Assembly (NCBI GenBank): GCA_003281795.1
Contig: QCAW01000006.1
Span: 1 to 55,464, forward strand
DNA length: 55,464 nucleotides
Direction: 5' to 3'
From: Pelagibacteraceae bacterium AG-345-F21
Lineage (GTDB): Bacteria > Pseudomonadota > Alphaproteobacteria > Pelagibacterales > Pelagibacteraceae
The notes beneath the pieces are model-generated. The model worked only from the letters and a program-made list of their open reading frames with translations. It searched no databases and was not told the origin of the DNA. This document shows, piece after piece, positions 1 through 55,464 of the stretch. The position numbers and the translations under genes were made by a program. How positions within the stretch are numbered: position 1 is the first letter of the stretch; every line of letters begins with the position of its first letter.

Positions 1-48
1 CTTTGATCTGTAAATTAATTTTTTTTTAAAAGTTTCTAATTCTTTCAT
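1..48 (-). CDS. sdhE: Succinate dehydrogenase assembly factor SdhE, N-terminal fragment
   Basis: Only the first 16 codons lie in the window; the gene runs off the left edge. They read MKELETFKKKLIYRSK, which matches the start of the small SdhE (DUF339) family, where a K/R-L-x-[YF]-R-S-[KR] segment precedes the RGTKEMD motif (not visible here). SdhE helps insert FAD into succinate dehydrogenase. It is divergent from recG, and a recG/sdhE/mfd neighbourhood is common in Alphaproteobacteria. Seen: the peptide and orientation. Inferred: the identity, because the diagnostic motif is outside the window. Confidence 0.65.
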   Translation of the reverse strand, partial: MKELETFKKKLIYRSK

Positions 49-73
49 TTAAGAAATATATTATATATAAAAA

Positions 74-2122
74 ATGGTTTTAATAAAAAAAAATATTATT
101 TTTAGCGATGTTAATAAGCTTAGAGGTGTAGGAAAACAGTTATCAAAATATTTAAAAATTAAGCGAATTGAGAAAGTAAAAGATTTATTATTAAACTTAC
201 CTTATTCTGAAACTGATAGATCAAAAATTACTGATCTAGATAAACTAGAAATTGGTAAAATACATACCATACGTGTAAAAATAAAGAAGATTTATTTTCC
301 AAGAATTAGAAATTTACCAAATAAAATACTTTGTGAAAATGCAACTGGTAAAATTGAAATTATATATTTTAATAGTCGAGAGGGTTATTTAAGGAAATTA
401 TATAAAATTGGAGAGATTGTTATTATAAGTGGTAAAGTGAGTTATTTTAATAAAAATTACCAAATAACTAATCCAGATTACGTTACCCCATTAGAAAAGG
501 AAAACTATGTGAAACAAAAAATACCAAAATATTCTTTAACAAAAGGCATTAATGAAAAAAAATATCGCGCTATTTCAGAACAAATTTTGAATAATTTACC
601 AGATGTTGAAGATTGGCATGACATACATTTTTTAAAAAAAAATAATTTTTTTAATTGGAAAGAAAACATAATATCTCTTCACAAAACAAAAGAAGGTCAA
701 AATAATCGATCTCAAAGCTACAAAAGATTAGTATTTGACGAGATATGTGCAAATTTTTTGGTATTATCAAAAAGTAGAAAGAAAATTAAAAGTAGAAAAA
801 AAAATAAGCTTTTTAAATCAATTTTATCAAACAAAATCATTAATCAACTCCCCTTTACATTAACGACTAGTCAAAAAAAAGTTTTTAATGAAATAAATTT
901 AGATTTAAAATCTAAAACAAGAATGTTTAGAATCATTCAAGGAGATGTCGGTTCAGGAAAAACAATTGTTTCTCTTTTAGCAGTCGCAAATGCAATTGAA
1001 GATAATTATCAGTGTGCAATTATGGCTCCAACTGAAATTTTAGCAAAACAACATTTTGAATTATCTAAAAAAATTTTTATGAATACAAATTTAAAGATTG
1101 AATTCTTGACAGGAAAAACAGAAAACTCAAAAAGAAGGAAAATTATTTCAGATTTAGAAAATGGAAATATAAATTTAATTATTGGAACACATTCTTTATT
1201 TCAGAAAAAAATTAAATTTATGAATTTAGGATTGGCTATTATTGATGAACAACACAAGTTTGGTGTTCGACAAAGATCTGAACTTGCAAAAAAAGGAGGT
1301 GCCAATTGTGATGTTCTTTTAATGTCTGCAACACCAATACCTCGTACTATGATAATGTCTTTATATGGAGATATGGATATTTCTAAAATTACCGAAAAAC
1401 CAAAAAATCGAAAAAAGATAATTACTTTAAGCAAACCTGAAAAAAAAATAAATGAATTGTGGTTATTTCTAAAAAAACAAATAGACAACGATAATCAAAT
1501 ATTTTGGGTATGCCCATTAATTGAAGACTCAGTTCACTTGGACTTTTCTTCTGTTAAAAAAAAATATGAATTAATAAATAAAAAGTTTCCAAATAAAGTG
1601 GGGTTTATTCATGGGGCATTAAATAAAGACGAAAAAGAAATCATTTTAAAAAGATTTTTTAAAAAAGAAATTTATATACTGGTTACTACAACAGTGATTG
1701 AAGTTGGAATCGATTTTCCAAATGCAAATTTAATAGTTATTGAAAATGCTAATAAATTTGGTTTAGCTCAGTTACATCAATTGCGTGGTCGTGTTGGTAG
1801 AGGCAATAAACAGGGACACTGTATATTACTTTTTAAGGACGGTCTTAGCAAAAAAGCAGTTAAAAGAATCAAAATTTTAAAGGAGTCAAATGATGGCTTT
1901 TTTATTGCAGAGAAAGATATGGAATTAAGAGGGTTCGGTGATATTATAGGTTTTCAACAAAGCGGAATAAAACATTTTAGATTTGCTGATCCTGTTATAC
2001 ATAAAGATTTATTTGAATTAGCTGAAAAGTATATAAATAAAGAAGTTAAAAATGAAAAAAAATTTACTTTTTTATTAAAACTATTTGATAGAGCTGAAAT
2101 TATTAACCAAAATATTGATTAA
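74..2122 (+). CDS. recG: ATP-dependent DNA helicase RecG
   Basis: A 682-residue superfamily 2 helicase that remodels stalled forks and Holliday junctions in the cytoplasm. The N-terminal third has the wedge/OB-fold arrangement of RecG. The motor domains follow: Walker A GDVGSGKT at residues 290-297, the DEQH box at 391-394, SATPIPRT soon after, and QLRGRVGRG (motif VI) near 568-576. The C-terminus carries the RGFGDIIGFQQSG segment typical of RecG. Length is close to E. coli RecG (693). The ATG at 74 follows an A-rich leader with no clear Shine-Dalgarno site. Its stop overlaps the convergent DUF502 gene by 4 nt. Confidence 0.97.
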   Translation: MVLIKKNIIFSDVNKLRGVGKQLSKYLKIKRIEKVKDLLLNLPYSETDRSKITDLDKLEIGKIHTIRVKIKKIYFPRIRNLPNKILCENATGKIEIIYFNSREGYLRKLYKIGEIVIISGKVSYFNKNYQITNPDYVTPLEKENYVKQKIPKYSLTKGINEKKYRAISEQILNNLPDVEDWHDIHFLKKNNFFNWKENIISLHKTKEGQNNRSQSYKRLVFDEICANFLVLSKSRKKIKSRKKNKLFKSILSNKIINQLPFTLTTSQKKVFNEINLDLKSKTRMFRIIQGDVGSGKTIVSLLAVANAIEDNYQCAIMAPTEILAKQHFELSKKIFMNTNLKIEFLTGKTENSKRRKIISDLENGNINLIIGTHSLFQKKIKFMNLGLAIIDEQHKFGVRQRSELAKKGGANCDVLLMSATPIPRTMIMSLYGDMDISKITEKPKNRKKIITLSKPEKKINELWLFLKKQIDNDNQIFWVCPLIEDSVHLDFSSVKKKYELINKKFPNKVGFIHGALNKDEKEIILKRFFKKEIYILVTTTVIEVGIDFPNANLIVIENANKFGLAQLHQLRGRVGRGNKQGHCILLFKDGLSKKAVKRIKILKESNDGFFIAEKDMELRGFGDIIGFQQSGIKHFRFADPVIHKDLFELAEKYINKEVKNEKKFTFLLKLFDRAEIINQNID

Positions 2123-2733
2123 TTAATATTTGAAGTACCTGCAGAAACTATAAATTTTGAAGCCTGTTCAAAAGATACATCTAAATAAATTAAGTCTTTC
2201 TTAGGGACCATCAATAAAAAACCGCTGGTAGGATTTGGGGTTGTGGGAACAAAAACATTAACCAATTCTTCTTTAACTTTTTGTGATATTAAATCTTTGT
2301 TTTCCTTAGTTGCAAATCCGACCGCCCATACTCCTTTTCTTGGATACTCTAAAAGAACAACGCTACTTTTATCTTTTTCACTTTTTGTAAAACTTTCTGT
2401 CATTTGACCAATAGCAGAGTATATTGTTCTTAAAATTGGAATTTTTTTTAGTATGTTGTCGAATAACTCAAAAAATTTTTTTCCAAGAAATGAAAGAGAT
2501 ATCCATCCAATAAGAGTTATTAGAAATAAAGCAATCAATATTTCTAATCCTGGAATATCAAATGGAAGATAATTATTTGGATTAATTTCCTTGGGAATTA
2601 AATTAGTTGAAAATTTTACAATGAAAAGAGTTAAATATAAGGTTATCCCAATTGGTATAAGAGCTACAACTCCAGCTATGAAATTATTTCTGAGCCTTGC
2701 AAAAATGGATTTTTTGTTTGATTTATTTGACAT
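2119..2733 (-). CDS. DUF502 family integral membrane protein
   Basis: 204 residues. Two strong hydrophobic segments lie near residues 19-41 and 63-85, followed by a soluble domain with the DUF502 hallmarks: PILRTIYSAIGQ, a VVLLEYPRKGVWAVGF-type strand, and VFVPTTPNPTSGFLLMVP. The family is widespread in bacteria and has no firmly established biochemical role. The gene converges with recG (4-nt overlap). Its ATG overlaps the stop of a tiny upstream reading frame as TAATG (see 2733-2813), so translation may be coupled. Confidence 0.9.
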   Translation of the reverse strand: MSNKSNKKSIFARLRNNFIAGVVALIPIGITLYLTLFIVKFSTNLIPKEINPNNYLPFDIPGLEILIALFLITLIGWISLSFLGKKFFELFDNILKKIPILRTIYSAIGQMTESFTKSEKDKSSVVLLEYPRKGVWAVGFATKENKDLISQKVKEELVNVFVPTTPNPTSGFLLMVPKKDLIYLDVSFEQASKFIVSAGTSNIN

Positions 2734-2813
2734 TATTTAAGAGTAGCTTGAAAAAACAATAAAAACTATTATTAAGATAAAAATTGCAATTAACAATTTA
2801 TTATTTAAAATCA
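2733..2813 (-). CDS. Putative 26-residue single-span membrane peptide
   Basis: An ATG reading frame of 26 codons plus stop. It has a short polar start (MILNNK), a run of about 16 hydrophobic residues, and a FQATLK tail. That makes one membrane helix and little else. Its TAA shares a base with the ATG of the DUF502 membrane protein (TAATG). I do not recognise a family. In such A+T-rich DNA a chance hydrophobic frame is quite possible, so only the position and the stop/start overlap support it. Confidence 0.3.
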
Positions 2814-2823
2814 TGTATCTTAA

Positions 2824-3657
2824 ATGTATAGCATAAATAGAAGAAAATTTCTTGAATTATTTGGATGCGGTTGCTGCTCATTAATTTTGCCATCCTGTTC
2901 TACAGTCCCAATTACAGAAAGAAAACAATTAAGCATTATACCTGAGGCATCAATTAACCGACAAGCTGCAGCTGCTTATCAGCAGTTTAGAAGTAAAGCA
3001 AAACTTATTACAAAAGGTTCTAAATTAAAACAGGTTGTGAGAATAGGTAAAAAGATAGAGTTAGCAGTAAGTGCTTTTTTTGATAGCAAAGGAGAAAATG
3101 ATCCAACGAAAAATTTTGGATGGGATTATATTTTAGTTGATAATGATAAAGTTGTAAATGCTTGGTGTATGCCTGGAGGGAAAATTGCAGTTTATACAGG
3201 TCTATTAAAAGTTACAAAAAATGAAGATGCTTTATCTATTGTAATGGGTCATGAAATAGCACACGCTGTTGCTAGACACTCAGTTGAAAGAGCTAGTCAT
3301 GCTATGTCAATTAATTTAGGAACAACAGTAGCTGATATTTTTTTAGGTGGCGCAATAAATAGAACTCGAAATACAGTTGGTCAAAATACAGGCATGGATA
3401 TTTTTCAACTCGGAATAATGAATCCTTTTGGTAGAAAACAAGAAACTGAAGCGGACTACTTAGGGTTAATTTTTTCTTCACTTTCTGGCTATGATATACG
3501 AGAATCTGTGAAACTTTGGCAAAGAATGGCAGAAAAAAATAAAGGTAAAGAACCGCCTGTTTTTTTAAGCACGCATCCTTCTAGTAAAAAAAGAATTGAA
3601 AACTTAAATAACTGGATAGAAGAAGTTATTATTAAATACCCACCAATTAAAACTTAA
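2824..3657 (+). CDS. M48-family zinc metalloprotease, Tat-type lipoprotein
   Basis: 277 residues. The N-terminus has a twin-arginine signal (NRRKFLELFG, residues 5-14) followed by a lipobox ending in Cys25 (ILPSC), so it is predicted to be a folded, exported, lipid-anchored protein. The catalytic zinc site is HEIAH at 143-147, with the third ligand in the ETEADYLG segment (about 207-214) and HPSSKKRI near 251. This matches M48 peptidases of the LoiP/YggG type, which degrade misfolded envelope proteins. Several Cys residues (15, 17, 18) precede the lipobox. The only membrane segment visible is the signal. The gene is single, between divergent DUF502 and tRNA-Lys. Confidence 0.9.
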   Translation: MYSINRRKFLELFGCGCCSLILPSCSTVPITERKQLSIIPEASINRQAAAAYQQFRSKAKLITKGSKLKQVVRIGKKIELAVSAFFDSKGENDPTKNFGWDYILVDNDKVVNAWCMPGGKIAVYTGLLKVTKNEDALSIVMGHEIAHAVARHSVERASHAMSINLGTTVADIFLGGAINRTRNTVGQNTGMDIFQLGIMNPFGRKQETEADYLGLIFSSLSGYDIRESVKLWQRMAEKNKGKEPPVFLSTHPSSKKRIENLNNWIEEVIIKYPPIKT

Positions 3658-3662
3658 TTATT

Positions 3663-3738
3663 TGGTGAGCCCTGATGGACTCGAACCATCGACACCCTCC
3701 TTAAAAGGGAGGTGCTCTACCAACTGAGCTAAGGGCCC
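3663..3738 (-). tRNA. tRNA-Lys(TTT)
   Basis: The reverse complement folds as a standard cloverleaf. The acceptor GGGCCCT pairs with AGGGCTC (one G-U), the D arm is TAGCTCAGTTGGTAGAGCA, the anticodon loop CTTTTAA gives TTT, the T loop is GGTTCGAGTCC, and CCA is encoded at the 3' end. It lies 48 nt downstream of tgt on the same strand, so it may be released from that transcript. Confidence 0.97.
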
Positions 3739-3786
3739 TTAAGAAATTATCTTTTATATAGTTATTTACAAAAATTCAAATATTTA

Positions 3787-4902
3787 TTAATTAAAAAAAT
3801 CAATATATTTTTTATAAAAAGAGGCAAAAGTGCCGCTCTTAATATTTTTTCTTATTTCTTTCATAAATTCTTGATAAAAATATATGTTATTCAATGAGAT
3901 TAGCATGGATGCCATCATTTCATTGGATTTTATGAGATGATTTAAATAACTTTTAGAATATAGGTTTAAATTTCTAAGAGAACAATTGCCATCTAGTGGG
4001 GTCATATCTTGTTGGTATTTTGAATTCTTAATATTAATTTTACCTTCCCAAGTAAAAGCTAAACCGGTTCTTCCAGATCTAGTAGGTAAAACACAATCAA
4101 ACATATCTATACCTAAACTTACAGCTCCTAATATATCGGAAGGTGTGCCGACACCCATGAGATATCTTGGTTTGTTAGCAGGTAATAAATGCGTTGTTTC
4201 TTTTAAAATATTAAACATATCAGATTGAGTTTCTCCCACGGCCAGTCCTCCCATTGCATATCCATCAAAATCAATCTTCAATAAATTACTAATGCTCTCT
4301 TCGCGCAAATCTTTGAATAATCCACCTTGAGTTATTCCAAATAAAGCTTTAGTTTTATCAAGACCGAATTCTACCTTACAACGTTCTGCCCATTTTGTAG
4401 ATATATTTATTGATTTTATTAATTCCTTTTTGTCAGAGGTTAATTTAGGGCAAACGTCTAAAACCATAATTATATCAGAATTTATTGTTTTTTGAACTTG
4501 GATACTTTTTTCTGGACTCAATATAATTTTTTTTCCATCTAAATGAGATTTAAATATTGCACCAATGTCACTATCAATCTTGTTAAAAGCCGATAAGGAC
4601 ATAATTTGATAACCCCCGGAGTCTGTAAGAATAGGTTTTTTCCAATTCATAAAATTGTTCAAACCATTAAATTTTTTGAGAATCTCAATTCCTGGTCTCA
4701 ACAAAAGATGATATGTGTTTCCTAAAATAATCTGAGTTCCAGTTTCATAAATATCATCTACAAAAACACCTTTTACTGTGCCTTGTGTTCCGACTGGCAT
4801 AAATGCAGGGGTATCTATTTCGCCTTTTTGTGTGTAAATTTTTCCTAACCTAGCGCCGTCATTTTGAGTTATTAACTCAAAAGAAAAATCTTTTTTTTTC
4901 AT
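3787..4902 (-). CDS. tgt: Queuine/preQ1 tRNA-guanine transglycosylase with degenerate zinc site
   Basis: 371 residues, normal for bacterial Tgt. The enzyme swaps guanine 34 of GUN anticodons for a queuosine precursor. Catalytic features are intact: DSGGYQ (Asp94), GITQGGL (189-195), GGLAVGE (218-224), and FDCVLPTRSGRTG with Asp269. The structural zinc motif is not. The usual CxCxxC reads C307-S-L309-R-N-L312, and the distal His of the -HN- pair is Asn338. Three of four zinc ligands are therefore missing although the surrounding YSKSYLNHL is conserved. It is last in the ssb-gyrA-coaD-ppi-tgt run; queA, often found between ppi and tgt in this class, is absent here. Confidence 0.95.
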   Translation of the reverse strand: MKKKDFSFELITQNDGARLGKIYTQKGEIDTPAFMPVGTQGTVKGVFVDDIYETGTQIILGNTYHLLLRPGIEILKKFNGLNNFMNWKKPILTDSGGYQIMSLSAFNKIDSDIGAIFKSHLDGKKIILSPEKSIQVQKTINSDIIMVLDVCPKLTSDKKELIKSINISTKWAERCKVEFGLDKTKALFGITQGGLFKDLREESISNLLKIDFDGYAMGGLAVGETQSDMFNILKETTHLLPANKPRYLMGVGTPSDILGAVSLGIDMFDCVLPTRSGRTGLAFTWEGKINIKNSKYQQDMTPLDGNCSLRNLNLYSKSYLNHLIKSNEMMASMLISLNNIYFYQEFMKEIRKNIKSGTFASFYKKYIDFFN

Positions 4903-4907
4903 TAAGA

Positions 4908-5465
4908 CTATTTTAATTTTAGACTAATTATTTTGTCAGGATTTGTTACAGCTCCAGAATTAGGTTCGCCTTTTTTGATCATATCAACAAATTCCATACC
5001 TTTTACTACTTTTCCAAATGCTGAATATTGTCTATCTAGATGAGGGGCTGCTTCATAACAAATAAAAAATTGGCTATTTGCGCTATCAGGGTCTGCGGAC
5101 CTAGCTGCAGATAAAATTCCTCTGGTATGAGGTATATCTGTAAATTCAGCTTTTAAATTTGGAAGATCCGATCCTCCAGTACCTGCTAAATCTAAATTAA
5201 AATCAGGACTACTAGTGTTACCATATTTTACATCTCCTGTTTGTGCCATAAAACCACTTATAACTCGATGAAAGACTACATTGTCGTATTTTCCTTGTGA
5301 GGCTAAATCTTTAAACCTTTTGACATGATTAGGTGCTTTATCGGGATAAAGTTCTATTTCGACTAATCCATGTTGTAGTTTTAAAATCATTATATTTTCT
5401 TTTGCAATTAATTGAACGTTTAATAAACTATAAATAAGTATAAATAAATAAAAAAAAATTTTCAT
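4908..5465 (-). CDS. ppiA: Exported cyclophilin-type peptidyl-prolyl isomerase
   Basis: 185 residues with a hydrophobic N-terminal signal (residues 1-21 or so) and then a bacterial cyclophilin domain. The active-site block FHRVISGFMAQTGD is present, with SANSQFFI and the HLDRQYSAFGKVVKGMEFVD segment. It catalyses cis-trans isomerisation of proline bonds, probably in the periplasm. The start codon abuts coaD (TAATG-type one-base overlap) and the stop is 5 nt from the tgt start, so these genes are very probably co-translated from one message. The symbol is by position and family; ppiA versus ppiB cannot be separated from sequence alone. Confidence 0.93.
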   Translation of the reverse strand: MKIFFYLFILIYSLLNVQLIAKENIMILKLQHGLVEIELYPDKAPNHVKRFKDLASQGKYDNVVFHRVISGFMAQTGDVKYGNTSSPDFNLDLAGTGGSDLPNLKAEFTDIPHTRGILSAARSADPDSANSQFFICYEAAPHLDRQYSAFGKVVKGMEFVDMIKKGEPNSGAVTNPDKIISLKLK

Positions 5466-5953
5466 TAATATTTATTTTTAAGCATTTTAACTGTAGATTT
5501 TGTTACAAATTTATTGATATGTCCCCCTAGTTTGCTGATTTCTTTTACAAATTTAGATGAAATAATTTGATTTTCAACATCTGACATTAAAAAAATTGTC
5601 TCTATATCTGAATTTAATTTTTTATTCATTCCAGCTAATTGGAATTCATATTCAAAATCAGAAACGGCTCTCAAACCCCTTATTATTACAGATGCTTTGT
5701 ATTTTTTGCATAAATCAATTGTTAGTGTGTCAAAAGACATAACTTTAATTTTATTTTTTTTAAATTTTAAATCCTTAAATAATGAATTTTCTATAATTGA
5801 CAATCTTTCATCTAAAGAAAAAAAATAGCTTTTACTAATATTGTCTGTTGCTCCTATTACAACTTTATCAAATATTTTAAGGGATTTTTTTATTACATCT
5901 ATATGACCTAGAGTTATTGGATCAAACGTCCCTGGATAAATAGCAGTTTTCAT
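5465..5953 (-). CDS. coaD: Pantetheine-phosphate adenylyltransferase
   Basis: 162 residues, the usual CoaD length. It makes dephospho-CoA from 4'-phosphopantetheine and ATP in the penultimate step of CoA synthesis. The nucleotidyltransferase motif is YPGTFDPITLGH (TxGH variant) at residues 6-17. Downstream are IIRGLRAVSDFEYEFQLAGMN and the ISSKFVKEISKLGG substrate-binding segment. It sits 5 nt after gyrA and overlaps the cyclophilin gene by one base, the conserved alphaproteobacterial order. Confidence 0.97.
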   Translation of the reverse strand: MKTAIYPGTFDPITLGHIDVIKKSLKIFDKVVIGATDNISKSYFFSLDERLSIIENSLFKDLKFKKNKIKVMSFDTLTIDLCKKYKASVIIRGLRAVSDFEYEFQLAGMNKKLNSDIETIFLMSDVENQIISSKFVKEISKLGGHINKFVTKSTVKMLKNKY

Positions 5954-5958
5954 AATAT

Positions 5959-8532
5959 TTATAAGATATTATCCTCTATTTTAATTACAGAAACAACTTT
6001 TTCATTTCCGGATAATTTTTTAATTCTAACTCCCTGTGTATTTCGGCCAGCTACACGAATTTCTTTTACAGCACACCTCATTATGCCTCCTTTATCTGTA
6101 GATAGTATTATTTCATCGCTTTCACCTACAACTAAAGAAGCTGAAATATTTCCATTTCTAGGAGAATTAATTATACCAATTATTCCTTTGCCGCCTCTAT
6201 TGGTAACTCTGTAATCTAAAAAAGATGATCTTTTACCATATCCATTTTCAGATACAGATAAAATAAATTTATTAATTCCACTTTTAATTTTTTTATCTTT
6301 ATTGATTTCTTTTGAACTTATACTTGGATTGTTTAAGATTGATAGTGATATAACTTTATCATTTTCAATTAACTTTATCCCTTTTATTCCTTTTGAAGAC
6401 CTTCCTTTGAATAATCTTAGTTTTTTTGATTTAAATCTAATACATTTACCTGTTTGAGTACTCAGCATAATGTCTTGATCATCTTTACATATTTTTACAC
6501 CAATTATCTTATCATCTGCATCCAATTTCATAGCTATTTTCCCGCTATTATTAATATTTGCAAAGTCCTCCAAAGAATTTTTTCTTACATTTCCTTTTGA
6601 AGTTGCAAAAATAACTCTTAAATTTTTCCATTCTGACTCGTCTTCAGGTAGTGGCATAATTGAGCTTATAGAATGGTGATTTTTTAACGGAAGTATATTA
6701 AATATTGATTTTCCTTTTGATGCAGCAGTTCCTTCGGGAATTTTGTGAGCTTTTATTTTATAGACTAATCCTTGTGTAGAAAAAAATAATACTGGTGTAT
6801 GAGTATTAGCAGTAAAAATTTGTACAACAAAATCCTCTTCTCTCGTTGATATGCCTGTTTTGCCCTTACCACCTCTTTTTTGAGCTTTTAAAGAGCTTAA
6901 AGGGCTTCTTTTAATATATCCTTGTTTTGTAATGCTGATTACCACAGATTCTTTTTGAATAGTTTCCTCAATATTGTAATTTAAAACAGCGTCAATTATC
7001 TTTGTGCGTCGAGGAACACTGAATTTATTTTTAATATTTTCTAACTCCTTAATAATAAGTTTATTTAATTCTTTTTTAGAGTTAATAATTTTATTGTATT
7101 CAATTATTAATTCAGCAAGTTTATTTATTTCATTTTCAATTTCACCTATTCCAAAAGCTGTTAATTTTTGAAGACGTAATTCTAGTATTGCATTTACTTG
7201 ATTGTTTGAAAGCTGATAACTAGAAATATTTTTCTTTTTCTCAATCGAATTTATTAATTTAATACTTTTTTTAACTTTCCATTTTTTTGAAAGTAGATTT
7301 TTTTTAGCTATATCTGTATCCTTAGAATTTTTAATAATTTTGATAACTTCATCTATATTCTCAACCGCTGCAGCTAAGCCAATTAAAATGTGAGCTCTTT
7401 CTTCTGCTTTTTGTAAATCAAATTTTACTCTCTTTAAAACTGTGTCTTCCCTAAATTTTAAAAACTCTGAAATGAATTCTTTTAAATTTAAAATCTTTGG
7501 TTTGCTATTAACAATTGCCAAAGTGTTAAAACCAAAAGAAGTTTCAATACTTGTTAATTTGTATAATTGCCTCCTTATAGTTTCTGGCTCAACAGATTTT
7601 CTCAATTCAAGTACAACTCTTATACCTTCTCTATTTGACTCATCTCTTATATCTCTAATACCTTCTATCTTTTTGTCTCTTACTAACTGGGCTATTTTTT
7701 CAATTAAAACAGATTTATTTACTTGATACGGAACTGACTTTATAATTAAAAATTCTCTATTACCTTTTTTTTCTTCTAAGTCTATCTCTCCTCTTATTTT
7801 AAATGATCCTCTTCCTTTATTATAGCCTTGCTTTAAAATATCTTTTCCAATTATAATTCCACCAGTGGGAAAATCTGGTCCCGGAACATGTTTCATGAGT
7901 TGACTTATAGTAATGTCTTTATTTTCTATAAAAGCAATTGTTCCATTTATAACTTCTCCTAAATTATGTGGAGGTATACTAGTAGCCATACCAACAGCAA
8001 TTCCACCGGCTCCATTAACTAATATGTTTGGGTATTGTGAAGGAAGCACTTCAGGTTCCTTCTCAGTTTCATCATAATTATTTCTGTAATTAACCGTATT
8101 TTTTTCAAGATCTTCAGTTAAATATTGTGCAACTTTGCCTAATTTAGTTTCAGTATATCTCATCGCGGCAGGAGGGTCGCCATCTATTGACCCAAAATTC
8201 CCTTGTCCAGATATTAAAGGTAGACTCATTGAAAAGTCTTGAACCAATCTAACTAGGGCATCATATACTGATTGATCGCCATGCGGATGGTATTTACCTA
8301 TAACATCCCCGACTATTCTTGCTGATTTTCTAAAAGGCTTTGACCAGTCATATCCACCTTTGTACATTGCGTATATAATTCTTCGATGTACCGGCTTTAA
8401 CCCGTCTCTAACGTCAGGTAATGCTCTACTTACTATAACACTCATAGCGTAAGATAAATAAGACGAGCTCATTTCATCTTGTACGAATATAGGTTTGAAG
8501 GTTTTTTTAGTCTCTAAAACTGTTTTGTCCAT
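5959..8532 (-). CDS. gyrA: DNA gyrase subunit A
   Basis: 857 residues. This is the breakage-reunion subunit of the A2B2 topoisomerase that introduces negative supercoils. The catalytic tyrosine is Tyr126 in AAMRYTE. The quinolone-pocket helix reads HPHGDQSVYD (83-92), with Gln87 at the position of E. coli Ser83 and Asp91 at that of Asp87. The C-terminal beta-pinwheel carries a GyrA box (QKRGGKG) and repeated blades with RGGKG and RNTQGV-type turns. The spacing to ssb is 5 nt, consistent with one operon. Gln at the Ser83 position is unusual but is inferred by alignment from memory. Confidence 0.98.
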   Translation of the reverse strand: MDKTVLETKKTFKPIFVQDEMSSSYLSYAMSVIVSRALPDVRDGLKPVHRRIIYAMYKGGYDWSKPFRKSARIVGDVIGKYHPHGDQSVYDALVRLVQDFSMSLPLISGQGNFGSIDGDPPAAMRYTETKLGKVAQYLTEDLEKNTVNYRNNYDETEKEPEVLPSQYPNILVNGAGGIAVGMATSIPPHNLGEVINGTIAFIENKDITISQLMKHVPGPDFPTGGIIIGKDILKQGYNKGRGSFKIRGEIDLEEKKGNREFLIIKSVPYQVNKSVLIEKIAQLVRDKKIEGIRDIRDESNREGIRVVLELRKSVEPETIRRQLYKLTSIETSFGFNTLAIVNSKPKILNLKEFISEFLKFREDTVLKRVKFDLQKAEERAHILIGLAAAVENIDEVIKIIKNSKDTDIAKKNLLSKKWKVKKSIKLINSIEKKKNISSYQLSNNQVNAILELRLQKLTAFGIGEIENEINKLAELIIEYNKIINSKKELNKLIIKELENIKNKFSVPRRTKIIDAVLNYNIEETIQKESVVISITKQGYIKRSPLSSLKAQKRGGKGKTGISTREEDFVVQIFTANTHTPVLFFSTQGLVYKIKAHKIPEGTAASKGKSIFNILPLKNHHSISSIMPLPEDESEWKNLRVIFATSKGNVRKNSLEDFANINNSGKIAMKLDADDKIIGVKICKDDQDIMLSTQTGKCIRFKSKKLRLFKGRSSKGIKGIKLIENDKVISLSILNNPSISSKEINKDKKIKSGINKFILSVSENGYGKRSSFLDYRVTNRGGKGIIGIINSPRNGNISASLVVGESDEIILSTDKGGIMRCAVKEIRVAGRNTQGVRIKKLSGNEKVVSVIKIEDNIL

Positions 8533-8537
8533 ATTAT

Positions 8538-8999
8538 CTAAAATGGAATTTCGTCATCTAAATCAGAGTTGTCTTGATTTAAATTGTCATTTGGTAAGGA
8601 ACTTTTGTTTTCAGAAACTAAATTTTCACTTCCAGTTTTTGAATTCCTGCTATCAAGCATAGTTAAGCTAGAGTTATACCCTTGTAAAATTACCTCGGTA
8701 GAATATTTATCTTGTCCGGAAGACTCGTCTTTCCATTTCCTTGTGGTTAGTTGACCTTCGATATAAACATTAGCTCCTTTTTTAAGGTACTGCTGAACTA
8801 CATTTACTAATCCCTCATTAAAAATTACAATTCTGTGCCATTCTGTTTTTTCCTTGCGTTCTCCACTATTTTTGTCTTTCCAGGTTTGACTTGTAGCAAT
8901 ACTCAATCTGGCTACACTTTTGCCATTGACCATTTGCTTGATTTCAGGATCTGCGCCTAAACGACCTATTAATTGTACTTTATTTAAACTTCCTGCCAT
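8538..8999 (-). CDS. ssb: Single-stranded DNA-binding protein
   Basis: 153 residues. The N-terminal OB fold (about 1-110) includes NKVQLIGRLGADPEIK, TEWHRIVIF and GANVYIEGQLTTRKWKD. A polar, low-complexity linker rich in Ser/Asn/Asp follows. It ends in the acidic partner-binding tip DLDDEIPF. SSB coats single strands as a tetramer and recruits replication and repair proteins. It is first in the ssb-gyrA-coaD-ppi-tgt run and divergent from uvrA. The 101-bp spacer shows no GTTC- or GAAC-type alphaproteobacterial LexA box. Confidence 0.97.
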   Translation of the reverse strand: MAGSLNKVQLIGRLGADPEIKQMVNGKSVARLSIATSQTWKDKNSGERKEKTEWHRIVIFNEGLVNVVQQYLKKGANVYIEGQLTTRKWKDESSGQDKYSTEVILQGYNSSLTMLDSRNSKTGSENLVSENKSSLPNDNLNQDNSDLDDEIPF

Positions 9000-9100
9000 A
9001 ATAATTTAGACTGTTTTTTGTGAATTATTTTATTTAAGTTAATAATTTATATCACAATTGATTAATAAATATAAGCTGATTATTATTTTAAAGATTAAAT

Positions 9101-11980
9101 ATGTTGAAAAAAATCGTTGTAAAAGGCGCCAAAGAACACAATTTAAAAAATGTTTCTCTTGAGATTCCAAAAGAGAAACTAGTTGTAATAACAGGTCTCT
9201 CTGGGTCAGGAAAATCGTCTCTAGCATTTGATACAATTTATGCTGAAGGACAGCGTAGATATGTGGAAAGTTTATCCTCATACGCTAGGCAATTTTTAGA
9301 TAAAATGAAAAAGCCAAAAGTTGATTTAATTGAAGGACTAAGCCCTGCAATTTCTATTGAACAAAAAAATACCTCAAAAAATCCAAGATCAACGGTTGCA
9401 ACCGTGACAGAAATTTATGACTATATGAGAGTTTTGTTTGCTAGAATAGGTGTTCCTTATTCACCATTTACTGGTAAACCAATAGTTTCTCAACCAATTA
9501 GTGAGATGGTTGATAAAATCAAGAAATTACCAAAGGACAATACTATTTATTTATTATCACCAATTGTTAGAGGAAGAAAAGGTGAATATAAAAAAGAAAT
9601 TCTTAATTATAAAAAAAGAGGTTTTAATAAAGTTAAAGTCGATGGTAGTTATTTAGATATAAACGATTTCCCCAGCTTAAATAAAAAAATAAAACACGAT
9701 ATATCGATTGTAGTAGATAGAATTATTTTAAATTCTAACATAGGAAATAGATTAGCCGACAGTGTCGAGACAGCCGTTAATCTCTCAAACGGTCTTTTGA
9801 TTGTAGAATACGAAAATGAGACTTTACCTAAAAAATTTAGAAAACGTGAGAGTGTGACTTTTTCATCAAAATTCTCATGTCCAGAAAGTGGTTTCACGAT
9901 AGAAGAAATCGAACCTAGGCTTTTTTCTTTTAATTCACCGTATGGAGCTTGCGAAGAATGTGAAGGTATAGGTCATAACTTAAATGTAGATCCAAATTTA
10001 GTCGTCCCTGACACGAAAAAAAGTTTACAAGATGGTGCCATTGAGCCATGGGCAAAATCAACAACTTTATATTATGCTCAAACTTTGGCTTCTATAGCTA
10101 AACACTATAAATTTCCACTTTCTGAACCCTGGAGGAAAATACCAAAAAAAATACAAGATATCATCTTATTTGGTTCAGATGATAATGAGATAAATTTTTC
10201 TTATGATGATGGGTATGAGTCATACAAAACAAAAAAAGCGTTTGAGGGAGTAATAAATAATTTAGAAAGAAGATATTTAGAAACAGACAGCGAATGGAAA
10301 AGAGAGGAAATTTCTCAATATCAAAGTGAGACTAGCTGTGAAAAATGTAAAGGAATGAGATTAAAAGATGAGGCCTTATGTATTAAAATAGATTCTTTAA
10401 ATATAAGTGAAATTACATCCAAATCTATAGATGAAGCACAAAAATGGTTTGCTAATTTAATTAATGTTTTAAGTGAAAGAGATAAAAAAATTGCACAACA
10501 TATTTTAAAAGAAATAAATGAACGACTAAATTTTTTATTAAATGTTGGTTTAAACTATTTAACTTTATCTCGTGAGTCAGGAACTCTATCAGGTGGTGAA
10601 GCCCAAAGAATTAGACTTGCATCTCAGATTGGATCAGGCTTGACGGGTGTATTATATGTTTTAGACGAACCTTCAATTGGATTACATCAAAGAGATAACA
10701 AAAAATTAATTACTGCACTAAAAAAATTAAGAGATTTAGGTAATACTGTGATTGTTGTTGAACACGATATTGAAACCATGGAAAGTGCAGATCACATAAT
10801 TGACATAGGTCCTGAAGCTGGTCTTTATGGTGGAAAAATTGTTGCTGAAGGAAACGTGAAAGAAATTATTAAAAATGAAAAAAGTATTACTGGAAATTAT
10901 TTGTCAGGGAAAAAATTTATCTCAATTCCTAGAAAAAGAAGACTCGCTAAAAATGGAAGATATATAGAAATAAATGGTGCTACTGGAAACAATTTAAAAA
11001 AAGTAAATTTAAAAATTCCAGTTGGAACTTTTACGTGTGTTACGGGAGTTTCTGGAAGCGGAAAATCAACTTTAATTTTACACACTCTATATAATGCATT
11101 TAATTTAATGTTAAATAAAAACAAGAGTAGAAAAATCCCAAAAGCTTTTACAGGGTTTAAAGGAACAGAGCTTATAGATAAAGTGATAGATATAGACCAA
11201 TCTCCTATTGGTAGAACACCAAGATCAAATCCTGCAACATATACTGGCGCATTTGGTCCAATTAGAGATTGGTTTGCTGGCTTACCAGAGTCAAAAGCTA
11301 GAGGTTATAAAGTAGGTCGATATTCGTTCAATGTTAAAGGGGGTAGATGTGAGACTTGTGAAGGTGACGGTGTTATAACTTATGAAATGCATTTTCTACC
11401 TGACGTTTTTATACCATGTGACACTTGCAAGGGAGCACGATATAACAGAGAGACTTTAGAAATAAGATTTAAAAACAAAAATATTGCTGATATTTTGGAT
11501 ATGACCGTTGAAGAAGGATGTGATTTTTTTGAAAATATTCAAAATATTAGATCTAAACTAATTACACTAAAGCACGTTGGTTTGGGTTATATGAAAATAG
11601 GTCAACAAGCTACTACGCTATCAGGTGGTGAAGCCCAAAGAATAAAATTAGCTAAAGAACTTTCAAAAAGACCCACTGGTCGAACTTTGTATATTCTAGA
11701 TGAACCAACAACTGGTCTACATTCTCACGACATCAAAAAACTTTTAGAAATACTACAAGCTTTTACTAATACTGGTAATACAGTAGTTGTTATTGAACAT
11801 AATCTAGATGTAATTAAAACAGCTGATCATATAATTGATATGGGTCCTGAGGGTGGAATTAATGGAGGAAGAATCATAGCAGAAGGCTCACCTGAAAAAG
11901 TGTCTCAAGTGGAAGGAAGCTATACTGGCAAATTTATTAAAGATTTATTGGGCAATTCAAGCATGAAAAAAACTGCCTGA
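9101..11980 (+). CDS. uvrA: Excinuclease ABC subunit A
   Basis: 959 residues. UvrA is the damage-recognition ATPase of nucleotide excision repair. Two ABC modules are visible: Walker [11 protein letters not shown] near residues 33-42 and [10 protein letters not shown] in the second half, each with LSGGEAQRI and a YxLDEP Walker B. Cys-rich zinc modules occur as [25 protein letters not shown] and CDTCKGARY. Length matches E. coli UvrA (940) with a small extension. The ATG at 9101 follows an A+T-rich leader with no obvious Shine-Dalgarno site. It is divergent from ssb. Confidence 0.98.
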
Positions 11981-12006
11981 ATAAGTTTATTATGGTATAG
12001 TGAATC

Positions 12007-12609
12007 ATGGTTTCAATACTTCAATCTTTATCTAAAACAGTACATGTGTCTCTAGCAATAGCAATCCTTCTTCTAGTTGGGTTACATTTTGGTGGCGATG
12101 GATTTGCTTTAGATAGATATTTTTTTAGCTGGTTGTTTAGATACTTACATGTTTTAACAGGAGTTATGTGGATTGGATTGCTTTGGTATTTTAATTTTGT
12201 TCAAATTCCATCAATGCCAAATATTCCTGATGAACAAAAACCTGCCATTGGTAAAGTAATAGCTCCTAAAGCTCTATTTTGGTTTAGATGGGCTGCGCTA
12301 GGAACAATAATCACTGGATTAATAGTTTCGTATTTAAATGGATACGCCCATCAAGCAATGACATTAGGCATTGGTAGTGGTTATGGAAAAAACACAGCGA
12401 TAGGTATTGGAATGTGGTTAGGAATAATAATGGCTTACAATGTTTGGTTTGTAATATGGCCAAATCAAAAAAAAGCTTTAGGAATGATTGAATGTACTCC
12501 TGAAGAAAAAGCTAAATCTGCTAAAACCGCAATGCTATTTTCAAGAACCAATACATTGTTGTCTTTTCCAATGTTGTTAACTATGGTAGCAGCTCAAAAT
12601 TTATATTAG
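12007..12609 (+). CDS. PuuD-like (urate hydroxylase N-terminal family) membrane protein
   Basis: 200 residues with about five hydrophobic segments (near 12-29, 41-65, 90-112, 130-152 and 178-198). The stretch RYLHVLTGVMWIGLLWYFNFVQ with its conserved His48, followed by RWAALGTIITGL and MWLGIIMAYNVWFVIWPNQ, resembles the membrane domain of PuuD urate oxidases. Full PuuD proteins carry an additional C-terminal cytochrome c domain with CxxCH; none is present here. No purine-degradation gene is nearby, so urate oxidation is doubtful. It is a single gene, convergent with secF. Confidence 0.72.
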   Translation: MVSILQSLSKTVHVSLAIAILLLVGLHFGGDGFALDRYFFSWLFRYLHVLTGVMWIGLLWYFNFVQIPSMPNIPDEQKPAIGKVIAPKALFWFRWAALGTIITGLIVSYLNGYAHQAMTLGIGSGYGKNTAIGIGMWLGIIMAYNVWFVIWPNQKKALGMIECTPEEKAKSAKTAMLFSRTNTLLSFPMLLTMVAAQNLY

Positions 12610-13518
12610 TTAAGGAATAATTTTATCTTCATTTTTTTCAAGAGTTTTATAACTAACTTTAAAAAATTTTAAAACTGGAGCCGCTACAAAAATTGAAGAA
12701 TAAGTTCCAATAATTACGCCAAGTATCATTGCAAAAGAAAAACCCTTTAATATTTCTCCTCCTAACACATAAATTGATACTAAGGCTAGTAAAGTAGTTA
12801 AAGATGTAATTATAGTTCTTGATAAAGTTTCATTAATTGAAAGATTGGATGTTTCGCCTATGTTTAATTTTGTATACTTGTTCAAATTTTCCCGTATTCT
12901 ATCATATATTACAACTGTGTCATTCATTGAGTATCCAACAATTGTTAATACAGCTGCTATGATAGAAAGATTAACTTCTAAAGATAAAATTGAGAATATG
13001 CCAACTGTAATAATAACATCATGAAATAATGCAACAATTGAACCAACGCTAAATTGCCATTCAAATCTAATCCAAATGTAAAAAAGCATAGCTGCTAAAG
13101 ATAAAGAAATTGCTATTATTCCTGATTGTAACAACTCAGAGCTTACTTTGGGGCCAACATTTTCAACTCTCCGGAAGTTAATTTCAGCATTTAATCTCTC
13201 TTTTAAATTCTTTTTTATCAAAGGAATTAATTTATTGTTATTATCTGTTTTTTGTTCTACTTTAATCAAATAGTCTCCAGATTTTCCAAATTCTTTAACA
13301 TTTACATCCCCTAAATTTAAACTATTTAAAGATGATCTTATTTCAGAAACATTTACATTGCTATTATCTGCTCTTAGTTCAATTAGTGTGCCTCCTTTAA
13401 AATCAATTCCGTAATTTAATCCTTTAAATAAAATAAACATTACACTAATGGAAAAAAGTATTACTGAAATATAGTTTGCTAGTTTAAATTTTGATGAAAA
13501 ATCAATTTTTGTGCTCAT
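12610..13518 (-). CDS. secF: Protein translocase subunit SecF
   Basis: 302 residues. SecF joins SecD to use the proton-motive force in late steps of Sec export across the inner membrane. It shows GLNYGIDFKGGTLIEL after the first helix, a periplasmic P1 domain, and conserved helices with GSIVALFHDVIIT, ILTIVGYSMNDTVVIYDRIREN and a C-terminal GVIIGTYSSIFVAAPVL. The stop directly follows the convergent PuuD-like gene. The ATG overlaps the secD stop by one base (TAATG), implying coupled translation. Confidence 0.97.
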   Translation of the reverse strand: MSTKIDFSSKFKLANYISVILFSISVMFILFKGLNYGIDFKGGTLIELRADNSNVNVSEIRSSLNSLNLGDVNVKEFGKSGDYLIKVEQKTDNNNKLIPLIKKNLKERLNAEINFRRVENVGPKVSSELLQSGIIAISLSLAAMLFYIWIRFEWQFSVGSIVALFHDVIITVGIFSILSLEVNLSIIAAVLTIVGYSMNDTVVIYDRIRENLNKYTKLNIGETSNLSINETLSRTIITSLTTLLALVSIYVLGGEILKGFSFAMILGVIIGTYSSIFVAAPVLKFFKVSYKTLEKNEDKIIP

Positions 13519-15059
13519 TATAAATTCACCCGACCCTCTTTTTTATTTAAAACTATTAGGGATGTTAAATGTCTAGCTAAAAAATAAGCTGAAAATAAAG
13601 TTGTTACTATTCCAATGCCTAGAGTTATAGCAAAACCTTTAACTGGACCTGAACCAAATGCAAAAAGTATTACTGCTGCAATTAAAGTTGTTATATTTGC
13701 GTCAAGAACTGTGACTTTTGCTTTAGTATAACCGATATGAAATGCATGAATAATACTTTTTTCAGTTTTTAGCTCCTCTTTTATCCTTTCAAAAATTAAA
13801 ACATTGGCATCTACTGCCATCCCCACTGTTAAAATTATTCCAGCTATTCCAGGTAAAGTGAGTGTAGCTTCTAATATAGTCAAAACGCCAATAAGCATTG
13901 TTAAATTTGCTATCAAAGTTAAGTTAGCTATGAGACCAAATATTTTATACTTATAAAGCATAAATAAAATTACTAAAGCAAATCCAACAATTAACGAAAT
14001 AACACCTGATTTAATTGAGTCTTCTCCTAAATCTGGTCCTACTGTTCTTTCTTCAACAACTTCTAAAGGAGTTGGTAAAGCACCAGACCTGAGTAACAAC
14101 GCAAGATCTGTTGCTTCTTGAAATGTAAAGTTTCCTGAAATTATACCACTTCCACTCGTAATTGGTTCATTTATCGTTGGAGCACTTATAACCTTACCAT
14201 CCAAAATGATTGCTAATCTTTTTCCGACATTATCTGAAGTGGCTCTTCCGAATTTTTGAGCTCCAAGTCTATCTAGAGAAAATGAAACAGTTGGTCCATT
14301 TGTTTGATTATTAACATTTGGTTGAGCTTCAACTAAGTTATCTCCACTCATTATTATACGTTTACTTACATTAAGACTTTCACCAATTTCAGAAACAAGT
14401 TTTTCAGTTCCAAATTCATTGTTATCTGACACTAATCTAAAATTTAATTGAGCTGTTTTTCCTAAAAGATTTTTTATTCTCTCTGGGTCTTTTAAACCTG
14501 GTAATTCTACTAAAATTCTTTTTTCACCTCTCTGAAGAATAGTTGGTTCTTTAGTCCCAACATCATCTATTCTACGTCTAACAATTTCAATTGATTGTTT
14601 TAATGCAGAATTGTTAATGTTTAATAATCCATATTTAGAAAATGAAATATTTATAGTATCATTTGTCTTTTCTAGAGTTAGTTCGTGTGAATTATAATTA
14701 TCTATATATGGATTAACCAAATTATCATTCTTTGAAAAAAATAATAATTCAAATTTTTCAGGATCACTGACATCAAAACTCAATTTTTTTTCATCAATCT
14801 TAAAATTTGAATAATTTATATTATTTTCTTTGAGTAATTTTTTTAAAGGAATAACTTTTGATTGAATTTTTTCTTTTACTAATGGGTCTGAATTTATTTC
14901 TAAAAGAAGATATGACCCACCTTGTAAATCTAATCCTAAATTTACTTTTTTGTTTATAAATAAACTTTCTTCATTTTGAAGATTTAAAATTGAAAAAAAG
15001 GATATAAATAAAAAAATAAGATAGATAATAATAATATTTATTTTAGAAAAATTTAACAC
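13518..15059 (-). CDS. secD: Protein translocase subunit SecD
   Basis: 513 residues. Partner of SecF. The N-terminal helix is followed by KVNLGLDLQGGSYLLLEI, the P1 domain with VEIVRRRIDDVGTKEPTI-like content and RILVELPGLKDPERIK, then six membrane helices with GMAVDANVLIFERIKEEL. The reading frame begins with GTG at 15059 and there is no nearby in-frame ATG, so a GTG start is likely. It lies 9 nt downstream of yajC, giving the classic yajC-secD-secF order. Confidence 0.96.
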   Translation of the reverse strand: MLNFSKINIIIIYLIFLFISFFSILNLQNEESLFINKKVNLGLDLQGGSYLLLEINSDPLVKEKIQSKVIPLKKLLKENNINYSNFKIDEKKLSFDVSDPEKFELLFFSKNDNLVNPYIDNYNSHELTLEKTNDTINISFSKYGLLNINNSALKQSIEIVRRRIDDVGTKEPTILQRGEKRILVELPGLKDPERIKNLLGKTAQLNFRLVSDNNEFGTEKLVSEIGESLNVSKRIIMSGDNLVEAQPNVNNQTNGPTVSFSLDRLGAQKFGRATSDNVGKRLAIILDGKVISAPTINEPITSGSGIISGNFTFQEATDLALLLRSGALPTPLEVVEERTVGPDLGEDSIKSGVISLIVGFALVILFMLYKYKIFGLIANLTLIANLTMLIGVLTILEATLTLPGIAGIILTVGMAVDANVLIFERIKEELKTEKSIIHAFHIGYTKAKVTVLDANITTLIAAVILFAFGSGPVKGFAITLGIGIVTTLFSAYFLARHLTSLIVLNKKEGRVNL

Positions 15060-15068
15060 AAAAAAGAA

Positions 15069-15353
15069 TTATTTTTTGATTTCTTCTTTTTTAAGCTGGC
15101 TTGTGATGGTTGACTTGATTATTTGTACTTTCACATTTTCTCCAATATTAACTTCGATACGATCATCTTCCATTATTCTCTCTACAGTTCCTATGATTCC
15201 GCCTGAAGTTATTACCTCGTCACCTCTTTTTAAAGCCTCTACCATAGCTTTATGCTCTTTTACTCTTTTTTGCTGAGGTCGTATTAAAAAAAAGTAAAAA
15301 ATAACAAATATTAAAATTAATGGTATAAATTGTGCTATTCCTTGTCCGCTCAT
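15069..15353 (-). CDS. yajC: Preprotein translocase accessory subunit YajC
   Basis: 94 residues. One N-terminal membrane helix (about 7-24) ends in FFLIRPQQKRVKEHKAMV, the family signature. A small cytoplasmic domain with LKRGDEVITSGGIIGTVERI follows. YajC associates with SecDF and SecYEG and modulates export. It is first in yajC-secD-secF and 45 nt after serS on the same strand. Confidence 0.95.
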   Translation of the reverse strand: MSGQGIAQFIPLILIFVIFYFFLIRPQQKRVKEHKAMVEALKRGDEVITSGGIIGTVERIMEDDRIEVNIGENVKVQIIKSTITSQLKKEEIKK

Positions 15354-15398
15354 GTTTGGATCATTATAATAAAAGAGTTAGTTAAACAAGAGTAATAA

Positions 15399-16646
15399 TT
15401 AAATTTTATCAGCATTATTCATATATTTTTTTAAAATAGTAGGAATTGTAATTGAACCATCTTCATTTTGATTATTTTCTATTAGTGCTATCATTAATCG
15501 TCCTACTGCTAGACCTGATCCATTTAAAGTTCCTAAAAATTGGTTTCCATTGACAGATTTATATTTTGCATTCATTCTTCTAGCTTGAAAAGAACCACAA
15601 GATGAACAACTAGATATTTCTCTATATTTGTTTTCTGATGGAATCCACGCTTCTATATCAAAAGTTTTTTCTGCACTAAAACCCATGTCTCCAGTTGATA
15701 ATAGGACAACTTGATAAGGAATTTCTAGAAGTTTTAAAACTTCTTCAGCGCATTTTAGCATTCTATCTAATTCGATTAAACAATCTTTAGGTTCAACCAG
15801 ACTTACAAGTTCAACTTTGTAAAATTGATGTTGTCTAATCATTCCTTTAGTGTCCTTTCCGTAACTACCTGCTTCTTTTCTAAAACATGGAGTCGCTGCA
15901 ACATATCTTAGAGGTAGTTCTTTAGTATTTAAGACTGATTTACAAACTAAATTTGTAAGCACTACTTCAGCCGTTGGAATTAAAAATTTTCTATCTGTTG
16001 AATTGTCAAATTTAATTTCAAATTGGTCGTCCTCAAACTTTGGTAACTGACCAGTACCAAACATAGCTCTTTCACTAACAATTAAGGGCGGCGAAATTTC
16101 TATATATTTAAATAAATTAACATGTGTATCTAGCATAAAATTAATTAAAGCTCTTTCTAATAGCGCAAATTTATCTCGTAAAACTACAAATCTAGAACCT
16201 GACAATTTAATTGAAGTTTCAAAGTCAATACCATTATTTTTCAATCCCAACTCTACATGAGATTTTGTCTTAAAAGAAAATTTTTTAATTTCTCCATTTG
16301 TTTTTATTAATTTATTAGACTTAGAATTGTTTCCTATTGGAACACTTTCATCAGCTATATTAGGAAGATTGTGTAGTATAGTGTCAATTTTTTTTTGACT
16401 TTCGTTAAGATTTACTAAAATTCCCTCAATTTTATTTGAAATTTTTTTAGATTTTTCAAAATTCAATTTGTCTTTTTTTTTGGATAAAGATTTTTTTTCT
16501 TGTTCTAGTAGTTCTTTTTTGTTTATTAGTTCTCTGTTAATTTTGTCAATTTTTTCAAAGTCTTTAATATCAAAATCTAAATTTCTAGCTTTAAATTTAA
16601 TCTTATATTCGGCTAAATTATTTCTCAAATCTTTTAAATTATGCAT
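15399..16646 (-). CDS. serS: Seryl-tRNA synthetase
   Basis: 415 residues. The N-terminal half of the first 110 residues is a Lys/Glu-rich antiparallel coiled coil that grips the long variable arm of tRNA-Ser. The class II catalytic core follows, with PTAEVVLTNL, motif 2 RYVAATPCFRKEAGSYGKDTKG (split by the loop), HQFYKVELVS, and motif 3 GSGLAVGRLMIALIENNQ. It charges tRNA-Ser and tRNA-Sec where present. The ATG at 16646 lies inside the end of tatC (8-nt overlap), so expression is coupled to the tat genes. Confidence 0.97.
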   Translation of the reverse strand: MHNLKDLRNNLAEYKIKFKARNLDFDIKDFEKIDKINRELINKKELLEQEKKSLSKKKDKLNFEKSKKISNKIEGILVNLNESQKKIDTILHNLPNIADESVPIGNNSKSNKLIKTNGEIKKFSFKTKSHVELGLKNNGIDFETSIKLSGSRFVVLRDKFALLERALINFMLDTHVNLFKYIEISPPLIVSERAMFGTGQLPKFEDDQFEIKFDNSTDRKFLIPTAEVVLTNLVCKSVLNTKELPLRYVAATPCFRKEAGSYGKDTKGMIRQHQFYKVELVSLVEPKDCLIELDRMLKCAEEVLKLLEIPYQVVLLSTGDMGFSAEKTFDIEAWIPSENKYREISSCSSCGSFQARRMNAKYKSVNGNQFLGTLNGSGLAVGRLMIALIENNQNEDGSITIPTILKKYMNNADKI

Positions 16647-17400
16647 CTTCTAAATCTGTTTGTTTATTTTTATTTTCCGTAAATTTAACTGTTATAATAG
16701 ACAATTCATAAAGTAACAATAAAGGTATGGCTAAACCTATCTGAGTAATTGGGTCTGGAGGTGTTAAAATCGCAGCTACTGTAAAGATAATAACTATAAA
16801 GTATCTTCTAGTATTTTTTAAATAAGTAGAATTTACAACTCCAATTCTAGCTAACAAATTTAATAAAATAGGTAGCTGAAAACTTATACCAAAAGCAAAT
16901 ATAAGTCTCATTATTAAAGATAAATACTCGTTCACTTTAGCTTCTAGTTGAATTGGAAGTGAAGAAGATGTGCCTGTAGACTCAAATGATAGAAAAAATT
17001 TAATAGCTAACGGCATAACTAAATAATATACAAGAATTCCTCCAAGCAAAAATAAAATTGGTGTAGATATTAAGTAAGGTAAAATTGCTTTCTTTTCATT
17101 TTTATATAAACCTGGAGCAATGAATTTATAAATTTGTATTAACAAAACAGGACTACCTAAAAAAATTGCTGCAAAAAATGCTACTTTTAAATAAGTAATA
17201 AATGTCTCGTGTAAAGCTGTAAAAATAAGTCTTCTAGGTATTTTTTCATCTTTGACTGCGTTTGCATATGGCTCTACTAAAAAATTATAGATATGATCAG
17301 CAAATGTATAAGAAATAACAAAAACAAATAAAATAAAAATAATTGATTTAATTAACCTTGAACGTAATTCTACAAAATGACTTGTGAATGAATTAGTCAT
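16639..17400 (-). CDS. tatC: Sec-independent protein translocase TatC
   Basis: 253 residues with six hydrophobic helices. The family signature is present at the start (HFVELRSRLIKSI) and near FISYLKVAFFAAIFLGSPVLLIQIYKFIAPGLYKNEKK-type content. TatC is the receptor for twin-arginine signal peptides in the inner membrane. It overlaps tatB by 8 nt upstream and serS by 8 nt downstream. A candidate substrate, the RR-containing M48 lipoprotein at 2824-3657, is in this window. Confidence 0.97.
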   Translation of the reverse strand: MTNSFTSHFVELRSRLIKSIIFILFVFVISYTFADHIYNFLVEPYANAVKDEKIPRRLIFTALHETFITYLKVAFFAAIFLGSPVLLIQIYKFIAPGLYKNEKKAILPYLISTPILFLLGGILVYYLVMPLAIKFFLSFESTGTSSSLPIQLEAKVNEYLSLIMRLIFAFGISFQLPILLNLLARIGVVNSTYLKNTRRYFIVIIFTVAAILTPPDPITQIGLAIPLLLLYELSIITVKFTENKNKQTDLEDA

Positions 17401-17623
17401 TTAATTTTTTTTTTTCTTTATTATTCTTATTATTAATTTCTTTTTCAACATCCAAATCTTCACCTACAGAACTAACTTCTCTTTGAAAGCTGCTAATTGC
17501 ATTTTTTATTTTGCCAAAGTATGAACCTATTTTTTTTAAAGCAATTGGAAATTCTTTTGGACCTAAGACTAATATAGCTACTATAACTACAGCTAATATC
17601 TCTAACCAACCAATTTGAGGCAT
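17393..17623 (-). CDS. tatB: Sec-independent protein translocase TatB
   Basis: 76 residues, short for TatB (E. coli 171). It has a single N-terminal membrane helix in the PQIGWLEILAVVIVAILVLGPKEFPIAL arrangement (with the hinge Gly-Pro), then an amphipathic helix, and only a brief Lys/Asn-rich tail. It forms the receptor complex with TatC. It overlaps tatC by 8 nt and follows tatA by 6 nt. The truncated tail fits genome streamlining; the functional core is intact. Confidence 0.93.
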   Translation of the reverse strand: MPQIGWLEILAVVIVAILVLGPKEFPIALKKIGSYFGKIKNAISSFQREVSSVGEDLDVEKEINNKNNKEKKKLND

Positions 17624-17629
17624 TTAAGA

Positions 17630-17830
17630 TTATTTGTTATCAGGGTCTGGATTATCTGAATTGTTACTGTTTTTATCTTGACCCGAATTAGTATCGTCAG
17701 ACAAACCTTTTTTAAAACTTTTTATCCCTTTTGCCAAATCTCCCATAATGCTAGAAATCTTCCCTTTTCCAAAAAGAATAACTACTAATATTGCTATGAT
17801 TATAATTCCTGTCCAACCAATATTTCCCAT
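17630..17830 (-). CDS. tatA: Sec-independent protein translocase TatA
   Basis: 66 residues. The membrane helix [22 protein letters not shown] carries the FGKGKI variant of the FG hinge, followed by an amphipathic helix ([15 protein letters not shown]) and an Asp/Asn-rich tail. TatA polymerises to form the translocation site for folded proteins. It is the first of tatABC and lies 39 nt after scpB. Confidence 0.95.
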
Positions 17831-17869
17831 AATTATTTATATACAATTATTTAAATTAAATAAATATAT

Positions 17870-18568
17870 TTATTTATCTGATTCAGGAGCTTTATTAATA
17901 GCTTCTTCTATATCCTCGTAAATGTTCTGCTTTTCATTTAAGCTTTGTTCTTTAAAGAATTTACCTGTTCCAAAAATTGATTTATCAATGGCAGTGGTGT
18001 CAATTAACCCTGCAGAGCCCAATTCTTCTATAGTAGGGAGATCTGATAATTTTTGAACATTAAAATGATTTAAAAAATTTTCAGTTGTAGCGTATTGAAT
18101 AGGTTTTCCAGGTACATCTTTTCTTCCAGCAGGTCTAACCCACTCGAGTTCTAATAAAATTTCTAAAGTATTTGTTGCAAAAGCGACTCCTCTAATCTCC
18201 TCAATTTCAGATCTAGTTACAGGCTGATGATAGACAATAATTGCTAAAGTTTCGATTGTTGCTTTAGAAAGTTTTCTTTGAGTAGATTTTTGCAATGACA
18301 TTAGTTTTGATAAGTCCTCAGCAGTTCTAAAAGACCACTTATTTTTAATACAAACTAAATTAATTCCTCTATTTTTATAATTTTCTCTTATATTTTCTAA
18401 AATTTTAAAAATATTTGATGAGTTTCCTATTCTTTTTTCTATAGTTTCAATATCTAACGGCTCGGCAGCTGCAAACAAAATAGCTTCTATTTGACGTTCA
18501 ATTTTAGAAATTTTTGAAGGAAATGAAATTATATTGTTTTTCTTTTTACTTTTATTTTTATTTTTCAT
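17870..18568 (-). CDS. scpB: Segregation and condensation protein ScpB
   Basis: 232 residues. Two winged-helix domains are visible: IERQIEAILFAAAEPLDIETIEKRI in the first, and KATIETLAIIVYHQPVTRSEIEEIRGV with GRKDVPGKPIQYATTENFLNHF in the second. ScpB is the kite subunit of the SMC-ScpAB condensin complex. A basic N-terminus and an acidic C-terminal tail flank the core. Its ATG overlaps the scpA stop by one base. Confidence 0.96.
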   Translation of the reverse strand: MKNKNKSKKKNNIISFPSKISKIERQIEAILFAAAEPLDIETIEKRIGNSSNIFKILENIRENYKNRGINLVCIKNKWSFRTAEDLSKLMSLQKSTQRKLSKATIETLAIIVYHQPVTRSEIEEIRGVAFATNTLEILLELEWVRPAGRKDVPGKPIQYATTENFLNHFNVQKLSDLPTIEELGSAGLIDTTAIDKSIFGTGKFFKEQSLNEKQNIYEDIEEAINKAPESDK

Positions 18569-19308
18569 TAATTATTTATTTTCTTTATCATAACTTTTTC
18601 AAAAATTTGATCTTGGAGAAGTTCCACTGATCCCTCCTTCGTTAACTCTAAGCTAGCTGCAAATATTCCTGCTAATCCTGTTTTTTTCATTTTTTTGCTT
18701 AAATAAAAGTTCGGTATTAACTCACTAATGTCCTTCCAATCTTTAATTTCATCGTATTTATTTTTAATCTGTTTAATACCTTCTTCAGTTGATAGAACTG
18801 GTAATTTAGGAATATTAATCGATTGAAATGATTTCTGCATTTGAAGATTGGAATAAGTTTTCAGTAACTCATACAAAGAGACATCATATTGCGGTGTGTT
18901 AATAGATCTTATTTCTCCTTTCATGCCTCTTGTAAAAATATGTACACCTAATCTTTTTTTTTGTAACATTTGATCTGAAAGAATTCTAATTAATTCTAAT
19001 TTTTTTAATTGTAACTTAAGTTTTTCTGCCACTTCAAAAGCTTTAAAATTGTCTTCTTCATCTTCTGGTAATAATAATTTTGATTTTAAGTAGGCAAGCC
19101 ATGTAGCTGTTAATAAAAATTCAGAGGCTAATTCTAAGTTTAAATTTTCATTATTCTTTATAAAATCTAAAAATTGATCTGCTAGTTTTGTAATTGATAT
19201 TTTAGCTAGATCAACTTTTTGACTTTTTGCTAAGTCTAGTAAAACTTCTAAGGGTCCGCTATAATTTGGTATATCTATTGATATTAAATCAGATTTATTT
19301 GATTCCAT
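18568..19308 (-). CDS. scpA: Segregation and condensation protein ScpA
   Basis: 246 residues. The kleisin signature is clear: IDIPNYSGPLEVLLDLAKSQKVDLAKI, LADQFLDFI, and FLLTATWLAYLKSKLLLP. The C-terminus (VELLQDQIFEKVMI) binds the SMC head. ScpA bridges SMC and ScpB to organise the chromosome. It is followed immediately by scpB (1-nt overlap) and preceded by nagZ at 9 nt, the standard alphaproteobacterial order. Confidence 0.96.
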   Translation of the reverse strand: MESNKSDLISIDIPNYSGPLEVLLDLAKSQKVDLAKISITKLADQFLDFIKNNENLNLELASEFLLTATWLAYLKSKLLLPEDEEDNFKAFEVAEKLKLQLKKLELIRILSDQMLQKKRLGVHIFTRGMKGEIRSINTPQYDVSLYELLKTYSNLQMQKSFQSINIPKLPVLSTEEGIKQIKNKYDEIKDWKDISELIPNFYLSKKMKKTGLAGIFAASLELTKEGSVELLQDQIFEKVMIKKINN

Positions 19309-19317
19309 TTCTAGATT

Positions 19318-20262
19318 TTATCTTAAAAATTTGTAAAATTCCGAAGTTTTTTTCATTGTAAACTTATCAATATAGGGTAATTTTTTTATTAATCTATTGG
19401 TATCTTTGAAATTTCCTCCACAATATAAAACAAGATTACATCCTGCTTGAAGTGATTTGAGAGCATTAGTTGCTAGATTAAATTTAAGTGCTTTCATTGA
19501 AATATCATCTGAAATTAAAATTCCTTTAAAACCTATTTTTTTTCTGATGATTTCAGAAATTACTTTTTTTGAAAAAGAAGCTACGTTTTTTTTGTCTAAT
19601 TTTTGGTAAATAACATGAGCTGTCATGGCAAATTTAGAATTAATATTTTTGAAGGGAAAAAAATCTTTTTTTTTTAGATTAAGGTAATTTAATTTTACAT
19701 TAGGTGTTCTTAAATGACTATCTACTGAAGCGCAACCATGTCCAGGGATATGTTTTGCAACAGTAGCTACTTTATTAAGATGGTATTGATTAATACAAAC
19801 TTGACCCAATACCTTAACAATTCTGGAATTTTTGGAAAAACTTCTACTGCCTATAACTTTAGTAGTATTTGTCCTGAGTACGTCTAGAACGGGGACTGTA
19901 TTGATATTTATCCCTAATTGACGAAAAATTTTACATAATTGATTAATATAATTCTTATAAATAGATATACTAATTTTTTGGTTAGAATTGAATAAGTCAC
20001 CAAATAATTTTTGAGGTATGTTGTTATTTATCAATTGACCTAATCGTGAAACAGTTCCTCCTTCTTCATCAATTAATATTGGAAATTTTTTATCTTTGCT
20101 AATATATCTTATATTTTTAATAAGTTTTTTTAATTGATTAAAAGACTTTATGTTTCTTTTAAAAAGTATTAAGCCCCAAGGTTTTTCCTTTGATATAATT
20201 TTTTTTTCTTGAATAGACAATTTGTAAGATTTAATACTAATTATTATAGCTTTTTTTTTCAT
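19318..20262 (-). CDS. nagZ: Beta-N-acetylhexosaminidase NagZ (glycoside hydrolase family 3)
   Basis: 314 residues from the chosen start. NagZ removes GlcNAc from muropeptides during cell-wall recycling in the cytoplasm. The catalytic loop is KHIPGHG (170-176) with Asp181-Ser-His183, and the nucleophile lies in ILISDDISM. The WGLILFKRNI and LIDEEGGTVSRLG segments are also typical. An ATG seven codons upstream (20283) is possible, but the ATG at 20262 makes a tidy ATGA overlap with the preceding gene, so I prefer it. It sits between a small membrane protein and scpA. Confidence 0.94.
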   Translation of the reverse strand: MKKKAIIISIKSYKLSIQEKKIISKEKPWGLILFKRNIKSFNQLKKLIKNIRYISKDKKFPILIDEEGGTVSRLGQLINNNIPQKLFGDLFNSNQKISISIYKNYINQLCKIFRQLGININTVPVLDVLRTNTTKVIGSRSFSKNSRIVKVLGQVCINQYHLNKVATVAKHIPGHGCASVDSHLRTPNVKLNYLNLKKKDFFPFKNINSKFAMTAHVIYQKLDKKNVASFSKKVISEIIRKKIGFKGILISDDISMKALKFNLATNALKSLQAGCNLVLYCGGNFKDTNRLIKKLPYIDKFTMKKTSEFYKFLR

Positions 20263-20522
20263 TTTAATTTTATTAAATTCCAAAATTTTCTTGGTTCGCT
20301 TTTATTAATTTCTTCCGAAAAACTTGAATTAAATTCAATAACATTTTTTGTATCATTTTTTAAAATTGGTAAATTAATTGCTTTTTCTTTTATAATATCC
20401 TCTATATTAAGCCTATTATTATTAATATTATTTACGTTTATATTAGATAAATAGTAATTAAAGATGTAAAAAAAAAATAAAAAAATTAAAAAAAGACATA
20501 TTAATTTAAAAAATTTAATCAT
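20259..20522 (-). CDS. Small membrane-anchored protein at the SPOR-domain gene position
   Basis: 87 residues. A Lys-Phe start is followed by one strongly hydrophobic segment (about residues 6-26), then a hydrophilic, Asn/Ile-rich external stretch ending in EFNSSFSEEINKSEPRKFW. No domain is recognised. In many Alphaproteobacteria the slot between argS and nagZ encodes a membrane-anchored SPOR-domain protein. This product keeps the anchor but is too short to contain a SPOR domain. It overlaps argS by one base and nagZ by four (ATGA), so it is clearly in the operon. Its function is unknown. Confidence 0.75.
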   Translation of the reverse strand: MIKFFKLICLFLIFLFFFYIFNYYLSNINVNNINNNRLNIEDIIKEKAINLPILKNDTKNVIEFNSSFSEEINKSEPRKFWNLIKLK

Positions 20523-22243
20523 TACATTCTTGTTGGTAGCGACACACCCAATATTTCCATTCCCCTTTGAATTACTATTCCAATTAAAATAATTATCGCG
20601 AATGTTGTTAGGTTTTTAATCTTTTTATCAACTACAAATCTATAATTTGGATCTCTATTTCCTTTGCTCCAATAAGCATGAAATAGGGTTGCCAAATCAT
20701 AAAGATAAAATGGAATTCTGTGGGGTTCGTATTTTGATGAAGCTGTTTCAATAATTCTTGGCCATTCAAATATCTTTCTAAGAATAATATTTTCATCTTT
20801 ATTTAATTTAAAATTTTTCAACTCTAAAGACAAATTGTCATCTAAATCTTTATTTAAAGTTCTTAGAAGGGAGCTAATTCTGGCAAATGAATATTGCACA
20901 TAAAAAACTGGATTATCTTTACTTTTTTCCATAACTTTATCAAAATCAAAATCTAGTTCAACATCATTGCTTCGGTTCAACATCATAAATCTTATTGAGT
21001 CTTTATTAACTTCATTAAGTAAATCTTTGGCTGATATAAAATCTCCTGCACGTTTTGACATTTTAAATGGTTTTCCATTTCTATATAGTTTTACTAATTG
21101 ACAAACTTTACAATTCAATTTTACTTTTTTTTTAGATAATGCACCCACAGCAGCTGTTATTCTTTTGATGTAGCCAGTATGGTCTGCTCCAAGAACATTT
21201 ATCAAATTTTGATAATTTCTTTGTACTTTATCCATATGGTACGCAACATCATTTGCAAAATAAGTCCAATTGCCGTCATTTTTTTGTAGTGCTCTATCTG
21301 TATCATCACCAAATAAAGTTGATTTGAAAATCAGTCTTTTTGTTTTTTTCCAATCTTTATCTGATCCTCCTTTAGGGGGTTCAAGATAGCCTTCTTCAAC
21401 GTAATTATCTTTTTTTAACTGACTTACTGCTTTTTCTACTAGTTTATTGTTTACTAAGTCAGTCTCAGAAAAAAAATTATCATGTTCTATGCCTAATTTT
21501 TTTAGGTCTGATTTAATTAACTTCATAGAATATTCAAGGGATTCCTGTTTTAAAACTTCAAAAGATTTTTCAAAACTATCAAAAGTTTCGTTTTTTTTAG
21601 TATCAATGATCATCTTTGCTATATCGATTATGTAATCACCAGGATAAAGATCTTCGGAAGGAATAAATTTTTCGTTATATTTAATTTCTCTAATTCTTAG
21701 AAATACTGACTCTACAAATTTTAAAATCTGAACTCCATAATCATTTATATAATATTCTTTTGTTACTTTATTACCGTTAAATTTGAGTAAATTAGCTAAA
21801 ACATCTCCATAAATAGCTCCTCTACAATGTCCTACATGCATCGGACCAGTCGGATTCGCAGAAACAAATTCAATGTTATAGTTATTGTTTGAGTCTTTTT
21901 TACCATAGTGTTTTTTATGATTAAGAATTTGATTAATATTTTTAATCAATGACTCGTTTGATAACTTGAGATTTAAGAACCCTGGACCAGCAACTTTAAT
22001 CTCATCGAAGTCTGTAATATTTCTAATTAACAAATCTCTAATTTTATTAGCCAAGTTTTTTGGATTTATTTTATTTAGTTTCCCTAATATGAGACAAATG
22101 TTGCAAGACAAGTCAAAATTAAATTCTAAAGGAGGTATTTCAACAACGACACCTTTGAAACTCAATTCTTTTAATTCAAGTAACTTTTGATTTTTACTTA
22201 TCAAAAAAGTAATTTTTTTTTGGTATTCTTCAAATATATTCAT
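20522..22243 (-). CDS. argS: Arginyl-tRNA synthetase
   Basis: 573 residues, a class I synthetase. The N-terminal Add-1 domain (about 1-110) is followed by SANPTGPMHVGHCRGAIYGD with the HIGH variant HVGH at 136-139. KPFKMSKRAGDF supplies the KMSKS-like loop. The C-terminal anticodon-binding domain ends in the typical ..GMEILGVSLPTRM. It charges tRNA-Arg; a tRNA-Arg(TCT) gene is at 39115-39191. Its ATG overlaps the dgt stop (ATGA, 4 nt). Confidence 0.98.
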   Translation of the reverse strand: MNIFEEYQKKITFLISKNQKLLELKELSFKGVVVEIPPLEFNFDLSCNICLILGKLNKINPKNLANKIRDLLIRNITDFDEIKVAGPGFLNLKLSNESLIKNINQILNHKKHYGKKDSNNNYNIEFVSANPTGPMHVGHCRGAIYGDVLANLLKFNGNKVTKEYYINDYGVQILKFVESVFLRIREIKYNEKFIPSEDLYPGDYIIDIAKMIIDTKKNETFDSFEKSFEVLKQESLEYSMKLIKSDLKKLGIEHDNFFSETDLVNNKLVEKAVSQLKKDNYVEEGYLEPPKGGSDKDWKKTKRLIFKSTLFGDDTDRALQKNDGNWTYFANDVAYHMDKVQRNYQNLINVLGADHTGYIKRITAAVGALSKKKVKLNCKVCQLVKLYRNGKPFKMSKRAGDFISAKDLLNEVNKDSIRFMMLNRSNDVELDFDFDKVMEKSKDNPVFYVQYSFARISSLLRTLNKDLDDNLSLELKNFKLNKDENIILRKIFEWPRIIETASSKYEPHRIPFYLYDLATLFHAYWSKGNRDPNYRFVVDKKIKNLTTFAIIILIGIVIQRGMEILGVSLPTRM

Positions 22244-23379
22244 GTGACTTTTTTATAGAGATTTATTGCATATCGATCAGTCATACCAGCTATAAAATCA
22301 CAGACAGATCTAGCAATGTTTGATTTATCATACTTACTAACATTTAAATACATTTTTGGATTATTTTTTATAGATAAAAATAATTTGTTAATAATCATTT
22401 TTCCTTTATTTGTATTTTTTCTAACATTTTTATGATAGTACATTTTTTTTCTCAAAAATTTTTTAATTTTTTGATCAAATTTCTTCATATTTCTTGAAAA
22501 AGTTACAATAGGATATCTTGACTTATAAACATCACTTAAATTTTTTATTTTATAAATTTTAATATTATTTTTAGTTGTTATTATTATATCTTTTACCATT
22601 TCATTAATTATTTCTCTTACTATTTGCCTTATAACTAAATCTATAGAAAAATTCTTAATTTTTTTTCTGTGTTTTATTATAATACTTTTTAAAATTGGAA
22701 TTTTTTCTAAGTCTTTAAGTTTAAATAAGTTTGATTTTAATCCATCTTCTAGATCGTGACTGTTATAAGCAATGTCATCTGAAATTGAGGCTATTTGTGC
22801 TTCTAATGACGGACTAGATGAAAATTTTATTCTTTTTTTAAATAAATTTTTACCTAAAATTCTATGGTATTTTTTTGTGTTTTTAACTGGTCCATTGTGT
22901 TTTAACAAACCATCTAATGTTTCTAAAGTTAAGTTTAGACCTTTGAAATCATAATATCTATTTTCTAAAAATAAAATTATTCTAATAGTTTGAATGTTGT
23001 GATCAAAGCCACCAAACTTTTTCATGCAATTATTTAAAGCTTCCTCCCCTGCGTGTCCAAATGGAGTATGTCCCAAATCATGTGCTAAACTTAAAGTTTC
23101 ACATAAATCTTCATTTAAATTGAAAAATTTGGATAAAGTTCTAGCTATCTGCGCGACCTCTAAAGAATGTGTAATCCTTGTTCTATAGTGATCGCCAGAG
23201 GTATTTACAAAAACCTGTGTTTTATGCTTTAGTCTACGAAAAGCGGTCGAATGAATAATTCTATCTCTATCTCTTTGAAAATCAGTTCGTATTTGGGTTT
23301 TATTTTCTTTAAAAAACCTGCCTTTTGATTTCAATGGTACCGCTAAATTTGATAATGAATGAATTGAATTTTTTTGCAT
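22240..23379 (-). CDS. dgt: Deoxyguanosinetriphosphate triphosphohydrolase-like protein
   Basis: 379 residues from the ATG at 23379 (a GTG two codons upstream is also in frame). It is an HD-domain dNTPase. Metal ligands lie in RITHSLEVAQIART, SLAHDLGHTPFGHAGE and ISDDIAYNSHDLEDGL. RDRDRIIHSTAFRRLKHKTQVF is the family N-terminal signature. It hydrolyses dNTPs to nucleosides and triphosphate, controlling pools. It is the first gene of the dgt-argS-...-secF run and divergent from erpA across only about 31 bp, so the two promoters must overlap or extend into coding DNA. Confidence 0.95.
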   Translation of the reverse strand: MQKNSIHSLSNLAVPLKSKGRFFKENKTQIRTDFQRDRDRIIHSTAFRRLKHKTQVFVNTSGDHYRTRITHSLEVAQIARTLSKFFNLNEDLCETLSLAHDLGHTPFGHAGEEALNNCMKKFGGFDHNIQTIRIILFLENRYYDFKGLNLTLETLDGLLKHNGPVKNTKKYHRILGKNLFKKRIKFSSSPSLEAQIASISDDIAYNSHDLEDGLKSNLFKLKDLEKIPILKSIIIKHRKKIKNFSIDLVIRQIVREIINEMVKDIIITTKNNIKIYKIKNLSDVYKSRYPIVTFSRNMKKFDQKIKKFLRKKMYYHKNVRKNTNKGKMIINKLFLSIKNNPKMYLNVSKYDKSNIARSVCDFIAGMTDRYAINLYKKVT

Positions 23380-23410
23380 GCTCACTATATAGATTATATA
23401 CTAGATCATT

Positions 23411-23725
23411 ATGGAAAAAAAATTAGAATTTACTAATAGAGCAAAAAATCAAATCGAAAAAATCACGAAAAGTGGAGCTAAAAAATATTTTAGAATAACA
23501 GTTCAAGGGGGTGGTTGTTCAGGCTTTAAATATAATTTTAGTTTTGATAGTAAATTAGAAAAAAACGATATTTTATTTGATCAAACCATAATAGATAAAT
23601 TTTCTTTAGATATAATAGCTGGTTCAACTGTAGATTTTAAGAGAGAAATGATAGGAGAGTCTTTTGTTATAGATAATCCTAAAGCTTCTTCTTCATGTGG
23701 TTGCGGGTTATCATTTTCAGTTTAA
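23411..23725 (+). CDS. erpA: Iron-sulfur cluster insertion protein, A-type (ErpA/IscA family)
   Basis: 104 residues. Three conserved cysteines are present: one in GGGCSGFKY and two in the C-terminal SSCGCGLSF. FDSKLEKNDILFDQTII and STVDFKREMIGESFVIDNPKAS complete the HesB fold. A-type carriers deliver [4Fe-4S] or [2Fe-2S] clusters to apo-proteins; possible clients here include IlvD. The stop overlaps the xthA start (TAATG). The erpA-versus-iscA name rests on the gene order with dgt and xthA, which is common in Alphaproteobacteria. Confidence 0.93.
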   Translation: MEKKLEFTNRAKNQIEKITKSGAKKYFRITVQGGGCSGFKYNFSFDSKLEKNDILFDQTIIDKFSLDIIAGSTVDFKREMIGESFVIDNPKASSSCGCGLSFSV

Positions 23726-24501
23726 TGAAAATAATTTCTTGGAATGTTAATTCTGTAAGAGCCAGGATTAATAACATTTTAGATTATATAAAAAAAGAAA
23801 AACCAGACATACTTTTGCTTCAAGAAATTAAGACTCAAGATGAAAACTTTCCTTACGATAATTTTAAAACAATTGGATACACTTCACATGTCTTTGGGCA
23901 AAAAAGTTATAATGGTGTTGCAATAATATCTAAGGTCGAAGTTAAAAACATTAATAGAGATTTTATAAAAGATGATTTAAAGCAATCTAGAATCATCACA
24001 GGTGAAATACAATTACAAAAAAAAAAAATAGAGTTAGTTAACATTTACGTACCTAATGGTAATCCAATTGATACAGCAAAATATGATTATAAAAAGAATT
24101 GGTTAAAGAAATTTATTACTAATATAAAAAAAAAACTATTAAAAAATTCCAACTTATTAATAGCAGGAGATTTTAATATTATACCCGAAAAAATAGATGT
24201 GTATGATTTCAAAAGATATGAAGGCGACGCATTAGGTAAACTAGAAATAAGAAAAAAGTTCCGTGAGTTGATAAATTTAGGTTTTGAAGATGTTTATCGA
24301 CTTAAAAATAAAGATAAACAAGAATATACTTTTTGGGATTATTTTGCTTCTTCATGGCAAAAAAATTATGGGATGAGGATTGATCATTTTCTTGTATCAA
24401 ATAACTTACTTGAAAATATTACATCTATAAATATTAATAAAAAACCTCGTTCAAAAATTAAACCATCTGATCATACTCCTATTGAGCTCAAAATTAATTA
24501 A
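23725..24501 (+). CDS. xthA: Exodeoxyribonuclease III
   Basis: 258 residues from the ATG at 23725; an in-frame start 10 codons earlier lies inside erpA and is not needed. Xth is an AP endonuclease and 3'-5' exonuclease of base-excision repair. It has MKIISWNVNSVRAR, LLLQEIKTQDENFP with the metal ligand Glu34, YNGVAIISK, IAGDFNIIPEKIDV, the RIDHFLVS strand and the C-terminal SDHTPIEL. The TAATG overlap with erpA suggests coupled translation. It converges with the guanylyltransferase gene (8-nt overlap). Confidence 0.96.
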   Translation: MKIISWNVNSVRARINNILDYIKKEKPDILLLQEIKTQDENFPYDNFKTIGYTSHVFGQKSYNGVAIISKVEVKNINRDFIKDDLKQSRIITGEIQLQKKKIELVNIYVPNGNPIDTAKYDYKKNWLKKFITNIKKKLLKNSNLLIAGDFNIIPEKIDVYDFKRYEGDALGKLEIRKKFRELINLGFEDVYRLKNKDKQEYTFWDYFASSWQKNYGMRIDHFLVSNNLLENITSININKKPRSKIKPSDHTPIELKIN

Positions 24502-25696
24502 CTCTACCATACATGTCTTTATATCGAACAATATCTGATTCCTTTAGAACGGATCCTAGTTGCGCTTCCATAATTTTAACATTTTTCTTGCTAGAGTTTT
24601 GAACTCTATGTATTGCTCCTTTGGGAATAAAAATTGAGTCATAAAGTTTTTTCGTAAAAACTTTTTTATTTAAAGTTATTTTTGGCTTACCTTGGGTTAT
24701 AACCCAATGTTCTGATCTATAAAAATGTTTTTGAAGACTTAAAATTCCTTTTGGTTTTATATTTATTTCTTTAATTAAAAAATTATTACCAAAATATAAA
24801 TTAGTATAACTGCCCCAAGGCCTATAAAAAATATTTTTTTTCTTTAAATATTTTTTTTTATTTTTATTAAACATTAAAAGTATTTCTTTCCAACTACCAA
24901 GATCAGTCCAAGGTATATTCAGTTTTATAGCATTAATATTTTTTGTTTTTTCAAGGATAGCGTGATCGAATGACTTTGTGGGATTTTTTATAAATGCTTT
25001 TTTATTTAAATGATAAATATTTTTTTTTATCTTGCTTTTTGTTACAGCTAATAATGAATTTTGATAGATTTTTTTTTCGTATTTTTTAAAATTATTTATC
25101 AATGAATCTTTTCTTAAAAAAAACATTCCAGAATTCCAATAGCCACCTTTTTTAATTATGATTTTAGCTTTTGTCTTTTTAGGTTTTTCAATGAATTTTG
25201 AAACACAATTAAATTTATTTTTTCTTTTAGTAATAAAATATCCAAATTGATCAGAGGGTGAATTAGGTTTTATTCCGAAAATAAAAAGATTTTTATTATT
25301 CAAAAATTTTTTATTTTTTTTAATTTCTTGATTAAATTTGCTTACTTGATTAATTAAATGATCTGCAGAGAGAAAAATTAGAGGTTGTTTTTTTGGAATG
25401 TCTTTTATCAATACAGCAGATAGAATTGCTGGGCCTGTATTTTTTTTTTCTGGTTCTAGCACAATTTTATATTTTTTAATTTTATGTTTCCTCATATTTT
25501 TTTTAATATCCTTCAAGTATTTAAAATTAGTGCTAATTATAGGATCATCAAATAAAGGATTTTTAATTCTATTTAAAGTTTTGCCAAAAAGTGTCCATCC
25601 ACCAAAGTCAATAAATTGCTTAGCCTGATAGTTTTTATTATCAGACCACAATCTAGTTCCAGCACCTCCGCATAAAATAACTGGTCTAATTTTCAT
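24494..25696 (-). CDS. manC: Mannose-1-phosphate guanylyltransferase / mannose-6-phosphate isomerase type II
   Basis: 400 residues, shorter than the usual 460-480. The N-terminal nucleotidyltransferase has ILCGGAGTRLWS (8-19) and a Lys in AKQF (normally PKQF). A SADHLI motif and WNSGMFFLR follow. The C-terminal cupin matches type II PMI: YRPWGSYTNLYF, SLQKHFYRSEHWVITQG, FIPKGAIHRVQN and SDIVRYKDMYGR. It would make GDP-mannose for surface polysaccharides. The SR of the canonical signature GTRLWPxSR is replaced by NK. It starts one base after ilvD ends on the same strand. Confidence 0.9.
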   Translation of the reverse strand: MKIRPVILCGGAGTRLWSDNKNYQAKQFIDFGGWTLFGKTLNRIKNPLFDDPIISTNFKYLKDIKKNMRKHKIKKYKIVLEPEKKNTGPAILSAVLIKDIPKKQPLIFLSADHLINQVSKFNQEIKKNKKFLNNKNLFIFGIKPNSPSDQFGYFITKRKNKFNCVSKFIEKPKKTKAKIIIKKGGYWNSGMFFLRKDSLINNFKKYEKKIYQNSLLAVTKSKIKKNIYHLNKKAFIKNPTKSFDHAILEKTKNINAIKLNIPWTDLGSWKEILLMFNKNKKKYLKKKNIFYRPWGSYTNLYFGNNFLIKEINIKPKGILSLQKHFYRSEHWVITQGKPKITLNKKVFTKKLYDSIFIPKGAIHRVQNSSKKNVKIMEAQLGSVLKESDIVRYKDMYGRVN

Positions 25697-27414
25697 TAAA
25701 TTTTTGAATAATCTTTAACTTCTTTTTTCTTACCTGGATGAGTAGGAGCTCCTAAATATGCAGGACCTACAGTTTGAGCATATTTCCATAGAGTACCCGA
25801 TCCAAATGCAGATTTTTTTGCTTTCCATTTTTTTCGTCTTGAAGCTAACTGAGATTTAGTTAGTCTAACGTTTATTGTTCCTTTTTTTGCATCAATATCT
25901 ATCATATCTCCATTTTTTAACAAAGCTATCGGACCTCCTAATGCTGCCTCTGGCCCAACGTGTCCAACACAAAAACCTCTTGTTGCTCCAGAAAATCTTC
26001 CATCTGTTATTAAAGCCACTTTTTCTCCCTTGCCCTGACCATATATTGCTCCTGTCGTAGACAACATTTCTCTCATACCTGGACCCCCTCTAGGTCCTTC
26101 ATATCTAATGATAATTACATCTCCATCTTTATACTTTCTCGTTTGAACAGCTTTCATAGCATCTTCTTCATTATCAAAACATCTTGCTTTGCCAGTAAAT
26201 TGCAATTTTTTTAATCCAGCTATTTTTACTATTGCTCCTTCTGTTGCTAAGTTACCTTTTAAACCAACAACACCTCCATCTTGAGATAAAGGATTGTCAT
26301 ATTCTCTTAAAACTTTTTGATCTTTGTTAAAATGAATTTCTTTTAAATTTTCTTCCATAGTTTTTCCAGTCACAGTCATACAATCACCATGAATAAACCC
26401 TCCATCATATAAAGTTTTTAGTAACATTGGGACACCACCTGCCTCCCACATGTCTTTTGCTACATATTTTCCTCCAGGTTTTAAATCTGCTAGATAAGGT
26501 GTTTTTTTGAATATTTTAGCTACGTCCATTAAATCAAATTTAACTCCAATTTCATTAGCTAGAGCTGGCAAATGAAGCGCTGCATTTGTTGAGCCGCCTG
26601 TAGCTGCTACAATAGTCGCTGCATTTTCCAAAGATTTTTTTGTCACTATGTCCCTAGGTTTAATTTCTTTTTCTAAAAGTTTCATTACAGTTTTCCCACT
26701 TTCAAAAGCGTACTTATCTCTTTCTTCGTAGGGAGCAGGTGTTCCTGCTGAATAAGGTAACGCTAGTCCTATCGCCTCGGACACACATGCCATAGTGTTT
26801 GCTGTGAATTGACCTCCACATGCACCTGCACTAGGACAAGCAACTAATTCTAGTTCTCTAAGTTCTTCTGAGGACATTTTTCCTGATGAATGTTTTCCAA
26901 CAGCCTCAAATACATCAACAACCGTAACATCTTTACCTTTAAATTTTCCAGGTAATATAGAACCACCATAAATAAATACGCTCGGAACATTTAATCTTAA
27001 CATGGACATCATTAATCCCGGTAATGATTTATCACATCCAGCGATACCGACAAGTGCATCATAACAGTGTCCTCTTACAGTCAACTCTGCAGAGTCAGCA
27101 ATAACTTCTCTTGAGATTAGAGATGATTTCATTCCTTCATGTCCCATAGCGATACCATCAGTAACAGTTATTGTACAAAATTCTCTCGGTGTACCGCCTG
27201 ACTGCTTGACTCCTTTTTTTACTGACTGAGCCTGCCTCATTAAAGCTGTATTGCATGGAGCTGCTTCATTCCATGTAGATACTACGCCTACAAAAGGTTT
27301 GGCTACATCTTGTTCTGTTTCTCCCATAGCATAATAAAAAGATCTATGAGGAGCTCTATCAGGTCCCAAAGAAGTATGACGACTAGGTAATTTTTTTTTA
27401 TCAATTTTAGACAT
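25696..27414 (-). CDS. ilvD: Dihydroxy-acid dehydratase
   Basis: 572 residues from the ATG at 27414, one base after the valS stop. A start seven codons upstream lies inside valS and is less likely. IlvD dehydrates 2,3-dihydroxy-isovalerate and -methylvalerate in valine, leucine and isoleucine synthesis, using an Fe-S cluster. The candidate cluster cysteines are Cys54 (AAPCN), Cys127 (AGCDKSLPG) and Cys199 ([10 protein letters not shown]). [12 protein letters not shown] and [21 protein letters not shown] are diagnostic. Its pairing with valS links valine synthesis with valine charging. Confidence 0.97.
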
Positions 27415-27415
27415 A

Positions 27416-30064
27416 TTAGTTAATACTCGATACAATACTTCTTAATTTTACATCTTCAATAGTTAATTCTTCTATCAAATTTTTATCATTTTGAACTATT
27501 TCTTTAGGTGCATTCATTACATATGCCTTGTTTTTGAGTTTATTATTAAGAACTGAGATTTGTTTGTTTATTGTTTCTATTTTTTGTAAAATTCTTTCTT
27601 TTTGAGATCCTAAATTTATATCTTCGTTGAATCGAAGTGAAAGTGTTTCTTTAAGAACCAAAATATCGATAGAATTTTTATCATTAATTTTAGTGTCGAT
27701 AACGCTATTAATTCTACCAACTTGTTTTATTAGTTTCAGATTTGCCTCAATTAGCTTTTTAAGTTTTACTGATTTTCTTGGTACTGATATATCGCAGAAT
27801 AATTTAGGCACAATTTTAAGTTCTGCTTTCGTAGATCTTATATTGGAAATTAATTCAATTACATCATTTATATCATTTTGACTCTTATTAAATTTCTTCT
27901 GAATTTTATAATTAGGCCATGAAGAAGATATTAGATCATCCATAAAAATATCTTTATATTTATTTTTTGCCCAAACGGACTCTGTAAAAAATGGTATAAA
28001 AGGATGAAGAATCTTCAAAATATTAGCCATAATAAACGAACAGAATGTTTTTGCTTCTTTAACATCGATCTTGTTTTTAGAATTAAAAATTGGCTTTAAA
28101 AACTCTAAATACCAATCACAGTAAGAATGCCAGACAAACTGATAAACATGTTTAGCAGCTTCATCGAACCTGAAAATTTCTATATTTTTAGATACTAAAT
28201 TTTGAGTTCTGATAAATTCATTAAATATCCATTGGTTAATTGGAAGTTTTATAGAATTTAAATTTATTTGTTTATCTAAATTACATTTGTTTAATTCTAA
28301 AAAATTATTAGCGCTCCAAATTTTTGTAATAAAATTTCGATTTCCAGTAACCCTATTTTTTGATAATTTAACATCTCTACCAGGAGATGCCATAGAGATT
28401 AAAGTAAATCTCAAACTGTCAGCACCGTACTCTTTTATTAACTCTAATGGATCAATTACGTTTCCTTTAGATTTTGACATTTTTTGACCTTTCTCATCTC
28501 TTACTAGAGCATGAACATAAACCTTGTGAAAGGGAGTTTTTTTATTAAAATAATTTCCCATCATTAACATTCTAGCCACCCAGAAAAAAATTATGTCAAA
28601 ACCCGTAACAAGAACAGAAGTTGGATAAAATTTAGAAAGTTCTTTAGTTTTTTTTGGCCAGCCTAAAGTTGCAAATGGCCATAAAGCAGAAGAAAACCAA
28701 GTGTCTAAAACATCAGTTTCTTGTTTTAATTTAAATTTTTTATTCTTGTTTTTTTTCTTGGCTAAAATTTGAGCCTCTTTTTCAGTTTCAGATACAAAGA
28801 CATTACCACTTTCATCATACCAAGCAGGTATTCGATGTCCCCACCAAATTTGTCGGGATATACACCAGGGCTCAATATTATTCATCCATTGAAAAAAAGT
28901 CTTAGACCAATTGTTTGGGAAAAAAGTAGTGTTACCTTTATTAACTATTTTTATCGGTTTTTGAGATAATTTTTTAGCATCAACAAACCACTGTTTTGTT
29001 AATAGAGGTTCAATTATTGAATTAGATCTATCTCCATAGGGAACTTTATTTTTAATATTTTCTACTTTAACAAGATTTCCTGCATCTTTAAGTTTTTTTA
29101 ATAATAATTTTCGTGCTTCAAATCTATCTAAGCCTATGAATTCTTTAATTCCGTTATTATTAATTTTTCCACTTTTTTCAAAGATATTAATTAATTCTAA
29201 TTTATTTCTTTTCCCTACTTCATAATCATTAAAATCATGAGCAGGGGTAATTTTTACTGCCCCAGAACCCTGTTCTGGATCAGCATAATGATCGGCGATA
29301 ATCTTAATATTTTTGTTAACTATAGGAATGGTAACATTTTTTCCTACTAAACTAATGTACCTTTCATCTTTAGGATTTACAGCTACAGCTGTGTCACCCA
29401 TCATTGTCTCTGGCCTAGTGGTTGCTATGGTTATTTTATTCTCTGAGCCCTCTATTTGATAGTCAATATAATATAATTGCGACTGAACATCTTTTTGAAC
29501 TACCTCTAAATCTGATATTGCAGTTTGTAGTTTAGTATCCCAATTTACTAGTTTCTTGTCTTTGTAAATTAATTTTTTATTATAGAGATCTACAAAAACC
29601 TTAATTACAGCTTTTGACAAGTCTTTGTCCATTGTAAATCTAGTTTTTGACCAGTCACAAGAACATCCAAGTTTTTTAAGTTGGTCTAATATTATTCCTC
29701 CAGACTCCTCTTTCCATTCCCAAACTTTTTTAATAAATTTTTCTCTTCCTAAATCATTTTTCTTTATACCTTTATTTTCAAGATTTTTTTCGACTACAGC
29801 TTGAGTGGCTATTCCCGCATGATCAGTTCCTGGTTGCCACAAAGTTTCTTTCCCCATCATTCTGTTGAATCGAACTAAAACGTCTTGTAAGCTATTGTTA
29901 AGGGCATGGCCCATATGTAGTCTTCCAGTAACATTAGGTGGAGGAATTACTATTGAGAAGGTTTTTTTGTTATTTCCTTTTCTAGGTTTAAAACAACCCT
30001 TCTTGATCCAATAATCCGATATCTTTTTTTCTTCTTTTAAATGATTATATTTTTTAAAATCCAT
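27416..30064 (-). CDS. valS: Valyl-tRNA synthetase
   Basis: 882 residues, a class I synthetase with an editing domain. The HIGH motif is HMGH (50-53) in [16 protein letters not shown], the editing domain includes [18 protein letters not shown], and the catalytic loop is [12 protein letters not shown]. The C-terminal arm is a Lys/Asn/Glu-rich coiled coil (the last 70 or so residues), which contacts the tRNA corner. It is followed at once by ilvD and is divergent from tRNA-Cys. Confidence 0.98.
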
Positions 30065-30178
30065 ATTTTTTGAATATTTCCCTAAATAGTTTATATCAAA
30101 TGTTTAAAAACCTAAAAGGTATAGATTTCCCTTTATTGAACCCCATAAATGATTTAAATAGTTTTTTTAGGTTTAATT

Positions 30179-30252
30179 GGCCACGTGGCGGAATGGTTAC
30201 GCAGAGGATTGCAAATCCTTTTATCCCAGTTCGATTCTGGGCGTGGCCTCCA
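30179..30252 (+). tRNA. tRNA-Cys(GCA)
   Basis: Acceptor GGCCACG pairs with CGTGGCC, the anticodon loop TTGCAAA gives GCA, the T arm contains GTTCGATTC, and CCA is encoded (30250-30252). It is followed 49 nt later by tRNA-Asn on the same strand, probably in one transcript. The 114 bp upstream, shared with the divergent valS, has a TTGAAC hexamer at 30136-30141 but no convincing -10 at the right distance. Confidence 0.97.
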
Positions 30253-30301
30253 AAAAAATTGGTTGTTTTATTTTTTTAAAAAAAGTATGTTGATTTTTTA
30301 T

Positions 30302-30377
30302 TCCTCGGTAGCTCAGTTGGTAGAGCAGTTGACTGTTAATCAATTGGTCGCAGGTTCGAGTCCTGCCCGAGGAGCCA
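30302..30377 (+). tRNA. tRNA-Asn(GTT)
   Basis: Acceptor TCCTCGG pairs with CCGAGGA, the anticodon loop CTGTTAA gives GTT, the T arm is CAGGTTCGAGTCCTG, and CCA is encoded (30375-30377). It converges with the XRE regulator, whose stop is only 3 nt away. As a GUN-anticodon tRNA it is a natural substrate of the Tgt enzyme encoded at 3787-4902. Confidence 0.97.
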
Positions 30378-30380
30378 AAA

Positions 30381-30746
30381 TTAACCAACTTTTTCAAACT
30401 TAATAGTATTATTTAAAATTTGAAGTATTTTTTCTTTTTGATTTTTTGATAACGAAGAAAAGGTTCTAGATAAAAAAGAATAGTTTAAGTCTTCATTTGT
30501 TAGCTCATTAGGCGTAATATCTTTAAATTCTTTAAAATCTTCAAAAAAATAAATTATAGGAACTTTTAAAAACTGAGAAAGTTGCATTAATCTATTTGAA
30601 CTTACTCCATTTGTACCTTTTTCATATTTTTGTATTTGTTGGAAAGTGACGTTTATTGCTTGAGCGACTTTTGTTTGAGTTAATCCTAGAGACAACCTTC
30701 TCATACGTAATTTTTTTCCTAAGTGAATATTGAAATTTTCTTCCAT
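30381..30746 (-). CDS. XRE/Cro-cI family transcriptional regulator, PraR/PhrR-like
   Basis: 121 residues. The helix-turn-helix occupies about residues 9-65 (GKKLRMRRLSLGLTQTKVAQ, then VTFQQIQKYEKGTNGVSSNRL). The motif FQQIQKYEKGxN is typical of alphaproteobacterial PraR/PhrR-type regulators, which control surface, biofilm and quorum-related genes in rhizobia. The C-terminal half has an acidic FEDFKEF segment and a helical tail. A good Shine-Dalgarno sequence, AGGGAG, precedes the ATG by 5 nt. The upstream region holds an inverted repeat that may be an autoregulatory operator. Targets in this organism are unknown. Confidence 0.88.
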   Translation of the reverse strand: MEENFNIHLGKKLRMRRLSLGLTQTKVAQAINVTFQQIQKYEKGTNGVSSNRLMQLSQFLKVPIIYFFEDFKEFKDITPNELTNEDLNYSFLSRTFSSLSKNQKEKILQILNNTIKFEKVG

Positions 30747-30770
30747 TAAACTCCCTAAATCTTAATTACG

Positions 30771-30834
30771 TTGAACTTTATTAATTTTTTAATACAACCC
30801 TAATTTTAAGATTTTGGCAACAGTAAAAGTTCAA
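30771..30834. promoter_or_regulatory. Inverted repeat in the promoter region of the XRE regulator
   Basis: TTGAACTTT at 30771-30779 is repeated in inverse as AAAGTTCAA at 30826-30834, 46 bp apart, upstream of the XRE gene. On the minus strand the outer arm supplies TTGAAC, a plausible -35 element, with TCTTAA 17 bp downstream as a weak -10. A dimeric repressor bound to both arms would cover this promoter. The rest of the 187-bp gap shows nothing else. Confidence 0.4.
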
Positions 30835-30933
30835 TTTGGGTAAAATAATTTCACCTATATTTAGCTATAATAATTGATAAAAAACAATAATAACTATTGA
30901 CTTAATTGAAAAAAAACCCTCTAAAAATATAAG

Positions 30934-31617
30934 TTATTTATAATTTTTAAGCCTATACTCCCAGTAACCCGTCTTATCGAATGCAGCTTTTACCCAGAGA
31001 TATGTATTTTCTTCGTACCAGACATCTGTATTTAATTTTTTACTATCTGGAAGATTTTTATCAGATGATTTAAAGTTAAAACGAAGAGTTTTGTATGTCT
31101 TGTCTCCAATTTTTGTTTCCTCTTTTCCAATAAAAGTTACTGTTTGTTCAATTATTCTACCAGAAATACCACTAATTTGTGCTTTAGCTTTTACAATTTC
31201 ATGATTCCACCAAGTACCAACTATATATTCTTTACTGGCTTTTCCTTTATAAGAAGATCCATCTATAATTAAATTTTTATCAGCTTGATCGACTGTTATT
31301 TCTACGTATCTATTTTTTTTATTTTGTTTAGTTTTTGACGAATAGCTAGAAAAAACTCCTTTAAAGTAGTTTTCGTCACTTTTAGCAAAATATTTATATA
31401 AATCTACGCCTAATTTTGTAATTTTAAAACTCACTTCGCTGTTTATTGACAAATTATCGCCATCTCTAACAAAATTATATTTATGATATCCAATAGATTG
31501 ATTGTTTCTATATAATTCGTACTCTAAATAATTATACTTTTCGTAATGTTCAACATGAGTATTGACAGTAGTAAAAAAAGATAAAAATATTATAATTGAA
31601 AGGATGTATTTTTTCAT
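30934..31617 (-). CDS. Secreted DUF6134-like protein of unknown function
   Basis: 227 residues. A signal peptide (MKKYILSIIIFLSFFTTVNT) precedes a beta-rich domain with YELYRNNQSIGYHKYNFV, TWWNHEIVKA near the middle, and a C-terminal DVWYEENTYLWVKAAFDKTGYWEYRL. This pattern resembles the DUF6134 family of exported proteins, whose function I do not know. It is probably periplasmic. The start is only 12 bp from the divergent cysteine synthase gene. Confidence 0.75.
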   Translation of the reverse strand: MKKYILSIIIFLSFFTTVNTHVEHYEKYNYLEYELYRNNQSIGYHKYNFVRDGDNLSINSEVSFKITKLGVDLYKYFAKSDENYFKGVFSSYSSKTKQNKKNRYVEITVDQADKNLIIDGSSYKGKASKEYIVGTWWNHEIVKAKAQISGISGRIIEQTVTFIGKEETKIGDKTYKTLRFNFKSSDKNLPDSKKLNTDVWYEENTYLWVKAAFDKTGYWEYRLKNYK

Positions 31618-31629
31618 ATATTTTGGATC

Positions 31630-32625
31630 ATGGAAAATAACTCTATTTTATCTCAAATTGGAAATACACCATTAGTTAGATTAAAACAAGCCTCTGATTT
31701 AACAGGCTGTAACATTTATGGTAAAGCAGAATATTTTAATCCCGGTGAGTCTATTAAAGATAGAGCTGCGCTTTTTATAGTAAAAGATGCGATAAATAGA
31801 AAGTTAATTGCCAAAGGTGGGACTGTTGTTGAAGGCACGGCTGGTAATACTGGAATAGGCTTAGCGATAGTTTGCAAGGAATACGAATTAAATTTAAAAA
31901 TAGTAATACCAAAAACACAATCTATTGAAAAAAAAAAGACACTTAAAGATTTAGGAGCTGAATTAATAGAAGTTGACGCAGTGCCTTATTCGGACCCTAA
32001 AAATTATATTAAGCTTTCACAAAAAATTTCTGAAAATTTAAAAAAAAATGAAAAAAAAGGTGTTTTCTGGGCTAATCAATTTGATAATCTTGTTAATACA
32101 GAGGCACATATAAAAACCACTGCACAAGAGATATGGGCCCAAACAGCTGGAAAAATAGATGCGTTCACTTGTTCTGTTGGCACCGGTGGAACATTATCAG
32201 GTGTTTCTGTAGGATTAAAAGAAAAAAATAAAAATATAAAAATCGCTCTTTCTGACCCTATGGGTTCTTCATTATATTCATACATTAAAGAAAATAAACT
32301 TAGTTCAACCGGAAATTCAATTACTGAGGGAATAGGTACTGGCAGAATTACTAAAAATTTCGAAAAAGCATTAATAGATGAAGCATTTCAAACAACTGAC
32401 ACTGAAGCATTAAACTTAGTATATGACTTAATAGAAAAACAAAAAATTATTTTAGGTGGATCCTCTGGCATTAATATAGCTGGTGCAATAAAATTGGGCA
32501 AAAAAATGGGACCAGGAAAGACAATAGTTACAATTTTGTGTGATAATGGAAAAAGGTATGCAAGTAAGATTTTTAACAAAGAATTTTTAAAGAGTAAAAA
32601 TTTGCCAATACCGAAATGGTTATAA
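31630..32625 (+). CDS. cysK: Cysteine synthase A family (O-acetylserine sulfhydrylase)
   Basis: 331 residues, a fold type II PLP enzyme. It combines O-acetylserine and sulfide to give cysteine. The PLP lysine is Lys43 in [11 protein letters not shown]. The substrate loop [11 protein letters not shown], the phosphate-binding [10 protein letters not shown] and the late [11 protein letters not shown] are present. GES replaces the more usual GGS, and GTAGNTG replaces TSGNTG, which puts it in the alphaproteobacterial CysK-like subgroup close to CBS cores. The stop overlaps the convergent aapP by 6 nt. A homologous activity such as cystathionine beta-synthase cannot be excluded. Confidence 0.88.
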
Positions 32626-33351
32626 TATTTGACTGAGAAAAAGTTTTGTTCGATCTGATTTAGGATTATCAAAAAAATCTTTAGTTTTTGCTTTTTCTAC
32701 AATTCTACCTTCATCCATAAAAATCATATTATCCGCGACCTCTTTTGCAAAACCCATTTCATGAGTTACTACAATCATAGTCATACCTGCTTTAGCTAAA
32801 TCAACCATTGAGTCTAAAACTTCTTTAATCATCTCGGGGTCCAACGCTGAAGTAGGTTCATCGAATAACATTATTTTTGGCTCCATACATAATGCTCTTG
32901 CTAATGCAGATCTTTGCTGTTGACCTCCAGATAATTGTCCTGGAAACTTTTTAGCTTGATCAGCTATTTGAACTCTTTCTAAATTTTTCATTGCTATTTC
33001 TTCAGCTTGTTTTTTTGGCAATTTTTTAACCCATATAGGTGCAAGAGTACAGTTGTCTAAAATTGATAAATGTGGAAATAGATTAAACTGTTGAAAAACC
33101 ATTCCGACTTCAGCTCTTATTTTTTCTATATCTTTTGTGTTTTCTGAAATTTCTTTTCCATCAACTATTATTTGACCTTCTTGATGTTCTTCTAATCTAT
33201 TTATACATCTAATTAAAGTTGATTTACCCGATCCTGATGGGCCACAAATTACAATTTTTTCTTGTTGGTTTACTTCAAGACTCACATCTTTTAAAGCTTG
33301 AAATTTATCAAACCATTTATTTACATTCTTAAGTTCTATAATTTTGCTCAT
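32620..33351 (-). CDS. aapP: General L-amino acid ABC transporter, ATP-binding protein
   Basis: 243 residues. Walker [10 protein letters not shown] at 37-45, the Q loop FQQFNLFPH, the signature [15 protein letters not shown], and Walker [15 protein letters not shown] are all present. It drives uptake by the AapQM permease with AapJ as receptor. It is last in aapJ-aapQ-aapM-aapP and immediately abuts aapM. The length and motifs match the polar amino acid transporter (GlnQ/AapP) subfamily. Confidence 0.96.
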
Positions 33352-34608
33352 TTATCTTTCTGTACTTAATTTCTTTTCTAAGTTTTGACTGTATCTACTC
33401 ATAGCATAACAAATTATCCAGAAAACTAAACCAGCAAATACATACCCTTCCATAGCCATACCTAGCCATTTTGGATTAGTTTTGGCTAAATTTACCATTC
33501 CAGCAAGTTCTAGCAACCCTACAACAAAAATTAAAGGAGTATCTTTCACTAATGCTAAAAAGGTGTTTGCTATTCCAGGTATTACTAGTTTAAGCGCTTG
33601 GGGAAGGATTATCAAAAAATGCATCCTCCAATACCCCATTCCAAGTGATTTTGCAGCCTCATACTGGCCTTTTGGTAGAGCTTGTAACCCTCCTCTTATA
33701 ACTTCTGCCATATATGCTGCTTCGAAAAGCGTGATCGCTATTAAAACTCTTATTAGTTTGTCTACATATGTTCCGTCAGGCAAAAACATTGGGAACATTA
33801 CCGCCGACATGAACAGAACCGTAATTAAAGGAACGCCTCTCCAAAGTTCTATAAATCCTATTGAAGAATATTTAATTGCGGGTAAATTTGATCTTCTTCC
33901 TAGAGCTAAAAACATGCCTATGGGAAAACATAATATTAAAGCAAATGCAGAGACTATAAATGTTAAAGATAAACCTCCCCAAGCTCCAGTTTCAACGTAT
34001 TTTAAACCAAAATCACCTCCGGAAATAAGTTTTAAGCCTATGATTGGATAAACAAATAATAAAAAAATTATTAGGTATGTTTTATATTTTCCAGATACAA
34101 AGAAAGAAGCCCCTACTAGAGCAAATAAAATGAAAAAAGCAGAGTTTATTCTCCATTGTTCAGCATCTGGGTACATTCCATAAACAAATCTGTTAAACCA
34201 TACTTTAACAAAAATCCAACAAGCTCCACTGCCTGTACACTCTTCTTTTGAATTACCAACAAAATTAGCATCAAAAAAGAACCAATTTAATACTGGTGGA
34301 ATGTATTTAATTAAAGCAAAAATTACTATTAAAGATAAAACAGCATTAAGGTTGTTTGAATTAAAATTAGTATTAATCCTATCTAACATTTTATTTCCAC
34401 TAAACTCTATTCTAATAAAATATAATCCAATAGTTCCAATAATTAATGGTGCAAAGTAACTAAGTTTTCCTGGTAAAAAACTGGTAAAATTTAAGTTTAA
34501 AAAAGTGTTAGCCAAAACATCTATAAAAGCTATAGAAATAAAAAAACTACCAAAACTAACAAAACTGTTTAATTTTTCTTTGGAGGGTTTGATTAATATA
34601 TTTTTCAT
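33352..34608 (-). CDS. aapM: General L-amino acid ABC transporter permease AapM
   Basis: 418 residues, the long AapM type rather than the 220-residue HisM type. Several membrane helices precede the transport domain. The central loop has ..GACWIFVKVWFNRFVYG.., and the EAA-type loop is EVIRGGLQALPKGQYEAAKSLGMG-like near residues 300-325. It forms the translocation channel with AapQ. The ATG overlaps the aapQ stop by one base (TAATG). Confidence 0.94.
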   Translation of the reverse strand: MKNILIKPSKEKLNSFVSFGSFFISIAFIDVLANTFLNLNFTSFLPGKLSYFAPLIIGTIGLYFIRIEFSGNKMLDRINTNFNSNNLNAVLSLIVIFALIKYIPPVLNWFFFDANFVGNSKEECTGSGACWIFVKVWFNRFVYGMYPDAEQWRINSAFFILFALVGASFFVSGKYKTYLIIFLLFVYPIIGLKLISGGDFGLKYVETGAWGGLSLTFIVSAFALILCFPIGMFLALGRRSNLPAIKYSSIGFIELWRGVPLITVLFMSAVMFPMFLPDGTYVDKLIRVLIAITLFEAAYMAEVIRGGLQALPKGQYEAAKSLGMGYWRMHFLIILPQALKLVIPGIANTFLALVKDTPLIFVVGLLELAGMVNLAKTNPKWLGMAMEGYVFAGLVFWIICYAMSRYSQNLEKKLSTER

Positions 34609-35786
34609 TATTTTTCCTTGATAGCAATTTTTTTATTATACCAATTCATAAAAATAGAAATTGATAAACTTAAAGATAGATATGTAAGCATTGTTATAGA
34701 GATAATTTCAATAGCTCTTCCTGTTTGCATCAAGGCAGTTCCTGCAAAAACTAAAACTATATCAGGATAAGCAATGGCAGCTGCTAATGATGAGTTTTTT
34801 GTTAAATTCAAATATTGGTTTGTTGTTGGAGGTATTATTATTCTCAATGCTTGAGGCATAACGACTAATTTTAAGATTTGACCTTTTGTTAAACCTATAG
34901 ATGCAGCGGCCTCTTTTTGTCCTTTGCCAACTCCTAAGATACCAGCTCTGACATTTTCTGCTATAAAAGTTGCCGTATACATCGACAATGCTAAAGCTAA
35001 GGAAATCAATTCTGGAATTATACTTACACCACCTTTATAGACGTAAATAGTTTTTGAAAGTTGCTCTAATACAGGAATTTCAAATGATAATCCAACTCCG
35101 CCAATGATAAATGTTAATAGAGGCAAACCAATTATTAATCCTAATGAAATATATAAAGTTGGTAACTGTTTTCCAAATTCATCTCTTTGTTTTTTTGCAT
35201 ATCTAGAAAAAAATATTATTGAAATAATTGCTAAAATAATTGAATAAAAGAATACTGAAAAATTGGTCCAAATAAACCTTGGCACGTACCACCCTTTTAC
35301 ATTTAAAAAGCTTATATCGTAAAAATTTATTGAGTCTATTGTTAAAGGTAATGCTCTTAAAGCAGCAAAATACCAAAAAAATATTTGTAATATTAAAGGA
35401 ATATTTCTAAAAATCTCAACATACCATTCGGCTGCTTTAGCGATTAAATAGTTTTGAGATAATCTCCCTATACCAATTGTTACACCTAGTAATGTTGCAA
35501 AAAATATGCCTATTGATGAAACTAAGATTGTATTTAATAGTCCAACTAAAAATGCTCTTGCATATGAATCCGAGCCATCATAGTCAATTAATGAAAAAGT
35601 AATATCAAATGAAGATTCTTGTGAGAGAAAACCAAAACCAAAAGAAATTCCTCTATTTCCCATGTTGTTTTGGGCATTTATAGTAAAATAAATAACGACT
35701 AAAACCAAAAATAAAATTGTTAAAACTTGAGGTATTAAATCTTTATTTTTATTGTTTAAATCAAATTTAAAATTTTTAAAATTCAT
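34608..35786 (-). CDS. aapQ: General L-amino acid ABC transporter permease AapQ
   Basis: 392 residues. It has N-terminal helices, the GNRGISFGFGFLSQESSFDI segment characteristic of AapQ, NTILVSSIGIFFATLLG, and the EAA loop ENVRAGILGVGKGQKEAAAS followed by PQALRIIIPPTTNQYLNLTKNSSLA. It partners AapM. The start lies about 25 nt downstream of a strong intrinsic terminator that follows aapJ, so aapQMP must be expressed by read-through or by an internal promoter. Confidence 0.94.
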   Translation of the reverse strand: MNFKNFKFDLNNKNKDLIPQVLTILFLVLVVIYFTINAQNNMGNRGISFGFGFLSQESSFDITFSLIDYDGSDSYARAFLVGLLNTILVSSIGIFFATLLGVTIGIGRLSQNYLIAKAAEWYVEIFRNIPLILQIFFWYFAALRALPLTIDSINFYDISFLNVKGWYVPRFIWTNFSVFFYSIILAIISIIFFSRYAKKQRDEFGKQLPTLYISLGLIIGLPLLTFIIGGVGLSFEIPVLEQLSKTIYVYKGGVSIIPELISLALALSMYTATFIAENVRAGILGVGKGQKEAAASIGLTKGQILKLVVMPQALRIIIPPTTNQYLNLTKNSSLAAAIAYPDIVLVFAGTALMQTGRAIEIISITMLTYLSLSLSISIFMNWYNKKIAIKEK

Positions 35787-35810
35787 TCAGTGCAGAATAT
35801 AATTGAGAAT

Positions 35811-35843
35811 AAAAAAAAGGGCCAGATAAATCCGGCCCTTTTT
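35811..35843 (-). terminator. Intrinsic terminator after aapJ
   Basis: On the minus-strand transcript an 8-bp stem (GGGCCGGA / TCTGGCCC) closes a 4-nt TTTA loop and is followed by eight U residues. One pair is G-U on the minus transcript and would be A-C on the plus transcript, so the structure is optimised for the aapJ direction. It is placed between aapJ and aapQ and is probably a partial terminator that limits aapQMP relative to aapJ. Confidence 0.88.
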
Positions 35844-35857
35844 AATTTTATTAGCAA

Positions 35858-36904
35858 TTATCTTGCTGGTGGTACGTAAAGTATTCCACCTTTAGTCCAT
35901 AATTCGTTAGGACCTCTATTTGGTAAAATATTCGTGTCGGCTATATGTTTTTTATAGCTTTCGCCGTAATTACCAACTTGCTCGATAATTCTTAAGCTCC
36001 ACTCATTATCAAGACCAAAAGCAGCGCCTAATTCTCCTTCAGCACCAACTAATCTCTTGATAGCTGGGTTTTCTGATTCTTTAAGACTTGAAGCGTTTGA
36101 TGAATTTACACCATACTCTTCTGCTTCGATCATTGTATTTAGGGACCATCTTACAATATCTTCCCAAACTGAGTCACCTTGTCTTACAACAGGACCAAGT
36201 GGTTCTTTAGAGATTGTTTCTGGTAATACTTTATGATCGTCTGGAGCACTCAATTTAGTTCTTTGAGCTGCTAATCCAGATTTATCAGTCGTATAAGTAT
36301 CACATCTTCCAGCATCATAAGCTTGAACAACTTCGTCTGCTTTTTCAAACGCAATTGGTTCATACTTAATGTTTTTAGAATTAAAAAAGTCTCTCATGTT
36401 TAGTTCTGTAGTAGTACCTGTGTTTGTACAAGCAGATATACCATTTTTAAAATCATTCACAGAATTGATTCCAGAATTTTTTCTAACCATGAAACCTTGA
36501 CCATCATAAAAGTTTACACCTACAAACGTTAAACCTATATCAGCGTCTCTTGATAATGTCCAAGTAGTGTTTCGTGCAAGTACATCAATTTCACCTGATG
36601 TTAAAGCAGTGAATCTTTCTTTTGCACTTAATGGTGTATATTTAACTTTGTCAGCATCACCTAATACAGCAGCTGCAACAGCTCTACATACATCAACATC
36701 GATACCAGTCCAATTCCCAGATGCATCAGCATTTGAAAATCCAGGAAGTCCTTGTGAAACTCCACATTTTACGAACCCGGCTTTTTTTGTGTTATCTAAA
36801 GTTTTAGATTTTTTTGAACCAGCACCTCCGCCACCTTGACCACAAGCGACAAGCAAAGATGAAGCTAGTACAACTAAAATCCATGTTTTTATTGATTTCA
36901 TCAT
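35858..36904 (-). CDS. aapJ: General L-amino acid ABC transporter substrate-binding lipoprotein
   Basis: 348 residues. The N-terminus carries a signal peptide with a lipobox ending in Cys21 (LLVAC), then a Gly/Ser/Lys linker, so it appears to be a lipid-anchored receptor rather than freely soluble. The binding domain starts with GFVKCGVSQGLPGFSNAD and has GIDVDVCRAVAAAVLGD and ALTSGEIDVLARNTTWTLSRD. YDAGRCDTYTTDKSGLAAQR is typical of AapJ. A strong Shine-Dalgarno sequence (AGAGGA) is 10 nt before the ATG. It is first in aapJQMP and is followed by the terminator. Confidence 0.95.
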   Translation of the reverse strand: MMKSIKTWILVVLASSLLVACGQGGGGAGSKKSKTLDNTKKAGFVKCGVSQGLPGFSNADASGNWTGIDVDVCRAVAAAVLGDADKVKYTPLSAKERFTALTSGEIDVLARNTTWTLSRDADIGLTFVGVNFYDGQGFMVRKNSGINSVNDFKNGISACTNTGTTTELNMRDFFNSKNIKYEPIAFEKADEVVQAYDAGRCDTYTTDKSGLAAQRTKLSAPDDHKVLPETISKEPLGPVVRQGDSVWEDIVRWSLNTMIEAEEYGVNSSNASSLKESENPAIKRLVGAEGELGAAFGLDNEWSLRIIEQVGNYGESYKKHIADTNILPNRGPNELWTKGGILYVPPAR

Positions 36905-36927
36905 AATTATGATTTCCTCTTTAGTTT

Positions 36928-36989
36928 TATTGTTAACAATATTTTTGAAAAATTAATTTCAAAACATTTTTATTATGTTTCAATTGAAA
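36928..36989. promoter_or_regulatory. Cluster of palindromes upstream of aapJ
   Basis: Three dyad elements lie in 62 bp: TATTGTTAACAATA (36928-36941, perfect 14-bp palindrome), TTGAAA-N6-TTTCAA (36945-36962) and TTTCAATTGAAA (36978-36989, perfect 12-bp palindrome). A further TTTCAA is at 36995-37000. The last palindrome lies in the spacer of the predicted promoter and the others cover the region just downstream of it. This suggests an operator set for nutrient-dependent control; the regulator is unknown. Confidence 0.5.
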
Positions 36990-37000
36990 AGTAATTTCAA
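36972..37000 (-). promoter_or_regulatory. Predicted sigma-70 promoter of aapJ
   Basis: On the minus strand, TTGAAA (37000-36995) and CATAAT (36977-36972) are separated by exactly 17 bp. This matches the -35/-10 pattern with one mismatch in each hexamer. Transcription would start near 36965, giving a leader of about 60 nt before aapJ. The remaining 70 bp up to zapE shows nothing further. Confidence 0.6.
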
Positions 37001-37069
37001 CTTAACTAAAAGTCATACTCTATATATGGTTTAGATGTTTAAAAATTACTAGATGTGATAAAATACAAC

Positions 37070-38122
37070 CTAATTTACTATTTGAAAACTTGGGGATGTC
37101 AATTCATATAATCTACTTAAAGTTCTCTTAAATGGGTCAGACAAAACGTCTGATGAACCAAGATTGTTTATATCTTTAAATAACGAAATCATTAAAGGTA
37201 TTTTGTTTTCATAAAAAATATCGATTAAAGTAATAAATCTTTTTTGCTGGTTAGAATTTTCATTACTAAAACTAGGAATATTTTCAATTACAATAAATTT
37301 ACAATTTTTTGCTAGTTTTAAATAATCTTCTGCACCATAATTTGCGTCGCATAGTTGTTTAAAATCAAACCTTATTATTCCTTCAAAATAATTTGTAAAC
37401 TCTAAATTTCTTCCTTTAATATTTAATTTAAGTGTCTTGTTTTTTTTATTTTTAGTCAATTTTCTAAAAATTTGATTAATTTGAAATAAATTCTTTTCGT
37501 TATTGGGGCAAAAAGCTCTTTGAAGTTTGTTGTCTCCTAACTTTCTATAATCATTTTCTAATAATAATTCTTTTTCGACACAATGTTTTTTTATTATTGA
37601 AATAAAAGGTAAAAATTGTTCTCTTTGTAAACCATCTTTATATAAATCTTTCAAAGCGGTATTTGTTGTAATAATAATTTTAATATTTTCTTTAAAAATG
37701 CACTCAAAAAGCTTACCTAATATCATTGCATCAACTATATTAGTAACTTGAAATTCATCTAAATAGATAACTTTAAATTTTTTTAACTTTTTTACGAAAG
37801 ATTCTATTGAGTTTTCTTTATCTTTATTTTCCATTTGATGTCTATAATCATGAAATTTAATCATAAATTCGTTAAAATGAAGTCTTTGTTTCGATAAAGA
37901 AAGATTATTAAATATAAAATTAAGTATCATTGTTTTGCCTACACCAACACCACCAAATAGATAAAAACATAAATAATCATCTTTTTTAAAAAAAAATTTA
38001 AAAATACTTTTTTTAGTTTTTAAAAAAACTATAATAGATTTAACTATTTCAATTTGACTGGAATTTTGCTCAAAATTGTTGTTTTTACAGTAATTACGGA
38101 ATGAAGATATTAAGGATTTCAT
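37070..38122 (-). CDS. zapE: AFG1/ZapE-family ATPase
   Basis: 350 residues from the ATG at 38122, which overlaps the galE stop as ATGA; an ATG 11 codons earlier is also in frame. Walker A is GGVGVGKTMIL, Walker B VIYLDEFQV, and sensor-1 IIITTN with RFLPFI-like QFLPFI following. The C-terminal IPSFSNENSNQQKRFITLIDIFYENKIPLM is typical. ZapE binds FtsZ and is needed under low oxygen or heat in E. coli; the mitochondrial relative LACE1/AFG1 acts in protein quality control. Confidence 0.9.
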   Translation of the reverse strand: MKSLISSFRNYCKNNNFEQNSSQIEIVKSIIVFLKTKKSIFKFFFKKDDYLCFYLFGGVGVGKTMILNFIFNNLSLSKQRLHFNEFMIKFHDYRHQMENKDKENSIESFVKKLKKFKVIYLDEFQVTNIVDAMILGKLFECIFKENIKIIITTNTALKDLYKDGLQREQFLPFISIIKKHCVEKELLLENDYRKLGDNKLQRAFCPNNEKNLFQINQIFRKLTKNKKNKTLKLNIKGRNLEFTNYFEGIIRFDFKQLCDANYGAEDYLKLAKNCKFIVIENIPSFSNENSNQQKRFITLIDIFYENKIPLMISLFKDINNLGSSDVLSDPFKRTLSRLYELTSPSFQIVN

Positions 38123-39099
38123 TTTCCACTTAGTGCTTTTTCCCATTTTAAGCAACTTTTAACAATTAAACTTAATTTATTATATTTTGGTTTCCATTTT
38201 ATAAATCTAAATAATCTATTATTATTAGATATTATTGAGACCATATCACCACTTCTTCTGGGGTGTTCAAGAATTTTTAAATTTTTATTACAATATTTTT
38301 TAAATTCGTTAATAACTTCTTTAACAGAAATCCCTTTGCTATAGCCACAATTTAAAATTTTTGATTTCTTTGTTTTGTCAATTTTTTTTAAAACTTTAAA
38401 GTGTAACTCAGATATATCCGAAACATGAATATAATCTCGAATACAAGTTCCGTCTTTTGTTTTATAGTCTGTTCCGTAAATTTTAAATATTGGATTTTTT
38501 TTCTCTGTTTCTAAAGACAAATTTTTAAATAATTGATCGCCTTTATTAATCTGACCAATCTTTCCAGTATCGCTCGCGCCAGCTACATTAAAAAATCTTA
38601 ATATTCCAAAATTAATTTTATTCTTTTTGCAAAAATTTTTTATTAAATTTTCACCTTTCAATTTAGTTTTCCCGTAAACACTTGTTGGTTTTAAAATTGA
38701 ATTTTCACTTACTTTTTTTAAACCGTCACTATACACAGCGCATGTTGAAGAAAAAACAAAATTTCTTACGTTAGTATTTTTCATAGCGATTAATAAATTT
38801 TTCGTTCCTTTAACGTTTATTCTTTCATATTTTTTTGGGTTTTTTTGACTTTCTCCAACTGATAAAACTGCTGCAAGATGAATAATTGAATCAATATTGT
38901 TTTTATTAATTATAAGATTGATTTTTTTTATATCCAAAATATTCGCTTTTATAAATTTTGCTTTTTTGTGTATTAATTTTTTAAACCCAGTTGATAAATT
39001 ATCTACAATAATATTTTTTTTTTTATTTTTAACTAATATTTCAGAAATATGAGAACCTATATAACCAGCTCCACCTGTTATAAGTACGTTTTTTATCAT
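38119..39099 (-). CDS. galE: UDP-glucose 4-epimerase (extended SDR)
   Basis: 326 residues. The NAD-binding GGAGYIGSH is at 9-17, followed by IIVDNLSTGF, HLAAVLSVGESQ, SSTCAVYSD, the catalytic Tyr-x3-Lys as SVYGKTKLKGE, and DYIHVSDISELH. It interconverts UDP-glucose and UDP-galactose for surface glycans. The GTDYKTKDGTCIRDYIHV segment is typical of GalE rather than other epimerases. It overlaps zapE by 4 nt and lies downstream of tRNA-Arg on the same strand. Confidence 0.92.
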   Translation of the reverse strand: MIKNVLITGGAGYIGSHISEILVKNKKKNIIVDNLSTGFKKLIHKKAKFIKANILDIKKINLIINKNNIDSIIHLAAVLSVGESQKNPKKYERINVKGTKNLLIAMKNTNVRNFVFSSTCAVYSDGLKKVSENSILKPTSVYGKTKLKGENLIKNFCKKNKINFGILRFFNVAGASDTGKIGQINKGDQLFKNLSLETEKKNPIFKIYGTDYKTKDGTCIRDYIHVSDISELHFKVLKKIDKTKKSKILNCGYSKGISVKEVINEFKKYCNKNLKILEHPRRSGDMVSIISNNNRLFRFIKWKPKYNKLSLIVKSCLKWEKALSGK

Positions 39100-39114
39100 A
39101 ATAATTTAATGTAG

Positions 39115-39191
39115 TGGCGCGCCCTGAAGGATTCGAACCTACGACCCTCGGTTTAGAAAACCGATGCTCTATCCAACTGAGCTAAGGGCGC
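39115..39191 (-). tRNA. tRNA-Arg(TCT)
   Basis: Acceptor GCGCCCT pairs with AGGGCGC, the D arm is TAGCTCAGTTGGATAGAGCA, the anticodon loop TTTCTAA gives TCT, the T arm contains GGTTCGAATCC, and CCA is encoded. It lies 21 nt downstream of fbpC and 15 nt upstream of galE, all on the minus strand, so it may be processed from a longer transcript. Confidence 0.97.
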
Positions 39192-39212
39192 ATTAATTAA
39201 CACTATATTTAC

Positions 39213-40283
39213 TTAAAAACACACTAAATGGTCAATATAAATCGGAGATTTAATCCCAAATTTTTCTGACTTTTCATGTTGATGAATATGATGTGAATGC
39301 ACAAATACCGGCAAATGCTCTCCATTTTTTGTTTTTAGAGTGTATATAAAATTTGTTCCTCTGAATTTTCTATCTGCCACTTCTAGCTTTAATGCACTCT
39401 GGTCATCATGAATAAGATCTTCGGGTTGTAGTAATAATCTCACTTTAGAGCCTGTGGGAAAGTTATTTGATAGTTTTCCTCTAATTTCTCCTAATTCATC
39501 ATGTCTAAGTCTGTGAACTGCACATTCACTATCAACAACCTCAACATTAATAAATATACCTTTGTTTAAAAAATTAGCTACTTCAATAGAATTTGGTTCG
39601 TGATGAACATTATAAGGTATATCATATTGCTTCAATGATTGGTCCAAAATTATTCCACACTTGTCTGCAGTTGAAAAAGCTTCGTAAGAGTCGTGAGTAA
39701 CTATTATCGTAGTAAGATTAATTCTTTTTAGTAATTTTTTTACTGAAACTTGAATTTCTTCCTTTAAACTTTGATCTATATTAGAAAAAGGCTCATCTAA
39801 TAAAAGCAAATCAGGTTTGGATAATAAAGATCTAGCTAAAGATACCCGTTGCGCTTCACCAGCACTTATTTGATGAGGAAATTTTTCTAAAATTGGTTCT
39901 ATATGTAATAGCTTGGTGATTTCATCAGTTTTTACGTTAGAGTTGTTTCCATTTAACCTTTTTTTACCAAAATTAATATTGTCTATAACTTTATAGTTTG
40001 GGAACAAAGAGTTGTCCTGGAAAGATAAAGCTATATTTCTCTTTTCAGGTTCCATATGAATTTTATCTGAAGCAATTAATTTACCCTTAAGAAATATTTT
40101 ACCCGAGTCTAATTTTTGTAATCCAGCTAATGTTCTTAGAATTGTAGTTTTTCCAATTCCAGATGGACCTAACAAAGAAATAATTTGACCTTGATCTTCT
40201 ATTATAAGATTTACATCGTTAACTTTATTTTTTTCACTAGCGGTAAAATTACCTTTTTGGATTTCAAGAAAATGCTTAGACAT
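39213..40283 (-). CDS. fbpC: Iron(III) ABC transporter, ATP-binding protein
   Basis: 356 residues. Walker A is GPSGIGKTTILR, the signature is ISAGEAQRVSLARSLL (variant of LSGGQ), and Walker B is LLLLDEPFSNID. A TOBE-type C-terminal domain follows. The tail is His-rich (VHSHHIHQHE), a feature also seen in related transporters and perhaps a metal contact. It energises the FbpB permease. It is last of the fbpA-microprotein-fbpB-fbpC set, 12 nt after fbpB, and ends 21 nt before tRNA-Arg. Confidence 0.9.
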   Translation of the reverse strand: MSKHFLEIQKGNFTASEKNKVNDVNLIIEDQGQIISLLGPSGIGKTTILRTLAGLQKLDSGKIFLKGKLIASDKIHMEPEKRNIALSFQDNSLFPNYKVIDNINFGKKRLNGNNSNVKTDEITKLLHIEPILEKFPHQISAGEAQRVSLARSLLSKPDLLLLDEPFSNIDQSLKEEIQVSVKKLLKRINLTTIIVTHDSYEAFSTADKCGIILDQSLKQYDIPYNVHHEPNSIEVANFLNKGIFINVEVVDSECAVHRLRHDELGEIRGKLSNNFPTGSKVRLLLQPEDLIHDDQSALKLEVADRKFRGTNFIYTLKTKNGEHLPVFVHSHHIHQHEKSEKFGIKSPIYIDHLVCF

Positions 40284-40295
40284 TACAAGATTATA

Positions 40296-41912
40296 TTAGT
40301 TTTTTTGTGAAAGTATATATTTTGAGGAAAATATTATGAGAAATGTGGCCCAACTTATCAAAAATAATGAAGGTAAAGCTGCTGCTTCTAGTAAATCTTG
40401 AGATGCGTATACGTACGCTTGAGTAGCAAAAGTCTCAAAATTAAAAGGTCTTAATATCATCGTTATCGGTAACTCTTTTATAATTTCTAAAGAGATAAGA
40501 ACTACTATCAAAATAATATTATTTTTGAGATATGGAACATGAATTCTAGAAAACGTTTTAATTTTTGAATAGCCAAGTAAATAAGCGCTCTCATCTATTG
40601 AATTATTTATTTTTTCATAACTAGATTTAATTCCATTAAAAGAAAGAGAGAAAAATCTTATAAAGTAAGCTAAAATTAAACCAAACATTGAACCAATAAA
40701 TAATTTTTTAGTGCTCCCAAGATTGGTATTTGCATTAATTATATCGCTAAGATTTGAAAATAATGTAATAAATGCAACTGCCAAAATTACTCCTGGTATA
40801 GCGTATCCTGAAATTGAAAAATTAGTTAGATAATTTAAAATTTTACTTTTTGATATTCTGCTTCCATAGTTTATAAATAACGAAATAAGAACAAGAACTA
40901 AACTTGATAAACCAACTAAATAAATAGTGTTTAGATTAATTTTTAATATATCAATATCTTGAATATATTTAGGAAATTTTAATGTCCAATATATCATTTG
41001 AGAAACAGGAAATACAAAACTAATAAAGAAAACCATAGCGCAAAAAGAAAATGCTAATAATGATTTTTTACCGCTTAGTTTGATTTTATTTATAGGTTTA
41101 AATCCTCTACCTGGTTGGTGGTATTTAGCATCTTTTCTTGAATAAATTTCAATAGATAGTAGAGCTAAAATAAATATTAATAATATAAATGAAATTTGGT
41201 TTGCCGAATTGAGGTCATCAAAAGAAAGCCAAGAATTATAAATACCAGTGGTTAACGTTGAGACACTAAAAGTTGATACAGTTCCAAAGTCAGATAAGCA
41301 TTCCATTGCTACTAAAGCTAAACCTGCAATTATAGCTGGTCTTGCAGAAGGAAGAATAATTCTAAATAGTGTTTCTTTTTCTGAAAGACCTAAATTTTGA
41401 CCAACTTCGATATAATTGTTTGATTGGAAGAAAAATGATGATCTAGTTAAAACATATACATATGGAAATAACGAAAAACTAATAGCTATAATAGATCCTA
41501 GAACTCCATCTAATTTAGGTATATGGGGATTATAATTATATTCACCAAAAAAACTTGTGAGTATTGAGTATGCAGTTCCATAATTTTCAAAAAAAGCAAT
41601 TATTGAAAAAGCAAAAATATATCCTGGTATTGCAAACGCCAAAATTAAAGCCCAACTAAAGAATTTACATAAAGGAAATTCATAAAAAGAAATAAAGTAT
41701 GCTGAAATAGTGCCTAGTAAAAAAGTGATAATTAAAACTGATATGAGAATAGTCAATGAATTGCTTATATAGTCGAAAAGAAATGTATTTTTAAGCAATG
41801 TAAAATAATTACTTGTTTCTGAAAAAAAACTGAAAAATATAGTAATAATTGGTAATGCCACTATTAATGCAATTAAAAAAGAACTAAAAAACCAAATATT
41901 ATATTTTGTCAT
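40296..41912 (-). CDS. fbpB: Iron(III) ABC transporter permease, fused two-domain form
   Basis: 538 residues with about 12 membrane helices in two homologous halves, as in FbpB/SfuB. Each half carries an EAA loop: VGQNLGLSEKETLFRIILPSARPAI in the first and the SAYLLGYSKIKTFSRIHVPYLK region in the second. It forms the whole channel, driven by FbpC and fed by FbpA. It is separated from the upstream microprotein by 78 bp that contain a palindromic element (41931-41977). Confidence 0.92.
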   Translation of the reverse strand: MTKYNIWFFSSFLIALIVALPIITIFFSFFSETSNYFTLLKNTFLFDYISNSLTILISVLIITFLLGTISAYFISFYEFPLCKFFSWALILAFAIPGYIFAFSIIAFFENYGTAYSILTSFFGEYNYNPHIPKLDGVLGSIIAISFSLFPYVYVLTRSSFFFQSNNYIEVGQNLGLSEKETLFRIILPSARPAIIAGLALVAMECLSDFGTVSTFSVSTLTTGIYNSWLSFDDLNSANQISFILLIFILALLSIEIYSRKDAKYHQPGRGFKPINKIKLSGKKSLLAFSFCAMVFFISFVFPVSQMIYWTLKFPKYIQDIDILKINLNTIYLVGLSSLVLVLISLFINYGSRISKSKILNYLTNFSISGYAIPGVILAVAFITLFSNLSDIINANTNLGSTKKLFIGSMFGLILAYFIRFFSLSFNGIKSSYEKINNSIDESAYLLGYSKIKTFSRIHVPYLKNNIILIVVLISLEIIKELPITMILRPFNFETFATQAYVYASQDLLEAAALPSLFLISWATFLIIFSSKYILSQKN

Positions 41913-41930
41913 AAGCTACTATCTTGTTTA

Positions 41931-41977
41931 ATCTCTGACTAAAGCGGCTTTATAAAGCTTGCATTTAAGCCAGAGAT
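41931..41977. repeat. Nested inverted repeats before fbpB
   Basis: ATCTCT (41931-41936) pairs with AGAGAT (41972-41977), and GGCTT (41946-41950) with AAGCC (41967-41971), forming a two-part stem with a one-sided bulge. Inside lies a perfect 12-bp palindrome GCTTTATAAAGC (41947-41958), which could form an alternative fold. It sits between the CxxC microprotein and fbpB, so it could be an RNA processing or attenuation element. There is no U-tract, so it is not a standard terminator. Confidence 0.45.
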
Positions 41978-41990
41978 CTTGACGTCAAAC

Positions 41991-42161
41991 TTAATCATTT
42001 TTAAATAATGAAGATACAATTATTTTAAATTCTTTATTGTTTATCTTTGAGATATCTCTCTTTGAAATTTTTTTTTCCATTATCTTTGCTTGATTCATGC
42101 AAGGCGAACAACCAGTTCTCAATTTATTTAAATTAATTACTTTTTTTTTTATTCGCCTCAT
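41991..42161 (-). CDS. Small CxxC protein within the iron-transport operon
   Basis: 56 residues, ATG to TAA, 19 nt downstream of fbpA and upstream of fbpB on the same strand. It has a basic start (MRRIKKKVI), then RTGCSPCMNQAKIMEKK with Cys18 and Cys21 as a CxxC pair, and a Lys/Ile-rich tail ending SSLFKND. There is no signal peptide or membrane helix. CxxC in so small a basic protein suggests metal or cluster binding or a redox role, perhaps linked to iron. It has only two cysteines, unlike the four of bacterioferritin-associated ferredoxin. I do not recognise the family. Confidence 0.6.
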   Translation of the reverse strand: MRRIKKKVINLNKLRTGCSPCMNQAKIMEKKISKRDISKINNKEFKIIVSSLFKND

Positions 42162-42180
42162 ATGATTAACAAACGTGTAA

Positions 42181-43197
42181 CTATTTCCAACCTGCAGCCG
42201 TCATTACTTCTAAAGCATCAGCTTGTCTTTTTCCATAATTTACGACTTTAGTTTTTAGATCTTGTTTAAAATCTAACCCCATATTTACTACTAATGGATG
42301 CGGAGAAATTCCTGCAATCATTGGATATTCGAAAGTATTATTTACTATATGATTTTGAGCTTCACCACTTAGTAAAAATTCTACCAATTTAATTGCATTA
42401 GCTTTATTAGGAGCTCCTTTAACTAAACCAGCTCCACTAATATTCATATGTGTTCCTCTTCCATCTTGATTAGGAAAAAATGGTTTTACTTTCTTGGCAG
42501 CAGCTTGTTGTTCTGGTCCTTTTTTTCCAGATAACATTAATGCTAAATAATATGTATTTGCTACAGCAATATCAGCTTCTCCGGCTGCTACCGCTAATAT
42601 TTGAGCTCTGTCATTTCCTTTTGGAGCTCTAGCCATATTAGAAACCATTCCTTTTGACCACTCTGCAACTTTACCTTTTCCATTATTCTTAATTAATGAA
42701 GCTACAAGTGATTGATTATAAATATTATTTGAAGCTCTTATTACTAATCTACCTTTCCATTTCGGATCAGCTAAACTTTCATAAGTTAATCCCGCTAACT
42801 CTGCACCGCTAACTCTTTCAGGAGCAAAATAAACTATTCTTGCTCGTTTTGCTATTCCAACCCATTTAGATGTTCTAAAATTACTAGGAACTGCTGATTT
42901 TATAGCATCACTTGTAAGGCCACCTTGTAAGTTAGCCGCAAAAGCTCCTAATCTTCCTGCATCTGCAGTAATATATAAATCAGCTTGACTATCGGAACCT
43001 TCCTCTATGATCCTTTTTTCTAAAGCACCAGTTTTTCCTGATATAACATTAACTTTAATTCCTGTTTTGGCTGTAAATTTTTCATAGAGCTGAACATCAG
43101 AGTCGTAATGTCTAGCACTAAATATGTTCACTTCATTAGCAAACGAACTTCCAGCAAAGATTAGAAAAGTTAATAACGATATTAATATTTTTTTCAT
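42181..43197 (-). CDS. fbpA: Iron(III) ABC transporter substrate-binding protein
   Basis: 338 residues. The signal peptide is MKKILISLLTFLIFAGSSFA with cleavage near Ala20. The mature protein starts NEVNIFSARHYDSD, and the paired tyrosines Tyr216-Tyr217 in VANTYYLAL match the ferric-iron ligands of FbpA/FutA proteins; Tyr31 may add a further one. It captures Fe(III) in the periplasm. The Shine-Dalgarno region is an unusual (GA)6 run ending close to the ATG. Two Fur-box-like sites lie upstream, so iron repression is expected. Confidence 0.94.
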   Translation of the reverse strand: MKKILISLLTFLIFAGSSFANEVNIFSARHYDSDVQLYEKFTAKTGIKVNVISGKTGALEKRIIEEGSDSQADLYITADAGRLGAFAANLQGGLTSDAIKSAVPSNFRTSKWVGIAKRARIVYFAPERVSGAELAGLTYESLADPKWKGRLVIRASNNIYNQSLVASLIKNNGKGKVAEWSKGMVSNMARAPKGNDRAQILAVAAGEADIAVANTYYLALMLSGKKGPEQQAAAKKVKPFFPNQDGRGTHMNISGAGLVKGAPNKANAIKLVEFLLSGEAQNHIVNNTFEYPMIAGISPHPLVVNMGLDFKQDLKTKVVNYGKRQADALEVMTAAGWK

Positions 43198-43198
43198 A

Positions 43199-43210
43199 TC
43201 TCTCTCTCTC
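43199..43210 (-). promoter_or_regulatory. (GA)6 ribosome-binding tract of fbpA
   Basis: Immediately upstream of the fbpA ATG the minus strand reads (GA)6 then one T. This purine run supplies the only Shine-Dalgarno-like sequence and ends a base from the start, closer than optimal, so the pairing register is ambiguous. Dinucleotide repeats are prone to slippage, which could tune spacing and expression. Confidence 0.55.
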
Positions 43211-43220
43211 TTTTTTTATT

Positions 43221-43264
43221 GATAATGATTATCATTTACAATATTATGATAATGATTATCATTT
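43221..43264. promoter_or_regulatory. Two tandem Fur-box-like operators
   Basis: The 17-mer GATAATGATTATCATTT occurs twice, at 43221-43237 and 43248-43264, 27 bp apart. Each has the core palindrome AATGATTATCATT of the classical Fur box. They lie between divergent fbpA (start 43197) and the 71-aa gene (start 43331). On the minus strand TAATAT just downstream of the distal box could serve as a -10, which would place that box in the spacer. This is the textbook arrangement for iron-dependent repression. Confidence 0.85.
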
Positions 43265-43330
43265 GCATAATTGACGCACCTATTTGTAGAACCTTGTTGA
43301 TAACTTTTAATAAATAAGGTTTAAGTAATA

Positions 43331-43546
43331 ATGCTTCAAATCAATCCAAAAAAATTTAAACATATTCAAAACAAAACCATACCTTCTCCGTTAAGACCAA
43401 AATTTAGAAATAAAAAAGATACTAATATATACTTTTTATCCAAACGAAGGCTTGATGGTAAAAAAAAAGAACTTTTAATTCAAAGAATTAAATATTCAAG
43501 CATAATTCTAACTGTAATGATTGGTGGATACTTTTTAACTAATTAA
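43331..43546 (+). CDS. Small basic protein with C-terminal membrane helix
   Basis: 71 residues. The first 50 are very basic (many Lys/Arg, with PSPLRPKFRNKK and SKRRLDGKKKELL). A single hydrophobic segment, SSIILTVMIGGYFLTN, ends the protein, as in tail-anchored proteins. It is divergent from fbpA across the Fur boxes, so it may be iron-controlled too. Its stop overlaps the convergent hydratase gene by 4 nt. I recognise no family. Confidence 0.6.
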   Translation: MLQINPKKFKHIQNKTIPSPLRPKFRNKKDTNIYFLSKRRLDGKKKELLIQRIKYSSIILTVMIGGYFLTN

Positions 43547-44328
43547 ATTATTTTAGTACTTACTGACCCAAGTTTTTCAATTTTCCCTTTATAAAATCCT
43601 TTTCCTAATATTGGAACAACACCAACTGTTGAGCCGGTAAAGACATAAAAATCCTTATTCAATTGAATTTTATCTTTTTTGAGTTTATTTAAAACAAATC
43701 TTAAAGCATTAAGAGGATTTTTATAAACAGTATTTGTATTTCCATCGACAGAATGATTTATTTTGATATTTGAAATATTTGTTTTTAAATTACTAATTTT
43801 TATTTTTTTAAATTTTTGTTTTTTACCTATTATGAATTTTACATTAGCTCCAAAATCAGAGCACAAGTCACCAAGATATTTGATACCTTTTTTACTTTGA
43901 CGATATCCAACAACTTCGATGCAAGGTGCCATTTGAGAAATAAACTTTTGAAAATTATTATTATTTAACTTTTTATTATATTTAAAAAAGGATTTTTTTA
44001 AGAAATAGCATACTTCAAGTTCTATGCCTAAAGTATATTTGTTTATCTTTACACTTTTATTATTTTTTAAAAAATTATGTTTATAAACACTTGAATAAAA
44101 TGGTTCTTTTTCCTTTAATTTTTTTAAGAGGGATATACCTGTCCCACCTGCTTTAAAACCAATTATAGGTTTATTTATTTTGCTATCACACAACTTATTA
44201 AACTTTTGAGCTTCAGATAATTTTTTTGTATATAAAGAAGGAATAGGTGGAACTATTTTGTTTTTGATAAAAGCATTGACTAATTTATTTGCAATCTTTT
44301 CAGTTTGTTTTTTTTTCTTATTATTCAT
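43543..44328 (-). CDS. Hydratase / 2-keto-4-pentenoate hydratase (MhpD/FAH superfamily) protein
   Basis: 261 residues. The FAH fold is seen in IGFKAGGTG, GIELEVCYFL (metal Glu residues), PCIEVVGYRQ, DFGANVKFIIG, NPLNALRFVLNKL, and the C-terminal FTGSTVGVVPILGKGFYKGKIEKLGSVS. Relatives hydrate 2-hydroxydienoates in aromatic catabolism. No aromatic pathway genes are close, so the substrate is unknown. It lies alone between convergent and divergent neighbours, with pyk divergent 55 bp from its start. Confidence 0.8.
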   Translation of the reverse strand: MNNKKKKQTEKIANKLVNAFIKNKIVPPIPSLYTKKLSEAQKFNKLCDSKINKPIIGFKAGGTGISLLKKLKEKEPFYSSVYKHNFLKNNKSVKINKYTLGIELEVCYFLKKSFFKYNKKLNNNNFQKFISQMAPCIEVVGYRQSKKGIKYLGDLCSDFGANVKFIIGKKQKFKKIKISNLKTNISNIKINHSVDGNTNTVYKNPLNALRFVLNKLKKDKIQLNKDFYVFTGSTVGVVPILGKGFYKGKIEKLGSVSTKII

Positions 44329-44383
44329 AATTATCTATTATATACTTAGATGATTAGAAATGTTATACCATAATAACTTGAAA

Positions 44384-45790
44384 ATGAAAAAAAAAGCGAA
44401 AATAATAGCTACTTTAGGGCCAAGTATTTATAGTGAAAATAAATTAATAAAGCTTGTAGAAAATGGGGTCGATGCTTTTAGAATAAATTTTAGTCATAAT
44501 ACTAATGGAATAGATAAAATTGTATCTAAAATAAGAAAAGTTGAAAAAAAATTAAACAAAAAGATTGCGTTAATTGCAGATTTGCAAGGAGTAAAACTTA
44601 GACTTGGAAAAACAGAAACTTTAAAAATAAAGTTTAATCAATCATTTATTTTTGATAATAAGAATGAAAAAGGAGATTTAAAAAGAATAGGTTTTCTATA
44701 TCCAAATATTTTAAAAAAATTAAAAAAGGGAAATAAAATTTTAATTGATGATGGAAAATTTGTTTTTGTTGTTAAATCAGTTCAATACAACTCGGTAACC
44801 ACAATATGCAAGAGCCACAATTGTGTAATTAAAAGTAATAAAAGTGTTCATATTCCAAACTTCGAACTTGAGTCTAATAAACTTACAACAAAAGATAAAA
44901 AAGATATTAAAACTGCAACAAAATTAGGTTGTAACTGGATAGCATTATCTTATTTGCAAAACGAAAAATTAGTTAATGCAGCTAGAAAACTAATAAAAAA
45001 AGATATTGGAATTATTGCAAAAATTGAAAATAAACATGCTTTGAATAATATTAATAAAATAATAAATGCAAGTGACTCAATAATGATAGCTAGAGGGGAT
45101 TTAGCTATTGATATAGGTCATAGTGAAGTGCCTAAAGCACAACTAAGTTTGATAAAAAGATGCTCTCAACTATCTAAGTCGGTAATTGTTGCGACACAAA
45201 TGCTTGAAAGTATGATTGAAAGTAGTACAGCAACTAGGGCAGAAATAAACGATATTGCTACTGCAATATTTCAGGGAGCAGACGCTGTTATGTTATCTGC
45301 GGAGACCGCTATAGGAAAATTTCCAAGTCATGCAGTTTCTACAATGGCCAAAACAATTTTATCAACTGAAAAATATAAAAAACAACACATTGAAGATTTT
45401 AAAAATTCTATTAAATCAAACAAAGATCCTGTTAAATCAATTCTTCTTTCTGTAAAAGATATTGCTTATAATCCCAATCTCAAAGCTATAATAGTTTTTT
45501 CTAATTCAGGTAAATCAGCTAAGTTAGTTTCGTCTATGCGACCTGCAGCTAAAATTGTCACTATTTCTCCAAACATTAATATCTGCCGACAGGTCTCTTT
45601 GCTTTGGGGTGTTCAATCTATAAATAGCCGAGATGCAACAGGTTGGAAGGACATGATGTCAATTTCAAAAGAAATTATTAAGAAATTTAAATTTATAAAA
45701 AGGAATGAGTTTGTTATTATAACTGCGGGTTTGCCGTTTGGTAAAGCGGGAATGACTAATATGATAAGATTATATAAAGTTGGTTCTTAA
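44384..45790 (+). CDS. pyk: Pyruvate kinase
   Basis: 468 residues from the ATG at 44384 (an ATG eight codons earlier is in frame but adds non-family sequence). It converts PEP and ADP to pyruvate and ATP. It has KIIATLGPSIYSENKL, DAFRINFSHN, IALIADLQGVKLRLG, KDIGIIAKIENKHAL, MIARGDLAIDIGHSEVPKAQ, and ATQMLESMIESSTATRAEINDIATAIFQGADAVMLSAETAIG. The C-terminal domain is complete. It converges with gapA across a 56-aa gene, linking it to the glycerol/GAPDH block. Confidence 0.96.
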   Translation: MKKKAKIIATLGPSIYSENKLIKLVENGVDAFRINFSHNTNGIDKIVSKIRKVEKKLNKKIALIADLQGVKLRLGKTETLKIKFNQSFIFDNKNEKGDLKRIGFLYPNILKKLKKGNKILIDDGKFVFVVKSVQYNSVTTICKSHNCVIKSNKSVHIPNFELESNKLTTKDKKDIKTATKLGCNWIALSYLQNEKLVNAARKLIKKDIGIIAKIENKHALNNINKIINASDSIMIARGDLAIDIGHSEVPKAQLSLIKRCSQLSKSVIVATQMLESMIESSTATRAEINDIATAIFQGADAVMLSAETAIGKFPSHAVSTMAKTILSTEKYKKQHIEDFKNSIKSNKDPVKSILLSVKDIAYNPNLKAIIVFSNSGKSAKLVSSMRPAAKIVTISPNINICRQVSLLWGVQSINSRDATGWKDMMSISKEIIKKFKFIKRNEFVIITAGLPFGKAGMTNMIRLYKVGS

Positions 45791-45845
45791 TGGAAATAAT
45801 ATTGTTTACATATTTAATTTTTTGGCTTCAGGAAATGTCTGAGTA

Positions 45846-46016
45846 ATGAAACAAAATTATAGTATTGAAGAAATATTGATGGCAATTAATGATTTGCAAA
45901 GTTTTAAAAAGGATAAATTACCAAGCTCAGAAAAATTTAAACCAAAAAAAAATAATTCTGAAATCCCAGCAAACACATTAAAACTTATTGAGGAAGCTGA
46001 AAAAAATAATAATTAA
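45846..46016 (+). CDS. Small hypothetical protein downstream of pyk
   Basis: 56 residues, beginning MKQNYSIEEILMAINDLQSF and ending KLIEEAEKNNN. It is hydrophilic, with no membrane helix or cysteine. The SIEEILMAINDL opening loosely resembles the S-[MI]-E-E-I-L-x-x-I segment of DUF2497/PopZ-type proteins, but the rest does not. It starts 55 nt after pyk, and its stop overlaps the convergent gapA by 4 nt. The long open frame with a plausible start supports a real gene; the function is unknown. Confidence 0.6.
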   Translation: MKQNYSIEEILMAINDLQSFKKDKLPSSEKFKPKKNNSEIPANTLKLIEEAEKNNN

Positions 46017-47017
46017 ATTAAGCTGGCTATTTGTATCGCTGTATCACACATCCTGTTTGAAAATCCCCATTCATTATCGTACCAAGATAAAACTCTGCAA
46101 AACTTTCCTTTTATAACCTGAGTTTGAGTTAAATCAAAAACTGAACTATGTGGATTGTGATTAAAATCCTTAGAAACTAGCGGAGATGAATTAGTTGCCA
46201 ATATTCCTTTTAAAGGTCCTTTAGCTGCATTGATCATCGACTCATTTATACTTTCTGAAGTTACCTCTTTCTTCGGTACAAATGTAAGATCTATTAATGA
46301 AACGTTAGGTGTTGGCACCCTTATAGCTGTGCCATCAAGCTTTCCTTTTAAACTTGGTAACACTAAACTCATAGCTTTAGCTGCACCGGTGGAAGTTGGT
46401 ATCATAGAATCTCCTGATGCTCTAGCTCTTCTTAAATCTTTATGAAGTGTATCTAAAAGTTTTTGATCTCCTGTATAACTGTGAATTGTTGTCATGTAGC
46501 CATATTCAATTCCAAAAGTATTTTCTAAAATCATAGCAACTGGTGCCAAACAATTTGTTGTGCAAGATCCATTTGAGACTATGTTATGATTTTTTTTTAA
46601 ATCTTTGCTGTTAACTCCTTGAACTACAGTAAAGTCTACTTCTTTTGCTGGTGCGGATATAATTACTTTTTTAGCTCCAGCTTCTATGTGTTTGCCTGCA
46701 GTTAACTTATCTAAAAATAAACCAGTACACTCTAAAACTACGTCTGCTCCTATTTTTCCCCAAGGTAGTTTAGCAGGGTCTCTCTCAGCAAAAACTTTTA
46801 TATTTTGATCTCCTATTTGAAAGCCTTCGCTAGAAGTTTTGACTTCCTGATTTAAAGTTCCATGTGTGCTATCGAATTTTATGAGGTGCGCATTTGCTTC
46901 TATAGACCCTAGATCATTAATTCCTACAACTTGAATTTGCCCTTTGTAGTTTTCTAATAGAGCTCTTAAGATTAAGCGTCCTATTCTTCCAAAACCATTG
47001 ATTCCAACTTTGACCAT
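46013..47017 (-). CDS. gapA: Glyceraldehyde-3-phosphate dehydrogenase, type I
   Basis: 334 residues. It oxidises glyceraldehyde-3-phosphate to 1,3-bisphosphoglycerate with NAD. It has GINGFGRIGRL, NDLG (Asp35 favours NAD), the catalytic Cys152 in SNGSCTTNCLAPV, HSYTGDQ, RRARASGDSMIPTSTGAAKA and SWYDNEWGFSNRM. It starts only 5 nt after glpU, so it appears to be the last gene of the glycerol-transport operon, an unusual and metabolically sensible link. Confidence 0.97.
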   Translation of the reverse strand: MVKVGINGFGRIGRLILRALLENYKGQIQVVGINDLGSIEANAHLIKFDSTHGTLNQEVKTSSEGFQIGDQNIKVFAERDPAKLPWGKIGADVVLECTGLFLDKLTAGKHIEAGAKKVIISAPAKEVDFTVVQGVNSKDLKKNHNIVSNGSCTTNCLAPVAMILENTFGIEYGYMTTIHSYTGDQKLLDTLHKDLRRARASGDSMIPTSTGAAKAMSLVLPSLKGKLDGTAIRVPTPNVSLIDLTFVPKKEVTSESINESMINAAKGPLKGILATNSSPLVSKDFNHNPHSSVFDLTQTQVIKGKFCRVLSWYDNEWGFSNRMCDTAIQIASLI

Positions 47018-47022
47018 ATTTT

Positions 47023-47376
47023 TTATACGTATTTAAATACAACAATAAAATAAGCAACACAAATTATTGATGCTATCCACAAGAGACTTCCAACTAAACC
47101 TAACCATGCTAAGTGAATAAAAGCACTGCCTAGCAAAGAAACAAATAATCTATCGCCTCTGGTTGTGTCTAAACCTAATATACCTTTTCTTGGAGAACCT
47201 CCTGGTACTTTTTTTTCCCAAATGAGCATCACAGTTATACATAAAGCTATAAAAATGAAGAATGCTGCTGTTTGCCAAGTCCAAGCCATCCAAGAAAACA
47301 AGTCAAAATCGAAAAGACCTTTTTCTTTTGCTTTGCCAACTTCGCCCCATGTAGCTGCATATACATTTGTAAACAT
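47023..47376 (-). CDS. glpU: Small membrane protein of the glycerol transporter (DUF2160, GlpU-like)
   Basis: 117 residues with about three membrane helices (near 33-50, 75-95 and 97-115). It has WMAWTWQTAAFFIFIALCITVMLIWEK and the segment RKGILGLDTTRGDRLFVSLLGSAFIHLAWLGLVG, diagnostic of DUF2160. In rhizobial glp operons the same protein (GlpU) sits between the GlpQ permease and the GlpV receptor genes. Its exact role in transport is not established. The ATG overlaps the glpQ stop (TAATG). Confidence 0.88.
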   Translation of the reverse strand: MFTNVYAATWGEVGKAKEKGLFDFDLFSWMAWTWQTAAFFIFIALCITVMLIWEKKVPGGSPRKGILGLDTTRGDRLFVSLLGSAFIHLAWLGLVGSLLWIASIICVAYFIVVFKYV

Positions 47377-48176
47377 TATACCCTGCCCATCGCAAATCCT
47401 TTAGCGATATAATTCCTTACGAAATAAATTACGACCGCTCCAGGAATAATAGTTAAACTTCCAGCAGCAGCTAATAAACCTAGTTCATAACCAGATGTGC
47501 TTGAAGTTCTAGTCATTATTGCTGCGATAGGTTTAGCTATAGTTGCAGTAAGTGTTTTTGCAAGTAACAACTCAACCCAAGAAAACATAAAACAAAAGAA
47601 CATAGTAATGCCTATACCTGCAGCTATTGTTGGAATAAATATTTTAAAGAAAAATCTTCCAAAAGAATAACCATCTACATAAGCAGTTTCATCTAATTCT
47701 TTAGGAACAGCTGACATAAATCCTTCTAAAATCCAGACAGCCAGAGGAATATTGAAGAGACAGTGAGACAGTGCTATAGCAATATGTGTATCAAATAAAT
47801 TTACAGAAGAATAAAATTGGAAAAATGGTAAAGCAAATACAGCCGGCGGAGCCATTCTATTTGTTAACAGCCAAAAGAATAAATGTTTATCTCCTAAGAA
47901 TTTATATCTAGAAAAAGCATATGCAGCAGGTAAAGCTGCAGATACTGAAATTATAGTATTAAAAACTGTATAAGTAATAGAATTCACATAGCCCATATAC
48001 CAAGTACTATCAGTAAAAATTGTAACATAGTTTTCTAATGTAAAATCTTTAGGCCATAATGAATAAACGTTAATAATTTCTGTAGTTGTTTTGAAAGACA
48101 TATTTAGCAGCCAATAGATTGGAAGCATTAAAAATATTATATATAACGTGGGTACTAACCATTTAATTTTACTCAT
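47376..48176 (-). CDS. glpQ: Glycerol ABC transporter permease GlpQ
   Basis: 266 residues, six membrane helices, of the MalG/UgpE class. The EAA loop ELDETAYVDGYSFGRFFFKIFIPTIAAGI binds the ATPase, and the RMAPPAVFALPFFQFYSSV segment precedes it. Together with GlpP it forms the channel for glycerol. It overlaps glpP by 4 nt and glpU by one. The glycerol assignment rests on the whole GlpVSTPQU set rather than on this protein alone. Confidence 0.88.
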   Translation of the reverse strand: MSKIKWLVPTLYIIFLMLPIYWLLNMSFKTTTEIINVYSLWPKDFTLENYVTIFTDSTWYMGYVNSITYTVFNTIISVSAALPAAYAFSRYKFLGDKHLFFWLLTNRMAPPAVFALPFFQFYSSVNLFDTHIAIALSHCLFNIPLAVWILEGFMSAVPKELDETAYVDGYSFGRFFFKIFIPTIAAGIGITMFFCFMFSWVELLLAKTLTATIAKPIAAIMTRTSSTSGYELGLLAAAGSLTIIPGAVVIYFVRNYIAKGFAMGRV

Positions 48177-49039
48177 GCTCTGCCCTCATCTTTCATCATT
48201 ATTGTGTAAAATATCCAACAAATTAAGAGTACAATTAAAAAATATATGAGAGACATAGCTGCAGCAGGACCAAGGTCAAATTGGCCCAGCGCCATCTTTA
48301 CTAAATCAAGAGATAAAAAGTTTGTTGCATTTCCGGGACCTCCGCCTGTTAATACAAAAGGTTCGGTATAAATCATAAAACTATCCATAAATCTCAAAAG
48401 GATAGCTAAAGTCAAAACTTTTTTCATTTTTGGAAGTTCAATGTACCTAAAAATATCCCACCTGCTTGCACCGTCTATCTCTGCAGCTTGATAATAAGCA
48501 GGTTGAATAGAATTTAAACCTGCGTAAGAAAGCAAAACTACCAAAGATGTCCAGTGCCAAACATCCATTAAAATGGTTGTAAACCATGCGTCCCCACTTT
48601 GTTGGGTAAAGTTATAATCAAAACCAATTGAATTTAAAGAATTTCCAAGAAAACCGATATCTGGAAGTGCAAATATATTCCACATAGCGCCTACTACATT
48701 CCAAGGTATTAATAACGGCATCGACATTAAAATTAGACATACTGGTACTCCCCAACCTTTTTTTGGCATAGTTAAAGCAATACCAATTCCCAATGGTAGT
48801 TGAATTAAAAGAATTATAAAAGTAAATATAACTTGTCTTCCTAAGGATGCATGAAATCTTTCAGAGTGTAAAATTTCTTTAAACCATCTGGTGCCCTCCC
48901 ATGCAAAAACATTGCTCCCAAAAGTTTCTTGAAAAGAATAATTAACAACTGTCATTAGTGGAACTGCAGCATTAAAAGCAACAAGAACAAATACTGGAAT
49001 AACAAAGTACCAAGCTTTTTGATTTAATGTTTTATTCAT
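48173..49039 (-). CDS. glpP: Glycerol ABC transporter permease GlpP
   Basis: 288 residues, six membrane helices, of the MalF/UgpA class. The N-terminal helix (AWYFVIPVFVLVAFNAAVPLM) is followed by a periplasmic loop. The EAA loop is AAEIDGASRWDIFRYIELPKMKKVL, and MIYTEPFVLTGGGPGNATNFLSLDLVK follows. It partners GlpQ. It overlaps glpT by one base (TAATG) and glpQ by 4 nt. Confidence 0.88.
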   Translation of the reverse strand: MNKTLNQKAWYFVIPVFVLVAFNAAVPLMTVVNYSFQETFGSNVFAWEGTRWFKEILHSERFHASLGRQVIFTFIILLIQLPLGIGIALTMPKKGWGVPVCLILMSMPLLIPWNVVGAMWNIFALPDIGFLGNSLNSIGFDYNFTQQSGDAWFTTILMDVWHWTSLVVLLSYAGLNSIQPAYYQAAEIDGASRWDIFRYIELPKMKKVLTLAILLRFMDSFMIYTEPFVLTGGGPGNATNFLSLDLVKMALGQFDLGPAAAMSLIYFLIVLLICWIFYTIMMKDEGRA

Positions 49040-50103
49040 TATTCAATTATCCAGTTATCTCCATACGCATAAGTGTATTTTTGATCAAAAGTAATATGAG
49101 CACTATCACTTGGTATTTTAGTTGATGAGTTTGCTAAAATTTTAATATTTCCACTACTACATTCAGCATCAACAACTTTATGTCTGCCTGTATCACTAAT
49201 TCTTTTAATCTTAACCTCTATTCCATCTTTAGAAAAATTAATAAATTCAGGTCTGATCCCTACTTGAGTTTTCTTAAAATTATTTTTTTTTGTATTGATT
49301 TTATTTGGCAATATTTTTCCTCCAAGATTTATTTGTCCGTTTTCAATAGAACAAGGTAAAATATTCATTCCTGGGGAGCCAATAAAATGTCCTACAAAAG
49401 TGTGTTTTGGTTTTTCAAATAATTCTACTGGTGTTCCTGTTTGAACAATCTGACCTTCGTGCATTACAACGACTTGATCGGCAAAAGTTAATGCTTCGAT
49501 TTGATCGTGAGTTACATATATCATTGTACGGTTAATTTTTTGATGTAATTCTTTTAATTTAGAGCGCAAAACCCATTTTAAATGTGGATCAATAACTGTT
49601 AGAGGTTCGTCAAACATGATTACGTTAACATCTGATCTAACCAGTCCTCTTCCCAAAGAAATTTTTTGTTTGCCATCCGCTGTCAAACCAGAAGCTTTAT
49701 TATATAAAGTTGATGAGAGTTCTAACATCTCACCAATTTCTTTTACTTTTGTATCAATCTCTGTTTCTGAAAGGCCTCTATTTTTCAGAGGAAATGCTAA
49801 GTTATCATAAACCGTCATGGTGTCGTATATGACGGGAAATTGAAATATTTGAGCGATATCTCTTTCAACTGGATTAAGTGCAGTCATATCTTTATCATCA
49901 AATAATACTTCGCCTTTAGTAGGTTTTAATAATCCTGAAATGATATTTAACAAAGTGGTCTTACCACAACCAGATGGGCCTAATAAAGCATACGCACCAC
50001 CGTCTTTCCAATCAATATTTACATCTCTTAGTGCCCAGTCTTCTTTGGTGTTCTGTTTAGACAAGTAGCTATGACTTAAATTTTTTAAAGTAATTTTAGC
50101 CAT
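49039..50103 (-). CDS. glpT: Glycerol ABC transporter ATP-binding protein GlpT, degenerate signature
   Basis: 354 residues. Walker A GPSGCGKTT is at 42-50 and Walker B IMFDEPLTVID at 162-172. The LSGGQ signature is replaced by LTADGKQ at 140-146, a feature of GlpT-type proteins. A TOBE domain fills the C-terminal third. With GlpS it would form a heterodimeric ATPase in which one composite site is non-canonical. It overlaps glpS by 8 nt and glpP by one. Confidence 0.9.
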   Translation of the reverse strand: MAKITLKNLSHSYLSKQNTKEDWALRDVNIDWKDGGAYALLGPSGCGKTTLLNIISGLLKPTKGEVLFDDKDMTALNPVERDIAQIFQFPVIYDTMTVYDNLAFPLKNRGLSETEIDTKVKEIGEMLELSSTLYNKASGLTADGKQKISLGRGLVRSDVNVIMFDEPLTVIDPHLKWVLRSKLKELHQKINRTMIYVTHDQIEALTFADQVVVMHEGQIVQTGTPVELFEKPKHTFVGHFIGSPGMNILPCSIENGQINLGGKILPNKINTKKNNFKKTQVGIRPEFINFSKDGIEVKIKRISDTGRHKVVDAECSSGNIKILANSSTKIPSDSAHITFDQKYTYAYGDNWIIE

Positions 50104-51160
50104 GATTTACCAACCTATTATTTTGATCAAAATATAAAAATTCATCAATATTCATATATAATTTAGTTTCTTCACCAATATTTTTTGATTGAATACCATT
50201 AGACAAAGAAACCCAATTAAGTTTTCCATTAGTAAAATGAATTAAACTTTCAGAACCACTTAGTTCAGAAATTAAAACTTTCGCATTAATTTCAACTGAG
50301 TTATTTCCTTCTTGATACGTAGTAATATTATGGGGTCTAATGCCTATCTTATATCTTCCATCTTTAATTTTTAAGTTCGATTTCCATTCTACGTTGTTAT
50401 TGTCTATTTTAAATGTTTCTCCTTTTTTATTTATTTCGGCTGTATTCATTGGCGGGTCACTAAATACCTTTGCGGAAGTTAAATTTTCAGGCTTGCTATA
50501 AACATCTAATGTTTTTCCATATTGAATAACTTTACCTTCTAATAATGTAGCTGTGTTTCCGCCTATCATTAATGCGTCTTGTGGTTCTGTAGTTGCATAA
50601 ACTACAATACAATCTCTATCTTCAAATAATTTAGGTAATTCTTCCCTCAACTCCTCCCTTAATTTAAAATCAAGGTTTGCTAATGGTTCGTCTAGCAATA
50701 TCAGATCTGAGTCTTTAACCAATGCTCTCGCTAAAGCTGTTCTTTGCTGTTGACCACCAGACAATTCATCTGGTTTTTTGTTTAGCATTGCTGATAGTTT
50801 TAAAAGTTCAGCAACTTTTCCAACTCTTTCTTTTATTTCATCGGATTTAATGCCAGTTATTTTTAATGGTGATGCTATATTTTCATAAACAGTAAAATTT
50901 GGATAATTAATAAACTGCTGGTAGACCATTGAGCAATTTCTTTTTTGAACTTCTTTACCAGTTACGTTTTTTCCATTAAACCAAATTTCGCCTGTAGTTG
51001 GCTTGTCTAAACCAGCCATGATTTGCATTAATGTTGTTTTGCCTGCTAGTGTTGATCCAAGTAAAACGTTTATAGTGTTTTTTTCTAATTTCAAATTAGT
51101 TGTGTGAATATGAGTCTCAATTCCAACTTTTTTTTCAACTTCTTTTAATTCTAAGCTCAT
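50096..51160 (-). CDS. glpS: Glycerol ABC transporter ATP-binding protein GlpS
   Basis: 354 residues. Walker A is the unusual GSTLAGKTT at 35-43, the signature LSGGQQQR (133-140) is canonical, and Walker B is LILLDEPLANLD. A C-terminal regulatory/TOBE domain includes KIGIRPHNI. It pairs with GlpT. The start is about 26 nt downstream of the terminator that follows glpV, and the stop overlaps glpT by 8 nt. Confidence 0.9.
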   Translation of the reverse strand: MSLELKEVEKKVGIETHIHTTNLKLEKNTINVLLGSTLAGKTTLMQIMAGLDKPTTGEIWFNGKNVTGKEVQKRNCSMVYQQFINYPNFTVYENIASPLKITGIKSDEIKERVGKVAELLKLSAMLNKKPDELSGGQQQRTALARALVKDSDLILLDEPLANLDFKLREELREELPKLFEDRDCIVVYATTEPQDALMIGGNTATLLEGKVIQYGKTLDVYSKPENLTSAKVFSDPPMNTAEINKKGETFKIDNNNVEWKSNLKIKDGRYKIGIRPHNITTYQEGNNSVEINAKVLISELSGSESLIHFTNGKLNWVSLSNGIQSKNIGEETKLYMNIDEFLYFDQNNRLVNHG

Positions 51161-51185
51161 ATTTATATTTTTTTAATTTGGTTTT

Positions 51186-51213
51186 AAAAAAAGGGGGCAA
51201 TAAATGCCCCCTT
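51186..51213 (-). terminator. Intrinsic terminator after glpV
   Basis: A 7-bp stem (GGGGGCA / TGCCCCC) with a 5-nt loop is followed on the minus strand by seven U residues. It lies between glpV and glpS. As with aapJ, it should make the binding-protein message more abundant than the rest of the operon while letting some read-through occur. Confidence 0.9.
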
Positions 51214-51234
51214 CTTAATTAAGTTTAACCTAGG

Positions 51235-52965
51235 TTATTTCCAAGCGTCTTTAAATGCTACGGTTTTTCCTTGAGGTTTTTCGTTAACTTTAGCTTTTGG
51301 CGAACCTTTTTTATTTAACCAATAAGATGCTTCTCTTGGTTTGTTAAGTCTAGGTCCACATCCACCGTATGCGTTACTACCTTTGTCAGCAGCTTCCATA
51401 CGAGACATAACTAAGTCCATCTCATCTGCAAGACGATCCATAGTTTGCTGTGGTGTAAATGTTCCAGAGTTTACTTCTCCGATATGCTGCCACCATAATT
51501 GTGCTAGCTTCGGATAGTCTGGAACGTTGATACCTGTTGGTGACCAAACATTTCTGTTTTTTGATCTGTAGAACTCTACAAGTCCACCAAGTTCAGGTGC
51601 TCTTTTAGTAAAGTGTTTGTGATTAATAGTACTCTTTCTCACAAATGTTATACCAACATCAGCTTTTTTTAGAGACACTGTTTTTGATACAGCAAATTGA
51701 GCATACAACCATGCAGCTTTTCTTCTCTTAACGTCAGTAGACTTAAATAAAGTCCATGATCCAACGTCTTGATAACCAAGCTTCATACCTTGTTCCCAGT
51801 ATGGTCCTTTTGGTGAAGGACCCATTCTCCATAATGGCATACCGTTTGCATCAACAACTTTATTGTTAGGATTTTTTCCTACTAAAGATGCTGTGAAAGC
51901 TGTGTACCAGAAAATTTGCTGAGCAACGTTTCCTGAAGATAGAGATGGTAAAGACTGATAAAAGTCCATAGCCGCAGCACCTGGAGGTGCATACTGCCTT
52001 AACCATTCGTCCCATTTTCTAATTGCGTATACTGCAGCTGGACCATTTGTAGCTCCACCTCTTGATACGTTAGCACCAACTGGATTACAAGAACCTGGTT
52101 CCATTCTAATACCCCACTCGTCTACTGGAACTCCATTAGGTAATCCTTTGCTTCCTGCACCGGCCATTGATAACCATGCATCAGTCATTCTCCAACCTAA
52201 GTCAGGAGCTCTTTTACCATAGTCCATATGTCCGTATATTCTTACACCATCAATATTTTTAACATCTTCTGAAAAGAATTTAGCTATGTCTTCATAAGCA
52301 GACCAGTTAACTGGAACGCCTAAATCATAACCATATTTTTTCTTAAATGCTTTTTGGATTTCAGGTCTATCAAACCAATCTTTTCTGAACCAATAAAGGT
52401 TAGCAAATTGTTGGTCTGGAAGTTGATAAAGATTTCCATCTGGACCAGTAGTGAATTGAAGTCCTATAAAGTCATCCAAATCTAATGTTGGCAAAGTAAC
52501 GTCTTTACCTTCACCTTTCATCCAATCAGTTAAGTTAACAGCTTGTTGCATACGCGCGTGCGTACCAATTAAGTCTGAGTCATTTACATAAGCATCATAG
52601 ATACTTACGTTTGTTTGCATTTGTGTTTGTACAGCCATTACAACATCACCTTCTCCGATGATTTGGTGTTGTACTTTGATGCCAGTTATTTCTTCAAACG
52701 CTTTTGTAAGAACCTTAGATTCATACACGTGAGTAGGTATTCCTTCAGATACTACTTTTAAAGACATTCCTTTGAATGGCTTAGCAGCATTATGGAACCA
52801 ATTTAGTTCTTTTTCTCTTTCTTTAGCAGATAGAGCGGAAAGACTAAATTCCCCATCAGACCATTTCTTAATTGCAGCCATATGACCGTCTGCAAATGCA
52901 GAAGAAATAGTTACGATTGAAAATGAAACAGCAACAGCTAGAATCGTTTTAAATGTTTTAAACAT
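51235..52965 (-). CDS. glpV: Glycerol ABC transporter substrate-binding protein GlpV
   Basis: 576 residues from the ATG at 52965. This start is preferred over the ATG four codons upstream because GGGGGA then sits just before it as a Shine-Dalgarno site. The signal peptide ends near SSAFA, then DGHMAAIKKWSDGEFSLSAL. A long periplasmic domain follows with GVPVNWSAYEDIAKFF, RMTDAWLSMAGAGSKG and YGGCGPRLNKPREASYWL. This matches the large receptor of rhizobial GlpSTPQUV systems. It is followed by a terminator and then glpSTPQU. An alternative substrate such as another polyol is possible. Confidence 0.88.
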   Translation of the reverse strand: MFKTFKTILAVAVSFSIVTISSAFADGHMAAIKKWSDGEFSLSALSAKEREKELNWFHNAAKPFKGMSLKVVSEGIPTHVYESKVLTKAFEEITGIKVQHQIIGEGDVVMAVQTQMQTNVSIYDAYVNDSDLIGTHARMQQAVNLTDWMKGEGKDVTLPTLDLDDFIGLQFTTGPDGNLYQLPDQQFANLYWFRKDWFDRPEIQKAFKKKYGYDLGVPVNWSAYEDIAKFFSEDVKNIDGVRIYGHMDYGKRAPDLGWRMTDAWLSMAGAGSKGLPNGVPVDEWGIRMEPGSCNPVGANVSRGGATNGPAAVYAIRKWDEWLRQYAPPGAAAMDFYQSLPSLSSGNVAQQIFWYTAFTASLVGKNPNNKVVDANGMPLWRMGPSPKGPYWEQGMKLGYQDVGSWTLFKSTDVKRRKAAWLYAQFAVSKTVSLKKADVGITFVRKSTINHKHFTKRAPELGGLVEFYRSKNRNVWSPTGINVPDYPKLAQLWWQHIGEVNSGTFTPQQTMDRLADEMDLVMSRMEAADKGSNAYGGCGPRLNKPREASYWLNKKGSPKAKVNEKPQGKTVAFKDAWK

Positions 52966-53028
52966 TAAATCCCCCATTGTTATTTTTAGATTTTGTATTG
53001 AAACAAAAAAATTAGATTATGTACAGAC

Positions 53029-53046
53029 TACAATTTGGAAATTGTA
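53029..53046. promoter_or_regulatory. Palindromic operator candidate upstream of glpV
   Basis: TACAATTTGGAAATTGTA is an 8-bp inverted repeat with a 2-bp centre, 64 bp upstream of the glpV start and just downstream of glpK. Such a compact dyad fits a dimeric repressor site. The regulator is unknown and none is encoded in the window next to it. No convincing -35/-10 pair was found around it. Confidence 0.5.
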
Positions 53047-53061
53047 CAACTAGAAAGTGTA

Positions 53062-54543
53062 TTAATTAATTAAAGCTCTCTTTATTGCTTTAGACCAACC
53101 AATTATTAGAGAGTTTCTTATTTTATTTTTCATTTTTGGAGAGAATTTTTTTTCTAAGCTCCAGTTTTTTGAAATATCTCTAAGTGATTTATAGCATCCA
53201 ATTTTTAAACCGGCCATAAAAGCAGCGCCTAAGGCAGTAGTTTCGTGCACTTTTGGTCTGAATACCTTTACATTTACTATGTCAGATAAGAATTGAGAAA
53301 ACCAATTGTTCATCACCATTCCGCCGTCTACTTTGACTACTCTAGGTCGCAGCCCATCATGTTTCATAGCTTCAAATAAGTCGTATGTTTGATAAGCAAC
53401 TGACTCTATAGTAGCTCTGACAATTTCTTTTGGTCCAGTATCTCGAGTAAGACCGCTTAAAACACCTCTAGAATTTTGGTTCCAATAAGGTGCTCCCATA
53501 CCAGTGAACGCAGGAACTAGATAAACATCTTTATTGTCTCTTAATGAATTTATCATCTTTTCTGTTTCTGATGCTTTTTTAAAAAACTTCATTCTATCCC
53601 TAAGCCACTGAACTCCTGCTCCAGCAATAAAAATAGATCCTTCCATAGCATAAGTAGTTTTGCCATTTATTTTGTAAGCTATAGTGGTTAATAGTCTATT
53701 TTTAGAATAAATCTTCTTGGTGCCAGTGTTTAATAATACAAATGCTCCAGTTCCATATGTGCTTTTTAATGAGCCTGGTTCAAAACAACACTGTCCAATT
53801 GATGCTGATTGTTGATCTCCTACAACTCCTGTAATCGGAATAATTTTACCGGTAATAGATGGATGGGTGGAACCATAATTATCAGCACAATTCTTTACTT
53901 CTGGAAGAATATGTTTTTTAATTTTTAATATTTTCAAAATGGTATCATCCCATTTATTTGTAGAAATATTATATATCATTGTCCTACTTGCATTAGTCGC
54001 ATCTGTAGCATGAACTTTTCCTTTAGTAAGTCTCCAGATTAAAAAGCTATCAATAGTCCCAAATAAAAGCTGTTTATTGTTCATAAGTCTTTTAGCTAAA
54101 GGTACATTATCCAATATCCATTTTATTTTTGTACCTGAAAAATAAGAGTCAATTGGAAGTCCAGTTTTATTAAATATAAGAGTTTCTTTGTTTTGTTTTT
54201 TTAACTTTTTACAATAATCAGCTTGTCTACGGTCTTGCCAAACGATTGCTTTATAAACAGGTTTCCCTGATTTTTTATCCCACAAAACAGTGGTTTCTCT
54301 TTGATTTGTTATTCCAATTGCAAGAACCTTTCCCTTTAATTTTTTTGCTTTAGAGATAACATCTTTTAAAGTTTTAATTGTTGTTTTCCAAATTTCTTCA
54401 GGATCGTGTTCTACCCATCCACTTTTCGGGAAGTATTGTGGAAATTCTTTTTGAGAAGAAAATATTGGTTTTCCTTTTAAATCAAATAAAATTGATCTGT
54501 TCGATGTTGTGCCTGCATCTATAGAAATGATAAATTTTTTCAT
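53062..54543 (-). CDS. glpK: Glycerol kinase
   Basis: 493 residues, an FGGY kinase that phosphorylates glycerol to sn-glycerol-3-phosphate. It has ISIDAGTTSNRSILFD, SGWVEHDPEEIW, GITNQRETTVLWDKKSG, VWQDRR, GVVGDQQSASIGQC, MEGSIFIAGAGVQWLRD and VKVDGGMVMNNW. The ATG overlaps the gpsA stop as ATGA, so the two are translationally coupled. Its place beside glpV strongly supports glycerol as the imported substrate. Confidence 0.96.
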   Translation of the reverse strand: MKKFIISIDAGTTSNRSILFDLKGKPIFSSQKEFPQYFPKSGWVEHDPEEIWKTTIKTLKDVISKAKKLKGKVLAIGITNQRETTVLWDKKSGKPVYKAIVWQDRRQADYCKKLKKQNKETLIFNKTGLPIDSYFSGTKIKWILDNVPLAKRLMNNKQLLFGTIDSFLIWRLTKGKVHATDATNASRTMIYNISTNKWDDTILKILKIKKHILPEVKNCADNYGSTHPSITGKIIPITGVVGDQQSASIGQCCFEPGSLKSTYGTGAFVLLNTGTKKIYSKNRLLTTIAYKINGKTTYAMEGSIFIAGAGVQWLRDRMKFFKKASETEKMINSLRDNKDVYLVPAFTGMGAPYWNQNSRGVLSGLTRDTGPKEIVRATIESVAYQTYDLFEAMKHDGLRPRVVKVDGGMVMNNWFSQFLSDIVNVKVFRPKVHETTALGAAFMAGLKIGCYKSLRDISKNWSLEKKFSPKMKNKIRNSLIIGWSKAIKRALIN

Positions 54544-55464
54544 CTGAATAACTCCCAGTCGATATCAAGTTTTTTATCCTCTATTATTGCATTGATCATA
54601 GCAAGCATTAAAGGTAATGTTTTTTTATCAAAGTCCTTATTTACTTTTTTTCCAATTTCGATAGCTAAATCGGCTCCTTCAACAGTTACTTTTTCCATTT
54701 TGATCTTTTTGGCTTCTGAAAATTTTAAACCTTCACCTATAAATGAACCCATTTTAGCGTTTCTTCCCCCACCAGAACTTACATAAAGATCACCTAAACC
54801 TGCTAAACCTTTAACAGTTTCTTTTTTACCTTCAAGATGTTCAACAAATATTTCCATTTCATAAATTGACTGTTTTATTAATGCTGAAGCTGTATTTAAA
54901 TAATTTTTTTCTCTGATTTCTTTTGTTGCGTTAGTGCTACACAGTCCTTTTGCAGTTCCTACGGCCATAGAAAAAATATTTTTTATAGCTGCTGAAACTT
55001 CAACTCCATTAATATCGTTAGAGAATGAAGTGTGATAATAATTAGTATTGAGCATGTCAGCAATTTTTTTTGCGGTTTTAATATCTTTATTAGCTATAAC
55101 TACACTGCTATGTATTCTGTTTGCTAATCCTGCTGCTAAACAAGGACCTCCTACAGCAGAAATGTTTACATTTTTAATCCCGTGAGAAGACAAAAGTCTT
55201 TTTAATTTGTCTACCAAAAGCTCATACTTGTTTTCATAAATACTTAAACCTTTTGTGAGCATCAAAAGATTAGGAACTTTACTATTTTTGTACAATTTGC
55301 TTATCTGATCAGAAACCCATTCAATTCCCTTTGAGCTAATACCTAAAACAATCAAATCAACATTTGACTTCAAAATTTCATTAAATTTTTCAAATTTAAA
55401 GATTTTTATTTCTTTTGGAATATTTGTATTAAGACCAGGATGTAAGTTGTGTGTTTTATTTAAA
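54540..55464 (-). CDS. gpsA: NAD(P)-dependent glycerol-3-phosphate dehydrogenase, N-terminus cut by window edge
   Basis: The frame stays open to the right edge, so the start and the Rossmann GxGxxG are outside; a TTG at 55373 is not the real start because upstream residues (HPGLNTNIPKEIKI) align with the family. It has TKGLSIYE, SAVGGPCLAAGLA, the catalytic Lys region VSAAIKNIFSMAVG, GLAGLGDLYVSSGGGRNAKMG and VTVEGADLAIEIGKK. It interconverts DHAP and glycerol-3-phosphate. It is usually biosynthetic, but ATGA coupling to glpK suggests that here it oxidises the G3P formed from glycerol. Confidence 0.94.
   Translation of the reverse strand, partial: LNKTHNLHPGLNTNIPKEIKIFKFEKFNEILKSNVDLIVLGISSKGIEWVSDQISKLYKNSKVPNLLMLTKGLSIYENKYELLVDKLKRLLSSHGIKNVNISAVGGPCLAAGLANRIHSSVVIANKDIKTAKKIADMLNTNYYHTSFSNDINGVEVSAAIKNIFSMAVGTAKGLCSTNATKEIREKNYLNTASALIKQSIYEMEIFVEHLEGKKETVKGLAGLGDLYVSSGGGRNAKMGSFIGEGLKFSEAKKIKMEKVTVEGADLAIEIGKKVNKDFDKKTLPLMLAMINAIIEDKKLDIDWELFR

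Follow-up and report, generated by a model that had tools for sequence, protein, structure and literature searches.

The four zinc ligands of tRNA-guanine(34) transglycosylase (Tgt), three Cys in a C-x-C-x-x-C motif and a His 26 residues past the last of them, were reportedly established by mutagenesis in the E. coli enzyme, and the solved Tgt of Z. mobilis (PDB 1q2r and 1ozm) is a zinc-binding enzyme of the E. coli type. Genomes in which Tgt occurs without later queuosine (Q) enzymes have also been described. Passages of Quaiyum and others (PMC11570991) report that Bartonella henselae combines Tgt and a QPTR transporter in the absence of QueA, QueG and QueH, that its tRNA contains traces of preQ1, and that its Tgt, which was tested experimentally, also uses queuine at high concentration; Chlamydia trachomatis lacks the later enzymes but has a YhhQ-type transporter and a Tgt whose specificity is shifted to queuine. 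The same passages give GG[LS][AS]G as the motif of queuine-using Tgts, describe for Bartonella and Pelagibacter a GGLAVG site with tgt as the sole Q gene in the genome, and propose preQ1 salvage. The tgt-only gene set of Pelagibacter and the preQ1 salvage proposal are, on these passages, already published. The word zinc has 0 occurrences in the main text of PMC11570991, and among the matches listed from the open-licence literature there was no description of a loss of the Tgt zinc site.

The window, by which we mean the whole stretch of 55,464 nucleotides analysed (contig QCAW01000006.1 of Pelagibacteraceae bacterium AG-345-F21), encodes a Tgt that shares with the Z. mobilis enzyme its profile, full-length fold, active-site Asp residues and preQ1-type pocket, but has three of the four zinc ligands replaced and a Val in place of the Glu beside a pocket Asp. 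Its family resembles B. henselae in having Tgt and a transporter without QueA, QueG or QueH, and in the GGLAVG pocket, whereas the window's enzyme is known from sequence and model; the preQ1-type pocket sets it apart from the Tgt of C. trachomatis (PMC11570991, in part). We think it probable, from sequence comparison, that this is a working, metal-free, single-copy Tgt with a decayed zinc site, which would install scavenged preQ1 at G34.

The tgt gene and its cluster

The tgt gene lies at 3787..4902 on the minus strand and encodes 371 aa; its open reading frame (ORF) was recognized by the profiles TIGR00430 (462.4 bits, cut-off 306.75, residues 8-368) and PF01702 (477 bits, cut-off 26.3). The window's genome, a draft of 975 kb in 31 contigs that is 85% complete, has a single PF01702 match, and every Pelagibacterales genome listed with a Tgt match has one. 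For ribosomal proteins, zinc-free paralogues are known to coexist with a zinc-binding copy; a second, zinc-binding Tgt alongside the first was found neither in this draft nor in the genomes of the order with a match.

Directly upstream, across a gap of 5 nt, lies ppi (4908..5465, minus strand; ORF and profile), encoding a cyclophilin-type peptidyl-prolyl isomerase. Upstream of it are a putatively coaD-like gene (5465..5953, minus strand; ORF) and, at the head of the cluster, a presumably gyrA-like gene (5959..8532, minus strand; ORF). The 5-nt spacing without an intervening queA had been pointed out in the sequence-only reading, correctly, and QueA was also unmatched in the window's own 85% draft. 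In what follows, own family means that of the window's genome, and sister family the second Pelagibacterales family in the comparison. The order gyrA-coaD-ppi-tgt or coaD-ppi-tgt was seen in 69/69 own-family loci longer than 2,500 bases. The sister family has ppi-queA-tgt in 23/25 loci and queA-tgt in the remaining 2, and within limited flanks ppi-queA-tgt also occurs in 29 of the 134 loci outside the order that exceed 3,900 bases; the earlier remark that ppi often continues into queA-tgt was therefore right.

An expected substrate of Tgt, tRNA-Asn(GUU), is encoded at 30302..30377 on the plus strand, with U33-G34-U35 intact. Directly downstream of tgt stands tRNA-Lys(UUU) (3663..3738, minus strand), which is not a Tgt substrate. 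As in the window, this tRNA gene is found directly 3' of tgt in 13/13 own-family loci scanned, and in 0/3 sister-family loci, for one of which the sequence past tgt ran to just about 400 bases. Elsewhere in the window, the translation of a UvrA-like protein (9101-11980) contains CPES at a place usually taken by a CxxC, one half of a zinc finger.

The zinc site inside and outside Pelagibacterales

By alignment and codons, residues 307-312 of the window's Tgt (3967..3984, minus strand) read C-S-L-R-N-L in place of C-x-C-x-x-C, and residue 338 (3889..3891, minus strand) is Asn in place of His, the fourth ligand. The codons are TGT (307), CTT (309), TTA (312) and AAT (338), and in a phmmer alignment L309, L312 and N338 pair with Cys, Cys and His of the solved Z. 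mobilis Tgt. Cys307 is the only one of the four ligands retained; the motif with its His 26 residues further on is absent. The first reading of C307-S-L309-R-N-L312 and Asn338 was accurate, as was its description of Asp94 (4621..4623, minus strand, GAC), Asp269 (4096..4098, minus strand, GAT) and YSKSYLNHL (residues 315-323) as intact. Since positions 309 and 312 were non-Cys in all of the first 29 own-family relatives examined, the change is not due to chance.

The four ligand columns were aligned across Pelagibacterales in 98 rows, of which 71 are own-family (the window included) and 27 are sister-family rows from 26 genomes. Ten records titled Pelagibacteraceae at NCBI were assigned to a family by tree position, nine falling with the own family (L203 within the own-genus rows) and L214 alone with the sister family; L033 and L084 come from a single genome. 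All alignments omitted L001 and L002, which are the window itself, and L032, which has 100 bases, and L285 and L286 were likewise unaligned. This alignment, which had been proposed from the window alone, returned no row with the full C, C, C, H (0/98). Quartets are written below in the order 307-309-312-338 of the window's numbering. Most rows of the window's own genus have C-I-L-H or C-L-L-H; in the family's largest genus most have C-N-L-H, C-K-L-H or V-K-L-N; three other own-family genera have V-C-S-H or I-C-S-H; and the sister family has S-N-C-H in 27/27 rows, which keeps Cys312 and His338. Within the own family, two ligands are left in 46/71 rows (Cys307 or Cys309, plus His338), one in 10 and none in 15. 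Position 338 is Asn in 22/71 rows, that is, in the window and 21 others, and position 312 is Leu in 63/71.

We asked whether other residues have taken over the site, counting as a gain any column with Cys or His in at least 30% of a group and in fewer than 15% of four-ligand rows. This picks out columns 25, 87, 184 and 363 for the own family, columns 156, 246 and 286 for the sister family, and column 279 for rows outside the order; all of them lie away from the motif stretch, and at none does the window carry Cys or His. The possibility of other Cys or His residues filling the site, raised with the first reading, is answered at the level of sequence columns: frequent gains do exist away from the motif, none does in the motif stretch, and replacement ligands were set aside as a candidate. 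At column 87 the gain is a change from Trp to Cys in 40/71 own-family rows; the window has Trp there.

Zinc or another metal might still be held by the remaining residues together with water and neighbouring groups. The pairs of potential ligands described above, in 46/71 own-family rows and throughout the sister family, point in this direction, and own-family Tgts that keep two such residues, outside the window's species, may bind metal weakly. However, the window keeps Cys307 only, 15/71 own-family rows keep no ligand, and the gain columns offer no Cys or His in the motif stretch and none in the window, and we regard retained metal as quite improbable. In the metal-free reading that we prefer, the C-terminal subdomain would be held by ordinary packing in place of the metal, as the Leu312 of most own-family rows suggests, and the enzyme would still work.

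Outside Pelagibacterales, the tally comprised 180 rows, 110 from class genomes and 70 from loci in taxon-titled records, two sets that may overlap. Class genomes with a Tgt match and a completeness of at least 80 numbered 172, two of them own-family (the window's genome and G001), and 110 of the other 170 were read. An incomplete ligand set was found in 38/180 rows: 16 of the 110 class genomes (the other 94 have all four ligands) and 22 of the 70 loci (48 have the full set). Textbook feature though the zinc site is, a full set of its ligands is missing from these rows and from all 98 within the order. With orders and genera taken from record titles, some of which may be wrong for metagenome-assembled genomes, the full set is missing in 12/12 Hyphomicrobiales, 6/6 Caulobacterales, the one Parvularculales row read, 1/4 Sphingomonadales and 2/11 rows of unassigned order. 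It is kept in 11/11 Rhodobacterales, 4/4 Rhodospirillales, 2/2 Acetobacterales, the single SAR116 row, the single Rickettsiales row and every row titled outside the class. Ligand-poor records include Rhizobium, Bradyrhizobium, Xanthobacter and Caulobacter. We take Bartonella to be close to Brucella and Rhizobium; among 40 genomes of one single-family order, no Bartonella-type Tgt was found.

Like the window, the zinc-ligand-poor Tgts of Hyphomicrobiales and Caulobacterales (L216, L228 and L236, for example) have lost two or more ligands, but in most of them it is the middle Cys that survives, preceded by Ser and followed by Ser, Ala or Thr, whereas the window keeps the first Cys and has Leu309 and Leu312. 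Position 312 is mostly Ser, Ala or Thr in the zinc-poor rows outside the order generally, the Rhizobium rows L216, L221 and L223 hold one or two ligands only, and three-ligand intermediates also exist (CCSH in L069, CCLH in L141). A FastTree tree was built from 223 rows with the motif columns removed, 14 rows of the Tgt type with a GG-xLG pocket and three fragments being excluded; the viral rows L283 and L284 were in the tree and excluded from the tallies. On this tree at least 12 changes of ligand state are needed, a rough count as many forks are weak, but one that makes a single loss unlikely. The zinc-site loss looks like a recurrent event across several alphaproteobacterial orders, to judge from these sequences, and is probably a tolerable redesign. 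The window's part in it would be a site that has decayed, with three of four ligands gone, none complete in its order and intermediates elsewhere. Of the earlier proposal of a zinc-independent Tgt, the loss of the canonical site stands; that the enzyme works zinc-free may be so, on the strength of its sequence.

That proposal had also named zinc-poor seawater as the selective cause, and the absence of a complete site from all 98 Pelagibacterales rows agrees with scarce zinc at the sea surface having favoured its removal. The taxonomic spread of the loss does not: Hyphomicrobiales and Caulobacterales also lack the full set, and all Rhodobacterales rows and the single SAR116 row retain all four ligands. 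To go by genus names, many of the bacteria with a ligand-poor Tgt live in soil or fresh water, and some of the Rhodobacterales genera are marine. Because of this spread we reject zinc-poor seawater as the cause and rate it as very unlikely. The series of four, three, two, one and no ligands is a natural one, usable for testing the role of the metal in a well-studied enzyme, and it is a warning against taking the zinc motif as a criterion of Tgt activity. In a Tgt from a contig of a viral collection (L283:1501-2565), the four ligand columns read Gly-Thr-Gly-His.

Conservation and predicted structure of the enzyme

Four pairs within the genus gave dN of 0.13-0.16 against dS of 1.2-1.8, dS being near saturation, with a dN/dS of about 0.1; tgt is under purifying selection. 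The window's Tgt is about as similar to its relatives as are the products of the adjoining ppi and coaD. All the catalytic and base-binding residues are present: Asp94 and Asp269, which are active-site residues in the Z. mobilis enzyme, Asp149, Cys151 and GGLAVGE. The structure model that had been suggested from the sequence was made with AlphaFold and came out as a Tgt, with a mean pLDDT of 91.9 (block means of 82 for residues 301-310 and 88 for 311-320); it superposes on Z. mobilis Tgt 1q2r with a Z of 54.5 and an rmsd of 1.3 over 368 residues, and on 1ozm with a TM of 0.96.

Of 84 columns that are at least 97% conserved, the window deviates in one, residue 150 (4453..4455, minus strand), where alignment and codons give Val (GTT) in place of Glu. 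This E150V is a further oddity of the window, absent from the first note. Glu occupies position 150 in 259 of the 266 aligned rows and Val in the window alone, between the pocket residues Asp149 and Cys151. The codon is GAA in the five relatives checked, and since the change to GTT takes two bases, a single-base error is unlikely. No published role for Glu150 was found in the open-licence literature searched.

The loss of Glu150, together with the lack of a Tgt match in 8/149 good Pelagibacterales genomes, would fit a slow decay. The gene might then be eroding after loss of the queuosine pathway, the zinc site being among the first casualties, and QueA and QueG were indeed not found in the own family. 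Yet the low dN/dS, the intact frame of 371 codons, a cluster order kept in every own-family locus compared and a Tgt identity like that of ppi and coaD all argue against it, as does the sister family, where QueA is retained and the zinc site is incomplete all the same. We consider such decay improbable and favour a Tgt that still works. The tgt gene of S. meliloti has its place after preQ1 in vivo (PMC3568095, in part). This points to a functional Tgt in the group to which the Rhizobium rows with one or two ligands belong.

Queuosine genes and the probable base substrate of Tgt

The genes around tRNA queuosine were searched for as the sequence-only reading had suggested, with a divided outcome: queA and queG were not found in the own family, and a YhhQ-type transporter was present in 34/35 genomes, with no match in the window's own draft (85% complete). 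QueA occurs in 41/117 Pelagibacterales genomes, belonging to four of ten genera, and 41/41 of these are sister-family; none of the own-family genomes among the 117 has it. QueG was matched in 6/7 sister-family and 0/28 own-family genomes, and QueH in 0/35 genomes, own family included (0/28). Matches to the QueC profile pass a low cut-off (22 bits) in 34/35 genomes, reaching at most 32.3 bits in frames of other sizes, and the two that were checked are both MnmA. The QueF profile has matches in 32/35 genomes and over its cut-off in 0/35; the one checked, from the window's own genome, is FolE. Three of the YhhQ-type transporters were checked, and 3/3 score over the TIGR00697 cut-off and 3/3 below the preQ0/preQ1-transporter model NF008406. 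Rfam found no preQ1 riboswitch at the transporter gene in 12 loci. Synthesis of preQ1 seems beyond both Pelagibacterales families. Starting from salvaged preQ1, the sister family seems able to finish Q, and the own family, in which QueA with QueG or QueH downstream of Tgt was not found, seems unable to do so by known enzymes.

We considered whether loss of QueA was the cause of the loss of the zinc site, and rejected this. The two are separate matters, because the sister family has QueA without a full site and, among the 70 outside loci, 11/12 zinc-ligand-poor Tgts have a queA match nearby (40/70 of all). The missing queA is a real, separate event, already described for Pelagibacter in the passages of PMC11570991 cited above. 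Altered substrate use, the other cause offered in the earlier note, fares no better: the pocket is of the ordinary preQ1 type, and the sister family pairs queA with a broken site.

The motif GGLAVGE (residues 218-224; 4231..4251, minus strand; from the alignment) is that of a preQ1-type pocket, following passages of PMC11570991, and differs from GG[LS][AS]G, the motif of Tgts that salvage queuine. Pocket residues Tyr98, Cys151 and Val222 match wild-type Z. mobilis Tgt, and the PDB entry with bound queuine, to go by its title (4hqv), is a Z. mobilis Tgt mutant, Y106F, C158V, V233G. The GGLAVGE pocket and the mutant status of 4hqv together favour preQ1 as the base. Tgt might alternatively insert queuine itself, imported directly as in C. 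trachomatis, and QueA and QueG would then be unneeded. Tgt and a YhhQ-type transporter without QueA, QueG and QueH are the gene set of direct queuine salvagers, and the B. henselae enzyme, which has the same pocket, accepts queuine at high concentration (PMC11570991, in part); nevertheless, with Cys151 and Val222 in a GGLAVGE pocket and three substitutions in the queuine-bound Z. mobilis enzyme, we hold queuine insertion to be unlikely.

In the preQ1 reading, the own family, having separately come to lack the queA and queG that the sister family has, would keep Tgt and an importer of the YhhQ/QPTR type; imported preQ1 would be placed by Tgt at G34 of GUN tRNAs, where, from the pocket residues, the pathway is expected to stop. 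Work on S. meliloti bears on this in two ways, as far as the consulted part of PMC3568095 goes. In symbiosis, loss of tgt, queC or queF led to failure and loss of queA had hardly any effect or none, which fits preQ1 in tRNA being useful by itself; in a host-cell test preQ1 rescued queC and queF mutants but not tgt or queA mutants, which does not fit, and its authors offer other explanations. For another organism, preQ1 as the last tRNA modification has been suggested (PMC11130926, in part).

A broader statement, that Tgt has become zinc-free repeatedly within Alphaproteobacteria and that in the Pelagibacter family scavenged preQ1 at G34 of the GUN tRNAs, not queuosine, is the final useful modification, is one that we put forward tentatively, as somewhat more doubtful than not. 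Few cells in the ocean are as abundant as those of the Pelagibacter family, and if the preQ1-terminal reading is true, abundant marine cells decode NAU/NAC codons with a wobble preQ1.

Finally, the class contains a separate type of Tgt with GG-xLG for GGLAVGE and mostly DTFDCV for DMFDCV. Its 14 members here (L144, L147, L149-L160) come from genomes of 0.8-2.0 Mb, and the four zinc ligands are present in 14/14.
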